Below, piece by piece: positions 1 through 64,000 of a DNA stretch of 64,000 nt (position 1 is the first letter of the stretch; each line of letters begins with the position of its first letter). The position numbers and the translations under genes were made by a program. Under the pieces are notes generated by a model, which was given only the letters and a program-made list of their open reading frames with translations, was not told the origin of the DNA and ran no database searches. This stretch comes from Flavobacterium sp. MC2016-06 (GTDB taxonomy: Bacteria; Bacteroidota; Bacteroidia; Flavobacteriales; Flavobacteriaceae), in the NCBI RefSeq assembly GCF_009711165.2, contig NZ_WMID02000016.1, forward strand, positions 62,001 through 126,000, in the 5' to 3' direction.

Positions 1-1
1 A

Positions 2-355
2 GATGTAATTCCTGCGGAATTAAACATTACTTTAAAGCCTAGAGTTGATTTTGCTCAAGAAGCTTCATTTACAACTACAGACAACGTTTCTCCGTTAGAA
101 TTAACAATCGAAGAAACTTTACGCTTAAGAGCAGAAGAAAGAAGAAAGAAACTAAAAGAATTTAATTATAAGTTCCACAATAATGTTTCTAGAATTGACG
201 AACTTGAAAAAGAGCCAGCTTACAAAAGATTAGGTATCGATCTTTCAAATAATCAGTCAAATACAACAAATTCTAGAATCTCTGTAGGTACAGATAGTAA
301 CAATGATTTACAATTGCGTTCAAACAATTCGTTTTTGCACGACAACGTAGATTAA
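2..355 (+). CDS. ftsZ: FtsZ cell-division GTPase, C-terminal end (partial)
   Basis: The open frame enters from the left edge and ends in a TAA. It encodes about 117 residues: an Arg/Lys/Glu-rich stretch (TLRLRAEERRKKLKEF), then EPAYKRLGIDL, an Asn/Ser-rich linker and the tail DLQLRSNNSFLHDNVD. In Bacteroidota FtsZ the GTPase core is followed by such a charged linker and a short conserved tail that binds FtsA and other partners. The tubulin-like GTPase core lies outside the window, so the call rests on the tail and on the yqeY gene that follows, a common flavobacterial order. The role is assembly of the cytokinetic Z-ring at midcell. Confidence 0.82.
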   Translation, partial: DVIPAELNITLKPRVDFAQEASFTTTDNVSPLELTIEETLRLRAEERRKKLKEFNYKFHNNVSRIDELEKEPAYKRLGIDLSNNQSNTTNSRISVGTDSNNDLQLRSNNSFLHDNVD

Positions 356-379
356 TACTACTTCTATAATAATTTTAGT

Positions 380-418
380 AACCCGAAAATTGGATTTAAT
401 TTTCGGGTTATTTTTTTT
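380..418 (+). terminator. Rho-independent terminator after ftsZ
   Basis: Perfect 12-bp inverted repeat (AACCCGAAAATT / AATTTTCGGGTT) with a 6-nt loop, followed by a run of T. It starts 24 bp after the ftsZ stop. Confidence 0.85.
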
Positions 419-514
419 ATCTTCGCACAGAATTTAAGAATTTGACTTTTATAAGTAGTATATAAAATAAATATTGTCTTCCTAAGCAAAGTAGAAGGTT
501 GATTCAATATAAAA

Positions 515-539
515 GGCTTCGACTTCGCTCAGCCTGACA
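515..539. repeat. Solo copy of a dispersed intergenic repeat
   Basis: A 25-bp segment beginning GGCTTCGACTTCGCTCAG. It resembles the 'cgaagtcgag / cctcagaatgaca' family seen in larger blocks at 27640-27933 and 28572-28975. It is a single copy with no ORF. Confidence 0.35.
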
Positions 540-627
540 AAGTGTATTAGATTAAAACAAGTCACTAAGAAATTTTCAAGTTATAATATCAATATATAAG
601 CATAGCTTATTTAAATACGAAACAAAA

Positions 628-1077
628 ATGAGTTTACAAACATTAATCATGGACGAGATTAAAACCGCCATGAGAGCCAAAGATACAGTAGCATTAGAAG
701 CATTAAGAGCCATTAAATCTGAAATGTTATTAGCAGCAACTGCATCTGGATCTAAAGAAGACTTAACAGAAGACGATGAAGTTAAATTACTTCAGAAATT
801 AGTAAAAACACGTAAAGAAAGCGCTAGAATTTTTACAGAACAAAATCGTCCAGATTTAGCTGAGCCAGAATTAGCTCAGATTGCTGTAATCGAGAAATTT
901 TTACCAGCACAATTAAGTGAAGAAGAAGTAGAAGCTGTAATTGCTAAAATTATCGCCGAAACTGGAGCTTCTGGAATTGCATCAATGGGAAAAGTTATGG
1001 GATTGGCATCTGCACAATTGGGCGGAACTGCTGAAGGTAAAACGATCTCTACGATTGTGAAAAAACTATTGGTTTAA
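628..1077 (+). CDS. yqeY: GatB/YqeY domain protein
   Basis: A 149-residue protein of the usual YqeY length, beginning MSLQTLIMDEIKTAMRAKD. It has the helical N-terminal domain (residues 1-95) with the signature ALRAIKSEMLLA and a C-terminal GatB-like tail domain with GASGIASMGKVMG. The family shares its tail with the GatB subunit of tRNA-dependent amidotransferase and is thought to interact with tRNA; its exact role is not settled. It stands alone between ftsZ and a tRNA-Arg gene. The ATG is preceded by an A-rich leader without a clear Shine-Dalgarno, which is normal in this group. Confidence 0.92.
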   Translation: MSLQTLIMDEIKTAMRAKDTVALEALRAIKSEMLLAATASGSKEDLTEDDEVKLLQKLVKTRKESARIFTEQNRPDLAEPELAQIAVIEKFLPAQLSEEEVEAVIAKIIAETGASGIASMGKVMGLASAQLGGTAEGKTISTIVKKLLV

Positions 1078-1158
1078 AATAAATTTTAGATATTAGAGTG
1101 TAGATTTTAGATTCCAATAAGTAATCTAAAATCTACACTCTGAAATCAGCAATTAACT

Positions 1159-1232
1159 GACCGCGTAGTTCAACTGGATAGAATATCAGATTTCGGCTCT
1201 GAGGGTTGGGGGTTCGAACCCCTCCGCGGTCA
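1159..1232 (+). tRNA. tRNA-Arg (anticodon TCG)
   Basis: A full cloverleaf can be drawn: acceptor GACCGCG/CGCGGTC with discriminator A, D stem GTTC/GAAT, anticodon stem TCAGA/TCTGA around loop TTTCGGC, T stem GGGGG/CCCTC around TTCGAAC. The anticodon is TCG, which reads CGN arginine codons. CCA is not encoded. The 74-nt length is normal. It lies about 180 bp left of the first recognisable repeat of the cassette array. Confidence 0.95.
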
Positions 1233-1244
1233 CTACAAAAATTA

Positions 1245-1281
1245 AAAAGCCTGCAAAATATACATTTGCAGGCTTTTTTAT
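1245..1281 (+). terminator. Terminator after tRNA-Arg
   Basis: Inverted repeat AAAAGCCTGCAAA / TTTGCAGGCTTTT with a short AT loop, ending in a T run. It starts 13 bp downstream of the tRNA. Confidence 0.85.
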
Positions 1282-1410
1282 GTTCGAAAATCTTTTAGTT
1301 ATTTTTTTACTTTTTACAAAATCAATTTACGCGAGTAATGTTAGTATGGATTTCAACACGGTTATTTAATTTATAGATTATATTTTTTCTTACTGCTAAT
1401 CTAATTACAA

Positions 1411-1470
1411 AATGATCTTTAAATTCACTCAAATGTCCAAACTTGGTGTAACAGCTTTTAACGGTTCATT
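1411..1470 (-). repeat. Degenerate attC-like site (distal end of array)
   Basis: Only the right arm is recognisable: ATCTTTAAATTCACTCAAAT followed by GTGTAACAGCTTTTAACGG. It aligns with the right arms of the full repeats further right. Its outer end (TTTAACGGTTCATTGT) is nearly the inverse of the left end of the next repeat (rc GTTAGCGGTCATTGT), apart from one inserted T and two changes, so it once closed the GNAT cassette. The left arm cannot be traced in 1290-1410. Confidence 0.55.
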
Positions 1471-1481
1471 GTTTCTGTTGT

Positions 1482-1991
1482 TTATTCTTTTAGTTTTAGT
1501 TTCCAATTGAATAATGTTTTTGTTTCTTCAATTTTCAAAAAATTATTTTTCAACAAGATTTTAAATGAAGCGATATTTTCTTTTTCGGTAGACGCAATTA
1601 TTGAAAATACCTTAGGTTGGGATTTAGCCCAAGTTATTAATCCAGCAACAGCTTCTGTCATAAACCCTTTTTTTTGAAATTCTTCATAAGTTCCATATCC
1701 AATTTCAATTTCTCCATCTGAATTTGGTTCTCCAACAATGCAAATATCTCCAACCATTTTGTTGTCAACTTTTGAAATTGCTGTCCAAAGAGTTGAGTAT
1801 AAGTAGTTTTTAGTCGTATCGGCTACATTTGGTAAAATTGTTTGTTCAAAAGCTTCTTTTAGTTCGGGTGAAATTTTTCTTGAAGTTGTATTTAAATTTA
1901 ATTCTTCTTCCAAAGAGTTGTCACATTTAGTATATTTTACTAATTGCTCATAATTTAATGGTCGTAAAATAAGTCGTTCTGTTTCTATCAT
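1482..1991 (-). CDS. GNAT-family N-acetyltransferase (RimJ/RimL type), cassette 1
   Basis: A 169-residue protein starting MIETERLILRPLNYEQL, the classic opening of RimJ/RimL-like acetyltransferases. A central IGYGTYEEFQKKGFMTEAV corresponds to motif A, which binds acetyl-CoA (normally Q/RxxGxG/A), and SFKILLKNNFLKIEE matches the C-terminal motif B region. Members transfer acetyl from acetyl-CoA to amines of small molecules or protein N-termini; the substrate cannot be read here. The stop lies just right of the degenerate attC-like site and the start is 42 bp from the next repeat, so it is a single-gene cassette. GNAT enzymes are frequent integron cargo. Confidence 0.85.
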   Translation of the reverse strand: MIETERLILRPLNYEQLVKYTKCDNSLEEELNLNTTSRKISPELKEAFEQTILPNVADTTKNYLYSTLWTAISKVDNKMVGDICIVGEPNSDGEIEIGYGTYEEFQKKGFMTEAVAGLITWAKSQPKVFSIIASTEKENIASFKILLKNNFLKIEETKTLFNWKLKLKE

Positions 1992-2032
1992 TTTTGGTTG
2001 TTAATTTTTGGATGGTGAGGAATTACAATGAC

Positions 2033-2165
2033 CGCTAACTTTCTGACGCTGCAAGAAGTTTGGGATTAAAGATGAGAGTTTTTTCCATTATGCACAAATT
2101 TTCCAAATATAAAACCATTTTTAAATTCAGCCAAATGCCTAAATCTCTTGTAACGGTTGTTAGTG
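2033..2165 (-). repeat. attC-like site 1
   Basis: 133-bp imperfect palindrome. Left end CGCTAAC, right end GTTAGTG; inner arms GCAAGAAGTTTGGGATTAAA and CCTAAATCTCTTGTAACGG pair with a few bulges. Its right end continues as GTTAGTGGTAGTGGC, which matches the inverse of the left end of the next repeat (4441-4455) in 14 of 15 bases. In integron terms, R'' of this cassette pairs with the R' half that starts the same cassette. Confidence 0.75.
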
Positions 2166-2190
2166 GTAGTGGCTTTTCTCAGTTAGAGGT

Positions 2191-3105
2191 TTAGTTAAAA
2201 GATTGTCTAAATTCCAACGGACTCAAATTCGTTTTACTTTTAAATATTTTAGTAAAAGAGGAGGAGTGTTCAAAACCTAATTGATAAGCAATTTCGGTGA
2301 TTGTTAATTTTGTTGTTGATATTTTTTCTTTTGCTTTTTCAATCAATTTATTGTGTATGTGTTGTTGTGCATTTTGTCCAGTCATTGAACGTAACATATC
2401 ACTTAAATAATTGGGGGAAATATTTAATTGTTCTGACAAAAATTTAACGGTCGGAACTCCTTGATTTGATGAATTTTCGTTATCAAAATAATTATCTAAA
2501 ATATCCTCTAACTTCTGTAACAGTTCATTATTTATTACTTTTCGTGTAATGAACTGTCTTTTATAAAAACGATTGCTATAACTCAATAAAGTTTCTATTT
2601 GCGATATCAGTACATCTTGACTAAAGTCGTCAATCCTATTTTGTAATTCATCCTCAATGATTTTAAAAATTGAAAAAACAGTTGATTTTTCTTTATCCGA
2701 TAAATGCAAAGCTTCATTTACAGCATAAGAAAAGAAACCGTATTGTTTTATTTTTTTTGCTAATGGATAGGATAATAAAAAATCAGGATGAATGAACAAT
2801 AACTTACCTGTATTTTCAGTATCATCTGGCGCTTCAAAGACTTGATTTGGTGCTGTGAAAATCATTCCGCCTTCCCCAAAATCAAAATAATTTTGTCCAT
2901 ATTTTACCCGTTTATGAAAACTTGATTTATAAGCTATTTTAAAAAATTTTAAAATGTACGAATTGGATAATTCATCTGGCGATTCTTTAATGTCTTCTAT
3001 GTCAATAAGGCTTACCAATGGGTGCAAGGGCTTTGGTAGCCCGAGCACTTTATGGAATTCTGTTAGAGATTCAAATTTATAAGGACTATTTTCATCTTTA
3101 TTCAT
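2191..3105 (-). CDS. AraC-family transcriptional regulator, cassette 2
   Basis: A 304-residue protein. The first 200 residues are a variable sensing domain; the last 90 form the double helix-turn-helix of AraC/XylS regulators: VKFLSEQLNISPNYLSDMLR, then ITEIAYQLGFEHSSSFTKIF and the closing KSKTNLSPLEFRQS. It lies 23 bp downstream of the PobA-like hydroxylase on the same strand, within one cassette, so it probably controls that enzyme or responds to its substrate. AraC-type PobR/PobC regulators of pobA are known in pseudomonads and rhizobia. Its stop is 25 bp from the attC-like site. Function of the ligand domain is unknown. Confidence 0.9.
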   Translation of the reverse strand: MNKDENSPYKFESLTEFHKVLGLPKPLHPLVSLIDIEDIKESPDELSNSYILKFFKIAYKSSFHKRVKYGQNYFDFGEGGMIFTAPNQVFEAPDDTENTGKLLFIHPDFLLSYPLAKKIKQYGFFSYAVNEALHLSDKEKSTVFSIFKIIEDELQNRIDDFSQDVLISQIETLLSYSNRFYKRQFITRKVINNELLQKLEDILDNYFDNENSSNQGVPTVKFLSEQLNISPNYLSDMLRSMTGQNAQQHIHNKLIEKAKEKISTTKLTITEIAYQLGFEHSSSFTKIFKSKTNLSPLEFRQSFN

Positions 3106-3128
3106 AATGCTAAAATAAGATATTTCTA

Positions 3129-4307
3129 CTAAACATTTCCTCGTTGGTATTCGCTATGCAAACGAATTGCTGCTGGTGAATTAAATAAAGTATCCAATTG
3201 TGCACGGGCAGTCATTTGGCGAAATTTTCCGTGTTGTGTAGGATTTCCAGCATCGTGCATAAGATTGGTCATTGAAATGGCAAAATCTTGGTATGTCCAA
3301 ATATGTGGTAAACAAGTATTGGAATATTCGTTTAATGTTTTTAAGTTATTATCTTTTACAGCATCTAAAATTGCTTGTGCCAAAATATCAACATCGAAAA
3401 GCGCAAGATTCATTCCTTTTGCACTTGTAGGAGGTACAAGATGTGCTACATCGCCAGCAAGAAAGAGATTTCTGTATTGCATTGGAGAATGAACTACGCT
3501 ACGCAATGGAACAAATTGTTTGTCAATTATGGTTGAATTTGGTATAGTTGAATCGTTCAAACGTAATCGAATTTCATCCCAAAATCTTTCATCAGACCAA
3601 TCTTGTGGTCCATCACTCAAATCACATTGTAAATAATATCGGCTTCTCTGTGGTCCACGAGGAAGTTGTCCAACAAAACCATAATCACTTACAGCCATAA
3701 TTGGATGTCCTACAACTGGAGCTTCTACGTGTGCTGCCAACCACGAATATCCAAACTCATAACTGTACTTGGTCAAAACTCCATTAGGAATTGATGAACG
3801 ACTCATTCCTCTACTACCATCGCAGCCAATAATGTAGTCGCAAGTAATTTCGTGAGTTCCATTTGCGTCAGAATAGGTAACTGTGGTAGGTTTATTTTCT
3901 TCATTTTGAATAAGAACATTATTGACATCAAAACGAACATCACCGTCCATTTTATCTATTAATGTTTTTAGTAAATTGTTAACGAGCATTTGTTGGGTAC
4001 AAAACCGACCTGATTTGCCATTCTCTTCAATAATTTCAAAAATTCGGCTTTCTCCATTTACTCTATAATCAATTGTTTGAGCAACTGGTCCAGCAAGTAA
4101 TTCATCTGCCAATCCCCATCTTTCAAACATATCTACACCACGTGCTTCTATAACACCTGCTCGTTGTAAAGTTTCTACAGAACTTCTATTTTGGGTTTCT
4201 AAAACCACACAAGTGATATCTGATTTCTGTAAAAAAGCAGCCAAGGTAAGACCTGAAACACCCGCTCCAATAATGGCAACAGTTATTTTTTCTTCATTGT
4301 AATCCAT
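3129..4307 (-). CDS. pobA: 4-hydroxybenzoate 3-monooxygenase-like FAD hydroxylase, cassette 2
   Basis: A 392-residue class A flavoprotein hydroxylase, the same length as PobA. Visible: the Rossmann FAD loop VAIIGAGVSGLTLAAFL, the RAGVIE motif, the DG motif CDYIIGCDGSRGMSR, RSRYYLQ and WSDERFWDEIRLRL as in PobA, and the second FAD motif LFLAGDVAHLVPPTSAKGMN. The family uses FAD, NADPH and O2 to ortho-hydroxylate para-hydroxybenzoate to protocatechuate. The substrate here may be a related phenol, since no ring-cleavage genes are nearby. It is the first gene of a two-gene unit with an AraC regulator, in a cassette of about 2.3 kb, long for integron cargo. The 142 bp before the start may hold its promoter. 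Confidence 0.85.
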   Translation of the reverse strand: MDYNEEKITVAIIGAGVSGLTLAAFLQKSDITCVVLETQNRSSVETLQRAGVIEARGVDMFERWGLADELLAGPVAQTIDYRVNGESRIFEIIEENGKSGRFCTQQMLVNNLLKTLIDKMDGDVRFDVNNVLIQNEENKPTTVTYSDANGTHEITCDYIIGCDGSRGMSRSSIPNGVLTKYSYEFGYSWLAAHVEAPVVGHPIMAVSDYGFVGQLPRGPQRSRYYLQCDLSDGPQDWSDERFWDEIRLRLNDSTIPNSTIIDKQFVPLRSVVHSPMQYRNLFLAGDVAHLVPPTSAKGMNLALFDVDILAQAILDAVKDNNLKTLNEYSNTCLPHIWTYQDFAISMTNLMHDAGNPTQHGKFRQMTARAQLDTLFNSPAAIRLHSEYQRGNV

Positions 4308-4448
4308 AATTTAGTTCATTTAAATATCGAAGTACAAAGGTCAATAGATTGCTGTTGTCCGAATTAGGCGAATTGAAGTATTTTTTAGCCAAAATAAGAA
4401 TTTAAATGATTATCAGATATCATATGAATTCCCTTTTTTTGCCATTAC

Positions 4449-4581
4449 CACTAACGTCCTGGCGTTACAAGAGGTTTGGGATTAAAGATGCGAGTTTTTT
4501 CCATTATGCACAAATCTTCCAAGTACAAAACCATCTTGAAATTTAGCCAAATGCCCAAATCTCTATTAACGGCTGTTATGC
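4449..4581 (-). repeat. attC-like site 2
   Basis: 133-bp copy. Left end CACTAAC, right end GTTATGC, a typical integron core sequence. Inner arms GCGTTACAAGAGGTTTGGG and GCCCAAATCTCTATTAACGG pair. The right end has no inverse match at the next visible boundary, because the neighbouring site at 5103 is only half present. Confidence 0.75.
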
Positions 4582-4586
4582 GATGT

Positions 4587-5102
4587 TTAATTTGTACAGA
4601 ATTTTAAGTTCTTCCAATCTATTATTACTTTTTGTTCCTTTATATCAAATTCAAACTTGTCTAATTCAAATTTGACATTGTTGCATGTAAATATTATTTT
4701 TGGATTTTGTAATTGATTTAAATATTCATAACCTATCAATTGAGTATAACAGTGAACTGAAGTAATCATTTTTTTTTCTTCATCAGTAAATTTTTCATAA
4801 TCAGTAGTAACAGTTTTACGCATTGGAATTTCAATATTGCCTAAATTAGCCTTTACGTTTTTCGGAATGTTTATGATTTCAATCGATATCCAGGATTCAA
4901 GAAAAAAAATATTATTTAATTTTTCTGGCAGATCTAATGAGAAAATTCCATCACCATCAGTTGTTATGTATGGAACTTTTTTGTTAACTGAAATCATTGA
5001 CCAAACTCCTTTATCAAATAAAGTTGTTCGTCCAGATAATTGGGCTTGAGAGTTTAAAGTAAGTAACAACAGTAATATTATATAGTATGTGTTCTTTTTC
5101 AT
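4587..5102 (-). CDS. Secreted protein of unknown function, cassette 3a
   Basis: 171 residues with a clear Sec signal peptide (MKKNTYYIILLLLLTLNSQA, cleavage near residue 20). The mature part starts QLSGRTTLFDKGVW and contains TTDGDGIFSLDLPE, which resembles the 'TD.DG.F.L' strand of carboxypeptidase-regulatory-like beta-sandwich domains; the rest is not recognised. It is probably periplasmic or surface-exposed. The stop is 5 bp from an attC-like site, and the start codon directly abuts a half attC-like site, leaving almost no room for a promoter of its own. It may be read from the gene to its right. Confidence 0.7.
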   Translation of the reverse strand: MKKNTYYIILLLLLTLNSQAQLSGRTTLFDKGVWSMISVNKKVPYITTDGDGIFSLDLPEKLNNIFFLESWISIEIINIPKNVKANLGNIEIPMRKTVTTDYEKFTDEEKKMITSVHCYTQLIGYEYLNQLQNPKIIFTCNNVKFELDKFEFDIKEQKVIIDWKNLKFCTN

Positions 5103-5130
5103 AAATCTCTTGTAGCATTGTTGTGAGTGG
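5103..5130 (-). repeat. Half attC-like site
   Basis: Only the right arm end is present: AAATCTCTTGTAGC followed by ATTGTTGTGAGTGG, which lines up with the right ends of the full repeats (AAATCTCTTGTAACGGCTGTTGTG). The left arm is gone and the ORF to the left begins at the break. This looks like a deletion that fused two cassettes. Confidence 0.6.
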
Positions 5131-5135
5131 CTTCC

Positions 5136-5699
5136 TTAGGTTGTTTGGTATAAATGTACTATTTGGTTATGTTCTCTACTATAAAACACATATATTTTCT
5201 TATCGCAAGAATCTGCACAAAATGGATATGTTTCGATTTCAGTAATAAATACCATTGGATTTCCATTTGTGTCGTTTGGTGTTGCATCTCCTTGCCACCA
5301 TTCTGGCTCCCCTCCAATTTTAATTTCGGCAATATTAAATTTATTTCCAGTATTTAGAAATTCATTTTTAGACCCTTCAAATTTTTCTTTTGTTTCGATT
5401 TGATATTCTTTCCAATCATCTGTTGTGTCAAAATATGCTAAATCAGTGTCGAAATTGTATTTGTCGTTTTCAATTGTAAAAGAAATCATTGTATCAGTAC
5501 AATATTCTGTAAAATATTTTACAGTTTCTCTATTGTATGGATCTTCATTAAATTGAAGAATAAAAAAATAACCTTCCCAATTTTCATTAATAAGTGTTTT
5601 TGGAATTGCAACTACGGGTAAGAAAATTTCGGAATGTCTATCTGTAATATTGTTAAAGACATCTTCTAATTTTGGAAATAAGATTAATACATTTTTCAT
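5136..5699 (-). CDS. Hypothetical protein with DUF1963-like C-terminus, cassette 3b
   Basis: 187 residues without signal peptide, acidic, cytosolic by appearance. The C-terminal third reads KIGGEPEWWQGDATP, then GNPMVFITEIE, a short Cys-containing segment and KIYVFYSREHNQIVHLYQ. This pattern (GG.P.W.Q, then M.F..QI, then .YVFY) resembles the end of DUF1963/YwqG-type proteins, whose function is unknown. The match is by eye only. It lies between attC-like site 3 and the half site, 38 bp from the former. Confidence 0.65.
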   Translation of the reverse strand: MKNVLILFPKLEDVFNNITDRHSEIFLPVVAIPKTLINENWEGYFFILQFNEDPYNRETVKYFTEYCTDTMISFTIENDKYNFDTDLAYFDTTDDWKEYQIETKEKFEGSKNEFLNTGNKFNIAEIKIGGEPEWWQGDATPNDTNGNPMVFITEIETYPFCADSCDKKIYVFYSREHNQIVHLYQTT

Positions 5700-5737
5700 T
5701 CTGAATTTTTATTTAATATAGTTGGTTTTAAAGTTAT

Positions 5738-5869
5738 GCAAAACGTTCTCGCGCTACAAGAGGTTGGGAATAAAGGTGCGTAATTTTTCCATTATGCAAT
5801 AATCTTCCAAATACAAAACCAACTTCAAATTAAGCTTAAAACCCCAATCTTCCCAAACGGCTGTTAGCA
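5738..5869 (-). repeat. attC-like site 3
   Basis: 132-bp copy, the most diverged of the full sites. Left end GCAAAAC, right end GTTAGCA. The right end GTTAGCAGTAGATTT matches the inverse of the left end of site 4 (GCTAGCGGTAAGTTT) in 11 of 15 bases, so it belongs to the cassette at 5888-6289. Confidence 0.7.
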
Positions 5870-5887
5870 GTAGATTTTATTCTCTAT

Positions 5888-6289
5888 TTAGTTTTCTTGT
5901 TTAAATACTAGTGGTTTCATTTCAATATTTTTATTAATTAATGTTGATTTTTGAATTGTCATTTTATTAAATTCGTTACAATTATCGATTATCAAAATGC
6001 CTTTTTTAACTTTCCATTTATATGTTTTTTCTAAGTTATCATACATATGTTCATACATTTCTTTTCTTTCAGGAATAACCTCGGCTAACACCTTATAGGA
6101 AATGACCACAGAATCTTTTTTAAAGTCTAAAATACGATAAGTATACAACATGCCTATTCCATCTTTGCAAGTTGCTCCAACTTCTGCGATATATCTTTTG
6201 CCCATTGGTGAAGCTTGAGCATTCGCTTTTAGTGAAATACATGTAAGAGCAATCAACACAAAAAATAATTTTAATATAATAATCCTCAT
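5888..6289 (-). CDS. Small secreted protein of unknown function, cassette 4
   Basis: 133 residues. The N-terminus MRIIILKLFFVLIALTCIS ending ...KANAQA is a Sec signal peptide. The mature domain (about 108 residues) contains KRYIAEVGATCKDGIGMLYTY and several alternating hydrophobic strands, suggesting a small beta-rich periplasmic protein. No family is recognised. The stop is 18 bp from attC-like site 3; 77 bp separate the start from site 4. On the minus strand of that gap a TACATTTT preceded by TTG resembles the flavobacterial promoter with one mismatch, so the cassette may carry its own promoter. Confidence 0.7.
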   Translation of the reverse strand: MRIIILKLFFVLIALTCISLKANAQASPMGKRYIAEVGATCKDGIGMLYTYRILDFKKDSVVISYKVLAEVIPERKEMYEHMYDNLEKTYKWKVKKGILIIDNCNEFNKMTIQKSTLINKNIEMKPLVFKQEN

Positions 6290-6366
6290 TTTAAAATTTC
6301 AGTTTTTAATGTTGTTTGGTTAAAATGTATGATATTCTGAATTTACAATTTTTGTAGTAAACTTAC

Positions 6367-6499
6367 CGCTAGCGTTCTGGCGATATACGAGGTTTGGGAT
6401 TAAAGATGCGAGTTTTTTCCATTATGCACAAATTACCCAAATACAAAACCATCTTTAAATTCAGCCTAATGCCCAAATCTCTTGTAATGGCTATTGGCA
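6367..6499 (-). repeat. attC-like site 4
   Basis: 133-bp copy. Left end CGCTAGC (one base off the CGCTAAC of site 1) and right end ATTGGCA, where the first base of the expected GTT is changed. Both outer cores are altered, so this copy may be a poor recombination substrate, although the inner arms (GAGGTTTGGGATTAAAGATG / CATCTTTAAATTCAGCC) are intact. Confidence 0.7.
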
Positions 6500-6521
6500 G
6501 AAGTGCTTTTCTTCAAATTTT

Positions 6522-7004
6522 TTATTCTTCACATATTCTCAATTCCCAATTATTATTTTTTACAAAATTTAGAAACCTACTTAAGTCATTTATACAATTG
6601 TCATCCCAAATACCTATTTGTGGACTTTGTCTATATTGCTCAATAATTTCTGGAATTATTTTTATTATCCAATCAAGTTCATTTTCTGTAATTAACTCAG
6701 CAATTGATTCAATATCCCGCCATCCTTTGCATTCATACCAGTTTTTAATAAAATTTGGCAATTCTTGATATTCTTTTTTATTAACTATAAGTGCTCTTAT
6801 AAATGAATCAAAATAGCCTTCCCAAAGACTAAAAAAATAAATATTATTTTCTCCTTGCGTTAGCTGAATTTCGTGAAATTTATCTTTCTCGTACTCTTTA
6901 ATATTTTTTTCAAATACAGTTTCTTTTGAATTGGTGTATAGCCTAATCTCTGTTTCTCCTAAAAAATCAGAATAGTAGTCCAACTTTAAAAGCTTTATTT
7001 TCAT
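6522..7004 (-). CDS. Hypothetical protein, cassette 5
   Basis: 160 residues, no signal peptide or membrane segment. The N-terminal half is beta-rich (MKIKLLKLDYYSDFLGETEI), and the C-terminal half is helical and acidic with several Trp (ECKGWRDIESIAELI, SPQIGIWDDNCINDLSRFL). Such small acidic soluble proteins include immunity proteins, but no family is recognised, so no function is assigned. The stop is 22 bp from attC-like site 4 and the start 51 bp from site 5. Confidence 0.65.
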   Translation of the reverse strand: MKIKLLKLDYYSDFLGETEIRLYTNSKETVFEKNIKEYEKDKFHEIQLTQGENNIYFFSLWEGYFDSFIRALIVNKKEYQELPNFIKNWYECKGWRDIESIAELITENELDWIIKIIPEIIEQYRQSPQIGIWDDNCINDLSRFLNFVKNNNWELRICEE

Positions 7005-7055
7005 CAGTCAGATTTTGTTATTAAATACCTAATTCTCCTGCCCTTTAGCATTTTT

Positions 7056-7186
7056 TTTAAACGTCCTGACCTTACAAAAGGTTTGGAATTAAAGATGAGA
7101 GTTTTTTCCATTATGCACAAGTTTTCCAAGTACATAACCATTTTTTAAATTCAGCCTTTTGACCAAATCTCTTGTAGCTGTTGTGT
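7056..7186 (-). repeat. attC-like site 5
   Basis: 131-bp copy. Right end GTTGTGTGTAGTTTA matches the inverse of the left end of site 6 (GTTGTGCGTAATTTA) in 13 of 15 bases. The left end (TTTAAAC behind a T run) is degenerate and does not match the right end of site 4. Confidence 0.72.
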
Positions 7187-7191
7187 GTAGT

Positions 7192-7707
7192 TTATTTTGC
7201 AATATAAACACTTTGATATATTCCATTTTGTAAATGATTTGTATTCTTTTTTTCTAAGCCAATGTTGTATAATTCTTCATCAAAGCAACTAATTATAGCA
7301 TTTAAGAATGCATTACTACAAGCACCTCTATTCCAGGAATCTGTAGGATGAAATCCTGCGAAATTAATTTCAAATATTAAATATAAACGTTCACCTTTTA
7401 TCGATGAAATCCAATTAATAAAAAATTCGGCAAATTTTACCATTTCATCTTTTCCTGATTCAAAGTTTGAAATTTCAAATTTATTTTCTGGTACTTTCCA
7501 ATCTAAATAAGAATACGGAAGTTTGTCAATATTTTCATTATTTGGATAGTTTTCAAATTCATAAATATTTAATTCAATTATTGAATATTTATCGTGCTTT
7601 CGATAAAAACCTATTCCATTTAATTTTTCAAAATTCCACTTTTTTACGCTGGTTTCAATTTTAGATAAATTTTCAGCACCAGAAATTATATTCCCTAATT
7701 GTATCAT
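7192..7707 (-). CDS. Hypothetical protein, cassette 6
   Basis: 171 residues, cytosolic by appearance. It begins MIQLGNIISGAENLSKIET and contains NGIGFYRKHDKYSIIELNIYE and, near the end, EINFAGFHPTDSWNRGACSN with FLNAIISCFDEELYNIGLEK. No family recognised; alternating strands suggest a mixed alpha/beta fold. The stop lies 5 bp from attC-like site 5. The 46 bp before its start include a short stretch shared with cassettes 5 and 7. Confidence 0.65.
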   Translation of the reverse strand: MIQLGNIISGAENLSKIETSVKKWNFEKLNGIGFYRKHDKYSIIELNIYEFENYPNNENIDKLPYSYLDWKVPENKFEISNFESGKDEMVKFAEFFINWISSIKGERLYLIFEINFAGFHPTDSWNRGACSNAFLNAIISCFDEELYNIGLEKKNTNHLQNGIYQSVYIAK

Positions 7708-7753
7708 TTGGTTTCATTAATTTATTAAATTCTCCTGTTTTCGGTTAAATTAC

Positions 7754-7886
7754 GCACAACGTTCTGGCGCTACAATAGGTTTGGGATTAAATATGCGTAT
7801 TTTTTCCATTATGCACAAATTTTCCAAGTACAAAACTATCTTTAAATTCAGCCAAATACCCAAATCTCTTGTAACGGCTGTTGTGT
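7754..7886 (-). repeat. attC-like site 6
   Basis: 133-bp copy. Left end GCACAAC, right end GTTGTGT. The right end GTTGTGTGCAGTTTT matches the inverse of the left end of site 7 (GTTGTGTGCAATTTT) in 14 of 15 bases. It closes the protease cassette. Confidence 0.77.
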
Positions 7887-7893
7887 GCAGTTT

Positions 7894-8631
7894 TTATAAC
7901 TCATTAATTAGTTCCGCAATTATTTCAGGTCTTAGAATTGTAGCTAATTTTGTTTGTTCATTTCTAAGATGAATTAGTCCAGCAAATTCTGATTTTATTT
8001 CTCCATTCTCAGAATAGTTCGTAAAAACCGGAGAGCCAGAAGTACCTTTTGTCAATGTTCCACTTTCATATGATACTACATAATTATCAAAATCTAATTC
8101 ATTTGTTTCAAAGTATCTAAGTGGTTTCTTATACTCGAATTTTAGGTTACCTTTAAATTCAGTTGGTTTTAAACTTTCTACATACAAGTCAAAATTATCC
8201 TCATTTCCATTTACAACACCAAATCCATAACATATAATTTTGGAGGGTAAGCAATTAGGTTGAATTTTTACGATTTTCAAATCATATTGTTTAGCTATAT
8301 CTACTTTATAAAAGTTAATGTCAAGATTTTTGGATTTTTCGGATTTAGAAATTGGGTTATTATTTATTTGCAAAAAATCTAATTTATTCGTTACATTATT
8401 ATGTAGTCTAATGTAAAAAAAATCTGCTGTTTTTTGAGTCGCAAACTTATCTTGAAAAAAATTGTGTGAAGCCGTAACCAGATAAGTTTGGTTATCTTTT
8501 TCAATAAAAAAACCTGTTCCTTGATTTATTTGATTATCCTTTACAGAAAAAAGGAAGTAACTAAACTCCTGAATTGGACTAATCCAGTTATTGGCTAAAA
8601 TCATAAGTAATATAAATGGTTTAAAAATCAT
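7894..8631 (-). CDS. Trypsin-like (S1-fold) serine protease, cassette 7
   Basis: 245 residues. A hydrophobic N-terminus (MIFKPFILLMILANNW) suggests export. The catalytic triad is readable: His in YLVTASHNFF, Asp in NLDINFYKVD, and Ser in LTKGTSGSPVFTN, the GxSGSP signature of trypsin-like proteases. The N-terminal barrel starts GTGFFIEKDNQTYLV. No PDZ domain follows, so it is not a typical DegP. It probably acts in the periplasm or outside. Stop 7 bp from attC-like site 6; start 66 bp from site 7. It is the proximal ORF of the array. Confidence 0.83.
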   Translation of the reverse strand: MIFKPFILLMILANNWISPIQEFSYFLFSVKDNQINQGTGFFIEKDNQTYLVTASHNFFQDKFATQKTADFFYIRLHNNVTNKLDFLQINNNPISKSEKSKNLDINFYKVDIAKQYDLKIVKIQPNCLPSKIICYGFGVVNGNEDNFDLYVESLKPTEFKGNLKFEYKKPLRYFETNELDFDNYVVSYESGTLTKGTSGSPVFTNYSENGEIKSEFAGLIHLRNEQTKLATILRPEIIAELINEL

Positions 8632-8697
8632 TGATTTTAATAAAATTTAAGTTGTTTCGTCAGGTTCTTGAATTCTCCATTTTTTCGGCAAAATTGC

Positions 8698-8826
8698 ACA
8701 CAACTTCCTGGCACTAAAAGAGGGGATTAAAGATGCGAGTTTTTTCCATTATTCACAAATTTCCCAAGTACAAAACTATCTTTAAATTCAATCAAATACT
8801 CAAATCTCCTATAATGGCTGTTAACA
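8698..8826 (-). repeat. attC-like site 7 (right-most)
   Basis: 129-bp copy, a few bases shorter in the left arm (AAAAGAGGGGATTAAAGATG). Left end ACACAAC, right end GTTAACA. It should close a cassette to its right, but 8827-9137 contains no leftward ORF, so that cassette is lost or was never there. Confidence 0.72.
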
Positions 8827-9137
8827 ACAGTTATTTTAATTTTAAACTTTATTTACTACTTGGTTAAGTATTAAAGTCTTTTAAATGTAACTTTTTGTTT
8901 TTTATTAGCTTTTAATTATAGTTTCTTTAACAGCAACCAAAAAACAAAGCAATAGTTTTACACTCTTAAATTTAACATTTATGAGAATAAAACTATAATT
9001 ATTCTCTGTTGTATAGATATGTAGTTTGATTGAATGACTGAGTAAATAAATTGCCCAAATTCGGCAAGTTTTAGATTAAGTGGTTTAAAGATAATATTAT
9101 TTTGGTCATTGATTAAGACGAAATAGAGGTACAATTT
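8827..9137. other. Gene-free stretch at right border of the array
   Basis: 311 bp, very AT-rich. It holds an imperfect hairpin with arms ATAGTTTTA / TAAAACTAT (about 8950-8994). No integrase fragment, attI-like site or ORF is seen. The right part must carry the promoter of the ECF sigma gene. Confidence 0.6.
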
Positions 9138-9659
9138 ATGGACAATAGAAAAATTATAATAAATCTAAAAAAAGGTAATGAGGCTTCATTCAAAGAAGTT
9201 TACCTTAATTATTATGATAAACTGATAAATATTGCCAAACGATTTAATTTCACTGTTCTTACTCCTGAAGATTTTGTTCAAGAAACTTTTTTAAGACTTT
9301 ATAATAAAAGAGAATTATTGAATGAAGATGTTTTGTTTGATAAACAATTGTATACAATCTGCAAGAACATCATTATCAATCATCTTAACAGAGAAAATAA
9401 AATAATACAGCTTGATTCTTTAAAAGTTGAAATTGCCGATGAAGAAATCGAAACTGGAGATTTTGAAGAAAAAAGAGAAAAATTATACAGTTTCATAAAG
9501 CAGCTTCCCGAGCAGCAGCAAAAAATATTTACTTTACACAAACTGGAAAACCTTAGCTATAAGGAGATTGCATCGCTTACAGAACTTTCTGAAAAGACGA
9601 TTGCCAATCATATTTATCTTGCCAGTAAATTTATTAGAAAAAAAATCGAAAACCATTAG
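9138..9659 (+). CDS. ECF-type RNA polymerase sigma factor
   Basis: 173 residues, normal for group 4 sigma factors. Region 2 (residues about 20-85) includes LTPEDFVQETFLRLYNKREL, and region 4 (about 115-165) includes LPEQQQKIFTLHKLENLSYK and the helix-turn-helix IASLTELSEKTIANHIY. It directs polymerase to specific promoters when released by its anti-sigma factor. It is followed by a small ORF, a FecR-like anti-sigma gene and a TonB receptor with an STN signalling domain, the standard three-part cell-surface signalling layout. Confidence 0.92.
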   Translation: MDNRKIIINLKKGNEASFKEVYLNYYDKLINIAKRFNFTVLTPEDFVQETFLRLYNKRELLNEDVLFDKQLYTICKNIIINHLNRENKIIQLDSLKVEIADEEIETGDFEEKREKLYSFIKQLPEQQQKIFTLHKLENLSYKEIASLTELSEKTIANHIYLASKFIRKKIENH

Positions 9660-9704
9660 GAACTTTTTCATTCTCGTTTGTTATATATAAAAACAGACAT
9701 AGAA

Positions 9705-9914
9705 ATGGATATAGAAGTTTATAAAACGGACGTAAAAACAAAAGAAGATGCAACTCATATTGTGACGCTTCTGCAATTTGTTATTTCCGATTGTATCATG
9801 CATTTTGATATGAAGGGTTCAGATCCTATTTTAAAAATTCAGACCAATAGAGAAATCAAAGAAATGGTTTATGGTGTTTTTAATAAACACGGATTTTATT
9901 GTCAAAAATTATAA
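9705..9914 (+). CDS. Small conserved protein between sigma and anti-sigma genes
   Basis: 69 residues from the ATG at 9705 (an upstream TTG at 9678 is possible but less likely). It begins MDIEVYKTDVKTKEDATHIV and ends HGFYCQKL. The pattern, a beta strand, a helix, a strand with DPILKI, a helix, and GFYCQKL, suggests a ferredoxin-like fold of the heavy-metal-associated type without the CxxC metal motif. It resembles the protein at 35797-36009 (MVEVFKTNV..., ...LGYTCIKLEE). The 45-bp gap after the sigma gene and the 12-bp gap before FecR place it in the operon. Its role is unknown; it could sense or tune the signalling pair. Confidence 0.7.
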   Translation: MDIEVYKTDVKTKEDATHIVTLLQFVISDCIMHFDMKGSDPILKIQTNREIKEMVYGVFNKHGFYCQKL

Positions 9915-9926
9915 TGCCTCAAAATT

Positions 9927-10766
9927 ATGGACGAGAATAAATTAGATGAAGAATTAAAAAAGATATGGGATGAAAAACCCAATGTACATTCTAATGATAT
10001 AAAAGAAGATTCTTGGGAAGATTTCCGTTCTAAGGCTTTTCCTTCTAAGAAAAAAACTTTTTCATGGCGTAATTACGCCGCTGCAGCTGCTGTAATTGTT
10101 ATGCTTATTGGAACGGGAATTTATCTGATTAAAGATCCATTTAAAAATGATATTTCAATTGCAGGAAATGTTATTGAGAATACGACTTCTGAAATCAAAA
10201 CTATTACGCTTCCAGATAGTTCAAAAGTAGAATTAAGTCCTCATTCTAAAATTGAATTTGCAAATAATTTTTCAATCAACAGAAAAATTGAAATGGAGGG
10301 AGAAGCTTATTTTAAAGTTAAAAAAGATAAAAAACATCCTTTTGAAGTTTTTTGTAATGAGACAACAACAAAAGTATTGGGAACATCTTTTACAGTAGTT
10401 GGACAAGATAAAACAGGAGTTATTGTTATGCTTTACGAAGGAAGCGTTCAGATGAATGTAAAAGGTCAGAGTGAAAATTGGGTTTTAAAACCAGGCGAAA
10501 AGTTTACATACGGAAATGGTAATCCTGCTATAGAAGAGTTTAACAGATTTACAGATTTCGACAACGAAAAATTAAGCAATGTGAGTACTTATATCGAAAA
10601 GAATTACGGTTACAAAATGATAATTCCAGCGGAATATAATGACCAGCGAATCACATTAAGAATAACCAAGAAAGAAGATTTAAAAACGATTATTCAATTA
10701 ATATCAGAAATGTATAACCTAAAATTTGAAGTAAATGAGAAAGTAAAACAGATTACTTTTCAATAG
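9927..10766 (+). CDS. FecR-family anti-sigma factor
   Basis: 279 residues. The cytoplasmic N-terminal part (residues 1-45, with DSWEDFRSKAFP) is followed by one membrane helix (NYAAAAAVIVMLIGTGIYLI, about 47-66). The periplasmic FecR domain has ITLPDSSKVELSPHSKIEF, GEAYFKVKKDKKHPFEVF and VLGTSFTV. The C-terminal domain (about 200-279, DUF4974-like, QRITLRITKKEDLKTIIQLI) contacts the receptor in known systems. It should hold the sigma factor inactive until the TonB receptor downstream binds its ligand. Confidence 0.92.
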   Translation: MDENKLDEELKKIWDEKPNVHSNDIKEDSWEDFRSKAFPSKKKTFSWRNYAAAAAVIVMLIGTGIYLIKDPFKNDISIAGNVIENTTSEIKTITLPDSSKVELSPHSKIEFANNFSINRKIEMEGEAYFKVKKDKKHPFEVFCNETTTKVLGTSFTVVGQDKTGVIVMLYEGSVQMNVKGQSENWVLKPGEKFTYGNGNPAIEEFNRFTDFDNEKLSNVSTYIEKNYGYKMIIPAEYNDQRITLRITKKEDLKTIIQLISEMYNLKFEVNEKVKQITFQ

Positions 10767-10773
10767 AAAAGAA

Positions 10774-10835
10774 AAGGATGCACTAGCCGCGAAACTACAC
10801 ATCCTTCCCATAACAAGTATAGTATAAAACTATAC
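10774..10835. promoter_or_regulatory. Two hairpins in the FecR - TonB receptor gap
   Basis: The 100-bp gap has an AAGGATG / CATCCTT inverted repeat (10774-10806) and then GTATAGT-ATAAA-ACTATAC (10817-10835). Neither is followed by a good T run, so attenuation, RNA processing or an operator seem likelier than a simple terminator. Confidence 0.45.
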
Positions 10836-10866
10836 CATTTATTAATATTCAAAAATACAAAAATTC

Positions 10867-13479
10867 ATGAAGCATATAATTTCAGCATGCTTTTTTTTAC
10901 TCAGTTTGGCTGCGTTCTCTCAAAATGTAACGGTAACTGTAGATAAAACGATTACTCTAAAAGAATTCTTTAAACAAATTGAGAATCAAACAGATTTTAA
11001 ATTTGCTTTTACAGATCAAATTGATACCAATCAACAATACTTTACAAAAAAAGGCAACTATACCAATATGCGAATAGAACAGCTTATTTATGAGTTGAAT
11101 AAGACTTCGATAGTACAATTTTCTATTGTAGGCAATAATATTTTTGTAAAGCAGAAATCCCCTAAAACAGCTAAAAAAAAAACGAAGCTAACTGGTAAAG
11201 TTTTAGATAATACAGGTCATGGCGTTATTGGTGCCAATATTTATATTAAAGAATTAGAAGTTGGTTCTACAACAGATAAAGATGGCTTTTTTGAGATTGA
11301 AGTGCCAAAAGGAAATTATAATGTTGCGATCAGCTATGTTGGTTTTAAAAATCAGGAAAGACAAATCATAGTTTCTGATAATATGTTTGTAAATTTTAAT
11401 TTGGAAGATGACAGTCAGCAGCTCAATCAGGTAATTGTTACAAGTTCCAAAGCTGTTGACGTTAAAAATACACAAATGAGTGTCAACAGACTTTCGATGG
11501 AAGATATTAAGAGAATTCCGGCTGCAATGGGGGAGCCGGATCCCTTAAAATCTTTACTGACATTGCCAGGAGTTACAAATGCTGGAGAAGCTTCATCAGG
11601 TTTTAATGTGCGCGGTGGTGCAGCAGATCAGAATCTTATTTTGCTAGACGGTGCTCCTGTATTTGGTGATTCTCATATGTTTGGTTTCTTTTCCATTTTT
11701 AATGCCGATATGGTTAATAGTTTAGATTTATATAAAGGAGGGATTCCTTCTAAATATGGGGGCAGAGTCTCTTCTGTACTCGACGTAAACCAGCAAACAG
11801 GAGATTTTGAAGATTTTAAAGTAAACGGAGGAATTGGTCTAATCTCAAGCCGACTTTCGGTACAAGGTCCTATAAAGAAAGGAAAAGGTTCATTTATAAT
11901 TGGCGGACGTACTTCTTATGCGCATCTATTTTTAAAATTAACCGACCTTAAGACCGTAATTATGTTTTATGACCTGAATGCTAAATTAAATTATCGTTTT
12001 GATGCCAACAATACGCTTAGTTTTACAGGTTATTTAGGAAATGATCGTATCTATTTTAGCGATCAAGTAGATCTTAATTTTGGAAACACTATGGGGATTT
12101 TAAGCTGGAAACATAAATTCTCAGATAATTTAGATAATAACTTAGCTGTTTTTTATAGTGACTATAAATTTGACCTTGATTTAATAATTCAGGATTTTAA
12201 ATGGAAGAATACTATTCAAACGTATGGCTTAAAATACAATTGGAATCAAAGACTAACTCAAAATTTTAAATTAAACTACGGAATTGAAGGAACTTATTAT
12301 AATTTCAATCCTGGAACAGTACAGCCTACAACTTCAGATTCGCAGTTTAATTATCAGCAATTGGATAAGAAATATGCTTTCGAATCTTCTGCTTACATCG
12401 ACTTTGAACATCAAATTACAGAAAAACTAAACCTTCGATACGGACTTCGTTATAGTTTATTCTATCGCTTAGGAAACGAAGAAATAAGCACTTACGATAA
12501 CGGAAATTCGGTAGTATATAATCCTTTATACAACATCTACGAGAAAGGAACTCCAACAGGAACAATATCGTACAAAAGTGGTGAGACTATAAGTAAATTC
12601 AACAATTTTGAACCACGTGCTGCATTATCCTATACTTTTAATGAAAATGCTTCTGTAAAAGCGAGTTACAACAGAATGGCGCAATATATTCATATGTTAT
12701 CTAACACACAATCGCCGTTACCCATGAATATCTGGACACCAAGCGGACCATTTGCGAAACCGCAGCTGCTAGATCAATTTGCATTAGGATATTTTAGAAA
12801 TTTCAGCGATCGTGATTATTCTTTTGAAGGAGAACTGTTTTACAAAAAGATTCAAAATCGTATCGATTATGTAGACGGTGCAGATATATTGGCAAACAAC
12901 AATATAGAACAAGTAATCTTGAGTGGTAAAGCAAGATCGTACGGTATGGAATTATTATTTAGAAAAAATACGGGACGCTTTAACGGTTGGATTTCTTATA
13001 CATTGTCAAGAGCAGAACAAAAAACGCCAGGAAGAACGGCACAGGAACCGGGTATTGCCAATGGCGAATGGTATTTATCAGGATACGACAAATTACATAA
13101 TTTAAGTATTGTGGGCAGTTATAAATACAGTCCGAAATGGTCTTACAATGCTAATTTTTCATTGCAATCGGGTCAGCCGGTAACGTATGCAAACGGATAT
13201 TATGAATTTGATGGATTCAATGTACCAAATTTTACGCTAAGAAACGGAAGTAGACTTCCCCTTTATCATCACTTAGATTTAGCGGCAACTTACACACCCA
13301 AACCCGATAAAAAGAAAGGATGGCAGAGCTATTGGGTATTTAGTATCTATAATATCTATAACAGACGAAATGCAGCATCAATAACCTTTTCAACCAATGA
13401 GGATACAGGAACAAACGAGACCAAAAAACTATCTATCTATGGATTGGTTCCAGGGGTTTCTTATAATTTTAAATTTTAA
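10867..13479 (+). CDS. TonB-dependent outer-membrane receptor with STN signalling domain
   Basis: 870 residues. Signal peptide (MKHIISACFFLLSLAAFSQ); STN domain (about 22-98, TITLKEFFKQIENQTDFKFA) that signals to FecR; carboxypeptidase-regulatory-like domain (about 106-180, GKVLDNTGHGVIGANIYIKE); plug (about 190-310, RIPAAMGEPDPLKSLLTLPG and FNVRGGAADQNLILLDGAPV); then a 22-strand type barrel ending YGLVPGVSYNFKF. The ligand is unknown. The partner is a DUF4249 lipoprotein rather than SusD, which argues against a standard polysaccharide locus. It works with the ECF/FecR pair upstream to switch on transcription when ligand is taken up. Confidence 0.93.
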   Translation: MKHIISACFFLLSLAAFSQNVTVTVDKTITLKEFFKQIENQTDFKFAFTDQIDTNQQYFTKKGNYTNMRIEQLIYELNKTSIVQFSIVGNNIFVKQKSPKTAKKKTKLTGKVLDNTGHGVIGANIYIKELEVGSTTDKDGFFEIEVPKGNYNVAISYVGFKNQERQIIVSDNMFVNFNLEDDSQQLNQVIVTSSKAVDVKNTQMSVNRLSMEDIKRIPAAMGEPDPLKSLLTLPGVTNAGEASSGFNVRGGAADQNLILLDGAPVFGDSHMFGFFSIFNADMVNSLDLYKGGIPSKYGGRVSSVLDVNQQTGDFEDFKVNGGIGLISSRLSVQGPIKKGKGSFIIGGRTSYAHLFLKLTDLKTVIMFYDLNAKLNYRFDANNTLSFTGYLGNDRIYFSDQVDLNFGNTMGILSWKHKFSDNLDNNLAVFYSDYKFDLDLIIQDFKWKNTIQTYGLKYNWNQRLTQNFKLNYGIEGTYYNFNPGTVQPTTSDSQFNYQQLDKKYAFESSAYIDFEHQITEKLNLRYGLRYSLFYRLGNEEISTYDNGNSVVYNPLYNIYEKGTPTGTISYKSGETISKFNNFEPRAALSYTFNENASVKASYNRMAQYIHMLSNTQSPLPMNIWTPSGPFAKPQLLDQFALGYFRNFSDRDYSFEGELFYKKIQNRIDYVDGADILANNNIEQVILSGKARSYGMELLFRKNTGRFNGWISYTLSRAEQKTPGRTAQEPGIANGEWYLSGYDKLHNLSIVGSYKYSPKWSYNANFSLQSGQPVTYANGYYEFDGFNVPNFTLRNGSRLPLYHHLDLAATYTPKPDKKKGWQSYWVFSIYNIYNRRNAASITFSTNEDTGTNETKKLSIYGLVPGVSYNFKF

Positions 13480-13483
13480 CGAT

Positions 13484-14323
13484 ATGAATAAAGCAGTAAA
13501 AAATAATTTCAAAAGTAAATCACTAGCCTTATTTAGTCTTCTTTTTGTTTTATTGTTATCCTCTTGTGAAGAGGTTGTAAATCTTGATCTTGAAACGGGT
13601 GAAGCCAAAATAGTAATTGACGCTGAAATTCTTTGGAATAAAGATACTGATGGAAAGACGCAAACTATAAAAATTAGTAAAATGGCGCCTTATTACGACA
13701 CAAGCACACCAAAAGTTTCAGGAGCACAGGTTAGAGTTCAGAATAGTGAAGGAGTAGTTTTTACTTTTACAGAAACAGAACCGGGTTCTTATGTTTGTAA
13801 TGACTTCATACCAGTTCTTAATACAGATTATACACTTTTTGTTGAGGCTGAAGGAAAAAGTTTCACAGCTGTTGAAAAGCTTACTTCCGTAACTCCAATT
13901 AATAAAATAGAGCAGAGATACATGCCAGATGTATCAGGTCCTGACTTATTAGTACTTTCCGTTTTTTATAGCGATCCTGTAGATCAGGAAAATTTTTACC
14001 TGACTTATTTCACAACCGATTTTTTAAAAATTCCCTATTATGTAATATCAAAGGATGATTTTTACAATGGCAACGAAATAAAAGACGAATTCTCTGATGT
14101 TGATTTAAAACCAGGGAAAACCGTTAAAATCGTTCATCGTGGAATTTCAAAAAGTTATTATAATTATATGAATCTAATTTTTCAAGCATCAGAAGCAAAT
14201 CCGTTTGCGACATCACCAGCAAATATTAGAGGAAATATTATCAATACTAAAAACAACAGTGATTTTGCATTAGGATATTTTAGACTTTGTGAGGCAGTTA
14301 CGACTTCTTATACAATGAAATAA
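13484..14323 (+). CDS. DUF4249-type outer-membrane lipoprotein
   Basis: 279 residues from the ATG at 13484, 4 bp after the receptor stop. An upstream start at 13397 would lie inside the receptor gene and lose the signal peptide. Lipobox: LFVLLLSSCEEVVNLDLETG, with Cys about residue 25. The mature part has repeated Ig-like strands (AKIVIDAEILWNKDT, VSGAQVRVQNSEG), typical of DUF4249 proteins paired with TonB receptors in Bacteroidota. It probably acts as a surface lipoprotein helping the receptor capture its ligand. A strong terminator follows. Confidence 0.85.
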   Translation: MNKAVKNNFKSKSLALFSLLFVLLLSSCEEVVNLDLETGEAKIVIDAEILWNKDTDGKTQTIKISKMAPYYDTSTPKVSGAQVRVQNSEGVVFTFTETEPGSYVCNDFIPVLNTDYTLFVEAEGKSFTAVEKLTSVTPINKIEQRYMPDVSGPDLLVLSVFYSDPVDQENFYLTYFTTDFLKIPYYVISKDDFYNGNEIKDEFSDVDLKPGKTVKIVHRGISKSYYNYMNLIFQASEANPFATSPANIRGNIINTKNNSDFALGYFRLCEAVTTSYTMK

Positions 14324-14350
14324 ATTTAAAAATATTGAAGCAGAACTAAA

Positions 14351-14385
14351 AAGCCTGAGAATATTAAATTCTCAGGCTTTTTTTG
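14351..14385 (+). terminator. Terminator after the receptor operon
   Basis: Stem AAGCCTGAGAAT / ATTCTCAGGCTT (12 bp), 5-nt loop, then a T run. A-rich DNA on the left means it could also serve the converging leftward glycosidase gene. Confidence 0.88.
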
Positions 14386-14400
14386 GTTCTGTAATCCACA

Positions 14401-17400
14401 CTAATTCTCCTCTGAATTTTCTTGTAAATTGAGAGGTATTTCTCCTTCTTTATTTAAATCGGAGTCGGTTATTTCAGTAGTATTCAGAAGCAGATCCTGA
14501 TAAAAAGTTATATTGCGTACGTTTACGGGATCCCATCCTCCGTTGGAAATACGGTGTAATTCGATATAATAAACTCCCTCTTGCAGATAAACATCACCCA
14601 ATTGCTTAATTTGATAGTTTGAAAAATCACTATTAACTGTCGTAAAGGGAAAAATAATACTTAATCTATCTTTTATCATCAATTGAAATTTGCCTGAACA
14701 ACCAGCTAGCTCACTTTGCCAATGGTAAATACCTTCTTGATTCACTTTGACTCTCCACGCGGCATAAGCATCTGGATTTGTCCATCCGCCAATGTTATAG
14801 TTAGGAGCATGTTCTATCATAATTCCAGTTCCATGCAATATTGCACTTTGGGCAGGAAGAGTTAGCGTTTTATCAGCATTTTGAATGATTATAGGAGTTG
14901 TATCAATCTTGGGATGAATTGAAACCTGACGTACATTTACAGGGTCCCAGCCTCCGTTTGAAATACGATGTAACTCGATGTTATAAATACCAGCAGGTAA
15001 ATTAATTGTTCCAAGAGATAAGGTCTGATATTTATTAAAATCAGCTGTTGCGGTTGTAAATTGATATGGCCCTTGATCGACTCCATCAACTTTCAATATA
15101 AATTGTCCAGAATAGCCGGCTGCAACTACATCCAAAAAGAAATTTCCAGATTGAATAACTTCAACATGCCAAGTAGCAAAACTAGTATCATTAATCCAGC
15201 CTCCTAAATTATAGAGCGGTCCATTTTCAATCATCAATTCGGTTGTTACAGCATCGACTGCATTTAAATTGAGTATATCATCCTTAGATTGTTTAGAAAA
15301 GGTGAAAAGAATATTCACAATTTCTGACATCTCTAATACAATGGTTGTACTGATGCTGTCGAGAGGTGTGTCAGGTACCGGAATGATATATCCCGAAGCA
15401 TTGTCGTTGGGTATAATATTTAAAGCTGTTTTGGTAGTATCAGCAAGGAAATACGCTTTAACAACACTTCCTTCTCGTAGATTTGGAACAAGTAAATTTC
15501 CATCATGAGGCCAATTTTCGGCAAATACATGTAGGTAAAGATATTGTGTGCTGTCTACAATTTTGCGGGTAGCTCGTCCCCAAGGCAATTGTGTGGTATA
15601 CGGACTTGGCTGTGCTTTTTCTATTGCCATTTTGTTGACAGCCATCCATACCGCAAACCCATCCAGCCTGTTTATAGCTTCAGGCGGAAATGTTCCGTCT
15701 GCTTCGGGGCCTATATTAAGCAGAAAATTACCGCCTTTACTCACAATATCAATTAATTTTTGAATTAAATCTTTTTCAGTTTTCCAGCGAGGATCATAAG
15801 CGTCATATCCCCAGTTATCATTCATCGTCATACAAGTTTCCCAATCTGATCCATCTCCGTTTGGAGGCATATTAGGAATATTTTGTTCAGGTGTAGTATA
15901 ATCTCCAGTCAAACCATCATTCATTCGATTATTGAATATCAAGCGGTCTGATCCGGGAATATTTTTAATTGCTTTCATCATTCGGTAACGAAATTCGGGC
16001 GTGCTTCCACCTCCCATATCCCACCAAATCAGATCAATATCATAATCATTAATCATCGTTTGGATATGAGGAATTACAATAGTATCGGTATATTGTGCCT
16101 GTTCGTAATAAGAAGCCTGGTGATTTGGTGTTTCATTCTGAGGCATCCATCCCATTCCTCCCGGATTCATCCAATCTAGACATTGCGAATAATAAAACCC
16201 AATTTTCAATCCTGCTGCATGAGCTTCAACCACCAAATTTTTCAAAATATTTGCTGCAATATTAGTATCATCCTGAATGTTGTATCCCACGTGATGTGTA
16301 TGCATCAAAGCAAAACCTTCATGATGTTTGGCAGTAATGACAATATATTTCATACCAGCATCCTTTGCCATTCTTATCCACTCGGAAGCACTAAAATTTT
16401 CTGCTGTAAAATTTTGCTGCCATCGCGTTTTATATTCGGCTCTGGGAATTTGGGCAGCAAACATAATCCACTCAGAATATGCACCTTGTTTGTAAGGCTC
16501 TCCTGTTTCAGGATCGGTTTTAATAGTTCCATCTGGATTAATCCATTCAGGGCGATAAGACGAATAATAATCTTTCATCCAATAATCGGGTCCAATGTAC
16601 GGACCAGATTTCATTAAAGTTGGTCCTGTATAATGTCCTGCCAGTCCAGAGTACGCACCCCAGTGTAGAAACAGCCCAAAACCTGCTTCACGCCACCAAG
16701 CCATCCTTTGATCTTTGTGCAGTTTGGTTTCTTCAGTTGTTACATAAAGACTAGTACTCATCTTAGTGGAAATATCCAAATTGTCGTTTCGACCTCTTAC
16801 AGTAAAATAATAAATATCAAATGAATTTAAACCAGTTATTACTACAGAATTGGTGGTAACATTCTGATAAAAAACACCTTCCTTAAATACGTCGTATGAA
16901 GTTACTTTAGAAAGCACATCCCATGATAAAGAAATAGAGTTAGTTTGAATATTCGTCGCTTTCAGTTCTTTAGGATTATTGTTATAGAAAGGATTAAGAT
17001 CAATTTCGGTATCACTAAAAGTCAGCTCATCAATATAAATAATATCTCCAATTGCATGGTTAACAGTAAAATCGGGCTGAAGGCTAAATCTAGTAATATC
17101 TTTTACCTTATTTGACAATAAATCAAACACTACTACTCCCCATTCGTTTTGTTTATCCAGTGGGCTTTGAGATAAGAATTCATTGTTTGGCCCATTTGAA
17201 ATATTAGCTTTTATTTGCGAATTCGGATTGTTTCGATAATATTTCATATATAAATACTTATACTCAGAAAGTGTCACATTTAGAGTACAGTCACACCCTG
17301 CCCACATAGCAGAATTTCCAGTCCGTTCAAATTTTAACACCTTCTTACTTTGATTTGATCCTGTTCTGTCTGGATTATCAACAACCTCAGCCTGCATATC

Positions 17401-18762
17401 GGTTTTTGGATTAAGAATCAATTTATCTGTAAAGTTGATTTTTCCGTTTTCAAAATTATCCAATACATATGGCTCTCTAATTATTACACGCGGATAAAAA
17501 TCCAGTTTAAAATTCAGCTTACCCAATGCCGTTTGAATTTCAGGAGCCGACATAAAATAATCCCAAAGCATACCTGAGCGGTAATTTTCAATCATGCAAA
17601 TAATAGGTCCTTGATCTATAGCCAAATAACTACCATCGCCCCAATTCACAGTTTCATTGAAAGAGTCTATAAATCCTGCTTTTTCATTCCAGATTTTTGT
17701 TCCCAACTTTTCATAAAAATACCGCAGTGCGGCCAATGACTCTTTGGGAGTATATGGCATTGACGAGATAGCTGCTGTTGGAGCAACTACACCTCTATCA
17801 TTTCCTGGAGAGTGGGCACTATAACTTTTATTTCCGTCAGAAGCAGTTAATCCCCAGGCTTGGTTTTCGCCATATCCAACATATTCCAGCGGATTTTCTT
17901 CGCAATAAGCTCTATTTATCAAGGTATGAGCCTGATTTTGTTGAAAATAATTTACATTGTTATAAGTATCTCGCAAATTTTTTGGATTAAAACCTAAAAA
18001 TGAATAATGAGCAAAAAATAAAGGTCCGCCCTTGGAGTTTTTGTCACCAATAGGAAGCGTAATATCATAAAATTTTTGATTTTTGGAGTGGTACGAACCA
18101 CCTATTGACCAGCCGGTTTGCCACAAACTGGGATCAATAGGATGAGTTGGTGAAGCAACAGCCAGCATATAAGTAATCATACATTCGTTCCAGCCCACAA
18201 TCGTCCCACTAGATTTTTGCAGCTCATTATTGCAATGCCAGTACAGCCTATCTGTTCCAAATGTAAAGTAATTCCAGTCGACATTGTTCCAAAGCACATT
18301 GATCTTAACAACCAGAGCTTCTTCTGCCAATATGGGCTGATTAAAATACTGACGTGCTGTAATCAAGCCCTGCATCATAAAGGATGTTTCTACCAAATCA
18401 GCTCCATTGTCATTTACACTAAACGGAACAGTTTCACCTGTATCACCATTCATCCAATGGGCAAAACCTCCTTTGTAATTAGTCGCTGAGTTGGTTAAGA
18501 AATCAACAATTTTCTCAATACGCAGACGTCCTTGTTCTCTGGTAATAAACGCTCTCTCGATGCCTACTAAAATAGCCATTACTCCAAAACCGGAACCGCC
18601 TGAAGTAACAGGATTTCCACCTGTTCCCGAAACAGGAATACGTTCATATGCCATCCCTGAACTTGATGCATAGTCCCAAAAGTACTTAAATGTATATCGC
18701 TGCGTTTTTGTAAGCAGTTCTTCATCAGTAAGCACAGGTGCTGATAAAATAGATTCTTTCAT
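14401..18762 (-). CDS. Giant glycosidase: GH144-type domain fused to GH29 alpha-L-fucosidase
   Basis: 1453 residues in at least six modules. About 10-420: glucoamylase-like (PF10091/GH144) helical domain (YTFKYFWDYASSSG, GGFAHWMNGDTGE, FFAHYSFLGFNP). About 430-590: beta-sandwich, probably carbohydrate-binding. About 597-675: fibronectin III. About 680-1150: GH29 fucosidase with FGLFLHWGAYSG, KHHEGFALMHTHH and the nucleophile Asp near 915 in DIDLIWWDMGGG. About 1175-1285 and 1312-1425: two related beta-sandwich repeats, both ending ELHRISNGGWDPVNVR, likely glycan-binding. GH144 enzymes cut beta-1,2-glucans; GH29 enzymes remove alpha-L-fucose. No signal peptide is present and an in-frame stop lies 15 bp upstream of the ATG. 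There is no T9SS tail sorting domain. The gene stands alone. Confidence 0.85.
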   Translation of the reverse strand: MKESILSAPVLTDEELLTKTQRYTFKYFWDYASSSGMAYERIPVSGTGGNPVTSGGSGFGVMAILVGIERAFITREQGRLRIEKIVDFLTNSATNYKGGFAHWMNGDTGETVPFSVNDNGADLVETSFMMQGLITARQYFNQPILAEEALVVKINVLWNNVDWNYFTFGTDRLYWHCNNELQKSSGTIVGWNECMITYMLAVASPTHPIDPSLWQTGWSIGGSYHSKNQKFYDITLPIGDKNSKGGPLFFAHYSFLGFNPKNLRDTYNNVNYFQQNQAHTLINRAYCEENPLEYVGYGENQAWGLTASDGNKSYSAHSPGNDRGVVAPTAAISSMPYTPKESLAALRYFYEKLGTKIWNEKAGFIDSFNETVNWGDGSYLAIDQGPIICMIENYRSGMLWDYFMSAPEIQTALGKLNFKLDFYPRVIIREPYVLDNFENGKINFTDKLILNPKTDMQAEVVDNPDRTGSNQSKKVLKFERTGNSAMWAGCDCTLNVTLSEYKYLYMKYYRNNPNSQIKANISNGPNNEFLSQSPLDKQNEWGVVVFDLLSNKVKDITRFSLQPDFTVNHAIGDIIYIDELTFSDTEIDLNPFYNNNPKELKATNIQTNSISLSWDVLSKVTSYDVFKEGVFYQNVTTNSVVITGLNSFDIYYFTVRGRNDNLDISTKMSTSLYVTTEETKLHKDQRMAWWREAGFGLFLHWGAYSGLAGHYTGPTLMKSGPYIGPDYWMKDYYSSYRPEWINPDGTIKTDPETGEPYKQGAYSEWIMFAAQIPRAEYKTRWQQNFTAENFSASEWIRMAKDAGMKYIVITAKHHEGFALMHTHHVGYNIQDDTNIAANILKNLVVEAHAAGLKIGFYYSQCLDWMNPGGMGWMPQNETPNHQASYYEQAQYTDTIVIPHIQTMINDYDIDLIWWDMGGGSTPEFRYRMMKAIKNIPGSDRLIFNNRMNDGLTGDYTTPEQNIPNMPPNGDGSDWETCMTMNDNWGYDAYDPRWKTEKDLIQKLIDIVSKGGNFLLNIGPEADGTFPPEAINRLDGFAVWMAVNKMAIEKAQPSPYTTQLPWGRATRKIVDSTQYLYLHVFAENWPHDGNLLVPNLREGSVVKAYFLADTTKTALNIIPNDNASGYIIPVPDTPLDSISTTIVLEMSEIVNILFTFSKQSKDDILNLNAVDAVTTELMIENGPLYNLGGWINDTSFATWHVEVIQSGNFFLDVVAAGYSGQFILKVDGVDQGPYQFTTATADFNKYQTLSLGTINLPAGIYNIELHRISNGGWDPVNVRQVSIHPKIDTTPIIIQNADKTLTLPAQSAILHGTGIMIEHAPNYNIGGWTNPDAYAAWRVKVNQEGIYHWQSELAGCSGKFQLMIKDRLSIIFPFTTVNSDFSNYQIKQLGDVYLQEGVYYIELHRISNGGWDPVNVRNITFYQDLLLNTTEITDSDLNKEGEIPLNLQENSEEN

Positions 18763-19222
18763 AACATTAATTGATTAAAGGTTTGAAATAAGTGAAGTTG
18801 TATGTTATTGTCGTTTTCAAATAAATAAAACAAAACACCTTATAGTCTATTTTTACTAACAAAAACAAACTTAAGTTTTTAAAGACCAGTATTGTTTGGA
18901 TGCAAGCAAGGTGGATATAATTAATTTTGATAAATCTATTTTGATTGTTTGCTTGTATTTTTTTACAACTCAAGAAAATTTTCGAGTATACTGTAAAAAA
19001 TTAAAAAGGGAGTGTATCATTTCAAAATAAATACCGTCTAATTGAACTCTTCTAAACGTGGTATTATAATCCCGATTCTCTATTAAAATATAGTATTTGT
19101 ATATTTTAATATATTGAATATGAATTAGTTAGGTAGATATCAATACGAATATACTGATTATTTAATCACGCAGCAAAAAAACTTATTAACTACTTATTCT
19201 TTCGACCTAAAATAAGATTATT

Positions 19223-19309
19223 TCATTCCAAACCTTTGTAGATTTTCTTAAAATCTGGAAACCTTTTAGTAAAAGCTTCAAACTTTACACCAAGTTCTTC
19301 TCTAAAAAA
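19223..19309 (-). pseudogene. Possible C-terminal gene remnant
   Basis: Reading leftward, 28 codons give FFREELGVKFEAFTKRFP, then DFKKIYKGLE and a TGA. The composition looks like a real protein end, but there is no start and a terminator-like hairpin sits directly upstream, so it can only be a fragment. The parent family is not recognised. Confidence 0.3.
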
Positions 19310-19310
19310 C

Positions 19311-19345
19311 AAAAGCCTCTAAAATCATAATTTTGAAGGCTTTTT
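19311..19345. terminator. Bidirectional terminator-like hairpin
   Basis: AAAAGCCTCTAAAAT and ATTTTGAAGGCTTTT pair with one mismatch around a CATA loop, flanked by A and T runs. No gene clearly ends at it. Confidence 0.6.
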
Positions 19346-19624
19346 GTATTTTATATTATTTTGAAAGCTATTTTGGATCGTAAAAAATGCTTCATTTTAG
19401 TTAAGATTAAATTAATACCTTCCTATTGGAATTGAAAGGTTAATTTTTTTCTTCTTTTGATAATTGTGTTGTCAATGAAATACATTGCATTCCTAATATT
19501 AGGTGTCGTCATTATGTGTAAATATCAAAAGAGAATTTTCTGCCAACAGAAACCCGTAACATCGGGTAGCCGTCTCTGTTTTTTACTAAATCGTAATAAG
19601 TGCAATAATAATAGGTAATTGCAT

Positions 19625-20026
19625 TTAACTTAATAATCCTTTTTCTTTCAAATCTTTAAATATGATTTTATCAACTTCTGATATAATATCTAAATCTTTG
19701 TAATTTAACCATTTAATTTCATCGATTTCATTATTAGCATTCAGATTTCCAATGTAATCAGCTTTGTAGCAAGTCATTTTTACAATAACGCCTTCAATAG
19801 CACCGTCCGATTGAGCTTTAAATGTTCCGAAATATTCAATAGATTCAATTATTATTTCAACACTTAATTCTTCTTGAATTTCTCTAATTAAAGTTTGTTC
19901 GTCAGTTTCGTCATTTTCTCTTTTTCCTCCTGGAATGTAATATTTGTTTTTTCCTTTTGATTTTGTGCTTAAAATTTTGCCGTTTTCAATTTTTATTAAT
20001 GCAATTTTATCAATTTCTTTCATCAA
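19625..20026 (-). CDS. Nudix hydrolase
   Basis: 133 residues. The Nudix box is complete: GGKRENDETDEQTLIREIQE followed by ELSV (consensus GX5EX7REUXEEXGU, with the final G replaced by S). The fold starts KIALIKIENGKILSTKS and KYYIPGGK. These Mg-dependent enzymes hydrolyse nucleoside diphosphates linked to another group; the size and sequence fit a MutT/NUDT-like house-cleaning enzyme, but the substrate cannot be read. It stands alone; alternative start MKE is one codon inside. Confidence 0.9.
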   Translation of the reverse strand: MMKEIDKIALIKIENGKILSTKSKGKNKYYIPGGKRENDETDEQTLIREIQEELSVEIIIESIEYFGTFKAQSDGAIEGVIVKMTCYKADYIGNLNANNEIDEIKWLNYKDLDIISEVDKIIFKDLKEKGLLS

Positions 20027-20432
20027 GTTTTTTATTTAGTCAGTAATTTTTCAGTGTGCGGTTTAATTTCTATTTCAGATTCAGAGTTTATACTTTTTCA
20101 GTTTTTTAAAGTTAAATTAATCATTAATTTAAAAGTATTTATAAACCCCATCATTCATAAATGAGATATAAGTTACAATTAATTAGTTTACAATAAGTTA
20201 ATATTCTCTCCCTAAATATATTTATTATATTTAAACAATTAAATTCTGAATTGATCAAGGCAATAAATAGTGTAGTTTTTAATTTTATTTTGATGAAATA
20301 CAACGATTTAAAATTAAAAATAGCGAAATATCATAATTTAAAAAGTCCTCTTAAACTCAAAACAGCCTACTATTCATAGTTCTTTCGTTTGGTTTAATCT
20401 TTGCTTGGTTCAATTTAAAATAATCATTTTAA
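20027..20432. other. 406-bp divergent intergenic region
   Basis: Lies between the leftward Nudix gene and the rightward HD gene, so it must hold both promoters. Very AT-rich with scattered TTT and AAA runs. No hairpin with a stable stem or repeated motif is seen. Confidence 0.5.
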
Positions 20433-20969
20433 ATGAGTTTAATTTTCCAAAATAATACCATCGATGTGATTCTAAACGCTTACAAAGGTGATTTAGGTAT
20501 TTATTATGAACCCTATAGAAATCATGTTTATCGAGTTTTTAATTTTTGTTTGTGCAGCGATATTACTTCACAAAACGAAATTCAGAAGCTGGCAATTGCA
20601 TCAGCGTTTCATGATATTGGTATTTGGACAAATTCTACCTTCGATTATTTAAAACCTTCTATAAAACTGGCTCGAGATTATTGTATAGAAAACAATCTTA
20701 ATATTGATTTTCAGGACGATATTGATTCCATAATAGAGAATCATCATAAAATGAGTGCTGTAAAAAATAGATATTTATCTGAAAATTTTAGAGAAGCAGA
20801 CTTGATAGATCTTTCTTTGGGAATAGTTAAAAAAGGAAGAAATAAAATTATGGTAAACCAAATTAGAAAGAAGTTCCCCAATAAAGGTTTTCATGTTTTT
20901 TTATTAAAAATATTCTTCAAGAATCTCGTTACAAATCCGCTTCATCCATTTCCAATCTTTAAATTATAA
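20433..20969 (+). CDS. HD-domain phosphohydrolase-like protein
   Basis: 178 residues. The HD metal site is visible: H in EPYRNHVYRVFNF, the HD pair in ASAFHDIGIWT, and further His in ENHHKM, with EADLIDLSLG supplying the late Asp. HD proteins are metal-dependent phosphohydrolases, often acting on nucleotides. The stop is only 3 bp before the alpha/beta hydrolase start, so the two are an operon. The substrate is not evident. Confidence 0.82.
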   Translation: MSLIFQNNTIDVILNAYKGDLGIYYEPYRNHVYRVFNFCLCSDITSQNEIQKLAIASAFHDIGIWTNSTFDYLKPSIKLARDYCIENNLNIDFQDDIDSIIENHHKMSAVKNRYLSENFREADLIDLSLGIVKKGRNKIMVNQIRKKFPNKGFHVFLLKIFFKNLVTNPLHPFPIFKL

Positions 20970-20972
20970 TTT

Positions 20973-21812
20973 ATGAAAAAAATTTATGAAACTAAAACAA
21001 GTTTTGCCGATTTAGGAGATAGAAAAATTGCATACCGTTCTTATGGCAAAGGAATCCCTATAATTTTTGTAAACCGTTTTAGAGGAACGCTTGACACTTG
21101 GGATCCTTTATTTATAAAAATGATGATGAAGCGATTTAACGTCATTACTTTTGATTATTCGGGAATTGGCGCTTCTACAGGAAATATGTCTTCGGAAATT
21201 GTTTCAGTAGCACAAGATATAAAAGACTTAGCCGACGCTTTAAAGCTAAGCACCATCATAATTTTGGGCTGGTCTTATGGCGGATTAGTAGCACAGGCAG
21301 CAACGCTATTATATCCTAATTTAATAACACATTCTATATTAGTCGGTACAAACCCTCCAGGTAAAAATGAAGTTCCGTTAGAGCAGGTTTTTTTAGATGC
21401 AGCATTAAAACCAATAAACGATTTTGAGGATGAAATTGTTTTATTCTTTGAACCAAAATCTGCTTTTAGTCGTGCAGCAGCAAAAGCATCACATGATAGA
21501 ATTCATAAACAAATAGATGTTTCTAAAATTCCATCAACTATGGATGTTTTCCAAGTTTATTTTAATGGAGGAGAAGGTTTTAGAGAAGATATTTTGAATT
21601 TTAGAGAACAAATTAAAAAAACTAAAATACCAATTTTAATTATCTGCGGAGATCACGATGTAAGTTTTGCTGTAGAAAATTGGTATGCCATTTTCAATCA
21701 AATGGTAAATACACAAATGATTGTTTATTCAGAAACAGGACATGCACCACAACATCAATATCCAGAACTTACGTCAAGACATATTATCAACTTTGTGAAA
21801 TATATACATTAG
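20973..21812 (+). CDS. Alpha/beta hydrolase
   Basis: 279 residues. Nucleophile elbow GWSYGG (Ser about residue 101, IILGWSYGGLVAQAA), acid Asp in IICGDHDVSF and His in SETGHAPQHQYPE. The oxyanion region carries VNRFRGTLDTWD, and FDYSGIGASTG is typical of the family. No signal peptide, so cytosolic. It resembles haloperoxidase/esterase-like hydrolases; the substrate is unknown. It is cotranscribed with the HD protein gene (3-bp gap) and ends before a large palindrome. Confidence 0.88.
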   Translation: MKKIYETKTSFADLGDRKIAYRSYGKGIPIIFVNRFRGTLDTWDPLFIKMMMKRFNVITFDYSGIGASTGNMSSEIVSVAQDIKDLADALKLSTIIILGWSYGGLVAQAATLLYPNLITHSILVGTNPPGKNEVPLEQVFLDAALKPINDFEDEIVLFFEPKSAFSRAAAKASHDRIHKQIDVSKIPSTMDVFQVYFNGGEGFREDILNFREQIKKTKIPILIICGDHDVSFAVENWYAIFNQMVNTQMIVYSETGHAPQHQYPELTSRHIINFVKYIH

Positions 21813-21878
21813 ATTTTGCTGATTTTTGTAGAATAGTACAACTTTTAACTGTATTTGTTAATGTTTATTCTCGCAATC

Positions 21879-21964
21879 TTGTCATTTCGAGGAACGAGAA
21901 ATCGCATCCACTAATCCAAAAAGCTGGAAAACCTAGTGCGATTTCTCGTTCCTCGAAATGACAA
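21879..21964. terminator. Large palindrome between converging genes
   Basis: Perfect 28-bp inverted arms (TTGTCATTTCGAGGAACGAG... and its inverse) around a 30-nt loop, with T- and A-rich flanks. It lies between the rightward hydrolase and the leftward DUF962 gene and so can serve as a bidirectional terminator. The same sequence family recurs at 27640-27933 and 28572-28975. Confidence 0.7.
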
Positions 21965-22017
21965 AAAAGGATATTATTATATGTTTTATTTTGACAAAGA
22001 TTTACATAAAGCTAAAA

Positions 22018-22482
22018 CTATTTCTTAGAAAATATATTCTCTACAACCCAAGCTGGGCCAATCATTAAAAACTGAAGATCTTTTAAGAAAGAAGGTTTTT
22101 TGCCTTCAATATTATGTCCGTAAAATTGACCAATCCAAGCGATAACAAAAACGCCGATGGAGAACATCCATAACGGAACAAATTGCCCGATATAATAATT
22201 TACAACCAGACAAATAGCAGATAAAACAGCAATTTTAACCGCCATTGCGATAGACAATCTAATGTAGAAAACAAGAACAAAAAGCAAAATCACAACAGCC
22301 CAATTTTCTATAATTGGAGCATTTAATTGCAGCGTATTAGCAATAAAACCACTAGGAATACTCATTAATAAACCCACAATAGAAAAGTAAATTGCAGGAA
22401 CACAAACATAATGTATTGCTTTGTTTTTCGGGTTTTGATGACTTACAGCATATTCTTCAAACCATTGATCAAGTGTTCTCAT
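22018..22482 (-). CDS. DUF962 / Mpo1-like membrane protein
   Basis: 154 residues. The N-terminus has MRTLDQWFEEYAVSHQNPKN and AIHYVCVPAIYF, with the paired His of the family; three to four membrane helices follow, and GQFYGHNIEGKKPSFLKDL and IGPAWVVENIF close it. Yeast Mpo1 is an iron-dependent dioxygenase that alpha-oxidises 2-hydroxy fatty acids; bacterial members are mostly uncharacterised. The length is normal. It is a single-gene unit reading toward the palindrome at 21879. Confidence 0.87.
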   Translation of the reverse strand: MRTLDQWFEEYAVSHQNPKNKAIHYVCVPAIYFSIVGLLMSIPSGFIANTLQLNAPIIENWAVVILLFVLVFYIRLSIAMAVKIAVLSAICLVVNYYIGQFVPLWMFSIGVFVIAWIGQFYGHNIEGKKPSFLKDLQFLMIGPAWVVENIFSKK

Positions 22483-22609
22483 TTTATTAGATTTAGATAT
22501 GTAAATCTAATAAAATTTCCCTTTGGTTTGTTAATCGTGTAATTTTTGCTGTTATTTTTTATTGAATATTTGTATAATGCTTGGTTTTATTGTGATAATT
22601 GAATTATGA

Positions 22610-23857
22610 TTAAAGCATTGCCGTTTTCTGATTATAATCAAAAACATTATCCCATAATTCATCAATTTGAATGAGTGCTTTTTCCAGCGGAAGTACTTTC
22701 CATTTTCCATCAGTTTCTATACCCAATCCAATATTTTCTAGTTTAGATAATGCATCAGTAACATCAAAATCAAGATCTGTATTTAGTTTTGTAGCAAACC
22801 AAGATTCAATTTGTTCATCAAGTTCATCAGCAGTTAACGGATTTGGACTTTTATTTAAAAAAGCATACGCTAGAATCGTTTCTTTAAGCACTTCCTCTTC
22901 AGAAGAATTTAAGAGCGAATAAAACGCACCGCTGTTGTTTCCGAGGTTTTTAAAATAAAGACTATCAGAAAGCATTTTTCCATATCTGATTTTCTTATTA
23001 ACAAAGTTGTTGTACTGGCGAAACAAATACAGACACAATATTCCCAGCGCAATTAAGCCCTGATTAAGCGAAGCTTTACTGTTTAATAAGTTAATAGCTT
23101 CTCCAGATTGATACGCTGCATACATGCCAATTAAAGCCGGAATTACTGTAGTACTCAATAACGAAATGCCACCGCCAATTCCCGGAACCCAAAAGAACAA
23201 TTTATCTCGAGTTGACATTCTAGGTATTGCATTAGGAAAGATCGTTTCGAGGTCATTTTTGGGAACACGTTTAAAGATTTTTAAACCAATAGAACCCGGA
23301 TCAATGGGCATTTTTCCCAGCTTAACTTTTTTCTCTTTTAGATAATCGGCATCATTATAATTAAGATAAATCATAACGCGATCGTAATATTCAATCTCAA
23401 TTTCTTTCTTCCAGAAAATATATTTAGTAACCTTTTCTTTGGCTTTATGCTGTCCGCGAACGTACAATTCGTAATCCTTAAAAGCATTAAAATCTATAGA
23501 AAGATTCAAACCAATTAAGTCCGACTCGTTAAAAGCTTTATCTAAAGTTTCTTGATCAATACGTGTATAATTACCATGCGCCAAAACCGTTTGAAGCGTT
23601 TCCTTGAATATCAAAAAATCACTTTTACCAATAAAACCTTCGCGCTCATTCTCGCTTAAATCAGGATCAAATAAAGCGTAGTTTTGTTTTAGATTTCGGT
23701 TAAGATTAAAAGCTTCATAATGATAATAATGTTCTACAATATCGAACAGCTTTTTAAAATCATCAACCTTTTTTTCGTCTTCAGCAAAAACGGCTATTTG
23801 TTGTTCGAGTAAGAATTCCTTGTTAAACGGAATATAATGTTCTCGTTTCATATTCAA
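22610..23857 (-). CDS. DUF3754 (TMEM143-like) membrane protein
   Basis: 415 residues. N-terminal soluble part (MNMKREHYIPFNKEFLL) followed by a domain with YYDRVMIYLNYNDADYL and GSIGLKIFKRVPKNDLETIF. There are two membrane segments around GIGGGISLLSTTVIPALIG and GLIALGILCLYLF, then RQYNNFVNKKIRYGKMLSDS. The motif set matches DUF3754 proteins related to mitochondrial TMEM143; function unknown. Start: the MNM opening allows either Met; the first is taken. Confidence 0.75.
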   Translation of the reverse strand: MNMKREHYIPFNKEFLLEQQIAVFAEDEKKVDDFKKLFDIVEHYYHYEAFNLNRNLKQNYALFDPDLSENEREGFIGKSDFLIFKETLQTVLAHGNYTRIDQETLDKAFNESDLIGLNLSIDFNAFKDYELYVRGQHKAKEKVTKYIFWKKEIEIEYYDRVMIYLNYNDADYLKEKKVKLGKMPIDPGSIGLKIFKRVPKNDLETIFPNAIPRMSTRDKLFFWVPGIGGGISLLSTTVIPALIGMYAAYQSGEAINLLNSKASLNQGLIALGILCLYLFRQYNNFVNKKIRYGKMLSDSLYFKNLGNNSGAFYSLLNSSEEEVLKETILAYAFLNKSPNPLTADELDEQIESWFATKLNTDLDFDVTDALSKLENIGLGIETDGKWKVLPLEKALIQIDELWDNVFDYNQKTAML

Positions 23858-23961
23858 TTTGGGGCTTTAATTTTATGGTATTTTTTAGGCATAGAGTTAC
23901 TAAGGTCCAAAGGTACAAAGTATTTCAATTGCATATAAAAAGAAGTTTCAGCATTACTCAG

Positions 23962-23994
23962 AACTTTGTCAAAGTTTAAAACTTTGACAAAGTT
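23962..23994. repeat. 33-bp perfect palindrome
   Basis: AACTTTGTCAAAGTTT, a central A, then the exact inverse AAACTTTGACAAAGTT. Palindromes of this kind are scattered between genes in Flavobacterium. It sits between the terminator of the 24079 gene and the start of the 22610 gene. Confidence 0.65.
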
Positions 23995-24014
23995 AAAATA
24001 CCCAATACTATAAC

Positions 24015-24057
24015 GGCATAAAAAAAGCGCAGAGTCAAGAGACAATTGCGCTAGGTT
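24015..24057 (-). terminator. Terminator of the 24079 gene
   Basis: Stem AGCGCA / TGCGCT (24026-24052) with a 15-nt loop; read leftward it is followed by a run of T. It begins 22 bp after the stop of the gene to its right. Confidence 0.65.
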
Positions 24058-24078
24058 TTTATAAGTCTTAAAGTAATA

Positions 24079-24759
24079 TTACAAATTGGCGTTATCAGAA
24101 TTTACAATACTCTTCGGAGGTTCTTCGGTATTAATTATTCTAAAACGTCCGGGATATTTAAACAATATACTTTTTTTATTGCCATAATAGTCCATATATT
24201 CCTCACAAACAAAAACCGCATGCGCTTTAGACCATGCTACAACGCCACAAAATTCACTTCCAGACAATCGCTTTAAAGGTTGTACATGTTTGCCTTTTTC
24301 AAAACCTAAGTATTTATAAATAGTAGGGGTGTAAATATCACCTTCTTCAAACTCCTCCAACGCTTTTTCAAAAGTAGGTTCCTTGTCAATAATCTGTTTG
24401 TATTTTGCCATCACGGCATAAGCCAGTACAGCATAGTTTGTTATTTCTTCGCTTTCGGTGCTGTCTTTAATAAAAACAAAGTTAGCAGAAGATTTAGCTT
24501 TTTTAAGTTCCTCACTTTTCAGATCAAATGAAGCATTGTTTTTTAAGGTTATTTTATACAAAGCATCGTTTACTTTCTCGGTAACAAAAAGATTGTCTAA
24601 CCCAAAAATATTCAAAGAAGCCTTAATTAAGGCAATAGAAGAGCAGTTGGTACGATCTCCTTGTTTAAAACTATTAAATATCCTATCTGCACTTAATTGT
24701 GAGTACGAATTTGAACAAACAAGTGCTAAAAATAAAATGAGTGAGGTACGATATTTCAT
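24079..24759 (-). CDS. Exported protein, possible cysteine-peptidase-like fold
   Basis: 226 residues with a signal peptide (MKYRTSLILFLALVCSNSYS, cleavage near residue 20). The mature part opens with a Cys just before a hydrophobic helix (GDRTNCSSIALIKASLNIFG) and later has SKAHAVFVCEEYMDYYGN. A Cys at a helix start and a downstream His followed by hydrophobics is the layout of papain-like and C39-like peptidases. This is a shape argument only; no family is recognised. It is monocistronic with its own terminator. Confidence 0.6.
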   Translation of the reverse strand: MKYRTSLILFLALVCSNSYSQLSADRIFNSFKQGDRTNCSSIALIKASLNIFGLDNLFVTEKVNDALYKITLKNNASFDLKSEELKKAKSSANFVFIKDSTESEEITNYAVLAYAVMAKYKQIIDKEPTFEKALEEFEEGDIYTPTIYKYLGFEKGKHVQPLKRLSGSEFCGVVAWSKAHAVFVCEEYMDYYGNKKSILFKYPGRFRIINTEEPPKSIVNSDNANL

Positions 24760-25011
24760 AACTGTTCTGCGGGTAATTTTGATAATCTTACAAATCTATA
24801 AAAATCAACCAATAATTAGAGTTTTTACCTCCTAACTTTTTCACCAAAAAACGTAAATAACACGCTAACCTGATGTTTTTGAAAGATTAATGATTTATAA
24901 GAACATTAGAAAATTTTTACAAAACCAGTTTCAAAGTATTAGATCTACCAGAATCGTTATTTTATTTCCTATATTCGTTTCATAAAACCAGTCCTTTGTT
25001 AAACCAATTCA

Positions 25012-25422
25012 ATGAAAGAAAAAATTAGAACCCTTCAAACAATCCATCTTGCAATTTGCGCAGGATTAAGCATTGCCTATTTTGTAATAGGACAACCCTA
25101 TGAAGGACATCTAAAAATGCCAATTTTAGATTCCTCATCAATTGTGTATTTAATTATACCAATCGCAGGATTTATTGCAAGCAGCTATATGTTTAAATTA
25201 CAATTAAAAAAAGTAGATCGAGACTTAAAACCAGAAGAAAATCTTCCTATTTACCAAACAGCTTCTATCATTCGCTGGGGAATTCTAGAACTAGCTACTT
25301 TTGTATTACTATTTTTAAGACCAGATTTTTTCTTATTTGGCATTGTATTAATCGTATATCTTATTTCTTTAAGACCCACAGAAGAAAAAATTACGAACGA
25401 TATAAAAAGTGCAACAAGATAA
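25012..25422 (+). CDS. Small integral membrane protein
   Basis: 136 residues with four likely membrane helices: around IHLAICAGLSIAYFVIG, IVYLIIPIAGFIASSYM, IIRWGILELATFVLLF and FFLFGIVLIVYLISL. It ends with a charged tail. Small four-helix proteins of this kind are common in flavobacteria and have no known function. It lies 21 bp upstream of the LytTR gene on the same strand, so the two are probably cotranscribed. Confidence 0.72.
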   Translation: MKEKIRTLQTIHLAICAGLSIAYFVIGQPYEGHLKMPILDSSSIVYLIIPIAGFIASSYMFKLQLKKVDRDLKPEENLPIYQTASIIRWGILELATFVLLFLRPDFFLFGIVLIVYLISLRPTEEKITNDIKSATR

Positions 25423-25443
25423 AAAACAGCAACAACTATAGTT

Positions 25444-26352
25444 ATGCCACTCTATATTAACAACGAACATTTACAAAAAGAGATAGAATATCCGTCAAGA
25501 TATCAATCTGCAAACTTGTTTAAAAGTGTTGTTGTCGTTTTTGTTACCCTTTTGCTGTTTCTTTTGTTATTTACACCGTTTGGAGTTTATGAACCCGAAC
25601 ATAAAATGAACTACTTTTTTATCTGTGCGCTGCATGCTTTTTCGCCCGCGCTGCTGCTTTTTATTTATTTCTCTGTTTTAAATCATTTTAGGAAAAAGAA
25701 AAAACAGTTTTATAATTGGAGTTTACTCAAAGAATATCTCAATATAGGTGCGTTTCTAATTCTGGCAGGATTAGCAAGTTTCTTAATGCGAGATCTAATT
25801 TATAACAATGCCAATAATTGGTCACTGCGTTATCTGTGGGAAGAAATCAGAAATTGTTTTATTGCCGGAATCTTTTTTTATTTTTTTCTCAGGGTTGTGA
25901 GTTTCTATTTTCAATCGCATCAAGGTTCGCCGTTTGTAGTTCAGTTTCAGCCACTCAAAATACAGGCAGACCAAAAAGTTATTCCGTCCATACTTTTCAT
26001 CAATACACAAGTAAAGCAAGATGATTTCAGCCTCAACATAGACGATTTATTATTTGTAAAAGCCGACGGAAATTATATCGAATTAACCAAATTGATCAAC
26101 GGCAAGATTGAAACCGAACTAAAGAGAATTTCGCTCACCCAATTTGAAACTCAAATCTCGGCTTATCCGCATTTTTTTAGAAGCCACAGAACCTATTTAG
26201 TAAACATGTTTAAGGTCGAAAAAGTTACAGGAAACTCTCAAGGATATTTATTATCGTTTACAGACACGAGCGAAAAAATTCCTGTTTCTAGAAAACAAAT
26301 AGATAATTTCAATAGCTGTTACCAAGAGCTTAGACAACAGTATACAGCCTAA
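25444..26352 (+). CDS. Membrane-anchored LytTR-family transcriptional regulator
   Basis: 302 residues. The N-terminal half has four membrane helices (VVVVFVTLLLFLLLFTPFG, ALHAFSPALLLFIYFSV, AFLILAGLASFLM, FIAGIFFYFFLRVV). The C-terminal 105 residues form a LytTR DNA-binding domain: DDLLFVKADGNYIELTKL, FFRSHRTYLVNMFKVEKV and KIPVSRKQIDNF. It has no receiver domain, so signals presumably come through the membrane part. It sits between a small membrane protein and an acyltransferase, both likely partners or targets. Confidence 0.9.
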   Translation: MPLYINNEHLQKEIEYPSRYQSANLFKSVVVVFVTLLLFLLLFTPFGVYEPEHKMNYFFICALHAFSPALLLFIYFSVLNHFRKKKKQFYNWSLLKEYLNIGAFLILAGLASFLMRDLIYNNANNWSLRYLWEEIRNCFIAGIFFYFFLRVVSFYFQSHQGSPFVVQFQPLKIQADQKVIPSILFINTQVKQDDFSLNIDDLLFVKADGNYIELTKLINGKIETELKRISLTQFETQISAYPHFFRSHRTYLVNMFKVEKVTGNSQGYLLSFTDTSEKIPVSRKQIDNFNSCYQELRQQYTA

Positions 26353-26477
26353 GTTTGTTATTCGTCACAAAAGCTAGTTGCTCATAACAACCCAGATAAA
26401 CAAGGTGTTTTCTTGTTGTACGTTTGCTCCAGCTAACCGAAAGACGGTTGCTAGAAATAACAATAAAGCAAGCCACG

Positions 26478-27620
26478 ATGTTATCACCAAATTCAGTTTC
26501 CAGTCCATCAAATAAATTATTTTACATCGACAATATCAAAATAATCCTAACGATATTAGTCATACTTCATCACACCGTAATTACCTACGGAGGTTCCGGC
26601 GGTTGGTATTGGTTACAGAAAACAACCTGTTTTGGAGCACTTATTCCTATGACTATGTTTGTAAGTATCAACCAATCCTTTTTCATGGGCTTTTTCTTCC
26701 TGCTTTCGGCATACTTTACCGACTCGTCTTATGCTAAAAAAGGTACAGCCCAATTTATAAAAGACCGTCTTATCAGACTCGGAATTCCGTTACTGTTTTA
26801 CTCCCTTGTAATTTCTCCAATTACGAGTTATTTAGTTTATTATTTTGCCAAAGGAAATCACATAACCCTTTTACAATATCTTTCGGGTTACGACAGCTGG
26901 ATCGATTTTGGCGTAATGTGGTTTGTAGCCGCGTTGTTGGTCTTTACCATGATTTATATAGGCTTAGAAAGATTTTTTAAAACCAATGCATCAAAACCAC
27001 TTCCTGCGCCTCGAGCCTATCAAATACTATTGTTTGCAGTACTGTTAGGAATAATAAGTTTCCTTGTTAGAATTGTATTTCCTGTAGGGTGGGTGCTAAA
27101 ACCAGTCGGATTTCAGTTAGGGCATTTTACCCAATACATAGCCTTGTTTATTGTTGGTATAATAGCCGTAAGAAACAATTGGTTTGAACAACTTACAGAA
27201 CAAACCCTAAAATACCTAAAACGATCAATAGGGTTTTGTTTATTATTTTTTCCTGTATTTTTCTTTATCAGAGTCAAATTAGACATGCCTGTTTCTTGGT
27301 ATTCAGGAGGTTTTCATTGGCAGTCTTTACTCTATGCAGTTTGGGAACAATGGATAGGACTTTCTATTTTGACAGTATTTCTTATAAAAGGAAGAAAAAG
27401 CTGGAATACCACAACACCATTATTATCCCAATTATCGCGCAGTAATTTTGTAGTTTACATTTTTCATCCCCTTGTAATTGTTAGTTTAACATTGCTGATA
27501 AGAAACTGTGAAATAGATCCAGCCATAAAATTACTTTTCATAGCGCCAATCATAGTAATAGCAAGTTATGTCTTAGGATCGCTTATTTTACGAATCCCCG
27601 GAATTAAAAAAATCCTTTAA
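26478..27620 (+). CDS. Acyltransferase family 3 membrane protein
   Basis: 380 residues from the ATG at 26478; an upstream TTG at 26424 adds an unlikely 18 residues. It opens with NKLFYIDNIKIILTILVILH and has the conserved His pair in ILHHTVITYGG, then about ten membrane helices and the inner motif KDRLIRLGIPLLFYS. Family members transfer acyl groups to surface glycans, peptidoglycan or osmoregulated glucans from the cytoplasmic side. The target is unknown. It follows the LytTR gene by 125 bp. Confidence 0.88.
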   Translation: MLSPNSVSSPSNKLFYIDNIKIILTILVILHHTVITYGGSGGWYWLQKTTCFGALIPMTMFVSINQSFFMGFFFLLSAYFTDSSYAKKGTAQFIKDRLIRLGIPLLFYSLVISPITSYLVYYFAKGNHITLLQYLSGYDSWIDFGVMWFVAALLVFTMIYIGLERFFKTNASKPLPAPRAYQILLFAVLLGIISFLVRIVFPVGWVLKPVGFQLGHFTQYIALFIVGIIAVRNNWFEQLTEQTLKYLKRSIGFCLLFFPVFFFIRVKLDMPVSWYSGGFHWQSLLYAVWEQWIGLSILTVFLIKGRKSWNTTTPLLSQLSRSNFVVYIFHPLVIVSLTLLIRNCEIDPAIKLLFIAPIIVIASYVLGSLILRIPGIKKIL

Positions 27621-27639
27621 AGTTAAATAGCAAAAATAC

Positions 27640-27933
27640 ATCCAGTCAGTCCTTGCGAGGAACAAAGTAATCTCACGAGAAACTCCACCCAGCTTGTCAT
27701 TGCGAGGAACGAAGCAATCACATAAGAAACTCCACCTAGTTTGTCATTCTGAGGAACGAAGAATCCCCGCAAGAAACTCCACAATCCAAATCCGCCCAGT
27801 TTGTCATTTCGAGCGAAGTCGAGAAATCACACAAGAAACTCGACAATAAAAATCATCAAACTTTGAGGAAATGCTAGTGCGATTTCTCCTTCGTCGAAAA
27901 TGACAAACTTTGTGGTTACGTATTATAAAAGCA
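27640..27933. repeat. Repeat block A (about 50-bp units plus hairpin)
   Basis: Four degenerate units share CAGTTTGTCATT...GAGGAACGAAG...AATC...AAGAAACTC; the cores alternate between TTGCGAGGAACGAAGCAATC, a TTCTGAGGAACGAAGAATC form and a TTTCGAGCGAAGTCGAGAAATC form. The last unit (27797-27933) contains the inverse arm, giving a hairpin, and recurs almost unchanged at 28622-28759. No ORF. The remaining 27934-28064 holds the DoxX promoter region. Confidence 0.75.
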
Positions 27934-28036
27934 CAAACATTCTAGGTTTTTCATAAGCATTTGATCTGTAATTGGTGATGGATATTACGTAACTATTCTA
28001 TAAAAACTTTGCAAAGAAGTTTACCACATAATGTCT

Positions 28037-28044
28037 TAAATTTG
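28037..28044 (+). promoter_or_regulatory. Putative -7 element of the DoxX gene
   Basis: TAAATTTG matches TANNTTTG and lies 20 bp before the ATG. A TTG occurs at 28009-28011, a slightly long 25-nt spacing. Confidence 0.45.
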
Positions 28045-28064
28045 ATTATAAAATTATCTTTACT

Positions 28065-28487
28065 ATGAAAAATATAGAAACCACCAGAACGCAGCATTTC
28101 TTTAGAATTCTTTTAGGACTTTTTATGGTAATGGCCGCTATAGGACATTTTACTTTTCAAAGGGCCGATTTTCAGGCACAAGTTCCTAATTGGGTTCCCT
28201 TAGATAAAGACCTTGTTGTTATACTCTCTGGAATTGTAGAAATAGCTTTAGGACTCAGTATGATATTTCTAACAAAGTATAAAGTAATAGTTGGCATAAC
28301 GCTGGCTGTATTTTATGTATTAGTTTTTCCAGGTAATATTGCCCAATACGTAAACGGAACTTCTGCTTTTGGACTCGACACAGATCAATCTCGTTTAATT
28401 CGATTATTTTTTCAGCCTGTTTTAATTTTTATTGCCTTGTGGTCTACTGGTGCCATTACTTATTTTAGAAACTTAAAGAATTCGTAA
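28065..28487 (+). CDS. DoxX-like membrane protein
   Basis: 140 residues with four membrane helices. FRILLGLFMVMAAIGHFTFQ and the central VVILSGIVEIALGLSMIFLT (with the family's Glu) identify the DoxX/DoxD-like group, often MauE/DoxX quinone- or redox-linked membrane proteins. Function in this family is poorly defined. It is flanked on both sides by nearly identical repeat copies of about 140 bp, so it sits in a duplicated-repeat context. Confidence 0.85.
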   Translation: MKNIETTRTQHFFRILLGLFMVMAAIGHFTFQRADFQAQVPNWVPLDKDLVVILSGIVEIALGLSMIFLTKYKVIVGITLAVFYVLVFPGNIAQYVNGTSAFGLDTDQSRLIRLFFQPVLIFIALWSTGAITYFRNLKNS

Positions 28488-29073
28488 ACATTTTAAGAAA
28501 AGCAAATTTTGTCGATCAAAATAGGGCGGGCGCTACTTTAGTATTATAAAACATTATGCAATTAAAACTCACTCAGCTTGTCATTTCGAAGAATGAGAAA
28601 TCTCCGCAATCTAACTCCGCTCAGTTTGTTATTTCGAGCGAAGTCGAGAAATCACACAAGAAAAACTCGACAATAAAAATCATCAAACTTTGAGGAAATA
28701 CTAGTGGGATTTCTCATTCTTCGAAATGACAAACTTTGTGGTAACGTATTATAAAAGCATGTAGATCTTATAGATTCATGATCCATCTAGTTTGTCCTTG
28801 CGAGGAACGAAGCAATCACAGAAGAAACTCTACCTAGTTTGTCATTCTGAGGAACGAAGCAATCACAGAAGAAACTCTATCTAGTTTGTCATTCTGAGGA
28901 ACGAAGAATCCCCATAAGAAACTCCGCAACGTGAGTAACCAACGAAGATTCTTCGTCCCTCAGAATGACAAGATTGAGGATAGAAAAAACGCAAATTCAG
29001 AAGATATTTTATTGTGTTTTTATGAAACTCTTTGTGTTATGGCATTCTTTCATAATTAAAAAATATTAAAACG
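28488..29073. repeat. Repeat block B
   Basis: 586 bp without a gene. 28572-28759 repeats the hairpin unit of block A (28622-28759 matches 27797-27933 closely). 28785-28925 has three tandem units of about 50 bp (TTTGTC...GAGGAACGAAGCAATCACAGAAGAAACTC and a GAATC variant). The block ends in the inverse arm ATTCTTCGTCCCTCAGAATG (28950-28970). Confidence 0.72.
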
Positions 29074-29475
29074 TTATGATGAAAAATCTATTAATTCAAT
29101 TTTGTGGCTATTCATGATTTCATATTGTTTAGATTCTTCATTAAAGAAAAATTGAATAGAGTTAGTCTGCAACTGTAAGCTGTCGTTTGTTTCGCCAGTA
29201 TTGTTTTTTAGATTTACCCAGACGTAGGCAGTTGCTTTTAAAGGATTTATTAAAATAGAGTCTCGATTAGATTTTTCGGGATCAATTTTATAATCTATAA
29301 TAATACTATCAATCTTAACTACAACTTGCATTTTTCGGTTATGAAATCCATCCAAAAGTTTTGACTTAATAACTTGTCTTAAATCGGTTTCTATTTTTTC
29401 AATTTCTTTGGCTCCTACGAATGGCATATTATTGGGATTAAATAAGTGATCTTTTGAGAAGTAATTACTTATCAA
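29074..29475 (-). CDS. Hypothetical protein
   Basis: 133 residues, no clear signal peptide; it starts MISNYFSKDHLFNPNNMPFV. The body has KEIEKIETDLRQVIKSKLLD and alternating strands (MQVVVKIDSIIIDYKID, TAYVWVNLKNNTGE). It resembles no family I recognise. It is a single gene between repeat block B and a gene-free stretch; it may be an orphan or recent acquisition. Confidence 0.55.
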   Translation of the reverse strand: MISNYFSKDHLFNPNNMPFVGAKEIEKIETDLRQVIKSKLLDGFHNRKMQVVVKIDSIIIDYKIDPEKSNRDSILINPLKATAYVWVNLKNNTGETNDSLQLQTNSIQFFFNEESKQYEIMNSHKIELIDFSS

Positions 29476-29798
29476 GAGCTTATAATGTGTTAATATTTAG
29501 ATTTAACAAGAATACTAATAAATAAACACCATACAGTAAGTATTTATACGCGTTTTACTAAAAGTTTCATCGACACACCAATGATAAATATGAGCATTTG
29601 ACGTCAAAGATGCCAACGCTGGGGTTTAATGATAAAGAGATGAGGTAAATAATCCATCAACCGAGGAAAATCATTCATAAATGGCGTCTATAGATGCCAA
29701 TTGACTATGATTTGACGTGAACGATGGATGATTGAACGTGAAATGAGATGTAAATAAAAAAAGCCTCCTGAAATTTTACTTCCGGCAGGCTTTAATAC
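29476..29798. other. Gene-free stretch with short direct repeats
   Basis: 323 bp. Short motifs recur (TTTGACGT at 29596 and 29713; GATGCCAA at 29608 and 29692; GATG several times). A weak hairpin AAAGCCT...AGGCTTT at 29760-29793 may terminate leftward transcription from the operon to the right. Otherwise nothing is seen. Confidence 0.4.
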
Positions 29799-29978
29799 TT
29801 ATTTAATTTCTTTTATTGTGGAATCTTCTATTTGTTTGGGGCTTGGTGTAGTGGTCTTTTTAAAAAACTGCGCTAGCTCATTTACTTTTACCTGATAACC
29901 TGATGCTTTTGTTCCGAGTTTGTATTTGCTGTAAGAGAAGTTTCTATTGCTGACATGAAATATACTTCTCTTAGTATA
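29799..29978 (-). pseudogene. In-frame 59-codon extension after the stop of the 29979 gene
   Basis: Directly after the TAA of the gene to the right, the same frame stays open for 59 codons (YTKRSIFHVSNRNFSYSKYK to KQIEDSTIKEIK) and ends in TAA. It has no ATG, GTG or TTG start in frame. Either it is a remnant left by a point mutation that created the stop, or a chance open frame in AT-rich DNA. The composition looks protein-like. Confidence 0.35.
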
Positions 29979-30887
29979 TTAATAAGTTGTTCCTGATTGT
30001 TCTTTTAATTTTGAGATATATTTTTCAGGAATCTTCCAATTATATTTAGAAAGGATCGTATTATAAACAGACTTCCAATTTTCACTATTATTGCTTGATA
30101 ATTGATCTTTATTTTTATTTAAATAAATGGCAATATCATAAACCATATGATATCCATTATAACTGTTTTCACTTTTAGTAAAAGAGTCAATTGCATTATT
30201 TACGTCTTTATTTAATAAATATAAAAAGCCTTCATCTTCAAATTTTTTTGCAAGATCTGATTGTATTACATTAGATTTTATAAATTTTAGGACTTCAATT
30301 TTTTTAATACTTGTATTTTCAGTTAAAGATGTTTCTGGTACGACAATAGGAGTGTTTATAATATTTTCTTTCTCCCGAACTTTTGATCTTAGAAATAGAA
30401 TTTCATTTTTTTCTGCATTTGTTAGTTGGGTTGAATCCTTTTTTTCTAATTCAGCTAGTCTGGTTTTTTGATTATTTGTTTCAGTCATAAATTTGACATA
30501 TTCTTTATCGACTTCTTTAAAATAACTCTCCCAGCCACATTTAAGTTTGTTAGATGGAGTTACATTCGCAAAAAACTGAGCCAACATTCTTTTTTTTACT
30601 GGATTATCGTTTAACACAATAAGTTCTGTTGCATATCTATCATATTGTGATATTTCATTCATGCCCACAGCTCGATCTTTAAAACCCCAATTGATAATTA
30701 TAGTCATAATAGCGATAGCAAACGTGCCAAGAACCCATTTTAAAAAGTTCATTTTCATTTTGTATTTTTCAAATTCAATGTTTGCTGTTTCGGATAAGGT
30801 TAGTTCTGGAACAGTAGTTGAAGGAGCGGTAAAAACTATATCTTTATCATTATTGGGAACGGGATTGTTGTTTGGTTCATCTGCCAT
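29979..30887 (-). CDS. Single-span membrane protein, third gene of unknown operon
   Basis: 302 residues. An acidic, Asn/Pro-rich cytoplasmic start is followed by one membrane helix (FLKWVLGTFAIAIMTIIINW, about residues 49-69). The rest is soluble: a coiled-coil-like segment (VKFMTETNNQKTRLAELEKK), then VIQSDLAKKFEDEGFLYLLN and AIDSFTKSENSYNGYH, which resembles one TPR-like helix pair. No family recognised. It starts 11 bp after the outer-membrane protein gene, in a three-gene operon. The predicted topology would place the C-terminal part in the periplasm or cytoplasm; I cannot say which. Confidence 0.65.
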   Translation of the reverse strand: MADEPNNNPVPNNDKDIVFTAPSTTVPELTLSETANIEFEKYKMKMNFLKWVLGTFAIAIMTIIINWGFKDRAVGMNEISQYDRYATELIVLNDNPVKKRMLAQFFANVTPSNKLKCGWESYFKEVDKEYVKFMTETNNQKTRLAELEKKDSTQLTNAEKNEILFLRSKVREKENIINTPIVVPETSLTENTSIKKIEVLKFIKSNVIQSDLAKKFEDEGFLYLLNKDVNNAIDSFTKSENSYNGYHMVYDIAIYLNKNKDQLSSNNSENWKSVYNTILSKYNWKIPEKYISKLKEQSGTTY

Positions 30888-30898
30888 GATTTCTATGT

Positions 30899-32257
30899 TT
30901 ATATTTTGTTAGTACTGAAATTGTTATTCGATTCTATCCCCCAATTTATTCCTATAATAGATACAAGATTATCTGTCTGTTCAAAGTTTTTACCAAATCC
31001 TCCTGTGAGCGTTATAGTATCACTAAATTTATACTTAATTGAGCCTACAGATCTATAATTATCAGATCCTTTATCTCTGTGTATGTATTCGTAAGCAAAA
31101 GTTAGCTTATGATATTCAAGTTCTATTTTTGTACCAATGTCAAAGTAATCAGTTTTGATATATGTATTAGTGTTTATATCTAAATAAGAATTGTCTTTTA
31201 GGTATCTTCCGTAAGCGTAAAAACTTAGATATTCTTTATTATCATTACTAAGTAATTTAAAATTAAGATTTGCTGTACTCCAAACACCAAATTTGCCTGT
31301 TTGTCCTTTAGAATAATTATCATTTGGATAAAATAAGCTGTAGGCAACTGCAGCATCAAGAGTGAATAATGGTTTAGGAATTTGATCTTGAAGAAGGCTT
31401 AGATTTGATGCAAAGTTTTTTCTAAATGTATCTGCTTCGTTATAATAGGCTAAAATCTCGACATCATTTTTTTCTTTAATTACTTTATATCTTCTAAAAC
31501 GCTCAATTATCTGCCAAAGCGTTTCCTTGTTGTTTCTCTTTTTGATAAGTGTATTAAATTCTTCTTTAGTTATATTATTATTAGTTAGAAATATACTTAA
31601 TTGAGGGTTGTTTAGATTGTCTGAATCAAAATCATAGTTTAATGCTGTTAGATCTTGTTCGGTAAGCGTTTCGATTATTTTTTTAAAAGTAGCAGTACTT
31701 ATATCAGAATCATCTCGGAGTAAGGTATAGTCGTCAATATCTTCTTTTGAGGTGGAATAAAGCGTTGCATTTTCAAAAATTCTATCTATGCGGTTAAATT
31801 CATTAATAAACTTTTTTTCATTGCCCACAATTCTAATTAAATTGGTTCTGGCTCCAATAGAAAGATAATTTGTACTGTCTTTTTTTACTTTTGCAAAAGA
31901 GATCGATAAATCTTTGATTATAGAGGTAAACCAGCCTTGGTATTTTAATTGTTTCTCTTGAGCATCCCATTTAACATTATAGAAATCATAAAAATTTTTA
32001 TGATTATTTAAAATCATATACGGGTTAATCTCAAGAGCAAAATTATTGTTTACATTATTCATTATTGTTGTCGTCAATGCTTGAATATTCTTTGGAGTTT
32101 CAATATTAGCTGTAGTTTGATCTAGTAATGTTAAAGCTGGAGCATTGGGCATTTCTAAGTTTTCAATTTTAATCCCATCATTAGTATTTTGTCCAAAAAA
32201 CAATGAAGGAATTAATATCATAAAAAAGATTACGAGGGATTTAAATATTGTTTTCAT
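30899..32257 (-). CDS. Predicted outer-membrane protein, second gene of unknown operon
   Basis: 452 residues with a signal peptide (MKTIFKSLVIFFMILIPSLF, then FGQ). The middle is helical (EDIDDYTLLRDDSDISTATF). The C-terminal 150 residues alternate short strands with aromatic ends (TANLNFKLLSNDNKEYLSFY, KLTFAYEYIHRD, VSIIGINWGIE), like an outer-membrane barrel. The start overlaps the stop of the upstream gene by ATGA, which implies translational coupling. Function unknown. Confidence 0.68.
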   Translation of the reverse strand: MKTIFKSLVIFFMILIPSLFFGQNTNDGIKIENLEMPNAPALTLLDQTTANIETPKNIQALTTTIMNNVNNNFALEINPYMILNNHKNFYDFYNVKWDAQEKQLKYQGWFTSIIKDLSISFAKVKKDSTNYLSIGARTNLIRIVGNEKKFINEFNRIDRIFENATLYSTSKEDIDDYTLLRDDSDISTATFKKIIETLTEQDLTALNYDFDSDNLNNPQLSIFLTNNNITKEEFNTLIKKRNNKETLWQIIERFRRYKVIKEKNDVEILAYYNEADTFRKNFASNLSLLQDQIPKPLFTLDAAVAYSLFYPNDNYSKGQTGKFGVWSTANLNFKLLSNDNKEYLSFYAYGRYLKDNSYLDINTNTYIKTDYFDIGTKIELEYHKLTFAYEYIHRDKGSDNYRSVGSIKYKFSDTITLTGGFGKNFEQTDNLVSIIGINWGIESNNNFSTNKI

Positions 32258-32700
32258 GAGATCTTTATCTTTTTATACACGATTGATGTTTTTGGAATAT
32301 CGAGAACTATGGTGTCATTATTATTCAGTTTATATTCTGAAGCACTATATTCTGGAGTGCTATTTTGATCTAATAGATAATCAATTTCTATATTATTTAA
32401 AATAAACGCTTTTGTATCGTCATTTCCAGAAAGGGTAGAAGGTAAATCGTATATAGTTGTAATAAAAATTAATTGATTTCCTTTAAATGTGTTTGCTAAT
32501 CCAATATTACTCCATTGAAATTTTCCATTTTCATCTAAGTCAATACTGCCATTTTCATGCGGGTCAGAATTTGCAACAGCTGGTTTAATTAGATTTCCAT
32601 CAATTTTTAAATAAACTCTTGTTGTTGCTCGATAAGTACTGCTAACTTTTACTTGAATAAATAGTAATTGATTTGCGTTGGGCGCATTAAAATTTTCCAT
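32254..32700 (-). CDS. Small beta-rich protein, first gene of unknown operon
   Basis: 148 residues, no signal peptide (MENFNAPNANQLLFIQVKVS). Many alternating strands (YRATTRVYLKIDGNLIKP, QLIFITTIYDLPS, KTSIVYKKIKIS) suggest a beta sandwich. It is not recognised. Being leaderless but coupled to a gene for an exported protein, it may be a cytosolic factor or a substrate of a non-Sec route. Confidence 0.6.
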   Translation of the reverse strand: MENFNAPNANQLLFIQVKVSSTYRATTRVYLKIDGNLIKPAVANSDPHENGSIDLDENGKFQWSNIGLANTFKGNQLIFITTIYDLPSTLSGNDDTKAFILNNIEIDYLLDQNSTPEYSASEYKLNNNDTIVLDIPKTSIVYKKIKIS

Positions 32701-32859
32701 AATCTTTATTAATTTAAATTTTACCTACTCTTTAATTACCTCTTTTCGGCGTACGAGTTTTTATAATTTTATCTTGAAAAAAGAATGCTATTTCCTACAC
32801 AAGATTACTAATAATTAAAAGAATAACAATACGTGTATCTACGGTTTTTTATTACAAAA

Positions 32860-32891
32860 AAAAAGCCCAACTATTTAAAGTTGAGCTTTTT
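32860..32891 (-). terminator. Terminator of the LytS/LytTR pair
   Basis: AAAAAGCCCAACT and AGTTGAGCTTTTT pair around a short loop, with A and T runs on both sides. It lies 24 bp left of the response-regulator stop. Confidence 0.75.
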
Positions 32892-32914
32892 GTGAATTTA
32901 TAGTTAACGAATTA

Positions 32915-33625
32915 TTACTTGAAGAAACTATTCAACAAAATCTGGTATTTTCTGCCTACAGGAATAATTTCGGTATTACTCATGGTTAGGGTTTTATTGG
33001 TTGCAGAAGTAATTTCGCGGGTGTTTACAATATAGGAGCGATGCACTTGCAGGAAGTCGACGTTGTCAATTTCGTCGCTTATGCTGGCAAGCGAGCCGTA
33101 TATAATAATGGGAGTTTTTAGTTTGGTGCTGTACAATTTCATGTAATTGCCTAGACTTTCGATATAAATAATATCACACAAAGGCGTGTCTATTGTTTGG
33201 CCATTGGCGCGGTAAGAGAGTACTTTTTCGCTGTCGGTATTTTCTTTTTTAAGGCTGTTTCCAGAATAATATATCTTGGCTTTTTCGATGGCTTTAGAGA
33301 ATTTCTCGAACGAAATAGGTTTCATTAAATAATCTATAGCATCATTTTGGTACGCCGAAAGCGCAAAGTCTGAATAAGCCGTTGTAACAATCGTAAGCGG
33401 ACGATTGGGCTGTAATTCCATTAATTCAACACCCGAGATTACAGGCATGTTGATGTCTAGAAAAATAATATCGTATTTGTTTTCATTGAGCATTTTGAGG
33501 GCTTCCATTCCGCTAAAAGCACTTCCGGAATGTTCTAGATCGTCGCATTTTGCGATATGCGATATTAGCGCCTTATGTGCCGGCGATTCATCATCAACAA
33601 TTAGACAACGGTAGGTAGATTCCAT
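32915..33625 (-). CDS. LytTR-family response regulator
   Basis: 236 residues. Receiver domain 1-120: acidic DDE in CLIVDDESPAHKAL, phospho-Asp in YDIIFLDINMPVISGVELME, Thr in LTIVTTAYSDFA, and Lys in AIDYLMKPISFEKF. LytTR DNA-binding domain about 135-236: CDIIYIESLGNYMKLYS, FLQVHRSYIVNTREI and IIPVGRKYQILLNSFF. Phosphorylation by the kinase just upstream should drive binding to tandem sites; a candidate lies 50 bp upstream of the kinase gene. The start overlaps the end of the kinase gene by 25 bp. Confidence 0.94.
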   Translation of the reverse strand: MESTYRCLIVDDESPAHKALISHIAKCDDLEHSGSAFSGMEALKMLNENKYDIIFLDINMPVISGVELMELQPNRPLTIVTTAYSDFALSAYQNDAIDYLMKPISFEKFSKAIEKAKIYYSGNSLKKENTDSEKVLSYRANGQTIDTPLCDIIYIESLGNYMKLYSTKLKTPIIIYGSLASISDEIDNVDFLQVHRSYIVNTREITSATNKTLTMSNTEIIPVGRKYQILLNSFFK

Positions 33626-34593
33626 ATGCTTAATTTTACTGTAAAAGTATCTTTTTCTTTCTTGCAGGTAAACTCATGTTTTAGTCCATAAACCTCAAGA
33701 CGTCTTTTTAGATTTTCAATTCCAATTCCAGTACTCGAAAGTCTAGAACCGGATTCTAGAAAATTGTTTTTTAGTGTAAACGTCAAATTTCGGCATTCTA
33801 GTTTAAGATCTAAAATAATAAAAGGTTCTTGTGTTTCTGCCGAGAATTTAACGGCATTTTCTACGAGTGGTAAAAAGAATAGAGGCGGAATCTCAAAATT
33901 ATCAAAAGAACCTTTGTAGTTTTGAGTAATAACGAGTCTTTCGTTTCGGAACGTATAATATTCCATGTATTTCTTAATGAAGTCTATTTCTTCGGCAACA
34001 AAAACAAAATCTTTTTTAGTGGCTTCAATCTGGTAGCGAAGTAAGTCTGAGAGGTTTAGAATTCTATCTGGAAGTTTATCGGGCTCTGCCAATGATTCTC
34101 CGTATAGATTATTCATGGCATTTAATAAAAAATGCGGATTAAGCTGCTGCTTTAAAAACGAAAGTTCTGATTTGAAATTCATAAGATCCTTGTCTGTCTG
34201 CGATACTTTTTTCATAATAATCATATGAAGGAAGTAAAAAACAATTCCGTTAACGACAAGCGAAATGATAGGCAGTGTTTTGAATTTTCCTAATCCACTT
34301 ATTGGAAAATACCAGCTCATAAAAAAGTAAAAACTGATCCAATAAATAAAAAGAAGTATAAAGAATATCCTTAGTTTTTTTTTGAATAAAAAGGGTCTAA
34401 TAACAAAAAGATTAAAGCAGCTAATCCAGATAATACAAGGAAAAAAACCTATAGCAACTTTAGAAATCATATAAGTCCAAGAATGTGTTAATGTTATTTC
34501 ATCGTATACACACAGACAAATTACCGCAAACAGAATAGTGTTTAAAATGAGGTTTCGGAGGAAAAAGTTCTGATAAATTTTAAGAATCGTCAT
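33601..34593 (-). CDS. LytS/YehU-type sensor histidine kinase
   Basis: 330 residues. Four membrane helices in the first 140 residues (ILFAVICLCVYD, AIGFFPCIIWISCFNLF, FFILLFIYWISFYFFM, PIISLVVNGIVFYFLHMII). A His-kinase box (LSFLKQQLNPHFLLNAMNNL) with the phospho-accepting His, then an ATPase domain with PLFFLPLVENAVKFSAE (N box) and GIGIENLKRRLEVYG (G box). It phosphorylates the overlapping LytTR regulator. The input signal is unknown; there is no large extracellular domain. Confidence 0.94.
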   Translation of the reverse strand: MTILKIYQNFFLRNLILNTILFAVICLCVYDEITLTHSWTYMISKVAIGFFPCIIWISCFNLFVIRPFLFKKKLRIFFILLFIYWISFYFFMSWYFPISGLGKFKTLPIISLVVNGIVFYFLHMIIMKKVSQTDKDLMNFKSELSFLKQQLNPHFLLNAMNNLYGESLAEPDKLPDRILNLSDLLRYQIEATKKDFVFVAEEIDFIKKYMEYYTFRNERLVITQNYKGSFDNFEIPPLFFLPLVENAVKFSAETQEPFIILDLKLECRNLTFTLKNNFLESGSRLSSTGIGIENLKRRLEVYGLKHEFTCKKEKDTFTVKLSIWNLPTVV

Positions 34594-34642
34594 AACGGCA
34601 AAATTAAGGTAATATTGTAATCTATAATACTTTGCTGGGTAA

Positions 34643-34689
34643 AATTATACCAACGCCGTTGGTATAAAACATACGGCGTTGGTATAATT
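34643..34689. promoter_or_regulatory. LytTR-like operator (paired GTTGGT sites in a palindrome)
   Basis: Two direct GTTGGT copies (34658-34663 and 34678-34683) are spaced exactly 20 bp, two helical turns, and an ACCAAC at 34649 adds an inverted copy. The block also forms a 17-bp perfect inverted repeat (AATTATACCAACGCCGT and its inverse). LytTR regulators bind tandem motifs around GTT spaced by about two turns. It lies between the LytS/LytTR pair and the divergent outer-membrane protein gene. Confidence 0.65.
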
Positions 34690-34716
34690 ATGCTATTATA
34701 ATAGGTGCTTCCAAAT

Positions 34717-34724
34717 TATATTTG
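34717..34724 (+). promoter_or_regulatory. -7 element of the 34768 gene
   Basis: TATATTTG matches TANNTTTG exactly. There is no TTG at the right distance upstream. The paired GTTGGT sites end 33 bp upstream, a position suited to activation by the LytTR regulator. Confidence 0.6.
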
Positions 34725-34767
34725 CTTTGAATTAAACCACTTTTAAAACAATTCTTACCCTAGATTT

Positions 34768-35748
34768 ATGAAAACAAAAATTTTTTGTGTTTTACTCGTT
34801 TGTGCTTCTTGGCGAACTATCGCTCAGGAAAATACAGCGCCTATAAAAACGGTTGTAAAAGAGGTAACTGATAAATTTCCGACTATGAGAATTTTTGATG
34901 TGCAATACGAACAAGTGGGACCAACTAATTTTAGCTCGAAACTTTTTGGTGCTCCTTTTGAAAGAGGAAGAATTGAAAGCCATAATAGATTTAAGGCGTC
35001 TTTTAATATGCCTTTTTTTGCTTCTAATTCTAAGAGATTTGTTATGACGGGTTCTTTGCGTTATAAATATGAAAATTATGAGTTTGGAGATATTTACAAT
35101 GTCAATTCGGCTGTACCGTATACTAGGCCAAAAGAAGAGTTTCATTATTTTGCAGGGGCAGTGAGCGCGACTTATGTATCATCGCTTTTTCATAAGCCTA
35201 TAATTTATAATGCTACGGCAACGGTTGACGGAAATGAAGATAATGTACAGCGCGTAAAAGGTTTTGTAACGGCTAGTTTAGTTTTAAAAAGAAATGCCAA
35301 TACTACGATTACAATAGGGGCTTTGGCAATGATAGATCCATCTTCAATTATTCCGATAGCGCCGCTTTTTACTTATAATCACAAGTTTAAAGATTCTAAA
35401 TGGGATGTTGACTTTATATTGCCGCAGCGCCTTTTGTTTAGAAGAGAATTGTTAGAAAATGGTCGTATTGGTCTGGGAACAGAATTGAATACAGAAAATT
35501 TTTATTTAAATATTGCCAGCCCAAATTTAAAAGGGGTTTATGAGTTAAATCAGCTGGAATTGCGCTCTGGCATTACGTACGAATACCGTTTTACGCCTAA
35601 AGTTATTGGATTGTTTAAGGCTGGTGTTGATAATGTTTTGAGTGTGCGTGTAACAGAAAGGGGGGAACGAACGTCTAAGTATATTTATGATCATAAGGAA
35701 GATGCTCAAGGTTATTTTAGATTCGGAATATCGTATAACCCTTTTTAA
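34768..35748 (+). CDS. Predicted outer-membrane beta-barrel protein (DUF6268-like)
   Basis: 326 residues with a signal peptide (MKTKIFCVLLVCASWRTIAQ). The rest is made of alternating strands with aromatic ends, e.g. FVMTGSLRYKYENYEFGD and NTTITIGALAMIDPSSII, and ends YFRFGISYNPF with a terminal Phe, the usual barrel end signal. Likely DUF6268 or similar; substrate unknown. It is divergent from the LytS/LytTR genes with an operator-like element between, so it is a good candidate target of that pair. The small gene at 35797 follows at 48 bp. Confidence 0.72.
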   Translation: MKTKIFCVLLVCASWRTIAQENTAPIKTVVKEVTDKFPTMRIFDVQYEQVGPTNFSSKLFGAPFERGRIESHNRFKASFNMPFFASNSKRFVMTGSLRYKYENYEFGDIYNVNSAVPYTRPKEEFHYFAGAVSATYVSSLFHKPIIYNATATVDGNEDNVQRVKGFVTASLVLKRNANTTITIGALAMIDPSSIIPIAPLFTYNHKFKDSKWDVDFILPQRLLFRRELLENGRIGLGTELNTENFYLNIASPNLKGVYELNQLELRSGITYEYRFTPKVIGLFKAGVDNVLSVRVTERGERTSKYIYDHKEDAQGYFRFGISYNPF

Positions 35749-35796
35749 GGAATTGTTTTAATTTAAAAAGTAGTAGTAGTGTTAAAATTAGATATC

Positions 35797-36009
35797 ATGG
35801 TTGAAGTTTTTAAGACAAATGTTCTAAGAGAAATTGATACAAATTATATCATCGCCGTTATCAAAAGGCAGTTTCCTGGGTATAAAGTTAATTTTGATCT
35901 AGAAGACTGCGATAAAATATTGCGTGTTGAAGGTGCAGATTTACAATGTAATAATATTATAGATTATGTAAACTGTCTGGGATATACTTGTATAAAATTA
36001 GAAGAATAA
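35797..36009 (+). CDS. Small protein related to the one at 9705
   Basis: 70 residues from the ATG at 35797 (an upstream GTG at 35779 adds six residues). Sequence pattern: MVEVFKTNVLREIDTNYII, then GYKVNFDLEDCDKILRVEG, and CLGYTCIKLEE at the end. It aligns by eye with the 69-residue protein at 9705-9914: EV(F/Y)KT, a D.(D/P)(K/P)IL(R/K) core and G(Y/F)(T/Y)C(I/Q)KL. The predicted beta-alpha-beta-beta-alpha-beta pattern fits a ferredoxin-like fold without CxxC. Function unknown. Confidence 0.72.
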   Translation: MVEVFKTNVLREIDTNYIIAVIKRQFPGYKVNFDLEDCDKILRVEGADLQCNNIIDYVNCLGYTCIKLEE

Positions 36010-36109
36010 AGATATGATACATTTTATTATTTATTGTTTTTTGCTGTTGATGGAACAGTTTTAAGAGTAAGCTGGGTTTGTGTACATTATTTTTTAATTT
36101 TGTGCTCTT

Positions 36110-37639
36110 ATGAAAAAAACGCTCCAACTCTTTGATTTTACTCAAAAGGTAAATTACAAAAATGAAATTTTAGCCGGTTTAACTGTAGCCATGACAATGA
36201 TTCCAGAATCTTTGTCGTTTGCTATTTTGGCTGGTTTTCCGCCTTTGGTAGGTTTATATGCTGCTTTTATTGCAGGTTTGGTTACGGCTGTTTTTGGCGG
36301 AAGACCCGGAATGATTTCTGGCGGAGCAGGAGCAACGGTTATTGTTTTGATTGCTTTAATGAAATCGCACGGAATAGAATATGTTTTTGCTGCCGTTGTA
36401 CTTGGTGGCGTGGTGCAAATTTGTATCGGACTTTTTAAACTCGGAAAGTTCATCAGGCTGGTTCCTCAGCCTGTTATGTTTGGTTTTGTAAATGGTCTTG
36501 CGGTTGTAATTTTTATGTCGCAGTTGGAGCAGTTTAAAACTGTTGTAAACGGACAAACATCTTGGTTGCAAGGTACTCCTCTTTATATTATGCTGGGATT
36601 GGTGGCTTTGACAATTGGTATTGTGTTGCTTTTTCCTAAAATTACAAAAACAGTTCCAGCTTCTTTGGTGGCGATTATGGTCGTTTTTGCGATTGTTTTG
36701 GTCTTTAATATCGAAACTAAAACGGTTCAGGATATTGCTTCTGTACAAGGCGGATTTCCTCCGTTTCATATTCCCAATATTCCTTTTTCTTTTGATGCTC
36801 TTAAAGTGATATTGCCGTATTCGGTAATTGTTGCGGCTGTTGGTTTGACCGAGGGTTTACTAACGCTTAATTTGGTTGATGAAATTACCGGAACTCGTGG
36901 TAATAGTAATAGAGAGTGTATAGCTCAAGGTGGTTCTAATATTTTAAATGGGTTCTTTTTCGGAATGGGTGGCTGCCCAATGATTGCGCAGACGTTAGTC
37001 AATCTTTCGGCGGGTTCTAGAGCTAGACTTTCGGGGATTATTGCTTCTTTAACTATTTTATTGATTATTCTTTTTGGAGCGCCTGTAATTGGAAAACTGC
37101 CTATGGCGGCTTTGGTTGGTGTAATGATGATGGTGGCGATTACTACTTTTGAATGGGCCAGTTTTAAGGTTATTAATAAAATGCCTAAACATGATATTTT
37201 TGTTGGGATTTTGGTAGCCGTTGTTACTATTTTGCTTCATAATCTGGCTTTGGCAGTTTTAATTGGCGTGATTATTTCGGCTTTGGTTTTTGCTTGGGAA
37301 AGTGCTAAAAGAATTCGCGCCCGCCATTTTGTAGATGAAAATGGAGTGAAACATTATGAGATTTACGGGCCTTTATTCTTTGGTTCGATTACTGCTTTTA
37401 TGGAAAAATTTGACATACAAAACGATCCAATTCATGTTATAATTGATTTTAAAGAAAGTCGTGTTTCAGATATGTCAGCTATTGAAGCTTTGAACAATCT
37501 GACTAAAAAATACAATCAGGAAAATAAAACGATAGAATTACAGCATCTTAGCGCAGATTGCCGACAATTGCTTAAAAATGCCGATGCGGTTATTAATGTC
37601 AATGTTATTGAAGATCCTACTTATAAAGTGGTTTCTTAA
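36110..37639 (+). CDS. SulP-family anion transporter with STAS domain
   Basis: 509 residues. About 12 membrane helices, opening with ILAGLTVAMTMIPESLSFAI, the SulP signature, then GLYAAFIAGLVTAVFGG and the family's RPGMISGGAGATVIVL. The last 90 residues form a cytoplasmic STAS domain (HVIIDFKESRVSDMSAIEAL). SulP proteins move sulfate or bicarbonate with Na+ or H+. The short form without a linked carbonic anhydrase leaves both open. It appears monocistronic. Confidence 0.92.
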   Translation: MKKTLQLFDFTQKVNYKNEILAGLTVAMTMIPESLSFAILAGFPPLVGLYAAFIAGLVTAVFGGRPGMISGGAGATVIVLIALMKSHGIEYVFAAVVLGGVVQICIGLFKLGKFIRLVPQPVMFGFVNGLAVVIFMSQLEQFKTVVNGQTSWLQGTPLYIMLGLVALTIGIVLLFPKITKTVPASLVAIMVVFAIVLVFNIETKTVQDIASVQGGFPPFHIPNIPFSFDALKVILPYSVIVAAVGLTEGLLTLNLVDEITGTRGNSNRECIAQGGSNILNGFFFGMGGCPMIAQTLVNLSAGSRARLSGIIASLTILLIILFGAPVIGKLPMAALVGVMMMVAITTFEWASFKVINKMPKHDIFVGILVAVVTILLHNLALAVLIGVIISALVFAWESAKRIRARHFVDENGVKHYEIYGPLFFGSITAFMEKFDIQNDPIHVIIDFKESRVSDMSAIEALNNLTKKYNQENKTIELQHLSADCRQLLKNADAVINVNVIEDPTYKVVS

Positions 37640-37885
37640 TTTAGAAAATTTGCCAATTAGAAAATGTGTCAATTTGATAATTAGATAATTTGTGAATACC
37701 ATAATTAAATAACGCCCCAATTTTCTGTAGAGGCGCACAGCAGTGCGTCTACGTTGCAATATCAATATCAATATCAATTTCAATTTCAATTTCAAATACA
37801 ATATCATTATCTAATTATCAAATTGACACATTATCTAATTGATATATTATCTAATTAGAAAGATTGATTTTCGTAACTTTACAAA
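37640..37885. repeat. Nested palindromic repeat block (left copy)
   Basis: AT-rich arms built of TAATTAGATAATTTG-like units flank a core GAGGCGCACAGCAGTGCGTC (37723-37752), itself palindromic. A (TATCAA)n/(TTTCAA)n run follows at 37757-37795, and the arm recurs inverted at 37800-37860. The same arrangement is at 39722-40061. No ORF. Confidence 0.65.
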
Positions 37886-38794
37886 ATGAAACTTACAGAA
37901 ACATTAGAAGATTTTTATACGATTAAAGTAAACGGAATGCCCGAGAATCTTAAAAAAGAAATCGGACATTTTAATGTTTTTAAACTCGATGATTTTGTTG
38001 GGAGTATCTGTAAACCATTTCCTTATACTCGAAAAGACTTTTATAAAATAAGTTTGATTATTGGGAAAAACAAAGTGCATTATGCCGATAAGATTTCTGT
38101 AATAGACGATCAGGCTTTGTTCTTTGCAAATCCGCAGATTCCGTACAATTGGGAACAAGTAGATGAGAATCAAACGGGTTTTTTCTGCATTTTTACGGAA
38201 GCTTTTTTTAGTCAGTTTGGGAATCTAAAAGAATATCCTTTGTTTCAGCCGGGCGGAAATCCGATTGTTCCAATTTCGTTAGAACTGACCGAATCTTTAA
38301 AGGCTGTATATCTTAGAATGTTTGATGAAATCAATTCTGATTATGCTTTTAAATATGATGTGCTTCGAAATCTGGTTTTCGAAATTATTCATACGGCTCT
38401 TAAAACGCAGACTGTAACTACTTCATTATATAGTAAATCTAATGCTACGATTAGAATTTCTTCTTTGTTTTTAGAATTATTAGAACGTCAGTTTCCGATA
38501 GAATCTATTTCACAACAAATCTTTTTTCGTTCTCCTTCTGAATTTTCGGGACAGTTAAATGTGCATGTAAATCATTTGAATAAAGCGTTGAAAGAGACAA
38601 CAGGAAAAACTACTTCGCAGATTATTTCTGAAAGAATTGTGCAGGAAGCGATGATTTTATTGAAACAAACGAATTGGAATATTAATGAAATTGCTTGGTG
38701 TCTGGGTTTTGATGAGGTGTCGCATTTTATTAATTTCTTTAAGAAAAATGTTCGTGTTTCGCCTAAAACGTATCGTGTAACCGAAATTGTTTGA
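37886..38794 (+). CDS. AraC-family transcriptional regulator
   Basis: 302 residues. The N-terminal 180 residues look like a cupin-type sensing domain (FYKISLIIGKNKVHYADKIS, PYNWEQVDENQTGFFCIFTE). The C-terminal domain is AraC-type: LNVHVNHLNKALKETTGKTT, ILLKQTNWNINEIAWCLGFD and HFINFFKKNVRVSPKTYR. It lies 87 bp before an SDR gene on the same strand and probably controls it; this AraC-SDR pairing is common. Confidence 0.91.
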   Translation: MKLTETLEDFYTIKVNGMPENLKKEIGHFNVFKLDDFVGSICKPFPYTRKDFYKISLIIGKNKVHYADKISVIDDQALFFANPQIPYNWEQVDENQTGFFCIFTEAFFSQFGNLKEYPLFQPGGNPIVPISLELTESLKAVYLRMFDEINSDYAFKYDVLRNLVFEIIHTALKTQTVTTSLYSKSNATIRISSLFLELLERQFPIESISQQIFFRSPSEFSGQLNVHVNHLNKALKETTGKTTSQIISERIVQEAMILLKQTNWNINEIAWCLGFDEVSHFINFFKKNVRVSPKTYRVTEIV

Positions 38795-38846
38795 TTTTTG
38801 CAGCTTCTGGTTTGATTGCTTTAATTACTAAACGCTGCGATGCTTC

Positions 38847-38854
38847 TACCTTTG
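38847..38854 (+). promoter_or_regulatory. -7 element of the SDR gene
   Basis: TACCTTTG matches TANNTTTG, 27 bp before the ATG. No TTG occurs at the ideal distance, so it may need an activator such as the adjacent AraC protein. Confidence 0.5.
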
Positions 38855-38881
38855 TTCCATAATTAATTTAAAAATAAAATC

Positions 38882-39721
38882 ATGGAAAATAGTAAAGTTT
38901 GGTTCGTTACAGGAGCTTCAAAAGGTATCGGATTAATATTGACTCAAAAGTTATTGGCTCAAGGCCAAAAAGTTGCAGCAACTTCTAGAAGTGAAGCTGG
39001 ATTAATAAAAGCTATCGGAATTTCTTCTGATAACTTTCTTCCCTTAGAAATGGATTTGGTGGATGAAAAAAGCGTTAAAAATGCGATTGAGAAAACAATC
39101 AATCATTTTAAAACAATTGATGTTTTAGTCAATAATGCGGGTTATGGTTTGTTGGGAACTCTTGAGGAATTAACAGACGAGGAAGCTAGAAAAAATTACG
39201 ATGTAAATGTTTTCGGATTGCTAAACGTGATTAGAAACACAATGCCGTACATGCGTGCTAATAGATCTGGTCATGTTTTTAATATTTCTTCTGTTGCAGG
39301 TTTTTATGGAGGTTTTCCGGGCTGGGGAATTTATTGTTCTACTAAATTTGCGGTTGCTGGTTTAACGGAGTCTTTTGCTGCTGAGGTGAAGTCTTTTGGT
39401 ATTAATGTAACATTGGTTTACCCAGGTTATTTTAGAACTGATTTCTTAACTGGTTCTTCTTTACAACTGCCAGCGAATGCCATTGCAGCTTACAAAGAGG
39501 TGAGAGAATCTGAAAGTGCACATACAGATACCATTAACGGAAATCAGCCGGGAGATCCAGAAAAATTAGCAGATGCTTTGATTCAAATGAGCGGAGAAGA
39601 AAATCCTGCTTTGCATTTGTTTTTAGGTCAAGATGCTTATGATATGGCAAACCAAAAAATATCAAGCGTACAAAGCGATTTAGAGCAATGGAAAACTGTT
39701 TCTGTTTCGACTGGTTTTTAA
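38882..39721 (+). CDS. Short-chain dehydrogenase/reductase
   Basis: 279 residues. NAD(P) binding loop VTGASKGIG (residues about 9-17), NNAGYG, the catalytic Ser in VFNISSVAGFYGGFPGWG and the YxxxK pair in IYCSTKFAVAGLTES. After the core there is a C-terminal extension (YFRTDFLTGSSLQLPANAI), typical of the 'classical' SDR group of about 280 residues often found next to AraC regulators. The substrate is not evident. Confidence 0.9.
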   Translation: MENSKVWFVTGASKGIGLILTQKLLAQGQKVAATSRSEAGLIKAIGISSDNFLPLEMDLVDEKSVKNAIEKTINHFKTIDVLVNNAGYGLLGTLEELTDEEARKNYDVNVFGLLNVIRNTMPYMRANRSGHVFNISSVAGFYGGFPGWGIYCSTKFAVAGLTESFAAEVKSFGINVTLVYPGYFRTDFLTGSSLQLPANAIAAYKEVRESESAHTDTINGNQPGDPEKLADALIQMSGEENPALHLFLGQDAYDMANQKISSVQSDLEQWKTVSVSTGF

Positions 39722-40061
39722 TTAGATAATGTGGTAATTAGATAATGTGTCAATTTGAAAATTAGATAATTAGACAATTGGTTAATTTACGCACCAATTT
39801 TCTGAAGAGGCGCACAGCAGTGCGTCTACGTTACGGATAAGACGCACTGCTGTGTGACTCTACAGAGAAAAAAAATTGATTTTAAAGAAAATGGCTTTAG
39901 CAAAACCTTAAGGGTTTCGGCTAAAGCCATTTTCTATTTTCATCATTAACCTCCAGCTAAAGCAGGAGGCAATTCATACTATTTGATCTAGAAATTAATT
40001 ATCAATTTATCTAATTGCACATTATCAAATTATCTAATTTTCAAATTGCCACATTATCTAA
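39722..40061. repeat. Nested palindromic repeat block (right copy)
   Basis: 340 bp with no gene. Outer AT-rich arms (TTAGATAATGTG... and the inverse ACATTATCTAATT at the right). Inside: GAGGCGCACAGCAGTGCGTC (39806-39835) facing GACGCACTGCTGTG (39841-); then a 15-bp perfect stem GAAAATGGCTTTAGC / GCTAAAGCCATTTTC (39887-39934) with a second hairpin in its loop (AAACC/GGTTT); then CCTCC...GGAGG (39950-39969). Confidence 0.7.
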
Positions 40062-41264
40062 TTAATTAACCAGCATATTTTTTACTTCGCTGAATTTCCC
40101 GTCAACATCTTCTATTTTTAATCCTAAGATATGTGCGATTAAAGGGTAAACAGAAACATTTTGAAATGTTCCTACTTCTTTGTTTACTTTAAAGGCTGGA
40201 CCTTTAGCATAAAAAATAGCCTGCATGTCTTTGTTTTTATTGTCGTAACCGTGTGTTCCACCTTTAACTTTTTGATTTTTGTCGGTTACTAAACTGTATC
40301 CTTTTTCGGCTTCAATAACAAAATCGTGCACTCTTGGATTGGTTCCGTAATGTAATCTTTTCGGAAGTTTTCCTGCTCTCCAAAACTTAATATTCGGTAC
40401 TTTTTTTAATGCCTTTGCAATAGAATCTTGATATCCTGGTTTTGCTTCAAGACTCATAATAGGATTAATTACGGCTTTGTAACCCATCCATTCTGGTTTT
40501 AGGTAATCTAAGACGGCTACTTTTTTATCATTGCTGATATCGGCCATTCCGTGATCTGAAACAATAATCAAGTTGATTTGTTTTCCAATTGCTAGTTGAT
40601 CTAATTTTGAAGATAATGCTCCCATAATAGAATCCATTTGGTAGATTACTTTTTCGTTTTCTGGAGAAAGCGGTCCAAAATCATGTCCTGTATGATCTGG
40701 CTGATCAAAATATAAAGTAATTAAATGCGGACGCTGTTTTTCTGGAAGCTGCAACCATTTTATAACGGTGTCTATTCTGGTTTCGTATGGGATTTTAGCA
40801 TCATAATCTTTATAAATACTTGGTCTTTTTTGATCGGTGTCTGATCCCGGCCAGAAAAAAGAAGCTGCTTTTACGCCTTGTTGTTCTGCAACATTCCAAA
40901 TAGGGTTTCCTCTATAAAAGCGTGAATCGTTTTTGGCATCGGTAGATAAGGAGAAAGATTTGTTTAGAGCGCTGTCATAAAAAACATTGTTTATAATGCC
41001 ATGATGATCGGGATAAAGTCCTGTAACAATAGAGTAATGATTAGGGAAGGTTTTGCTAGGGTAGGACGGGCGCATTGATTTTGCATGAACGCCTTCTCGG
41101 GCTATTTTATCAAGATTTTGAAGTTTAAAATGTTTGGCGTAATCCCAGCGAAACCCATCCATTGAAACCAATACTACGTAAGCTTCTTTGTTGGTTTGTG
41201 AGTGTAAGATGGAGCTTAAAAGGAAAAAAGTTAAAGATAATAGTTGAAGAATTTGTTTTTTCAT
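40062..41264 (-). CDS. Exported type I phosphodiesterase / nucleotide pyrophosphatase
   Basis: 400 residues with signal peptide (MKKQILQLLSLTFFLLSSIL). Alkaline-phosphatase-superfamily metal sites: first Asp in VVLVSMDGFRWDYAK, Thr nucleophile in SYPSKTFPNHYSIVTGLYPD, Asp/His in DQPDHTGHDFGP, DH in IIVSDHGMADIS, and the last His in GTHGYDNKNKDMQAIF. This is the ENPP-like group (PF01663), which cleaves phosphodiester or pyrophosphate bonds of nucleotides or lipids in the periplasm. It may help phosphate recovery from extracellular nucleotides. It is monocistronic. Confidence 0.92.
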   Translation of the reverse strand: MKKQILQLLSLTFFLLSSILHSQTNKEAYVVLVSMDGFRWDYAKHFKLQNLDKIAREGVHAKSMRPSYPSKTFPNHYSIVTGLYPDHHGIINNVFYDSALNKSFSLSTDAKNDSRFYRGNPIWNVAEQQGVKAASFFWPGSDTDQKRPSIYKDYDAKIPYETRIDTVIKWLQLPEKQRPHLITLYFDQPDHTGHDFGPLSPENEKVIYQMDSIMGALSSKLDQLAIGKQINLIIVSDHGMADISNDKKVAVLDYLKPEWMGYKAVINPIMSLEAKPGYQDSIAKALKKVPNIKFWRAGKLPKRLHYGTNPRVHDFVIEAEKGYSLVTDKNQKVKGGTHGYDNKNKDMQAIFYAKGPAFKVNKEVGTFQNVSVYPLIAHILGLKIEDVDGKFSEVKNMLVN

Positions 41265-41362
41265 TGTGCAATTTTAATAGAATTGCAAAGGTATTAATAA
41301 ACCATTTTTTAAAGAAAAGTACAATGTTAAACAATTTGTGTTTACTGTTAAATAAAAAAAGG

Positions 41363-41450
41363 TTTGCCACGAATTACACGAATTTCCACGAATGTATTGC
41401 GTAATATTTGACTAAAAAAATTAGTGAAAATTAGTGTAATTCGTGGCAAA
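41363..41450. repeat. Inverted repeat of the 'GCCACGAATTACACG' family
   Basis: 17-bp perfect arms TTTGCCACGAATTACAC (41363-41379) and its inverse (41434-41450) around a 54-nt AT-rich core that contains further partial copies. Relatives of the same arms flank the GxxExxY gene at 47497-47993. Confidence 0.7.
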
Positions 41451-41462
41451 AAGACAAAACAA

Positions 41463-41494
41463 AAAAACGCCGGATAGAAATTTCTATCTGGCGT
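41463..41494 (-). terminator. groEL terminator
   Basis: AAAACGCCGGATAGAAA / TTTCTATCTGGCGTTTT pair with a single G-T/mismatch position; lies 26 bp after the groEL stop. Confidence 0.85.
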
Positions 41495-41520
41495 TTTGTA
41501 TAGTAAGAAGTTAAGAACGA

Positions 41521-43170
<1,650 letters not shown>

Positions 43171-43237
43171 TTATTAGTTTCAAGTTACCTTAGTACTTTA
43201 CTCTTAATGCTTTGTACTTAATTATTTAATGCTTTTT

Positions 43238-43513
43238 TTAGATTATTGCAAGAATATCATCTTCACGCATAATCAAATAATCTGTACCTTCTAGTTTTAA
43301 TTCTGTTCCGGCATATTTACCATAAAGAACAGTGTCACCAACTTTTACAGTCATAGTATGATCTTTAGATCCATTTCCTACAGCAACTACAGTTCCTTTT
43401 TGTGGTTTTTCTTTGGCAGTATCTGGAATAAAGATTCCTGAAGCAGTTTTAGTTTCGGCTGCTACAGGCTCAATAAGTACGCGGTCTGAAAGCGGTTTAA
43501 TATTTAAAGCCAT
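43238..43513 (-). CDS. groES: GroES co-chaperonin
   Basis: 91 residues from the ATG at 43513 ([17 protein letters not shown]); a longer start at 43552 would add 13 AT-rich codons not found in the family. The mobile loop [18 protein letters not shown] and the roof [19 protein letters not shown] are present. The heptameric lid of GroEL. First gene of groESL. Confidence 0.98.
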
Positions 43514-43559
43514 AATTTTATTTATATTTAGGTTATACTTTTTAATGTTCAATAAGCTT

Positions 43560-43575
43560 TCAGAAATTATGCCAT
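43560..43575 (-). promoter_or_regulatory. Possible promoter of groESL (sigma-54-like spacing)
   Basis: Read leftward: ATGGCATAATTTCTGA, with a GG followed after 10 nt by GA; sigma-54 promoters have GG-N10-GC. It lies about 47 bp upstream of groES. An adjacent TGTCAG is also seen. The match is imperfect. Confidence 0.3.
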
Positions 43576-43604
43576 GGTCGTAAAACTGACATTATTTCTT
43601 AAAA

Positions 43605-43634
43605 AAAATGCCAGCTTTGACAGGCTGGCATTTT
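43605..43634 (-). terminator. secG terminator
   Basis: Perfect 11-bp stem AAAATGCCAGC / GCTGGCATTTT with an 8-nt loop and a T run read leftward. It ends the secG side before groESL. Confidence 0.85.
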
Positions 43635-43651
43635 ATATTATATCAAATATA

Positions 43652-43993
43652 TTATTTTGCTGCAGGTGCTGCCGGAGCAGGAGTTCCTTGTGCCGGAGCT
43701 GCTGGAGTATTTGCTGCAGGAGCTTCCGTTTTTTCTATAATTTTAGAATCTGTATCGCTTAATGATCCTGTAAAGCTTAAACTTGAAAGTAAGATTAAAG
43801 CAATTAAGATAGTAGCCAGTGTCCAAGTACTTTTATCTAAAAAGTCAGTTGTTTTTTGTACTCCACCTAACATTTGAGTTCCGCTGATAGTAGAAGATAA
43901 TCCTCCTCCTTTTGGGTTTTGAACCATGATTACTACGATCAATAGAAAGCAAACTATTGTGATTAAAACTAGAAAAATTGCAAATGTGCTCAT
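43652..43993 (-). CDS. secG: SecG protein translocase subunit
   Basis: 113 residues. Two membrane helices (FAIFLVLITIVCFLLIVVIM and TLATILIALILLSSLSF) with the conserved loop VQNPKGGGLSSTISG and LGGVQKTTDFLDKSTW between them. The C-terminal tail is a low-complexity Ala/Pro run (APAANTPAAPAQG), common in Bacteroidota SecG. It assists SecYE in the inner membrane. Confidence 0.95.
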   Translation of the reverse strand: MSTFAIFLVLITIVCFLLIVVIMVQNPKGGGLSSTISGTQMLGGVQKTTDFLDKSTWTLATILIALILLSSLSFTGSLSDTDSKIIEKTEAPAANTPAAPAQGTPAPAAPAAK

Positions 43994-43996
43994 TGT

Positions 43997-45529
43997 TTAA
44001 TTATTATTGTTATTTTGTTGTAAAATCTTTATGTCTGAAATACGGTCTGCAAAGAAACTAATTTTTTCTGGATATTTCAAAATTAATATTTCATATGCTT
44101 GTATTGCTTTTGTATATTTCTTTTGCTCTAGATACACTCTGGCTAAAGTTTCGGTCATTAAATAGGAATTGTCCTCGTCTTTATTGAGATCAAGCAATAC
44201 GGTCGAATTTATTGCTGTTGGTTTTATAGGTGGAATTTTTGGATTCGTTTCTATAAATTTATCGATAATTTCGGCTTTTTTTTTCCTTTCTTCATCAGCT
44301 GCCAATTCGTTTTCAACTGTATCTTCTTCTTTTGGACCTTCTTTTACAGTTTCATTTGAACGGTCAATTGGCTCAGTTCGGGCTAATTGCAGCCATTCTT
44401 GAAACGAATGCTTTTCATTGTTAGAAAAATCTAATGGTTTTCCTATCTCTAAATGTTCTATTGCCGTTTTTACAGGTTCAGCTACTTCAACGACTTCTTT
44501 TTCTTCTTCTTCTTGTTCTTCTTCTTCTTGTTCTTTTTGTTCTTCTTTTTGTTCAACCTCTGTTTTTACCTCTTCAAAAATTACGGTTGAAGCTTCTTCC
44601 ATAGCAGTTACCATAGCTTCTTCTATAGGATCAATTCGAACGGCAGGAATTGCTGCTTCTATTTCTTTTATAGCTGTAAGAACATGTTCTTCAATTTCTG
44701 GCTCTTCTATTATTGATTCTTCAACTTTTACAGCTTCTTCAAAAGTAACAGATTCAATTTTTGTTACTGCATCTACAACTGATTGTTCTATAATAGGATC
44801 AGCTTGGGTTTCTTCTATATTTGCAGGCTCTTCAAAAGTAACGGTTTCAACTTTCTTTATTGCGTCTAAAATAGCCGGATCAATATGATTCTCAATTTTA
44901 GGTTCTTCTACTTTTACTGTTAATTGTTCTTCAAAAGTAACGGCTTCGACTTTTTTTATCGCATCTAAAATAGATTGATCTATTATAGGTATAACTTTTG
45001 TTTCTTCTCTATTTTCAGGTTCTTCAAAAGTGACTGTTTCGATTTTTTTTACAGCATCTAAAACAGGCTGTTCGATAACAGGTTCTATTTTTTCTTCTTC
45101 TATTTTTATCGGTCTTTCAAAAACAACGTTTGTTGCTTCTTTGATAGAATCTAATATTGATTTCTCAATAGGATCAATTCTAATGTCGCTATTTTTCTGA
45201 ATATCAGTAGGTGAAATTACTTCACTATAAATGACATTCATTTGTAAAAGTTCCTTAAGTTTTTGATCGTAAAATTTTTCTTGAATCGAAGTGAAAGATT
45301 CAGAAGTTATAAAGTCGAACAAAACAGAACGATCTGCTGTATGTGCAGCCGTAACTTTTAGTGCATAATTATACTTAAAGCTGCTTTGATTGTAAAGACC
45401 TTTTAATCGTAATGCTCTTGCACTTTGAAAATATGGAAATTCATTCAAAACACTTCCTAATGCGTCCGTTTGCTTTTCTGTAATAGCATCAGGTTTATTT
45501 ATTAGGTAGGTATAATCTGTTACGTTCAT
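43997..45529 (-). CDS. TPR protein with internal 31-32-residue repeats
   Basis: 510 residues. The N-terminal 115 residues are helical (EFPYFQSARALRLKGLYN). From about residue 118 to 325 a 31-32-residue unit repeats six or seven times, with cores such as ILDAIKKVEAVTFEE at about 125, 156, 187, 219, 251, 283 and 306. A Glu-rich stretch (about 326-350) follows, and the C-terminus carries a single TPR (ARVYLEQKKYTKAIQAYEIL). It starts 63 bp after the stop of lptE and ends 3 bp before secG, all leftward. Function unknown; a scaffolding role near the envelope is possible. Confidence 0.75.
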   Translation of the reverse strand: MNVTDYTYLINKPDAITEKQTDALGSVLNEFPYFQSARALRLKGLYNQSSFKYNYALKVTAAHTADRSVLFDFITSESFTSIQEKFYDQKLKELLQMNVIYSEVISPTDIQKNSDIRIDPIEKSILDSIKEATNVVFERPIKIEEEKIEPVIEQPVLDAVKKIETVTFEEPENREETKVIPIIDQSILDAIKKVEAVTFEEQLTVKVEEPKIENHIDPAILDAIKKVETVTFEEPANIEETQADPIIEQSVVDAVTKIESVTFEEAVKVEESIIEEPEIEEHVLTAIKEIEAAIPAVRIDPIEEAMVTAMEEASTVIFEEVKTEVEQKEEQKEQEEEEQEEEEKEVVEVAEPVKTAIEHLEIGKPLDFSNNEKHSFQEWLQLARTEPIDRSNETVKEGPKEEDTVENELAADEERKKKAEIIDKFIETNPKIPPIKPTAINSTVLLDLNKDEDNSYLMTETLARVYLEQKKYTKAIQAYEILILKYPEKISFFADRISDIKILQQNNNNN

Positions 45530-45592
45530 TCTTCTTATTCTTTTATTTATTTTTTTAAATGGATTGTTTCTTCTTTAAATAGGAGAAAAAAA

Positions 45593-46096
45593 TTACCATT
45601 TGGCTAATGATGCAGTAAAAATGTCCTGAGTAATTCTATCGAAGATTTCTTTGATGGCCGCATTTAGAGTAGCTCCAGATAACTGTACACTTCCATCATA
45701 ATCTTTATAGAATTCAAATGTTTTTTCAAAATCGTCTGCTTCCTTCTTTTTATTGGTGTATCTAACCATAACTCGAATCGATAGACGGTTTTGTGATGCT
45801 TGCTGATTAGCAGTCGCAGTCATAGGAGTAGTTCTGTAATCTACAATTTCTCCATCATAAATTAAATCTCCGCCATTGGTAACCAAGTTTAGGTTGGTTT
45901 GCCCTTGTATTAAATCTTGAAGCGCTAAAGTAAAATCTCTATCGATTCCAGGTTCAATTAAGTCGGCATTATTATGGAAAAAGTTAACCTGAAAAGTTTT
46001 AGCATCAATAGGTCCTGTTCCTGTAAAATTGTAAACAGAACAGCCGCTTAACATAAAAAGGCTCATTAATGCGAATAAAGAATATATTTTTTTCAT
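45593..46096 (-). CDS. lptE: LptE-like LPS assembly lipoprotein
   Basis: 167 residues from the ATG at 46096. A longer frame starting at 46141 would push the signal peptide inward. Lipobox LSGC in SLFALMSLFMLSGCSVYNFT, Cys about residue 19. The mature part has the alternating LptE fold (FTLALQDLIQGQTNLNLV, GDLIYDGEIVDYRTTPMTAT). LptE plugs the LptD barrel and helps place LPS in the outer leaflet. It follows the sigma-54 activator gene, an arrangement often seen in flavobacteria. Confidence 0.87.
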   Translation of the reverse strand: MKKIYSLFALMSLFMLSGCSVYNFTGTGPIDAKTFQVNFFHNNADLIEPGIDRDFTLALQDLIQGQTNLNLVTNGGDLIYDGEIVDYRTTPMTATANQQASQNRLSIRVMVRYTNKKKEADDFEKTFEFYKDYDGSVQLSGATLNAAIKEIFDRITQDIFTASLAKW

Positions 46097-46220
46097 AACA
46101 TTTTGTGAAAATTCCATTTTTTTTGAAATCCCAAATTTCAATTTTTTTTCAAATATAGTAATTTGGAATTGGAATTTATATTTTGGAATTTACTTCTATA
46201 AAGTTGGAATTTATTAATTT

Positions 46221-47483
46221 TTATAAATCGAATTGTTTGATTTTACGGTATAATGTTCTTTCAGAAATGCCTAATTCATCAGCGGCAGCTTTACGTTTTC
46301 CTTTGTTTTTTTCTAATGACTTTTTAATCATTTCGATTTCTTTTTGTTCTAAACGTAAAATTTCTTCTTCTTCAATTGTTTCGGCAAACAAATAATTATC
46401 GTCTTGTATTTGATAATTGTTTTCTTCACGTGTTGTAGCTGGAGTCATTACAGCTGTTCTTGGTTCTTCTTCAAAATCTATTTCGCTGTCATTTTCCTGC
46501 GATCCGTATATTTTTTGAATTAAATTAGGATTAATGTCTTGCACTTTTGATGAGCCGTTTTTCATTAATTCTAAAGTCAGTTTTTTCAAATCATTCAAAT
46601 CACTTTTCATGTCAAAAAGCACCTTATATAGTATGTCTCTTTCGGTGCTGAAATCACTTTCCTTTTTCTTATCGCTAATTACCGAAGGGAGATTGCTTCC
46701 TTCTGTAGGCAGATACGATTGTAAAGTGGCTAATGAAATGTCACGATTGGTTTCTAAAACTGAAATCTGCTCGGCTACATTTCGCAGCTGACGTATATTA
46801 CCATTCCATCTAAATTTTTGTAAAAGCTGTACCGCATCGTCATCTAATCTAAGCGGTGGCATTTTGTATTTGTGCGCAAAATCGGCAACAAATTTTCTAA
46901 ATAATAAATGAATGTCTTCGTTTCTTTCGCGTAATGGCGGTAAAGTAATCTCGACTGTTGTTAAACGATAGTATAAATCTTCACGAAATTTTCCTTTTTC
47001 GATTGCATTAAACAAATTTACATTTGTTGCTGCAACGATTCTCACATTGGTTTTTTGAACCTGTGACGAACCTACTTTTATAAATTCACCATTTTCAAGT
47101 ACACGAAGTAATCTTACTTGAGTTGTTAGAGGTAATTCTCCAACTTCATCTAAGAAAATTGTTCCGCCGTCAGCTACTTCAAAATAACCTTCACGTGTAC
47201 TTGTAGCACCTGTAAAAGCGCCTTTTTCGTGACCAAAAAGTTCACTGTCAATTGTTCCTTCTGGAATTGCACCACAGTTTACCGCAATATATTTACCATG
47301 TTTTCTATGTGAAAGCGAATGTATGATTCTTGGAATGTTTTCTTTACCAACTCCACTTTCTCCAGTTACCATTACCGAAATATCAGTAGGAGCAACCTGA
47401 ATTGCTTTTTCAATGGCACGGTTTAATTTTGGGTCATTTCCAATAATCTCAAAACGTTGTTTTATTGCTTGAACTGTTTCCAT
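46221..47483 (-). CDS. Sigma-54 interaction-domain transcriptional activator
   Basis: 420 residues. There is no receiver domain; the AAA+ core starts almost at once with Walker A GESGVGKENIPRIIH (normally GESGTGKE), then the GAFTGA loop (HEKGAFTGATSTREG) that contacts sigma-54, Walker B TIFLDEVGELPL and the sensor FREDLYYRLTTVEI. A Fis-type helix-turn-helix ends it (KRKAAADELGISERTLYRKI). It activates sigma-54 promoters by ATP hydrolysis. Without a sensory domain it may be controlled by abundance or by partners. It lies upstream of lptE. Confidence 0.95.
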   Translation of the reverse strand: METVQAIKQRFEIIGNDPKLNRAIEKAIQVAPTDISVMVTGESGVGKENIPRIIHSLSHRKHGKYIAVNCGAIPEGTIDSELFGHEKGAFTGATSTREGYFEVADGGTIFLDEVGELPLTTQVRLLRVLENGEFIKVGSSQVQKTNVRIVAATNVNLFNAIEKGKFREDLYYRLTTVEITLPPLRERNEDIHLLFRKFVADFAHKYKMPPLRLDDDAVQLLQKFRWNGNIRQLRNVAEQISVLETNRDISLATLQSYLPTEGSNLPSVISDKKKESDFSTERDILYKVLFDMKSDLNDLKKLTLELMKNGSSKVQDINPNLIQKIYGSQENDSEIDFEEEPRTAVMTPATTREENNYQIQDDNYLFAETIEEEEILRLEQKEIEMIKKSLEKNKGKRKAAADELGISERTLYRKIKQFDL

Positions 47484-47496
47484 TTATGTTTTTATC

Positions 47497-47530
47497 TTTT
47501 GCCACGAATTTCACAAATTTCACGAATTTT
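47497..47530. repeat. Left inverted repeat flanking the GxxExxY gene
   Basis: TTTTGCCACGAATTTCAC then AAATTTCACGAATTTTT. It is the inverse of the element at 47960-47993 and of the same family as 41363-41450. Confidence 0.65.
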
Positions 47531-47540
47531 TGAAATCGGG

Positions 47541-47912
47541 TTAATGAATAATTCTTTTATGTTGTAAAGTCTTTTTATTAAAGTTAACAATAATTCCTAA
47601 ATCACTATCTGCTAGTCTTAAATAATTTATTGTTTGGGCTGTATGCTCATCAATAATTTCTTTCGATGCTTTCACTTCTAAAATGATTTCATTGTAAACT
47701 ACAAAATCAGCATAGAATTTATGTGCTAAAACAATGTCTTTGTATTTTATGTCATATTCCTTTTCACGTTCAAAAGGAATATTATGTTTTTTAAATTCAT
47801 ATTCCAAAGCATCTTTGTAAACTATTTCAAGAAGTCCTCCTCCAAGGATTCTATGAATTTCCATACAAATGCCAACAATCTTAAAATACTCTTCTTTTCT
47901 GTATAATTCCAT
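47541..47912 (-). CDS. GxxExxY protein
   Basis: 123 residues. The signature GGGLLEIVYKDALEYEF gives the GxxExxY motif, followed by AHKFYADFVVYNEIILEVKA, a PD-(D/E)XK-like active-site pattern (D...E.K), and HTAQTINYLRLADSDLGIIVNF. These small proteins are related to PD-(D/E)XK nucleases; their function is unknown. The gene is bracketed within 10-50 bp by inverted copies of the GCCACGAATT repeat, unlike its neighbours. This suggests it moves as a small unit. Confidence 0.92.
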   Translation of the reverse strand: MELYRKEEYFKIVGICMEIHRILGGGLLEIVYKDALEYEFKKHNIPFEREKEYDIKYKDIVLAHKFYADFVVYNEIILEVKASKEIIDEHTAQTINYLRLADSDLGIIVNFNKKTLQHKRIIH

Positions 47913-47959
47913 AATTTGCTTTTTGAAGCAAATTTATCAATTAGAAATAATTTGAAAGA

Positions 47960-47993
47960 AAATTCGTGTAAATTCGTGTAATTCGTGGCAAAA
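47960..47993. repeat. Right inverted repeat flanking the GxxExxY gene
   Basis: AAATTCGTGTAAATTCGTG followed by TAATTCGTGGCAAAA, inverse of 47497-47530. Confidence 0.65.
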
Positions 47994-47999
47994 AAAATA

Positions 48000-49445
48000 T
48001 TAATTCATGCTACTTAAGCCTACCGCTTCACCTTTTAAAGTTCCACTAGTGCAGCTTGTGATTTTTACGTTTACAAAATCACCAATTTTATAATTTTCTT
48101 TTGGGAAAACAACCGTGATGCTTTGAGAGTTTCTTCCTGAGAACTCCTCTTTAGATTTCTTTGAAACTTTCTCAACTAAAACTTCTACAACTTGACCAAC
48201 AAATTCTTCAGAACGGAACCAAGCATGTTTTTGTTGTAAGTCTACAATTTCTTGTAATCTTCTTGCTTTAGTTTCTTCTAGAACATCGTCTTCCATTTTT
48301 CTTCCTGCTAAAGTTCCAGGGCGCTCAGAATACGAATACATATAACCAAAATTATATTTTACATATTCCATTAAACTCATTGTATCTTGGTGATCTTGTT
48401 CAGTTTCTGTTGGGAAACCAGCAATCATATCTTGCGAAATCGAAGCATTTGGAACAATTGCTCTAATCTTATCAATTAAGGCCATGTACTCTTCACGAGT
48501 ATGCAGACGATTCATTTCTTTTAGGATTCTGTTACTTCCAGATTGAACTGGTAAGTGGATGTGTTTGCAGATGTTTGGATATTTTGCAATAACGTGTAAT
48601 ATGCTTTCGTGCATATCCTGAGGATTTGAAGTCGAAAATCGGATGCGCATTTTTGGGAAACCAACAGCAACCATTTCAAGCAATTGATCAAAATCAACCG
48701 CTGTTGCTTTTTGCATTTCAGAAGCATTTACAAAATCTTTTTTCAAACCGCCGCCGTACCAAAGGTAACTGTCAACGTTTTGCCCTAAAAGTGTGATTTC
48801 TTTAAAACCTTTGTCCCACAAATCCTGAATTTCTTTCATGATACTTTGCGGTTCACGGCTACGCTCACGTCCACGTGTAAAAGGTACAACGCAAAACGTA
48901 CACATGTTATCGCAACCACGTGTAATTGAAACCAAGGCAGTAATTCCGTTGCTCATTAAACGAACAGGCGAAATATCACCGTATGTTTCTTCTTTCGATA
49001 AAATTACATTGATAGCGTCGCGGCCTTCTTCAACTTCTGCTAATAAATTAGGTAAGTCTTTGTAAGCATCAGGACCAACAACAAGATCAACTATTTTTTC
49101 TTCTTCCAAAAACTGACTTTTCAAACGTTCGGCCATACAGCCCAAAACGCCCACTTTCATTTTCGGATTAATACGTTTTACTGCATTATATTTCTCTAAT
49201 CGTTTACGAATAGTCTGTTCTGCTTTGTCTCGAATAGAGCAGGTATTTACTAAAACCAAATCTGCCTCTTCTAAAACCGAAGTTGTATTGTAACCGCCTT
49301 GGGATAAAATGGAAGCTACAACTTCACTATCCGAAAAATTCATTGCACAGCCGTAACTTTCTATAAAAAGTTTTTTTGTATTCTCGGGTTTATTTTCTAA
49401 AACAAGACTTTCACCTTGTTTGCTTTCTTCAATAATCTTTTCCAT
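48000..49445 (-). CDS. miaB: MiaB tRNA-2-methylthio-N6-dimethylallyladenosine synthase
   Basis: 481 residues from the ATG at 49445; a GTG two codons upstream is less likely. N-terminal UPF0004 domain with three Cys (ESYGCAMNFSDSE, VNTCSIRDKAEQ, GVLGCMAERL) binds one 4Fe-4S cluster. The radical SAM CxxxCxxC is in RGCDNMCTFCVVPFTRG. The TRAM domain is at the end (FVGQVVEVLVEKVSKKSKEE). It adds the methylthio group to A37 of tRNAs reading UNN codons. A good promoter lies 34 bp upstream. Confidence 0.97.
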   Translation of the reverse strand: MEKIIEESKQGESLVLENKPENTKKLFIESYGCAMNFSDSEVVASILSQGGYNTTSVLEEADLVLVNTCSIRDKAEQTIRKRLEKYNAVKRINPKMKVGVLGCMAERLKSQFLEEEKIVDLVVGPDAYKDLPNLLAEVEEGRDAINVILSKEETYGDISPVRLMSNGITALVSITRGCDNMCTFCVVPFTRGRERSREPQSIMKEIQDLWDKGFKEITLLGQNVDSYLWYGGGLKKDFVNASEMQKATAVDFDQLLEMVAVGFPKMRIRFSTSNPQDMHESILHVIAKYPNICKHIHLPVQSGSNRILKEMNRLHTREEYMALIDKIRAIVPNASISQDMIAGFPTETEQDHQDTMSLMEYVKYNFGYMYSYSERPGTLAGRKMEDDVLEETKARRLQEIVDLQQKHAWFRSEEFVGQVVEVLVEKVSKKSKEEFSGRNSQSITVVFPKENYKIGDFVNVKITSCTSGTLKGEAVGLSSMN

Positions 49446-49478
49446 GAGCACTTTTAGAAGTGTATTTTAATAAGGTTG

Positions 49479-49510
49479 CAAAGGTACAATTATTTGAATG
49501 ATTATGACAA
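49479..49510 (-). promoter_or_regulatory. Promoter of miaB
   Basis: Read leftward: TTG, 21 nt, TACCTTTG, an exact fit to the flavobacterial consensus TTG-N17-23-TANNTTTG. It starts 34 bp upstream of the miaB ATG. Confidence 0.75.
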
Positions 49511-49554
49511 GATGTCAGATGAAGATTTAACATTGTTTTTGTGTTTTTATTTAG

Positions 49555-49588
49555 CATAAAAAAACTCTCTTTAAAACAAAGAGAGTTT
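49555..49588 (-). terminator. Terminator of the glycerol operon
   Basis: Perfect 11-bp stem AAACTCTCTTT / AAAGAGAGTTT with a 5-nt loop, followed leftward by a T run. It lies 29 bp after the last gene of the operon. Confidence 0.85.
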
Positions 49589-49617
49589 AGGTCAACAAAT
49601 TAAAAATCTAAATAAGT

Positions 49618-50409
49618 TTAGAATAGATTTACATCTAATTGTACTCGAGCGATTTTATTTTCAGGGTTCCACATTGCGGTTGCTGTAACGGGTAATTTAT
49701 AATTAAATACAGAAATATTTTTAGTAGCTTTTATTCCTGTATTGACAATTCCGAAACTACTTTCTTCCTTATTCGTGTATAAAAATTTACGTCCATCAAG
49801 TGCAAATGCTGCTCCCATAAAAACACTCAGATTTACTTTTTTATTTCTAATAACTGGATAGCTTAATTCGGAATAAGTTGAATACCTGCTTTTGTAAACA
49901 TTATTGTCGTCTAATTGTCGGTCATTTAGACCGCTATAAAGTAATACGTCTATTTCTATTCTGATAGGAAACGATTCAGGAAAACGATAAGAAGTTCTTA
50001 AATCGATAAGGTGTGTAGTTGTGAGTTTATTGTAATTAAAAACTTCAGGATTTTCAATTCCCGTTGTATTAAATAAGTCCCATAATCCAATAGACAAGTT
50101 GTTTTTTTGATATTGAATATAATAATTTATTTCACGGTATTTTCCATCAAAACCTGCGCCTCCCCAAATTCCAACAGTAAAATTTTTTCCTTTATCAAAA
50201 GTATAATGAATATTTCCGGTAGCAGTCATGCCGTCATTAATAACAAGACCTCTCCATAAATGGCTTGTTTCCAGACCTACATTAAAATCTAATCGAGAGG
50301 GCTCCGCACTTTCTGCTGCAACGGAACTACTATCCGGAACAGTTGTTTTTTGAGCGTATCCGGTTAGCCCTATAATCGAGATTATAGAGAAAAACAATAT
50401 TTTTCGCAT
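49618..50409 (-). CDS. Predicted outer-membrane protein of the glycerol operon
   Basis: 263 residues with a signal peptide (MRKILFFSIISIIGLTGYAQ). It looks like a beta barrel: LDFNVGLETSHLWRGLVIND, FTVGIWGGAGFD and IRIEIDVLLYSGL. The last residues ARVQLDVNLF end in Phe. It lies 25 bp after glpF on the same strand, so it may help glycerol or a glycerol derivative cross the outer membrane. That role is inferred from position only. Confidence 0.72.
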   Translation of the reverse strand: MRKILFFSIISIIGLTGYAQKTTVPDSSSVAAESAEPSRLDFNVGLETSHLWRGLVINDGMTATGNIHYTFDKGKNFTVGIWGGAGFDGKYREINYYIQYQKNNLSIGLWDLFNTTGIENPEVFNYNKLTTTHLIDLRTSYRFPESFPIRIEIDVLLYSGLNDRQLDDNNVYKSRYSTYSELSYPVIRNKKVNLSVFMGAAFALDGRKFLYTNKEESSFGIVNTGIKATKNISVFNYKLPVTATAMWNPENKIARVQLDVNLF

Positions 50410-50434
50410 GATTTTTTAATTTATAAAAAGCAGA

Positions 50435-51163
50435 TTAAAGAAGCATTGTGTATAAGAAAGCGGCGAGACTCGCTCCAAGAATTGGTCCCAAAATAGGAAT
50501 CCATGCATAGCTCCAGTTGCTGTTTCCTTTTAGGATAAGTGAGTGTATAATACGAGGACCGAAATCTCTGGCAGGATTAATAGCATATCCTGTAGTGCCG
50601 CCCAAAGACAAACCAATTGCCCATACGAGAATAGAAACTGGTAAAGCCCCAATCGAGCCAAGTCCAATTTTGGCATCTGCAACGGTACTTATACTAAGTG
50701 TTGGATTTGCAATATAAAAGATGATAAAAACGAGAACAAAAGTTCCGATAATTTCGCTGATTAAATTTGAAACATTGTTTCTAATTGCAGGTATCGTACT
50801 AAAACAAGCAAGTTTTGTGTTTTCGTCTTCGGTTATTGAAAAATGATCTTTGTGAAATAACCACACTAAGAATGCTCCCAACATGGCTCCAATTAATTGA
50901 GCAATGATATAAGAAGCAACCTGATTCCAGGCAAATTTTCCAGCAATAGCCAATCCAATTGTTACAGCAGGGTTTAAGTGCGCACCGCTTATTGGTCCGG
51001 CAACAGTTACTCCTGCAAATACTGCAAATGCCCAACCAGCGGTAATTACGATCCAGCCAGAATTGTTTCCTTTTGTTCCTTTAAGAACTACGTTTGCAAC
51101 TACGCCATTACCTAATAAGATAATGAGCATTGTGCCGATAATTTCTGCGATAAATGGTGTCAT
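50435..51163 (-). CDS. glpF: GlpF glycerol facilitator (MIP family)
   Basis: 242 residues from the ATG at 51163, chosen because a longer start at 51202 adds a Lys-rich run and overlaps glpK. Two NPA motifs are seen: GAHLNPAVTIGLA and YAINPARDFGPR. Six membrane helices. The Arg and Asp after the second NPA fit a glycerol channel rather than a water channel. It follows glpK by 28 bp and feeds glycerol to it. Confidence 0.93.
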   Translation of the reverse strand: MTPFIAEIIGTMLIILLGNGVVANVVLKGTKGNNSGWIVITAGWAFAVFAGVTVAGPISGAHLNPAVTIGLAIAGKFAWNQVASYIIAQLIGAMLGAFLVWLFHKDHFSITEDENTKLACFSTIPAIRNNVSNLISEIIGTFVLVFIIFYIANPTLSISTVADAKIGLGSIGALPVSILVWAIGLSLGGTTGYAINPARDFGPRIIHSLILKGNSNWSYAWIPILGPILGASLAAFLYTMLL

Positions 51164-51191
51164 TTTCTTTTTTTTTCTTTTTGATTTTATT

Positions 51192-52688
51192 CTAATCTTC
51201 AATCCATTTTGTAGTTCGTCCTACAGCCTTATTCCAGTTTTGTACCAGTTTATCTACTTCTTGTTTTGGCATTTCTGGACTAAATACACGATCTATAGAC
51301 CATTGCTTTTGTAATTCATCTATACTTTCCCAGTATCCTATGGCTAATCCTGCTAAATATGCAGCTCCTAAGGCTGTTGTTTCAAGAGTTTTAGGTCTAA
51401 TTACTTTAAAACCAAATATATCAGATTGAAATTGCAGCATCAAATTATTAACAACAGCTCCTCCATCTACTCTTAATTCTTTTCCTGCATTTCCAGAATC
51501 GGCTTCCATTGATTTTGCTAAATCATATACCTGATAAGCAATTCCTTCTAAAGTTGCGCGTGCTATGTGCGCATTTGTTGTTCCTCTGGTAATTCCCAGA
51601 ATTGCTCCTCTGGCATATTGATCCCAATGCGGCGCTCCTAATCCGGTTAAAGCAGGAACAAAATAAACACCGCCGTTGTTTGGTACACTTGCTGCTAAAG
51701 TTTCAATTTCATTAGATGAATTAATCATTTTTGCACCATCTCTTAGCCATTGTACTGCAGCTCCACCTGCAAATACGCTTCCTTCAAGTGCATAAGTGGT
51801 TTTCCCTTTTATTTTCCAGGCAACGGTAGTAAGCAAATTATTTTTAGAATAAACAGGTTTATCGCCAGTATTCATCAGCATAAAACAGCCTGTTCCATAA
51901 GTGTTTTTCATCATTCCGGGTTCTGTACATAACTGTCCAAAAAGTGCAGCTTGCTGATCTCCGGCTACACCAGAAATTGGGATTTTTGTTGAAAATAGGG
52001 TTGTGCTGGTTTCTCCATATATTTCGCTGCTTTGTTTAACTTCAGGCAGCATTGCTCTCGGAATATTAAATAATTCCAATAATTCAGGATCCCATTCTAA
52101 GGTGTGAATGTTTAATAATAAAGTTCTACTCGCATTAGAAACATCTGTCATAAACATTTTACCACGAGATAGTTTCCAGATAAGCCAAGTGTCTACAGTT
52201 CCAAAACATAATTTTCCCTGTTCTGCTTTTTCACGTGCGCCTTCAACATTGTCTAAAATCCATTTTAGTTTAGTTCCTGAAAAATAAGCATCTAATAGCA
52301 ATCCTGTCTTTTTCTGAATCATATCAGAATGACCTTTTGCTTTTAATTCATCACAATATTTTGCTGTTCGACGATCTTGCCAGACAATAGCATTATATAA
52401 TGGTTCGCTGGTTTCTCTGTCCCAAACAATAGTAGTTTCGCGTTGGTTGGTTATTCCAATTGCGGCTATTTCTTTTCCTGAAACTCCTACTTTTGCAATC
52501 ACTTCTGCGGCTGCGCTAATTTGTGAAGACCAGATTTCATTAGGGTCATGTTCAACCCATCCAGGTTGTGGAAATATTTGTTTATAAGGTCTTTGAGAGA
52601 GACTCACAATTTCACCGTCACGGTTGAAAACGATTGCTCTGGAAGAAGTGGTTCCTTGATCCAGAGTTAAAATTAGTTTATTTTGCAT
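51192..52688 (-). CDS. glpK: Glycerol kinase
   Basis: 498 residues, normal length. Motifs: [19 protein letters not shown] (phosphate loop), [28 protein letters not shown] and [23 protein letters not shown]-family kinase that phosphorylates glycerol to glycerol 3-phosphate with ATP in the cytosol. Second gene of the glp operon: glpD is 24 bp upstream, glpF 28 bp downstream. Confidence 0.98.
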
Positions 52689-52712
52689 GTTAGTAAGTAT
52701 GTAATTAATATT

Positions 52713-54296
52713 TTATTCTTTTTGAAATTCCGATAAAAGAAATCCGTTAGCAAGGTTTTTAAATTCAGCTACTTGTCGTTCAATCCATTTTTCGTCGTGA
52801 CCAATTTCTTTTGCCAATAAAACAGCCACTTTTTCACAGCAAGCAATTGCAGCACGTGCGTCTAGAAATAATAAACGAACCCTTCTTGCTAGTACATCGT
52901 CTATTGTTCTTGCCATTTCATAACGAATAGACCATACGACTTCTGCCATTGTATAATCGTAATCCGGATGTAGTTTTTCTTTCAATTCAGGCTCATTGCC
53001 TTGTAATTCTATTATTTTAGGAATATCACTTCCATATATATATAAGTGATTTTCTCGTGCTATTGAATCTGTTTTTAGGTTTCCGTGAATTGGAGTGTGT
53101 TCAGTTATGCAGCTCTTTTTGGGTAATTGATGTACAATAATGGCTTTATCTATAATGTCTTCAGCAATTTTTCTGTAAGTAGTCCATTTTCCTCCAGTTA
53201 TAGTTATTAATCCAGTTTCAGAAACAATTATTTTATGGCTTCTAGATACTTCTTTAGTACTTTTTCCTTCTTTTTCTGGTGCTGCCAATGGTCTCAGTCC
53301 TGCAAAAACAGATAAAACATCTGCGCGTGTAGGTTTGTTTATTAAAAATCGTTGAGCTGTTTCTAGCACAAATTCAATTTCTGTTTCAAGCGCAATTGGT
53401 TCCAGACTGTGTTTTTTAATTAAAGTATCTGTAGTTCCTACTACTATTTTATTGTGCCATGGTACGGCGAATAAAACTCTTCCATCACTTGTTTTTGGAA
53501 TCATTAATGCTTGATCGCTTGGTAAAAAGGATTTGTCGAATACGAGGTGAATTCCCTGGCTTGGAACAATGTATTTTTTATATACTTTATCATTTAGCTT
53601 CATTATTGCATTGGTAAAAACTCCAGTTGCGTTTATAACAGCTTTACCTTTTATTTCGTATTTCTCACCAGATTCATGATCAATAGCTTCAACTCCTATA
53701 ACTTGGTTTTTATCATCTTTTATAAGATTGACAACCTTTATATAATTTAAAACACAAGCTCCTTTTTCTATTGCAGTTTGTGCAAGATTTATAGCCAAAC
53801 GGGAATCATCAAATTGACCATCTTGATAAATAACACCGCTTACCAAACCTTTAGGTTCTACTGTAGGAAGTAGTTCAAGCGTTTTTTTCTTTGAGATATA
53901 TTTAGATTTTCCAAGACTTAGTCTTCCGGCTAAAAAATCATATATTTTAAGTCCTATTGTGTAGAAATAGCCTCCCCACCAATTATAATTAGGTATAACA
54001 AAAGATTGATTTTTGACTAAATGGCCTGCATTTTGAGCCATTAATCCTCTTTCTTTGAGGGCTTCTCTAACTAAATGAATATCACCTTGCTCCAGATAAC
54101 GAACTCCACCATGAACTAATTTGGTGCTTCTGCTGGATGTGCCTTTGGCAAAATCTACAGCTTCAACCAAAACAGTTTTGTAACCTCTGCTAGCAGCGTC
54201 AAGCGCAGTTCCAAGTCCACTTGCTCCACCACCAATTACTATTACATCCCATTCTTGGGTTTGTTTTAGTTTGTTTAATTGTTCTATTCGTTTCAT
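52713..54296 (-). CDS. glpD: Aerobic glycerol-3-phosphate dehydrogenase
   Basis: 527 residues. N-terminal FAD fold VIVIGGGASGLGTALDAASR; then AKGTSSRSTKLVHGGVRYLE, PSQGIHLVFDK and a late ITGGKWTTYRKIAEDII motif. FAD-linked enzyme at the inner face of the membrane; oxidises glycerol 3-phosphate to dihydroxyacetone phosphate and passes electrons to quinone. First gene of the operon; its promoter is between it and glpR. Confidence 0.97.
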   Translation of the reverse strand: MKRIEQLNKLKQTQEWDVIVIGGGASGLGTALDAASRGYKTVLVEAVDFAKGTSSRSTKLVHGGVRYLEQGDIHLVREALKERGLMAQNAGHLVKNQSFVIPNYNWWGGYFYTIGLKIYDFLAGRLSLGKSKYISKKKTLELLPTVEPKGLVSGVIYQDGQFDDSRLAINLAQTAIEKGACVLNYIKVVNLIKDDKNQVIGVEAIDHESGEKYEIKGKAVINATGVFTNAIMKLNDKVYKKYIVPSQGIHLVFDKSFLPSDQALMIPKTSDGRVLFAVPWHNKIVVGTTDTLIKKHSLEPIALETEIEFVLETAQRFLINKPTRADVLSVFAGLRPLAAPEKEGKSTKEVSRSHKIIVSETGLITITGGKWTTYRKIAEDIIDKAIIVHQLPKKSCITEHTPIHGNLKTDSIARENHLYIYGSDIPKIIELQGNEPELKEKLHPDYDYTMAEVVWSIRYEMARTIDDVLARRVRLLFLDARAAIACCEKVAVLLAKEIGHDEKWIERQVAEFKNLANGFLLSEFQKE

Positions 54297-54318
54297 TTTG
54301 TTCTTTTATTTGTTTCTT

Positions 54319-54360
54319 TTGGTTTCGTTTTACAAATATATTGAAATTAAATGAAACCAA
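54319..54360 (-). promoter_or_regulatory. glpD promoter with overlapping operator
   Basis: Read leftward: TTG (54358-54360), 17 nt, TATATTTG (54333-54340), a perfect fit to the flavobacterial promoter. It is bracketed by an 8-bp inverted repeat GAAACCAA / TTGGTTTC (54353-54360 and 54319-54326), a good candidate for GlpR binding. Repression by occlusion is inferred. Confidence 0.7.
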
Positions 54361-54389
54361 TCGCGACAAAATGAAATTTATTTTTTGTT

Positions 54390-54397
54390 TATCTTTG
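54390..54397 (+). promoter_or_regulatory. -7 element for glpR
   Basis: TATCTTTG matches TANNTTTG, 42 bp upstream of the glpR ATG on the plus strand. No TTG at the ideal distance; low confidence. Confidence 0.4.
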
Positions 54398-54439
54398 TGT
54401 CTTTAGATGTGACTAATCTTAATTATTAAAAGTAATATT

Positions 54440-55210
54440 ATGACTATTATCAACAAAAGGCAGGAAGATATACTTAAGGAGTTAGATGAGAAAGGATATG
54501 TTAATGTAGTTGATTTGTGTGAAACACTCAATGTTTCGACCGTAACCATACGAAAGGATTTGAACTTTTTAGAAAATGAAAAGCTTTTGCATCGTACACA
54601 TGGTGGTGCAAGCAAGCAGCCTATTTATGCTTTTGAGAGAGATGTAAGTGATAAAGAGGTATTGCAGGTAGAACAAAAAAAACAAATTGCTGCCGAAGCT
54701 TTAAAGTATATTAGCGAACACGATTATATTATATTAGGTTCTGGTTCGAATATTCATTATTTGTCTAGAATAATTACCGGATTTCAAAAATTAACCGTTC
54801 TGACTCCTTCCTTAAAAGTGTCTTTAGAACTTTGTAAAGAAACAAGTATAGATACAATACAATTGGGTGGAGATGTTAGAAATAGTTCAACATCGGCAGT
54901 TGGGCCAATTGCAGAATCTATTTTGAGTCAGTTTTCCTGCAATAAATTGTTTTTAGGAACAGATGGAGTTCATTTAGATTTCGGATTAAGTACTTCAAAT
55001 GCTTTAGAAGCACATCTAAATCAGGTGATGATAGAAGTAGCAGAGAAAGTTATAGTTCTTGCAGATTCTACAAAAATGAACATTAGAGGTTTTGGTAAAA
55101 TCTGCAATTTGAATAAAATTGATGTATTGATTACTGATGATGGAATTGATGCCGATACTAAAATGAAACTTGAGGAAATTGGTATAAATGTAATTATAGC
55201 TGGCAAATAG
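54440..55210 (+). CDS. glpR: DeoR-family repressor (GlpR-like)
   Basis: 256 residues. DeoR helix-turn-helix at the N-terminus (RQEDILKELDEKGYVNVVDL, CETLNVSTVTIRKDLNFL, RTHGGA), then the sugar-phosphate-binding domain with DYIILGSGSNIHYLSR and GTDGVHLDFGLSTSNALEAH. Divergent from glpD, so it most likely represses the glp operon and releases it with glycerol 3-phosphate. The domain does not fix the ligand. Confidence 0.9.
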   Translation: MTIINKRQEDILKELDEKGYVNVVDLCETLNVSTVTIRKDLNFLENEKLLHRTHGGASKQPIYAFERDVSDKEVLQVEQKKQIAAEALKYISEHDYIILGSGSNIHYLSRIITGFQKLTVLTPSLKVSLELCKETSIDTIQLGGDVRNSSTSAVGPIAESILSQFSCNKLFLGTDGVHLDFGLSTSNALEAHLNQVMIEVAEKVIVLADSTKMNIRGFGKICNLNKIDVLITDDGIDADTKMKLEEIGINVIIAGK

Positions 55211-55529
55211 TTTTTTTTGTGTTTATTTCTAATGTTCTTGCTGTTGATTTTAAGCTGACAAATAGCTAATTGTCTTTTTAGAATATTAATTTTTTGCTTT
55301 TTTTCATTCTTCACGTTTATGTTTTAAACTGCGTTATGAGATTTTAAGTATTAAAAAAAAGCACATTTCTAGGTCATAAACCTTTAAAAGTTATACCTAT
55401 ATATATTATCGACGGGTTTACAGATAAATCTGTAATTTTAAGATTCATAATATTAAAATAACTCAAAAATGCATAAGCAAGGCAGTTATTTAAAAAAAAT
55501 AGATACTTTTGTTGCAGAAAAATAGAGCA
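55211..55529. other. 319-bp intergenic region before topA
   Basis: AT-rich, no ORF. The right end holds the topA promoter element. No strong hairpin for glpR termination was found. Confidence 0.5.
55504..55511 (+). promoter_or_regulatory. -7 element of topA
   Basis: TACTTTTG matches TANNTTTG and lies 18 bp before the ATG, so the transcript would have a leader of about ten nucleotides. No TTG at the ideal distance. Confidence 0.5.
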
Positions 55530-58046
55530 ATGGCAAAGAATTTAGTAATAGTTGAGTCACCTGCAAAGGCCAAAACAATCGAAAAGTTTTTAGGAAGTGA
55601 TTTTCAGGTTGAGTCAAGTTATGGGCACATAGCAGATTTACCATCAAAGGAAATAGGAGTAGATGTAGAAAATGGATTTAAACCTAAATACGAAGTTTCG
55701 CCAGATAAAAAGGCTTTAGTGAGTAAACTAAAAACGCTTTCTAAAAATGCCGAAATGGTCTGGTTAGCGAGTGATGAGGACCGCGAGGGTGAGGCTATTT
55801 CTTGGCACTTGGCGGAAGAACTAAAACTAGATATAAAAAAAACAAAGCGTATTGTTTTTCACGAAATTACAAAAACTGCAATTCTTAAAGCAATTGAGAA
55901 CCCTAGAGAAATTGATTACAATTTAGTAAATGCGCAGCAAGCGCGTCGTGTATTAGACCGTTTAGTGGGTTATGAATTATCGCCGGTTTTATGGAGAAAA
56001 ATTAAAGGAGGGTTATCTGCAGGACGTGTTCAGTCTGTTTCTGTTCGTTTAATTGTAGAACGCGAACGCGAAATCCAGAATTTTAATGCAATTGCAAGTT
56101 ATTCTGTAGTAGCGGAATTTGTAAATGAAGCAGGAAAAGTTTTTAAAGCAAAACTGCCAAAAAACTTTAATACTAAAAAAGAAGCCGAAGATTTCTTAAA
56201 ACAAAACATCGGATCACAATATAAGGTAGCAGATTTAGAAACTAAACCTACCAAAAAATCACCAACAGCACCTTTTACAACTTCTACACTGCAACAAGAA
56301 GCAGCAAGAAAATTATATTTACCAGTTGGAATCACAATGCAGTTAGCACAACGTTTATACGAAGCGGGACTTATTACGTATATGAGAACTGATAGTGTAA
56401 ACCTTTCTAAAGATGCTATGGATGCTGCAGAAGCTGAAATTATAAAATCTTACGGAAAAGAGTTTTCTAAGCCTCGAACTTTTGCTAACAAAAGTAAAGG
56501 AGCACAAGAAGCGCACGAAGCAATTCGTCCGACAGATATGTCGCGTCATACCGTAAACATTGACCGTGATCAAGCTCGTTTATACGATTTGATCTGGAAA
56601 AGAACTTTGGCATCTCAAATGAGCGATGCACAACTAGAAAGAACTAACGTAAAAATTGAAGCTAATAATCATAGCGAAATTTTTACTGCTTCTGGAGAAG
56701 TTTTACTTTTTGAAGGTTTCTTAAAAGTGTACTTAGAAGGTCATGATGACGATGAGGAAGAGCAAGAAGGAATGCTTCCGGCATTAAAAGTAAATGAAAA
56801 ATTAGTTAATAATTATATTACTGCAACCGAAAGATATTCTAGACCGCCAGCACGTTATACAGAGGCTTCTTTGGTAAAAAAATTAGAAGAGCTAGGAATC
56901 GGACGTCCATCTACGTATGCACCTACTATCTCTACTATCATCAACAGAAACTATGTAGAAAAAGGAACTTTAGAAGGGCAGGAGCGTAAGTATACACAAC
57001 TTACACTTCAAGCAAGTAAAGTTGATGAGAAGCTATTAAAAGAAAATACAGGATCTGATAAAGGAAAATTAGTCCCTACAGATATCGGAACTATAGTTAC
57101 AGATTTCCTAGTTAAAAATTTTGGAAATATCCTTGATTATAATTTTACTGCAAAAGTAGAACAAGATTTTGATGAGATTGCCGAAGGAAATATTGACTGG
57201 GCAATTATGATGCAGGAGTTCTATAATAAATTCCACCCGAATGTAAAAGAAGTTGAAGCTAATGCAGAACGCGAAAGTGGAGAAAGAATTCTTGGAAAAG
57301 ATGCAGATGGAAGACAAGTATCAGTTCGTTTAGGAAAATTTGGACCAATGGCTCAAATTGGAGAAGCAGATGATGAAGATAAAAAGTTTGCCAGCTTAAT
57401 GGCGGATCAAAATATTGGAAACATTACACTTGAAGAAGCTTTAAATTTATTTTTGCTTCCTAAAAGTTTAGGTGATTATAAAGGTGAAGAAGTAGAAGTA
57501 AGTAATGGTCGTTATGGTCCTTATGTACGCCACGGAAGTGTGTTTATTTCATTACCTAGAGGAGAAGATCCTTTGGGAGTATCAAAAGAAAGAGCGCAAG
57601 AGTTAATCGATGAAAAAGCACTTGCAGATGCGCCAATTGCAGTTTATAAAGCAGAAGCAGTACAAAAAGGTGTGGGGCGTTTTGGTCCTTTTATTAAATG
57701 GAACGGTCTTTTTATAAACGTAAGTAAAAAATACAATTTTGATAATTTATCACAATCAGATGTTGAAGAGCTGATTGAGGATAAGTTACAAAAGAATATT
57801 GATAAAGTACTTCATAATTGGGAAGATGAAGGAATTGTTGTTGAGAAAGCACGTTGGGGTCGATCAGTGATTTTAAAAGGAAAGCTGAAAATTGAATTAA
57901 GTAAAGATGTTGATGCAGCAAAATTGACATTAGCCCAAGTTCAAGAAATGATAGCGGCAAAAACGCCAGCTAAAAAGACACCAGCAAAAAAAGCAACAAC
58001 AGCAAAAAAAGCTCCAGCTAAAAAAACAGCTGCTAAAAAGAAATAA
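55530..58046 (+). CDS. topA: DNA topoisomerase I
   Basis: 838 residues from the ATG at 55530 (MAKNLVIVESPAKAKTIEKF). TOPRIM domain with the metal triad in LASDEDREGEAISWHLAEEL, the active Tyr in ITYMRTDSVNLSKDAMD, and the binding loop GIGRPSTYAPTISTIINR. Instead of zinc fingers the C-terminus has TopA repeats (KGEEVEVSNGRYGPYVRHGS) and a Lys/Ala tail of about 30 residues (AKKTPAKKATTAKKA), as in other Bacteroidota. It relaxes negative supercoils. Gap to the next gene: 3 bp. Confidence 0.97.
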   Translation: MAKNLVIVESPAKAKTIEKFLGSDFQVESSYGHIADLPSKEIGVDVENGFKPKYEVSPDKKALVSKLKTLSKNAEMVWLASDEDREGEAISWHLAEELKLDIKKTKRIVFHEITKTAILKAIENPREIDYNLVNAQQARRVLDRLVGYELSPVLWRKIKGGLSAGRVQSVSVRLIVEREREIQNFNAIASYSVVAEFVNEAGKVFKAKLPKNFNTKKEAEDFLKQNIGSQYKVADLETKPTKKSPTAPFTTSTLQQEAARKLYLPVGITMQLAQRLYEAGLITYMRTDSVNLSKDAMDAAEAEIIKSYGKEFSKPRTFANKSKGAQEAHEAIRPTDMSRHTVNIDRDQARLYDLIWKRTLASQMSDAQLERTNVKIEANNHSEIFTASGEVLLFEGFLKVYLEGHDDDEEEQEGMLPALKVNEKLVNNYITATERYSRPPARYTEASLVKKLEELGIGRPSTYAPTISTIINRNYVEKGTLEGQERKYTQLTLQASKVDEKLLKENTGSDKGKLVPTDIGTIVTDFLVKNFGNILDYNFTAKVEQDFDEIAEGNIDWAIMMQEFYNKFHPNVKEVEANAERESGERILGKDADGRQVSVRLGKFGPMAQIGEADDEDKKFASLMADQNIGNITLEEALNLFLLPKSLGDYKGEEVEVSNGRYGPYVRHGSVFISLPRGEDPLGVSKERAQELIDEKALADAPIAVYKAEAVQKGVGRFGPFIKWNGLFINVSKKYNFDNLSQSDVEELIEDKLQKNIDKVLHNWEDEGIVVEKARWGRSVILKGKLKIELSKDVDAAKLTLAQVQEMIAAKTPAKKTPAKKATTAKKAPAKKTAAKKK

Positions 58047-58049
58047 TAA

Positions 58050-59201
58050 ATGGAATTTGATTTTCTAGAACCGGTTAACGACGGAATGCTAAAATTCATC
58101 AACTCATTGTCTACACAAGAGTTGGGAAGTAAGGTTGTCTTTCACACCCAAGATCAATTTCCGGATATTAGCAAAATAAATATTGCAATAGTAGGCGTTT
58201 TAGAAGATCGCCGAAATATAAATATGGTTAATGAGGTTAACCTAGTTGCTGTACGTAAGAAATTATATAGTATGTTTCCAGGTAATTGGGACGCTTCTAT
58301 TGCTGACTTAGGAGACATCTTGGCTGGTGATTCTGTAGAAGATACTTATTTCGCGCTGCAAAAGGTAACATCGACATTAATTAAGAATAAAATCATTCCT
58401 ATAGTTCTAGGAGGTTCGCAGGATTTGACCTATGCATTATATCGAGCTTATGACAGTTTAGAGCAGATGGTGAATTTTGTATCGGTAGATAATAAATTTG
58501 ATTTTGGTAAAGAAAATGAGTCAGTTTCGGCTAATTCATACTTAACAAAAATCATAATAGACGAGCCTAATAACCTTTTTAATTATTGTAATATTGGTTA
58601 TCAAACCTATTATAATTCTCAAGAAGAAATAGATTTGATCGAAAAACTATTTTTTGATGCTTATCGTTTAGGCGAAATATCAAATAAAATAGCGCTTGCC
58701 GAGCCGATTTTTAGAGATGCAGATTTAGTTTCTATTGATTTGAATTCTGTAAAGTCTTCGGCGTCAGGAAATAATGTATCTTTTGAGCCAAATGGGTTCA
58801 ATGGCAAAGAAATTTGCTCGTTAGCAAGATATGCTGGAATTAGTGATAAAGTGTCTTCTTTTGGAGTCTTTAATCATAATAGTACATTGCAGGAAGCGGG
58901 TATTATTGCTCAGATAGTTTGGTATTTTATTGAAGGTTATCATTATCGTTCAAAAGAGTATCCTTTTGGAAGCAGAGCAAATTATTTAAAGTATATAGTT
59001 CCTCTTGAAGAAGAAGAACTTATTTTTTATAAAAGTGACAAAACAGATCGTTGGTGGATAGAAATTCCCTTCGAATCAAATGGAAACAATAAATTGAAAA
59101 GAAATACGTTATTACCCTGTTCTTACGACGAATATTTGTCGGCTTGCAATCAAGAATTGCCAGAAAGATGGTGGAAAGCACAGCGAAAAAACGCTTTGTA
59201 G
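58050..59201 (+). CDS. Arginase-fold protein with altered metal-ligand motifs
   Basis: 383 residues in an arginase/formimidoylglutamase-like fold (IVGVLEDRRNIN, IIPIVLGGSQDLTYALYRAY). At the metal sites the consensus is replaced: GGDHS reads GGSQD, DAHxD reads SVDNKFDFG and SxDxDxxDP reads SIDLNSVKSSASG. Histidine ligands are absent, so hydrolase activity is doubtful. It is 3 bp after topA and 262 bp before gldK. Its position next to gldK in flavobacteria suggests a conserved, non-catalytic role, but that is inference. Confidence 0.8.
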   Translation: MEFDFLEPVNDGMLKFINSLSTQELGSKVVFHTQDQFPDISKINIAIVGVLEDRRNINMVNEVNLVAVRKKLYSMFPGNWDASIADLGDILAGDSVEDTYFALQKVTSTLIKNKIIPIVLGGSQDLTYALYRAYDSLEQMVNFVSVDNKFDFGKENESVSANSYLTKIIIDEPNNLFNYCNIGYQTYYNSQEEIDLIEKLFFDAYRLGEISNKIALAEPIFRDADLVSIDLNSVKSSASGNNVSFEPNGFNGKEICSLARYAGISDKVSSFGVFNHNSTLQEAGIIAQIVWYFIEGYHYRSKEYPFGSRANYLKYIVPLEEEELIFYKSDKTDRWWIEIPFESNGNNKLKRNTLLPCSYDEYLSACNQELPERWWKAQRKNAL

Positions 59202-59396
59202 AAGAAAATTTTAATGTAAATCTTAAAAATTTAGAAATTTTCAAAAAAAAGTTAAAATAATTAGTAAGAAAATAAATATAAAGTATAAAATTTAACGTTT
59301 TACGTCGATTTTTCAAGTCAGTTTATCGATGAAATATTTTTTTTTTATTTTATTTAACATTATTTTTGAACGGTAAAATAAAATTCCAAATAGCTA

Positions 59397-59427
59397 TTGT
59401 TTTTTAGATAAATAATAAATACGTTTG
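59397..59427 (+). promoter_or_regulatory. Promoter of gldKLMN
   Basis: TTG (59397-59399), 20 nt, TACGTTTG (59420-59427), an exact match to the flavobacterial consensus. The ATG of gldK is 36 bp downstream. The rest of 59202-59463 is AT-rich and shows no ORF. Confidence 0.8.
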
Positions 59428-59463
59428 AGGACTTTTAATAATGAATAGATAATCCAAATTTAT

Positions 59464-60867
59464 ATGAAGAAGTTTATTGCATTTGCAGCAATGTTAACAC
59501 TAGTAATTGGCTGTGGTAAGTCAGGAGACAAAGGTGAATTAGTTGGTGTTACAGGAGGGAAATGGCATCCCGAGAAACCTTATGGTATGGTTTTGGTTCC
59601 AGGTGGATCTTTTATCATGGGAAAAGCAGATGCTGATTTAGCTAATGTCGAAGATGCTCCAACTAAAACGGTAACAGTTCGTTCATTTTATATGGATGAA
59701 ACTGAAATTACAAATAGTGAATATCGTCAGTTCGTAGAATGGGTAAAAGACTCAACAATGAGAGTTCGTTTAGCTATTTTGGCTGATGAAACAGGACAAA
59801 AAGGTACTCCTGATGCTAAAGGTAAAAAAGGCGGAAGTATTGCTGATTATGCATTTAATGATTCAGATCCTGAAAAAATGACAGCGTATGATAAATACAT
59901 GTACGATAACTACTATAGTGTTGGTACAAAAGATGATCCGTATGCTGGAAGAAAATTAAATAAAAAAGTAAAACTTATTAAAGATACAAAAGCGTATCCA
60001 GATGAGTATTATACTGAAGTAATGGATTCTATGTACTTACCAATTGAAGAATCTTACAACGGTTTAAGAACAATTGATGTAAACAAATTGAAATTCCGTT
60101 ATTCTTGGATGGATATTCAAGCAGCTGCAAAAGCTAAAGTAGGAAAAAGAAGTGATTTCGTTAAAACTGAGCAAGTTAGTGTTTACCCTGATACAGCAGT
60201 TTGGATTAAAGATTTCTCTTATTCATACAATGAGCCAATGCACAATGATTATTTTTGGCACAAAGCTTATGGAGACTATCCTGTAGTTGGTGTTACTTGG
60301 AAACAGGCTAAAGCATTCTGTGCTTGGAGAACTTTAAACAAAAACAGTTATATCAAATCTAAGAAAAAAGGACGTGACTTAGTAAACTCTTTCAGATTGC
60401 CAACAGAGGCAGAATGGGAGTATGCTGCTAGAGGTGGTCTAGAGTCTGCAACTTACCCTTGGGGAGGTCCTTATACTAAAAGTGATAGAGGTTGTTTCTT
60501 AGCAAACTTTAAACCTAATAGAGGAGATTATGCTGCAGATGAGGCTTTATATACAGTTGAAGCAAAATCATACGAGCCAAATGGATATGGATTGTACAAC
60601 ATGGCAGGAAACGTTTCAGAGTGGACGGATTCAGCTTACAACCCAAATGCATACGAGTATGTTTCAACAATGAATCCAAACGTAATTGATGGAAAGAACC
60701 AAAGAAAAGTAGTTCGTGGTGGTTCATGGAAGGATGTTGCTTATTTTTTACAAGTAAGTACTCGTGATCACGAATATGCCGATTCTGCTAGAAGTTACAT
60801 CGGATTTAGAACTGTTCAAGATTACATGGGAACTCAGGTAACTGGTGGCGGTAAAAGAAAAAAGTAA
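59464..60867 (+). CDS. gldK: GldK gliding/T9SS lipoprotein
   Basis: 467 residues. Lipobox VIGC at residues 14-17 in AMLTLVIGCGKSGDKGE. The mature part is an FGE-sulfatase (formylglycine-generating enzyme) fold with PGGSFIMGKADADL, FYMDETEITNSEYRQFVEWV and RLPTEAEWEYAARGG, but used structurally. With GldN it forms the periplasmic ring of the type IX secretion system below the outer membrane. First gene of the gldKLMN operon. Confidence 0.97.
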   Translation: MKKFIAFAAMLTLVIGCGKSGDKGELVGVTGGKWHPEKPYGMVLVPGGSFIMGKADADLANVEDAPTKTVTVRSFYMDETEITNSEYRQFVEWVKDSTMRVRLAILADETGQKGTPDAKGKKGGSIADYAFNDSDPEKMTAYDKYMYDNYYSVGTKDDPYAGRKLNKKVKLIKDTKAYPDEYYTEVMDSMYLPIEESYNGLRTIDVNKLKFRYSWMDIQAAAKAKVGKRSDFVKTEQVSVYPDTAVWIKDFSYSYNEPMHNDYFWHKAYGDYPVVGVTWKQAKAFCAWRTLNKNSYIKSKKKGRDLVNSFRLPTEAEWEYAARGGLESATYPWGGPYTKSDRGCFLANFKPNRGDYAADEALYTVEAKSYEPNGYGLYNMAGNVSEWTDSAYNPNAYEYVSTMNPNVIDGKNQRKVVRGGSWKDVAYFLQVSTRDHEYADSARSYIGFRTVQDYMGTQVTGGGKRKK

Positions 60868-60923
60868 ATTATAATTAAATCAATATCCAACAAATCTATT
60901 TTAAAACCTAAAAAAAAGTTATT

Positions 60924-61571
60924 ATGGCATTATTAAGTAAAAAAGCAATGAATTTCGCTTATGGTATGGGAGCGGCAGTGGTAATCGTTGGAGCATTATT
61001 CAAAATTACACACTTTGAAATTGGACCATTAACAGGAACAGTGATGCTTTCAGTGGGATTGTTAACTGAGGCATTAATTTTTGCGCTTTCTGCTTTCGAA
61101 CCAGTTGATGATGAATTAGACTGGACTCTTGTTTACCCAGAATTAGCTAACGGTCAAGCTAGAAAAAAGACTGAAAAAGTTGAAGCACCAACTGAAGCCC
61201 AAGGTTTGTTGTCTCAAAAATTAGATGTTATGTTGAAAGAAGCTAAAATTGACGGTGAGTTAATGTCAAGCTTAGGAAACAGCATCAAAAATTTCGAATC
61301 AGCTGCTAAAGGAATTGCTCCTACAGTAGATTCTATCGCTTCTACTAAAAAATACAGCGAAGAATTGTCTATGGCTGCTGCTCAAATGGAATCATTAAAC
61401 AGCTTATATAAAGTACAATTAGAAAGCGCTGCAAGAAATGCAGATGCTAATAAAGAAATCGCTGACAATGCATCTAAATTAAAAGAGCAAATGCAATCTA
61501 TGACTGCAAACATTGCTTCTTTAAACAGTGTTTACGGTGGTATGCTTTCTGCAATGAGTAACAAAGGATAA
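60924..61571 (+). CDS. gldL: GldL inner-membrane motor stator protein
   Basis: 215 residues. Two membrane helices: AMNFAYGMGAAVVIVGALFK (with the conserved FAYGMGAA) and VMLSVGLLTEALIFALSAF, including the conserved Glu in the second. The long cytoplasmic part is helical coiled coil. With GldM it forms the proton-driven motor of the T9SS. It starts 56 bp after gldK. Confidence 0.97.
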   Translation: MALLSKKAMNFAYGMGAAVVIVGALFKITHFEIGPLTGTVMLSVGLLTEALIFALSAFEPVDDELDWTLVYPELANGQARKKTEKVEAPTEAQGLLSQKLDVMLKEAKIDGELMSSLGNSIKNFESAAKGIAPTVDSIASTKKYSEELSMAAAQMESLNSLYKVQLESAARNADANKEIADNASKLKEQMQSMTANIASLNSVYGGMLSAMSNKG

Positions 61572-61624
61572 TTAGTTTTTAACTATTGTATTAAAATTTA
61601 TTAATAAGAACTAATTAGAAAAAA

Positions 61625-63166
61625 ATGGCAGGAGGAAAATTAACCCCTAGACAGAAGATGATTAACCTGATGTATCTGGTTTTCATCGCGATGTTAGCAA
61701 TGAACATGTCAAAAGAAGTATTATCTGCTTTTGGCTTAATGAATGAAAAATTTGAAAGCGCAAATACTTCTTCAGTTGCTTCAAATGCTTCTTTATTGAC
61801 ATCTTTAGATCAAAAAGCTGCAGAAGCAAAAGGAGAATTTGCTACAGCTGCAGAAACATCTCATAAAGTAGAAGCTGCTTCAAAAGAATTTTATGGTTAC
61901 ATAGGTTCTTTAAAAGGAGAAGTTTTAAAAGGATTCGAATCTGATAAAGAAACAGGAAAATTACCTTACGAGAACATGGACAAAGGTGATAATATCGATG
62001 ACTGGTTCACAGGTGAAGGATATACTAAAAAAGGTAATGAGATCATTGCTAAAATTGAAAAATATAAAGCAGACATGAAAGCTGCTTTAGGAACAGATAA
62101 AAAATATGCTGTAATTTTAGCTGAAGTAAATAAGAAATTTGATCTTTCTGATGTTAAAAACAAAGAAGGTTTAAAAGATAGATATTTAACTTATCACTTT
62201 AAAGGTTTCCCTGCAGTTGCATCTTTAGCTAAACTTTCTGCTTGGCAAAATGATGTTGAAAAAACTGAAACTGATGTTTACAATAGTGCTTTAGGAAAAG
62301 CTGCAGTTGCTGCTGCTTCTTACAGTAACTACCAAGCAATCGTAGTTTTAGATAAAAATGCTTATTTCCAAGGAGAAAAAGTTACAGGTAAAGTTGTTTT
62401 AGGTCGTTATGACGAAAACACAAAACCAACTTCATTCCAAGGTCCTGGACAAATTGTTAATGGACAAGCTGTTATTTCGTTAACTGCTGGAGGTGTTGGT
62501 GAGCAAAAAATTAATGGACAATTTAGCTTCTTAGAAGATGGTAAGAACATTCCACTTAAATTTGCTGGAACTTACGTTGTAGTACCAAGACCAAATTCAG
62601 CTACAATTTCTGCTGATAAAATGAATGTTGTTTACAGAGGAGTTGTTAACCCAATCTCTGTATCATTCGCTGGTGTTGATGCAAACAAAATCAATGCAAG
62701 TGCTCCTGGATTATCTTCTGCTGGAAAACCAGGTAAATATAACATGAGCCCAGGTCAAGGTACAGAAGCAACAATTGCTGTTACTGGAACTTTACCAAAT
62801 GGAGACAAAGTTACAGATAAGAAAACGTTCAGAATTAAAGGTATTCCTGGTCCAACAGGTACAATTAGAGGTGAAATGGGTGTTGTTAAAGGACCTAGAT
62901 CTAACTTGGAGATTGCTACTATTGGTGCTAAATTACTTGATTTTGATTTTGAAGTTGGTTTAGATGTTGTTGGATTTAATATGAAAATTGCTGGACAACC
63001 TACAGTTGTTGTTACTGGTAATAAATTAAGTTCACAATGTAAACAAGTTCTTTCAAGAGCTGGTAAAGGAGACCAAGTTACTATTTCTGAAATTAAAACT
63101 AAACTTGTTGGAGCTGGTAGCTATTTATTGCCAAGAACTGCTCCAGTAATTTATGAAATACAATAA
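61625..63166 (+). CDS. gldM: GldM T9SS motor protein
   Basis: 513 residues. Short cytoplasmic start (MAGGKLTPRQKMINLMYLVF), one membrane helix (MINLMYLVFIAMLAMNMSKE) and a long periplasmic rod of four domains, the last with KGIPGPTGTIRG and GLDVVGFNMKIAGQP. It spans the periplasm from the GldL motor to the GldKN ring. It starts 53 bp after gldL. Confidence 0.97.
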   Translation: MAGGKLTPRQKMINLMYLVFIAMLAMNMSKEVLSAFGLMNEKFESANTSSVASNASLLTSLDQKAAEAKGEFATAAETSHKVEAASKEFYGYIGSLKGEVLKGFESDKETGKLPYENMDKGDNIDDWFTGEGYTKKGNEIIAKIEKYKADMKAALGTDKKYAVILAEVNKKFDLSDVKNKEGLKDRYLTYHFKGFPAVASLAKLSAWQNDVEKTETDVYNSALGKAAVAAASYSNYQAIVVLDKNAYFQGEKVTGKVVLGRYDENTKPTSFQGPGQIVNGQAVISLTAGGVGEQKINGQFSFLEDGKNIPLKFAGTYVVVPRPNSATISADKMNVVYRGVVNPISVSFAGVDANKINASAPGLSSAGKPGKYNMSPGQGTEATIAVTGTLPNGDKVTDKKTFRIKGIPGPTGTIRGEMGVVKGPRSNLEIATIGAKLLDFDFEVGLDVVGFNMKIAGQPTVVVTGNKLSSQCKQVLSRAGKGDQVTISEIKTKLVGAGSYLLPRTAPVIYEIQ

Positions 63167-63212
63167 ATATAAGTAGGTAAAACTACGTTCAATATCTTAT
63201 AATGATACCACG

Positions 63213-64000
63213 ATGAAAGTAAGAAATTTTTTAATAGCCATTGTTTCCATTGCTGGAGGTTTTGCTTCTAATGCGCAATCTAATTTGCTGAATGCAAAAA
63301 CACCTGAGCAGATAGGACTTAAGACTCCTGCGCAACTTATCTCAGACAATGATAAGCCTTTGGCTTATGGTTATGTAGATGATAGAGATGTCTTGATGGG
63401 GAAAACTACTTGGGAAATCATTGATTTGAATGAAAAAATCAACTTTCCTTTATATTTTCCTGTAGATACAGCTAATATTGGTTCTAACAGACGTTCTCTT
63501 TATGACGTCTTGACGAAAGCCGTTAAAAACGGTAAAGTAACTGAAGTTTATACGGATAGTTATTTCAATACTAAAAAATCTATGAAGGACATTGAAGGGT
63601 CATTATCTCGTATCGATACAACAGATGCTGGTAGAGAATTGATTAACCAATACCCAGATGATTACAAAACACACGTTGTTAAGAAAAAAGTAGTTACAGG
63701 TAAAGGTAAAAACAAAGTTGTTTCTTATGTTGAAGAAACTGTTGGTGCAACCAGAACGGTTCCTTCTGAATACATTTTGAAACAAGATCTTACAGCTGCA
63801 GATGTTACTCAGTATAAAATTAAAGGATACTGGTATTTTGATAAACGTCAAAGTGAATTAAAATATCGTTTACTAGGACTTTGTCCTGTAACTCCAGACG
63901 TTTATACAATGAATAGTGACGAAAAGGATTATATTGAGTTATTTTGGGTTTTCTTCCCAAATGCCAGAGAAGCACTGCATGAAGCAAAAGCTTTTAATGA
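63213..64000 (+). CDS. gldN: GldN T9SS periplasmic protein (partial, runs off the window)
   Basis: At least 262 codons. Start MKVRNFLIAIVSIAGGFASN ending ...AQ is a signal peptide. The mature part has AYGYVDDRDVLMGKTTWEII, PLYFPVDTANIGSNRRSLYD and YWYFDKRQSELKYRLLGLCP, typical of GldN. It forms the ring with GldK and binds GldM. It starts 46 bp after gldM; the C-terminus lies past the right edge. Confidence 0.95.
   Translation, partial: MKVRNFLIAIVSIAGGFASNAQSNLLNAKTPEQIGLKTPAQLISDNDKPLAYGYVDDRDVLMGKTTWEIIDLNEKINFPLYFPVDTANIGSNRRSLYDVLTKAVKNGKVTEVYTDSYFNTKKSMKDIEGSLSRIDTTDAGRELINQYPDDYKTHVVKKKVVTGKGKNKVVSYVEETVGATRTVPSEYILKQDLTAADVTQYKIKGYWYFDKRQSELKYRLLGLCPVTPDVYTMNSDEKDYIELFWVFFPNAREALHEAKAFN

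Follow-up and report, generated by a model that had tools for sequence, protein, structure and literature searches.

A gene cassette array without integrase in Flavobacterium appears to belong to an integron-like system common in the genus

The closest described systems are the chromosomal integrons run by IntI integrases and the integrase-less clusters known as CALINs (in the IntegronFinder terms, as given in an excerpt of PMC9024848). The Bacteroidota system described here has in common with them a recombinase gene, an attI, head-to-tail cassettes whose ORFs mostly run one way, inverted cores (..AAC/GTT..), borders within GTT, and the occurrence of integrase-less clusters. It differs from them in that the recombinase falls outside the IntI clade and has no insert, the recombinase gene is codirectional with the cassettes and followed after its stop by attI, and the sites, which have no extrahelical bases, combine a 20-bp stem, a positionally fixed A.C mismatch and spacers of 1 and 5 nt. 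In class 1 integrons the integrase gene points away from the cassettes. The integrase gene of the Treponema denticola integron, which encodes a true IntI, is codirectional with its cassettes, the same orientation as the one found here. Simple tyrosine recombinases such as archaeal XerA and XerH are not known for cassette arrays, and the array recombinase differs from XerA and XerH by approximately 66 additional N-terminal residues, beyond the coverage of the structure list considered below. CTXphi, which uses XerCD, likewise has a hairpin site without extrahelical bases and recombinases without an I2-type domain (excerpt of PMC4792948), whereas the platform described here has its own recombinase gene, an attI, and many cassettes per array. 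In the excerpt of PMC9024848, IntegronFinder 2.0 is reported with one complete integron in Bacteroidetes proper, and our literature searches found no paper describing such a platform.

Within the window (the whole analyzed stretch of 64,000 nucleotides), positions 1400-8842 contain seven full imperfect palindromes of about 130 bp and two partial ones, alternating with leftward ORFs, where the first-pass annotation had placed them. The main ORFs between the repeats are all on the minus strand in the ORF list of the window, besides a few short overlapping ORFs on the plus strand; repeats without ORFs between them, which would have spoken against an integron-like array, are thus not what is seen. 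Of the copies that had been called degenerate and half, both are present and both retain, in the ORF direction, the 5' part of the site. The features are as follows.

1159..1233, plus strand: tRNA-Arg (tcg) at the distal end of the array (ARAGORN)
1400..1472, minus strand: last site of the array, truncated, 5' part only
1482..1991, minus strand: cassette ORF, GNAT acetyltransferase (PF13302)
2025..2174, minus strand: full attC-like site with both cores
2191..3105, minus strand: AraC-type regulator, gene 2 of a two-gene cassette (with 3129..4307)
3129..4307, minus strand: 4-hydroxybenzoate 3-monooxygenase subfamily (NF006091), gene 1 of the two-gene cassette (with 2191..3105)
4441..4590, minus strand: full attC-like site
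4587..5102, minus strand: cassette ORF, no family match
5098..5131, minus strand: partial site reduced to the inverse core and the first stem arm, fused to the start of the next ORF
5136..5699, minus strand: cassette ORF, no family match
5730..5878, minus strand: full attC-like site, more divergent than the other six
5888..6289, minus strand: cassette ORF, no family match
6359..6508, minus strand: full attC-like site
6522..7004, minus strand: cassette ORF, no family match
7048..7198, minus strand: full attC-like site
7192..7707, minus strand: cassette ORF, no family match
7746..7895, minus strand: full attC-like site, used as query in the genome searches
7894..8631, minus strand: cassette ORF, weak likeness to a trypsin-type peptidase (PF13365, 27.4 bits, cut-off 27.6)
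8690..8835, minus strand: first site of the array

The product of 3129..4307 scores 404 bits against NF006091 (cut-off 351) and stays under the cut-off of the equivalog TIGR02360. PADLOC returned two weak hits among the nine cassette proteins of the window (E 7.8e-6, over a FAD-binding stretch, and 0.0085), which were not counted as defence. Ahead of the first site, neither an ORF nor an attI was found in the window, and a profile search of its contig (C16) gave no PF00589 match, in agreement with the earlier remark that no IntI is visible in the window. The definition of a CALIN (at least two sites with no integrase nearby) fits the array with its nine sites, two of them partial, although these are not canonical attC sites.

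Each cassette starts with GTTRNNRGYAAK and ends with a hairpin site of about 121 nt, in which an inverse core (..AAC), a 1-nt spacer, a 20-bp bulge-free stem, the apical region, a 5-nt spacer and the GTT core follow one another. Xer dif modules are delimited by short dif-like sites. The borders of the units studied here sit at the GTT cores of the hairpin sites, as cassette borders do in integrons: duplicated cassettes in different surroundings diverge within GTT, a resolution of three bases rather than of a single bond. Among the terminal copies, several break off within the repeat, and the start of one array is the mirror half. A unit border in the middle of the repeat, as suggested by the truncated terminal copies, was abandoned in view of duplicates in G045, which part at GTT. 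Non-autonomous transposons with terminal inverted repeats could account for such ends, as well as for the copies that stand single and scattered. Yet the units lie head-to-tail with their sites on one strand by a tyrosine recombinase and attI, and duplicate units part at GTT and not within the repeat; the GTT boundaries largely refute the transposon reading, to which we give almost no credence.

Across all arrays, the start of a cassette and the inverse core of that cassette's site pair at 5.73 of 7 positions (230 pairs), and the two ends of one repeat pair at just 2.98 of 7 (224 pairs); 5000 permutations gave a mean of 3.24 and a maximum of 3.62. For the seven units of the window, the values are 4.71 of 7 for cassette ends versus 3.14 of 7 within the repeat, against a null of 2.96 (sd 0.53, maximum of 5000 shuffles 4.86), so that the window's own pairing is only moderate, with four of the seven units reaching at least 5. 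The palindromes with core-like ends noticed at first are present, with the qualification that these ends fit the opposite end of their cassette better than that of their own repeat.

Among 291 sites, positions 15-34 and 108-127 are paired at constant i+j without any bulge, and both arms covary over the 20 pairs. The stem contains a nearly invariant A.C mismatch, which is G.T on the bottom strand, and both stem length and mismatch recur in sites unrelated in sequence. The attC architecture proposed for the repeats thus holds for the R and L boxes, which are paired in a hairpin as in attC, and fails for the extrahelical bases, which attC stems carry (excerpt of PMC2727003) and which are absent from the stem over the 291 sites. 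The circular form was chosen for folding, because the R'' and R' of a single repeat are parts of different cassettes; hairpins form, and the bottom strand is the more stable in 185 of 232 cases. Sites of the host genome fold more weakly than those of all arrays (n=19, top -15.7 and bottom -16.8 kcal/mol), and RNAalifold on 26 host sites as placed in the arrays gave weak local helices only (-1.26 kcal/mol). The longest ORF lies on the strand of the site in 192 of 210 units.

The hairpin would be no substrate if recombination took the classical duplex route at the L'-R' half of the site. Such a route would suit a recombinase without an I2-kind insert, and integrons using the classical pathway are considered possible in theory (excerpt of PMC4792948). 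Nevertheless, the two arms covary over 20 pairs, the R arms pair inside the same cassette, and length and mismatch are repeated in sequence-unrelated sites, none of which is demanded by duplex recombination; we therefore regard the duplex route as unlikely.

In intact relatives, a gene for a tyrosine recombinase of about 347 aa, an attI-like site about 100 nt after it, and the cassettes follow each other on one strand, so that the search among relatives suggested at first did bring recombinase, attI and array together. A sequence detector found sites downstream of the recombinase, at up to 6 kb, in 39 of 55 loci and upstream in 0 of 80, and all 114 of 114 hits share the recombinase strand. A detector of hairpins based on structure only found them downstream on the same strand in 40 of 55 loci and on the other strand in 2 of 55, as compared to 1 and 2 of 80 loci upstream. 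By either detector, hairpin sites lie downstream in 46 of 55 loci, and neither found a site there in the other 9 of 55. An attI-like end motif lies within 400 nt of the recombinase stop in 58 of 77 loci, the first cassette starts at this motif in the 30 loci used, and its arms covary (87.2% of cells paired versus 60.9% when shuffled); intact loci thus have an attI beside the integrase gene, as integrons do.

The array recombinase is not an IntI, judging by its sequence, as it lacks the insert and branches outside IntI. The IntI insert of about 41 residues is missing in 79 of 79 array recombinases, and the distance from KGxKDR to HxLRH is 59 residues in all 79, versus 100-101 in 26 of 26 IntI. 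The missing domain is described as necessary for IntI activity in the title of a cited reference. Against TIGR02249 (cut-off 265), the four array recombinases compared score 201-211 bits, 4 of 4 under, and 0 of 100 relatives exceed the cut-off; against NF040815 (XerA_Arch, 'site-specific tyrosine recombinase/integron integrase', cut-off 220), two lie over (230.8, 222.1) and two under (218.3, 203.1). In a tree of 68 rows, all 26 IntI rows lie on one side of a branch with support 100/100, and the array recombinases group outside them with five other relatives (97/88), long branches being present. The solved structures nearest by sequence are archaeal XerA and then VchIntIA, in a list where no row shown starts before model residue 66, so that the N-terminal 66 or so residues lie outside the comparison.

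An ordinary IntI integron or CALIN, with a derived IntI that has lost its insert and with ordinary attC sites, would explain why the system shares its attI, cassettes, exchange at GTT and inverted cores with integrons, and the TIGR02249 scores are high, though below the cut-off. Moreover, the insert is incompletely conserved in the integron-like subgroup of classified tyrosine recombinases (excerpt of PMC8138268), and the tree does not fix the sister of IntI. We nonetheless consider this explanation quite improbable, given that no array recombinase falls among the IntI rows, that the motif distances differ, that archaeal XerA precedes VchIntIA among solved relatives, and that the stem of the sites has no bulge.

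The host genome (G000) contains at least 35 matches to one repeat (E<=0.001; 40 of 60 first-look candidates scored), a number far beyond chance; most are clustered on contigs C1, C16 and C24, and some copies are single and scattered. The genome encodes three PF00589 proteins, on C37, C12 and C6, and these contigs bear no such array. On C1, a 135-nt stretch still codes for about 40 C-terminal residues of the array recombinase, with 67-69% identity to the compared Flavobacterium and Chryseobacterium proteins and 64% and 45% to a more distant pair. This fragment is joined to an attI, one of four copies in the genome, and then to cassettes, which bears out the earlier suggestion of a CALIN with a lost recombinase. 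Mobilization of the arrays by the host XerCD or by another recombinase acting in trans, the adjoining gene being incidental, would fit the arrays retained without recombinase in G000 and other genomes; the strict position and orientation of sites behind the recombinase, the attI between them, and the fragment in G000 make it very unlikely.

An integron-like array without integrase, its recombinase lost, is the best reading of the window. Very probably, the array is a CALIN-like cluster derived from an integron-type Bacteroidota platform run by a non-IntI, insert-less tyrosine recombinase. Recombinase-attI-site synteny, GTT borders, pairing of start and inverse core, covariation of stem and attI, and the host remnants support this assignment; counted against it, among other points, are the absence of an own recombinase or attI from the window array and the truncated terminal sites. 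From these sequence features we infer that the platform recombines. The recombinase would bind attI in duplex form and the cassette site as a folded bottom strand, cut at GTT, and insert or excise circular cassettes. Strand choice would rely on the nearly invariant A.C mismatch of the stem, G.T on the bottom strand, together with the 1/5-nt spacers, in place of extrahelical bases. In the host genome, the recombinase would have been deleted and the arrays would be decaying.

Whether these platforms form a second integron lineage apart from IntI, with an Xer/XerA-like recombinase without an I2-type insert, hairpins without extrahelical bases, and an A.C/G.T mispair with uneven spacers for strand choice, we hold to be evenly balanced. 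Such a lineage would either have invented the integron independently or represent, in living form, the state from before the gain of the insert, and would be relevant to the chicken-and-egg problem posed by the origin of integrons (excerpt of PMC4792948). If folded single strands are recombined, the IntI insert and extrahelical bases would be dispensable for cassette capture; if duplex DNA is used, the platform would be the classical-pathway integron regarded there as theoretically possible. Either outcome makes the origin of integrons testable. As surveys select intI by its additional domain (excerpt of PMC2426708), a domain-less platform can be overlooked.

The gene-capture system is integron-like and common in this genus, and it appears to be run by a recombinase without the part thought to define integrons. 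A relative of the recombinase (E<=1e-60, the lower end of the list being distant) occurs in 80 of 150 sampled genomes; both recombinase and repeat were found in 48, the repeat only in 30, the recombinase only in 32, and neither in 40 (p 0.049). The two are only weakly associated, because the repeat search depends on sequence. Repeats constant in position between strains would have counted against an integron-like array; site occupancy by the same tRNA-Arg varies between species, with sites in 4 of 18 relatives, in a comparison of one genome per species. A Chryseobacterium plasmid also has a cassette array behind the recombinase. The system also points to a cassette reservoir in Bacteroidota that has been little read, and some of its arrays contain defence-like genes.

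Nine leftward ORFs alternate with imperfect palindromes of about 130 bp, seven of them complete and two partial, between positions 1400 and 8842 of the window, which confirms the first-pass annotation; a tRNA-Arg gene adjoins the array. Read along the ORFs, each site has an inverse core R'' (..CYAAC); a single base and a 20-base stem arm follow, then the apical region, the second arm, five further bases and the core R' (GTTRNNRGYAAK). The cassettes include a two-gene unit (an AraC-type regulator together with a member of the 4-hydroxybenzoate 3-monooxygenase subfamily), a GNAT acetyltransferase and a protein with weak likeness to trypsin-type peptidases, while five cassette proteins have no Pfam or NCBIfam match.

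The initial reading of this locus as an integron-like array proved right in kind, since relatives combine an intact recombinase, an attI and cassettes. Elsewhere in the genus, a tyrosine recombinase of about 347 aa is encoded immediately ahead of the first cassette and on that cassette's strand. We sampled one Chryseobacterium plasmid and 80 named loci, the latter being the best 80 among the 141 relatives that the genome collection yielded; upstream counts refer to 80 loci and downstream counts to the 55 with at least 1.5 kb of downstream sequence. A sequence-based search placed sites within 6 kb downstream of the recombinase in 39/55 loci and upstream in 0/80, and all 114 of 114 site matches were on the recombinase's strand. 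A detector using structure only (AAC and GTT 85-190 nt apart, at least 14/20 stem matches) found downstream sites in 40/55 loci on that strand and 2/55 on the other, and upstream sites in 1/80 and 2/80 on the two strands. By either detector, 46/55 loci have downstream sites and 9/55 have none. Site-bearing loci include F. reichenbachii, F. saccharophilum, F. limicola and F. succinicans, and hairpins also follow the recombinase in MAG records labelled Chitinophagaceae and Ignavibacteria. The array recombinase occurs at 70% identity in a record titled Bifidobacterium breve MAG (L138), probably a misbinned Bacteroidota contig.

Longer recombinase relatives (about 550-585 aa; L058:3111-4865, L036 and L042) branch apart from the main group in the tree. 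One such protein precedes an array in another genome (G047), and therefore arrays of this kind may have recombinases of more than one subfamily.

In an alignment of 291 sites the two arms form a stem of 20 pairs: i+j stays constant from column to column, the pairs covary and no bulge interrupts them. The attC architecture proposed earlier holds for the paired hairpin; extrahelical bases, which mainly govern strand choice in attC sites (PMC2727003), were not seen. Stem pair 28/114 is A.C in 278/290 sites (G.T on the bottom strand), R arm position 11 is A.C in 172/230, and the whole stem holds 597 A.C cells versus 217 G.T; pair 19/123 leans the opposite way (G.T in 47%). Eleven further hairpins behind recombinases, missed by the sequence model, have a length of 120-121 in 9/11 cases and A.C at the same place in 10/11. 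Folding of the circular form, with DNA parameters, gave a bottom strand more stable than the top in 185/232 cases (means -24.1 vs -21.6; mononucleotide shuffles, -11.2). For 19 host sites the means were -16.8 (bottom) and -15.7 (top).

A GTT-terminal end motif lies within 400 nt past the recombinase gene in 58/77 loci, most often at about 100 nt. Of 42 loci examined for the start of the first cassette, 30 have it at attI, where at least 8/10 bases agree with the first site's inverse core; for the remaining 12 no start at an attI-like place was accepted. The 30 aligned loci share a 6-bp inverted repeat 10 bases ahead of the attI GTT, whose letters vary between species while pairing is kept. Its arm cells are paired in 87.2%, versus 60.9% when shuffled and 26-52% when slid, and covariation is 0.770 versus 0.254 (equalled in 0/500 shuffles).

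The putative exchange point can be placed in one compared genome (G045), where cassettes occur in two or three copies in different surroundings, 99.7-100% identical across the unit. Six pairs were compared, four with differing upstream context. Upstream, the bases in common before GTT amount to the conserved AAC or fewer, and to zero where one copy is at attI; downstream, divergence begins after GTT or after a common next core. The heptamer that follows GTT agrees with the inverse core at its own cassette's far end (mean 5.73/7; at least 5 in 188/230 pairs), versus 2.98/7 between the opposite ends of a single repeat (at least 5 in 39/224); within-array permutation gave a mean of 3.24 and a maximum of 3.62 in 5000. 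Corresponding values are 5.46 (26 pairs) versus 3.36 (25) in the host and 4.71 versus 3.14 (n=7) in the window, where 4/7 units reach at least 5; taken alone, the window is therefore no more than suggestive. Of 210 units with an ORF of at least 70 aa, 192 have the longest one on the strand of the site.

One repeat, used as query, has at least 35 matches in the host genome at E<=0.001; most cluster on contigs C1 (in two groups), C16 (which holds the window) and C24, and others are on C3, C18 and C31. Its three PF00589 proteins are all on contigs other than C16, and a search at E<=1e-60 brought up no relative of the array recombinase. On C1, however, a 135-nt stretch codes for the last ~40 residues of this recombinase (67-69% identity to 5/7 queries, 64% and 45% to the remaining two), and DNA comparison shows that a second array retains about 60 nt from the 3' end of the gene. 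C1 also holds four attI copies whose palindrome is complete, each ahead of cassettes; a fifth match has the end motif only. These remnants indicate that the host formerly carried the platform and lost its recombinase, a possibility the first-pass annotation had allowed. Both C1 arrays have matching ends, with one terminator-like sequence in common and helix-turn-helix genes that resemble each other (L021:15919-16413, L023:12346-12750), as if these ends had been duplicated.

YqeY and tRNA-Arg were found in 18/18 relatives compared, and sites near the tRNA in 4/18, with different cassettes; the place is therefore variable between species. The window's right flank had no match in the relatives' stretches (about 10 kb each, one shorter).

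The platform works like an integron, and it is not an IntI integron by membership, because some features that define that class, when tested, were absent. Both the I2 domain and extrahelical bases are missing from it. PMC4792948 states that I2 reads these bases, that their co-evolution raises a chicken-egg paradox, and that a classical pathway is theoretically possible for integrons. The additional domain served to select intI genes in one survey (PMC2426708), and a recombinase classification describes the insert as not fully conserved within its integron-like subgroup (PMC8138268). For Bacteroidetes proper, IntegronFinder 2.0 lists a single complete integron, that of Salinibacter ruber M1 (PMC9024848), and a review names Bacteroidota among integron phyla (PMC8618304). 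Our literature search, with most subscription papers and preprints outside its reach, returned no title or abstract on such a platform. That it represents a separate integron lineage seems about an even chance.

Terminal sites of several arrays retain the 5' part only (13 distinct copies, one at a contig end), and many stop 3' of the apex:

L021:15743-15849, truncated terminal site
L022:4974-5062, truncated terminal site
L023:12185-12269, truncated terminal site
L028:5530-5624, truncated terminal site
L024:12308-12420, truncated terminal site
L024:14303-14369, truncated terminal site
L093:2698-2770, truncated terminal site, tRNA-like sequence after it
L231:1261-1343, truncated terminal site, tRNA-like sequence after it

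One array starts with the mirror half of a site. Exchange at GTT does not explain the truncated sites.

Insertion sequences that target attC exist. In genome G177, an insertion sequence encodes a tyrosine recombinase of ~288 aa and a partner of 387 aa; its first ORF starts exactly 153 nt past the end of a cassette site in 5/6 mapped copies, as if the element targeted the sites:

L064:8905-9058, 153-nt interval
L064:12254-12407, 153-nt interval
L064:18344-18497, 153-nt interval
L065:2308-2461, 153-nt interval
L065:5937-6090, 153-nt interval

Among ten hand-picked array proteins, some matched non-defence models, such as a UvrB-like helicase, and others matched anti-phage defence models (DndD/PbeC, DndH-like, NsnA, OLD/GajA-like):

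L054:3447-4535, defence-model match
L054:6885-10557, defence-model match
L057:5954-7810, defence-model match
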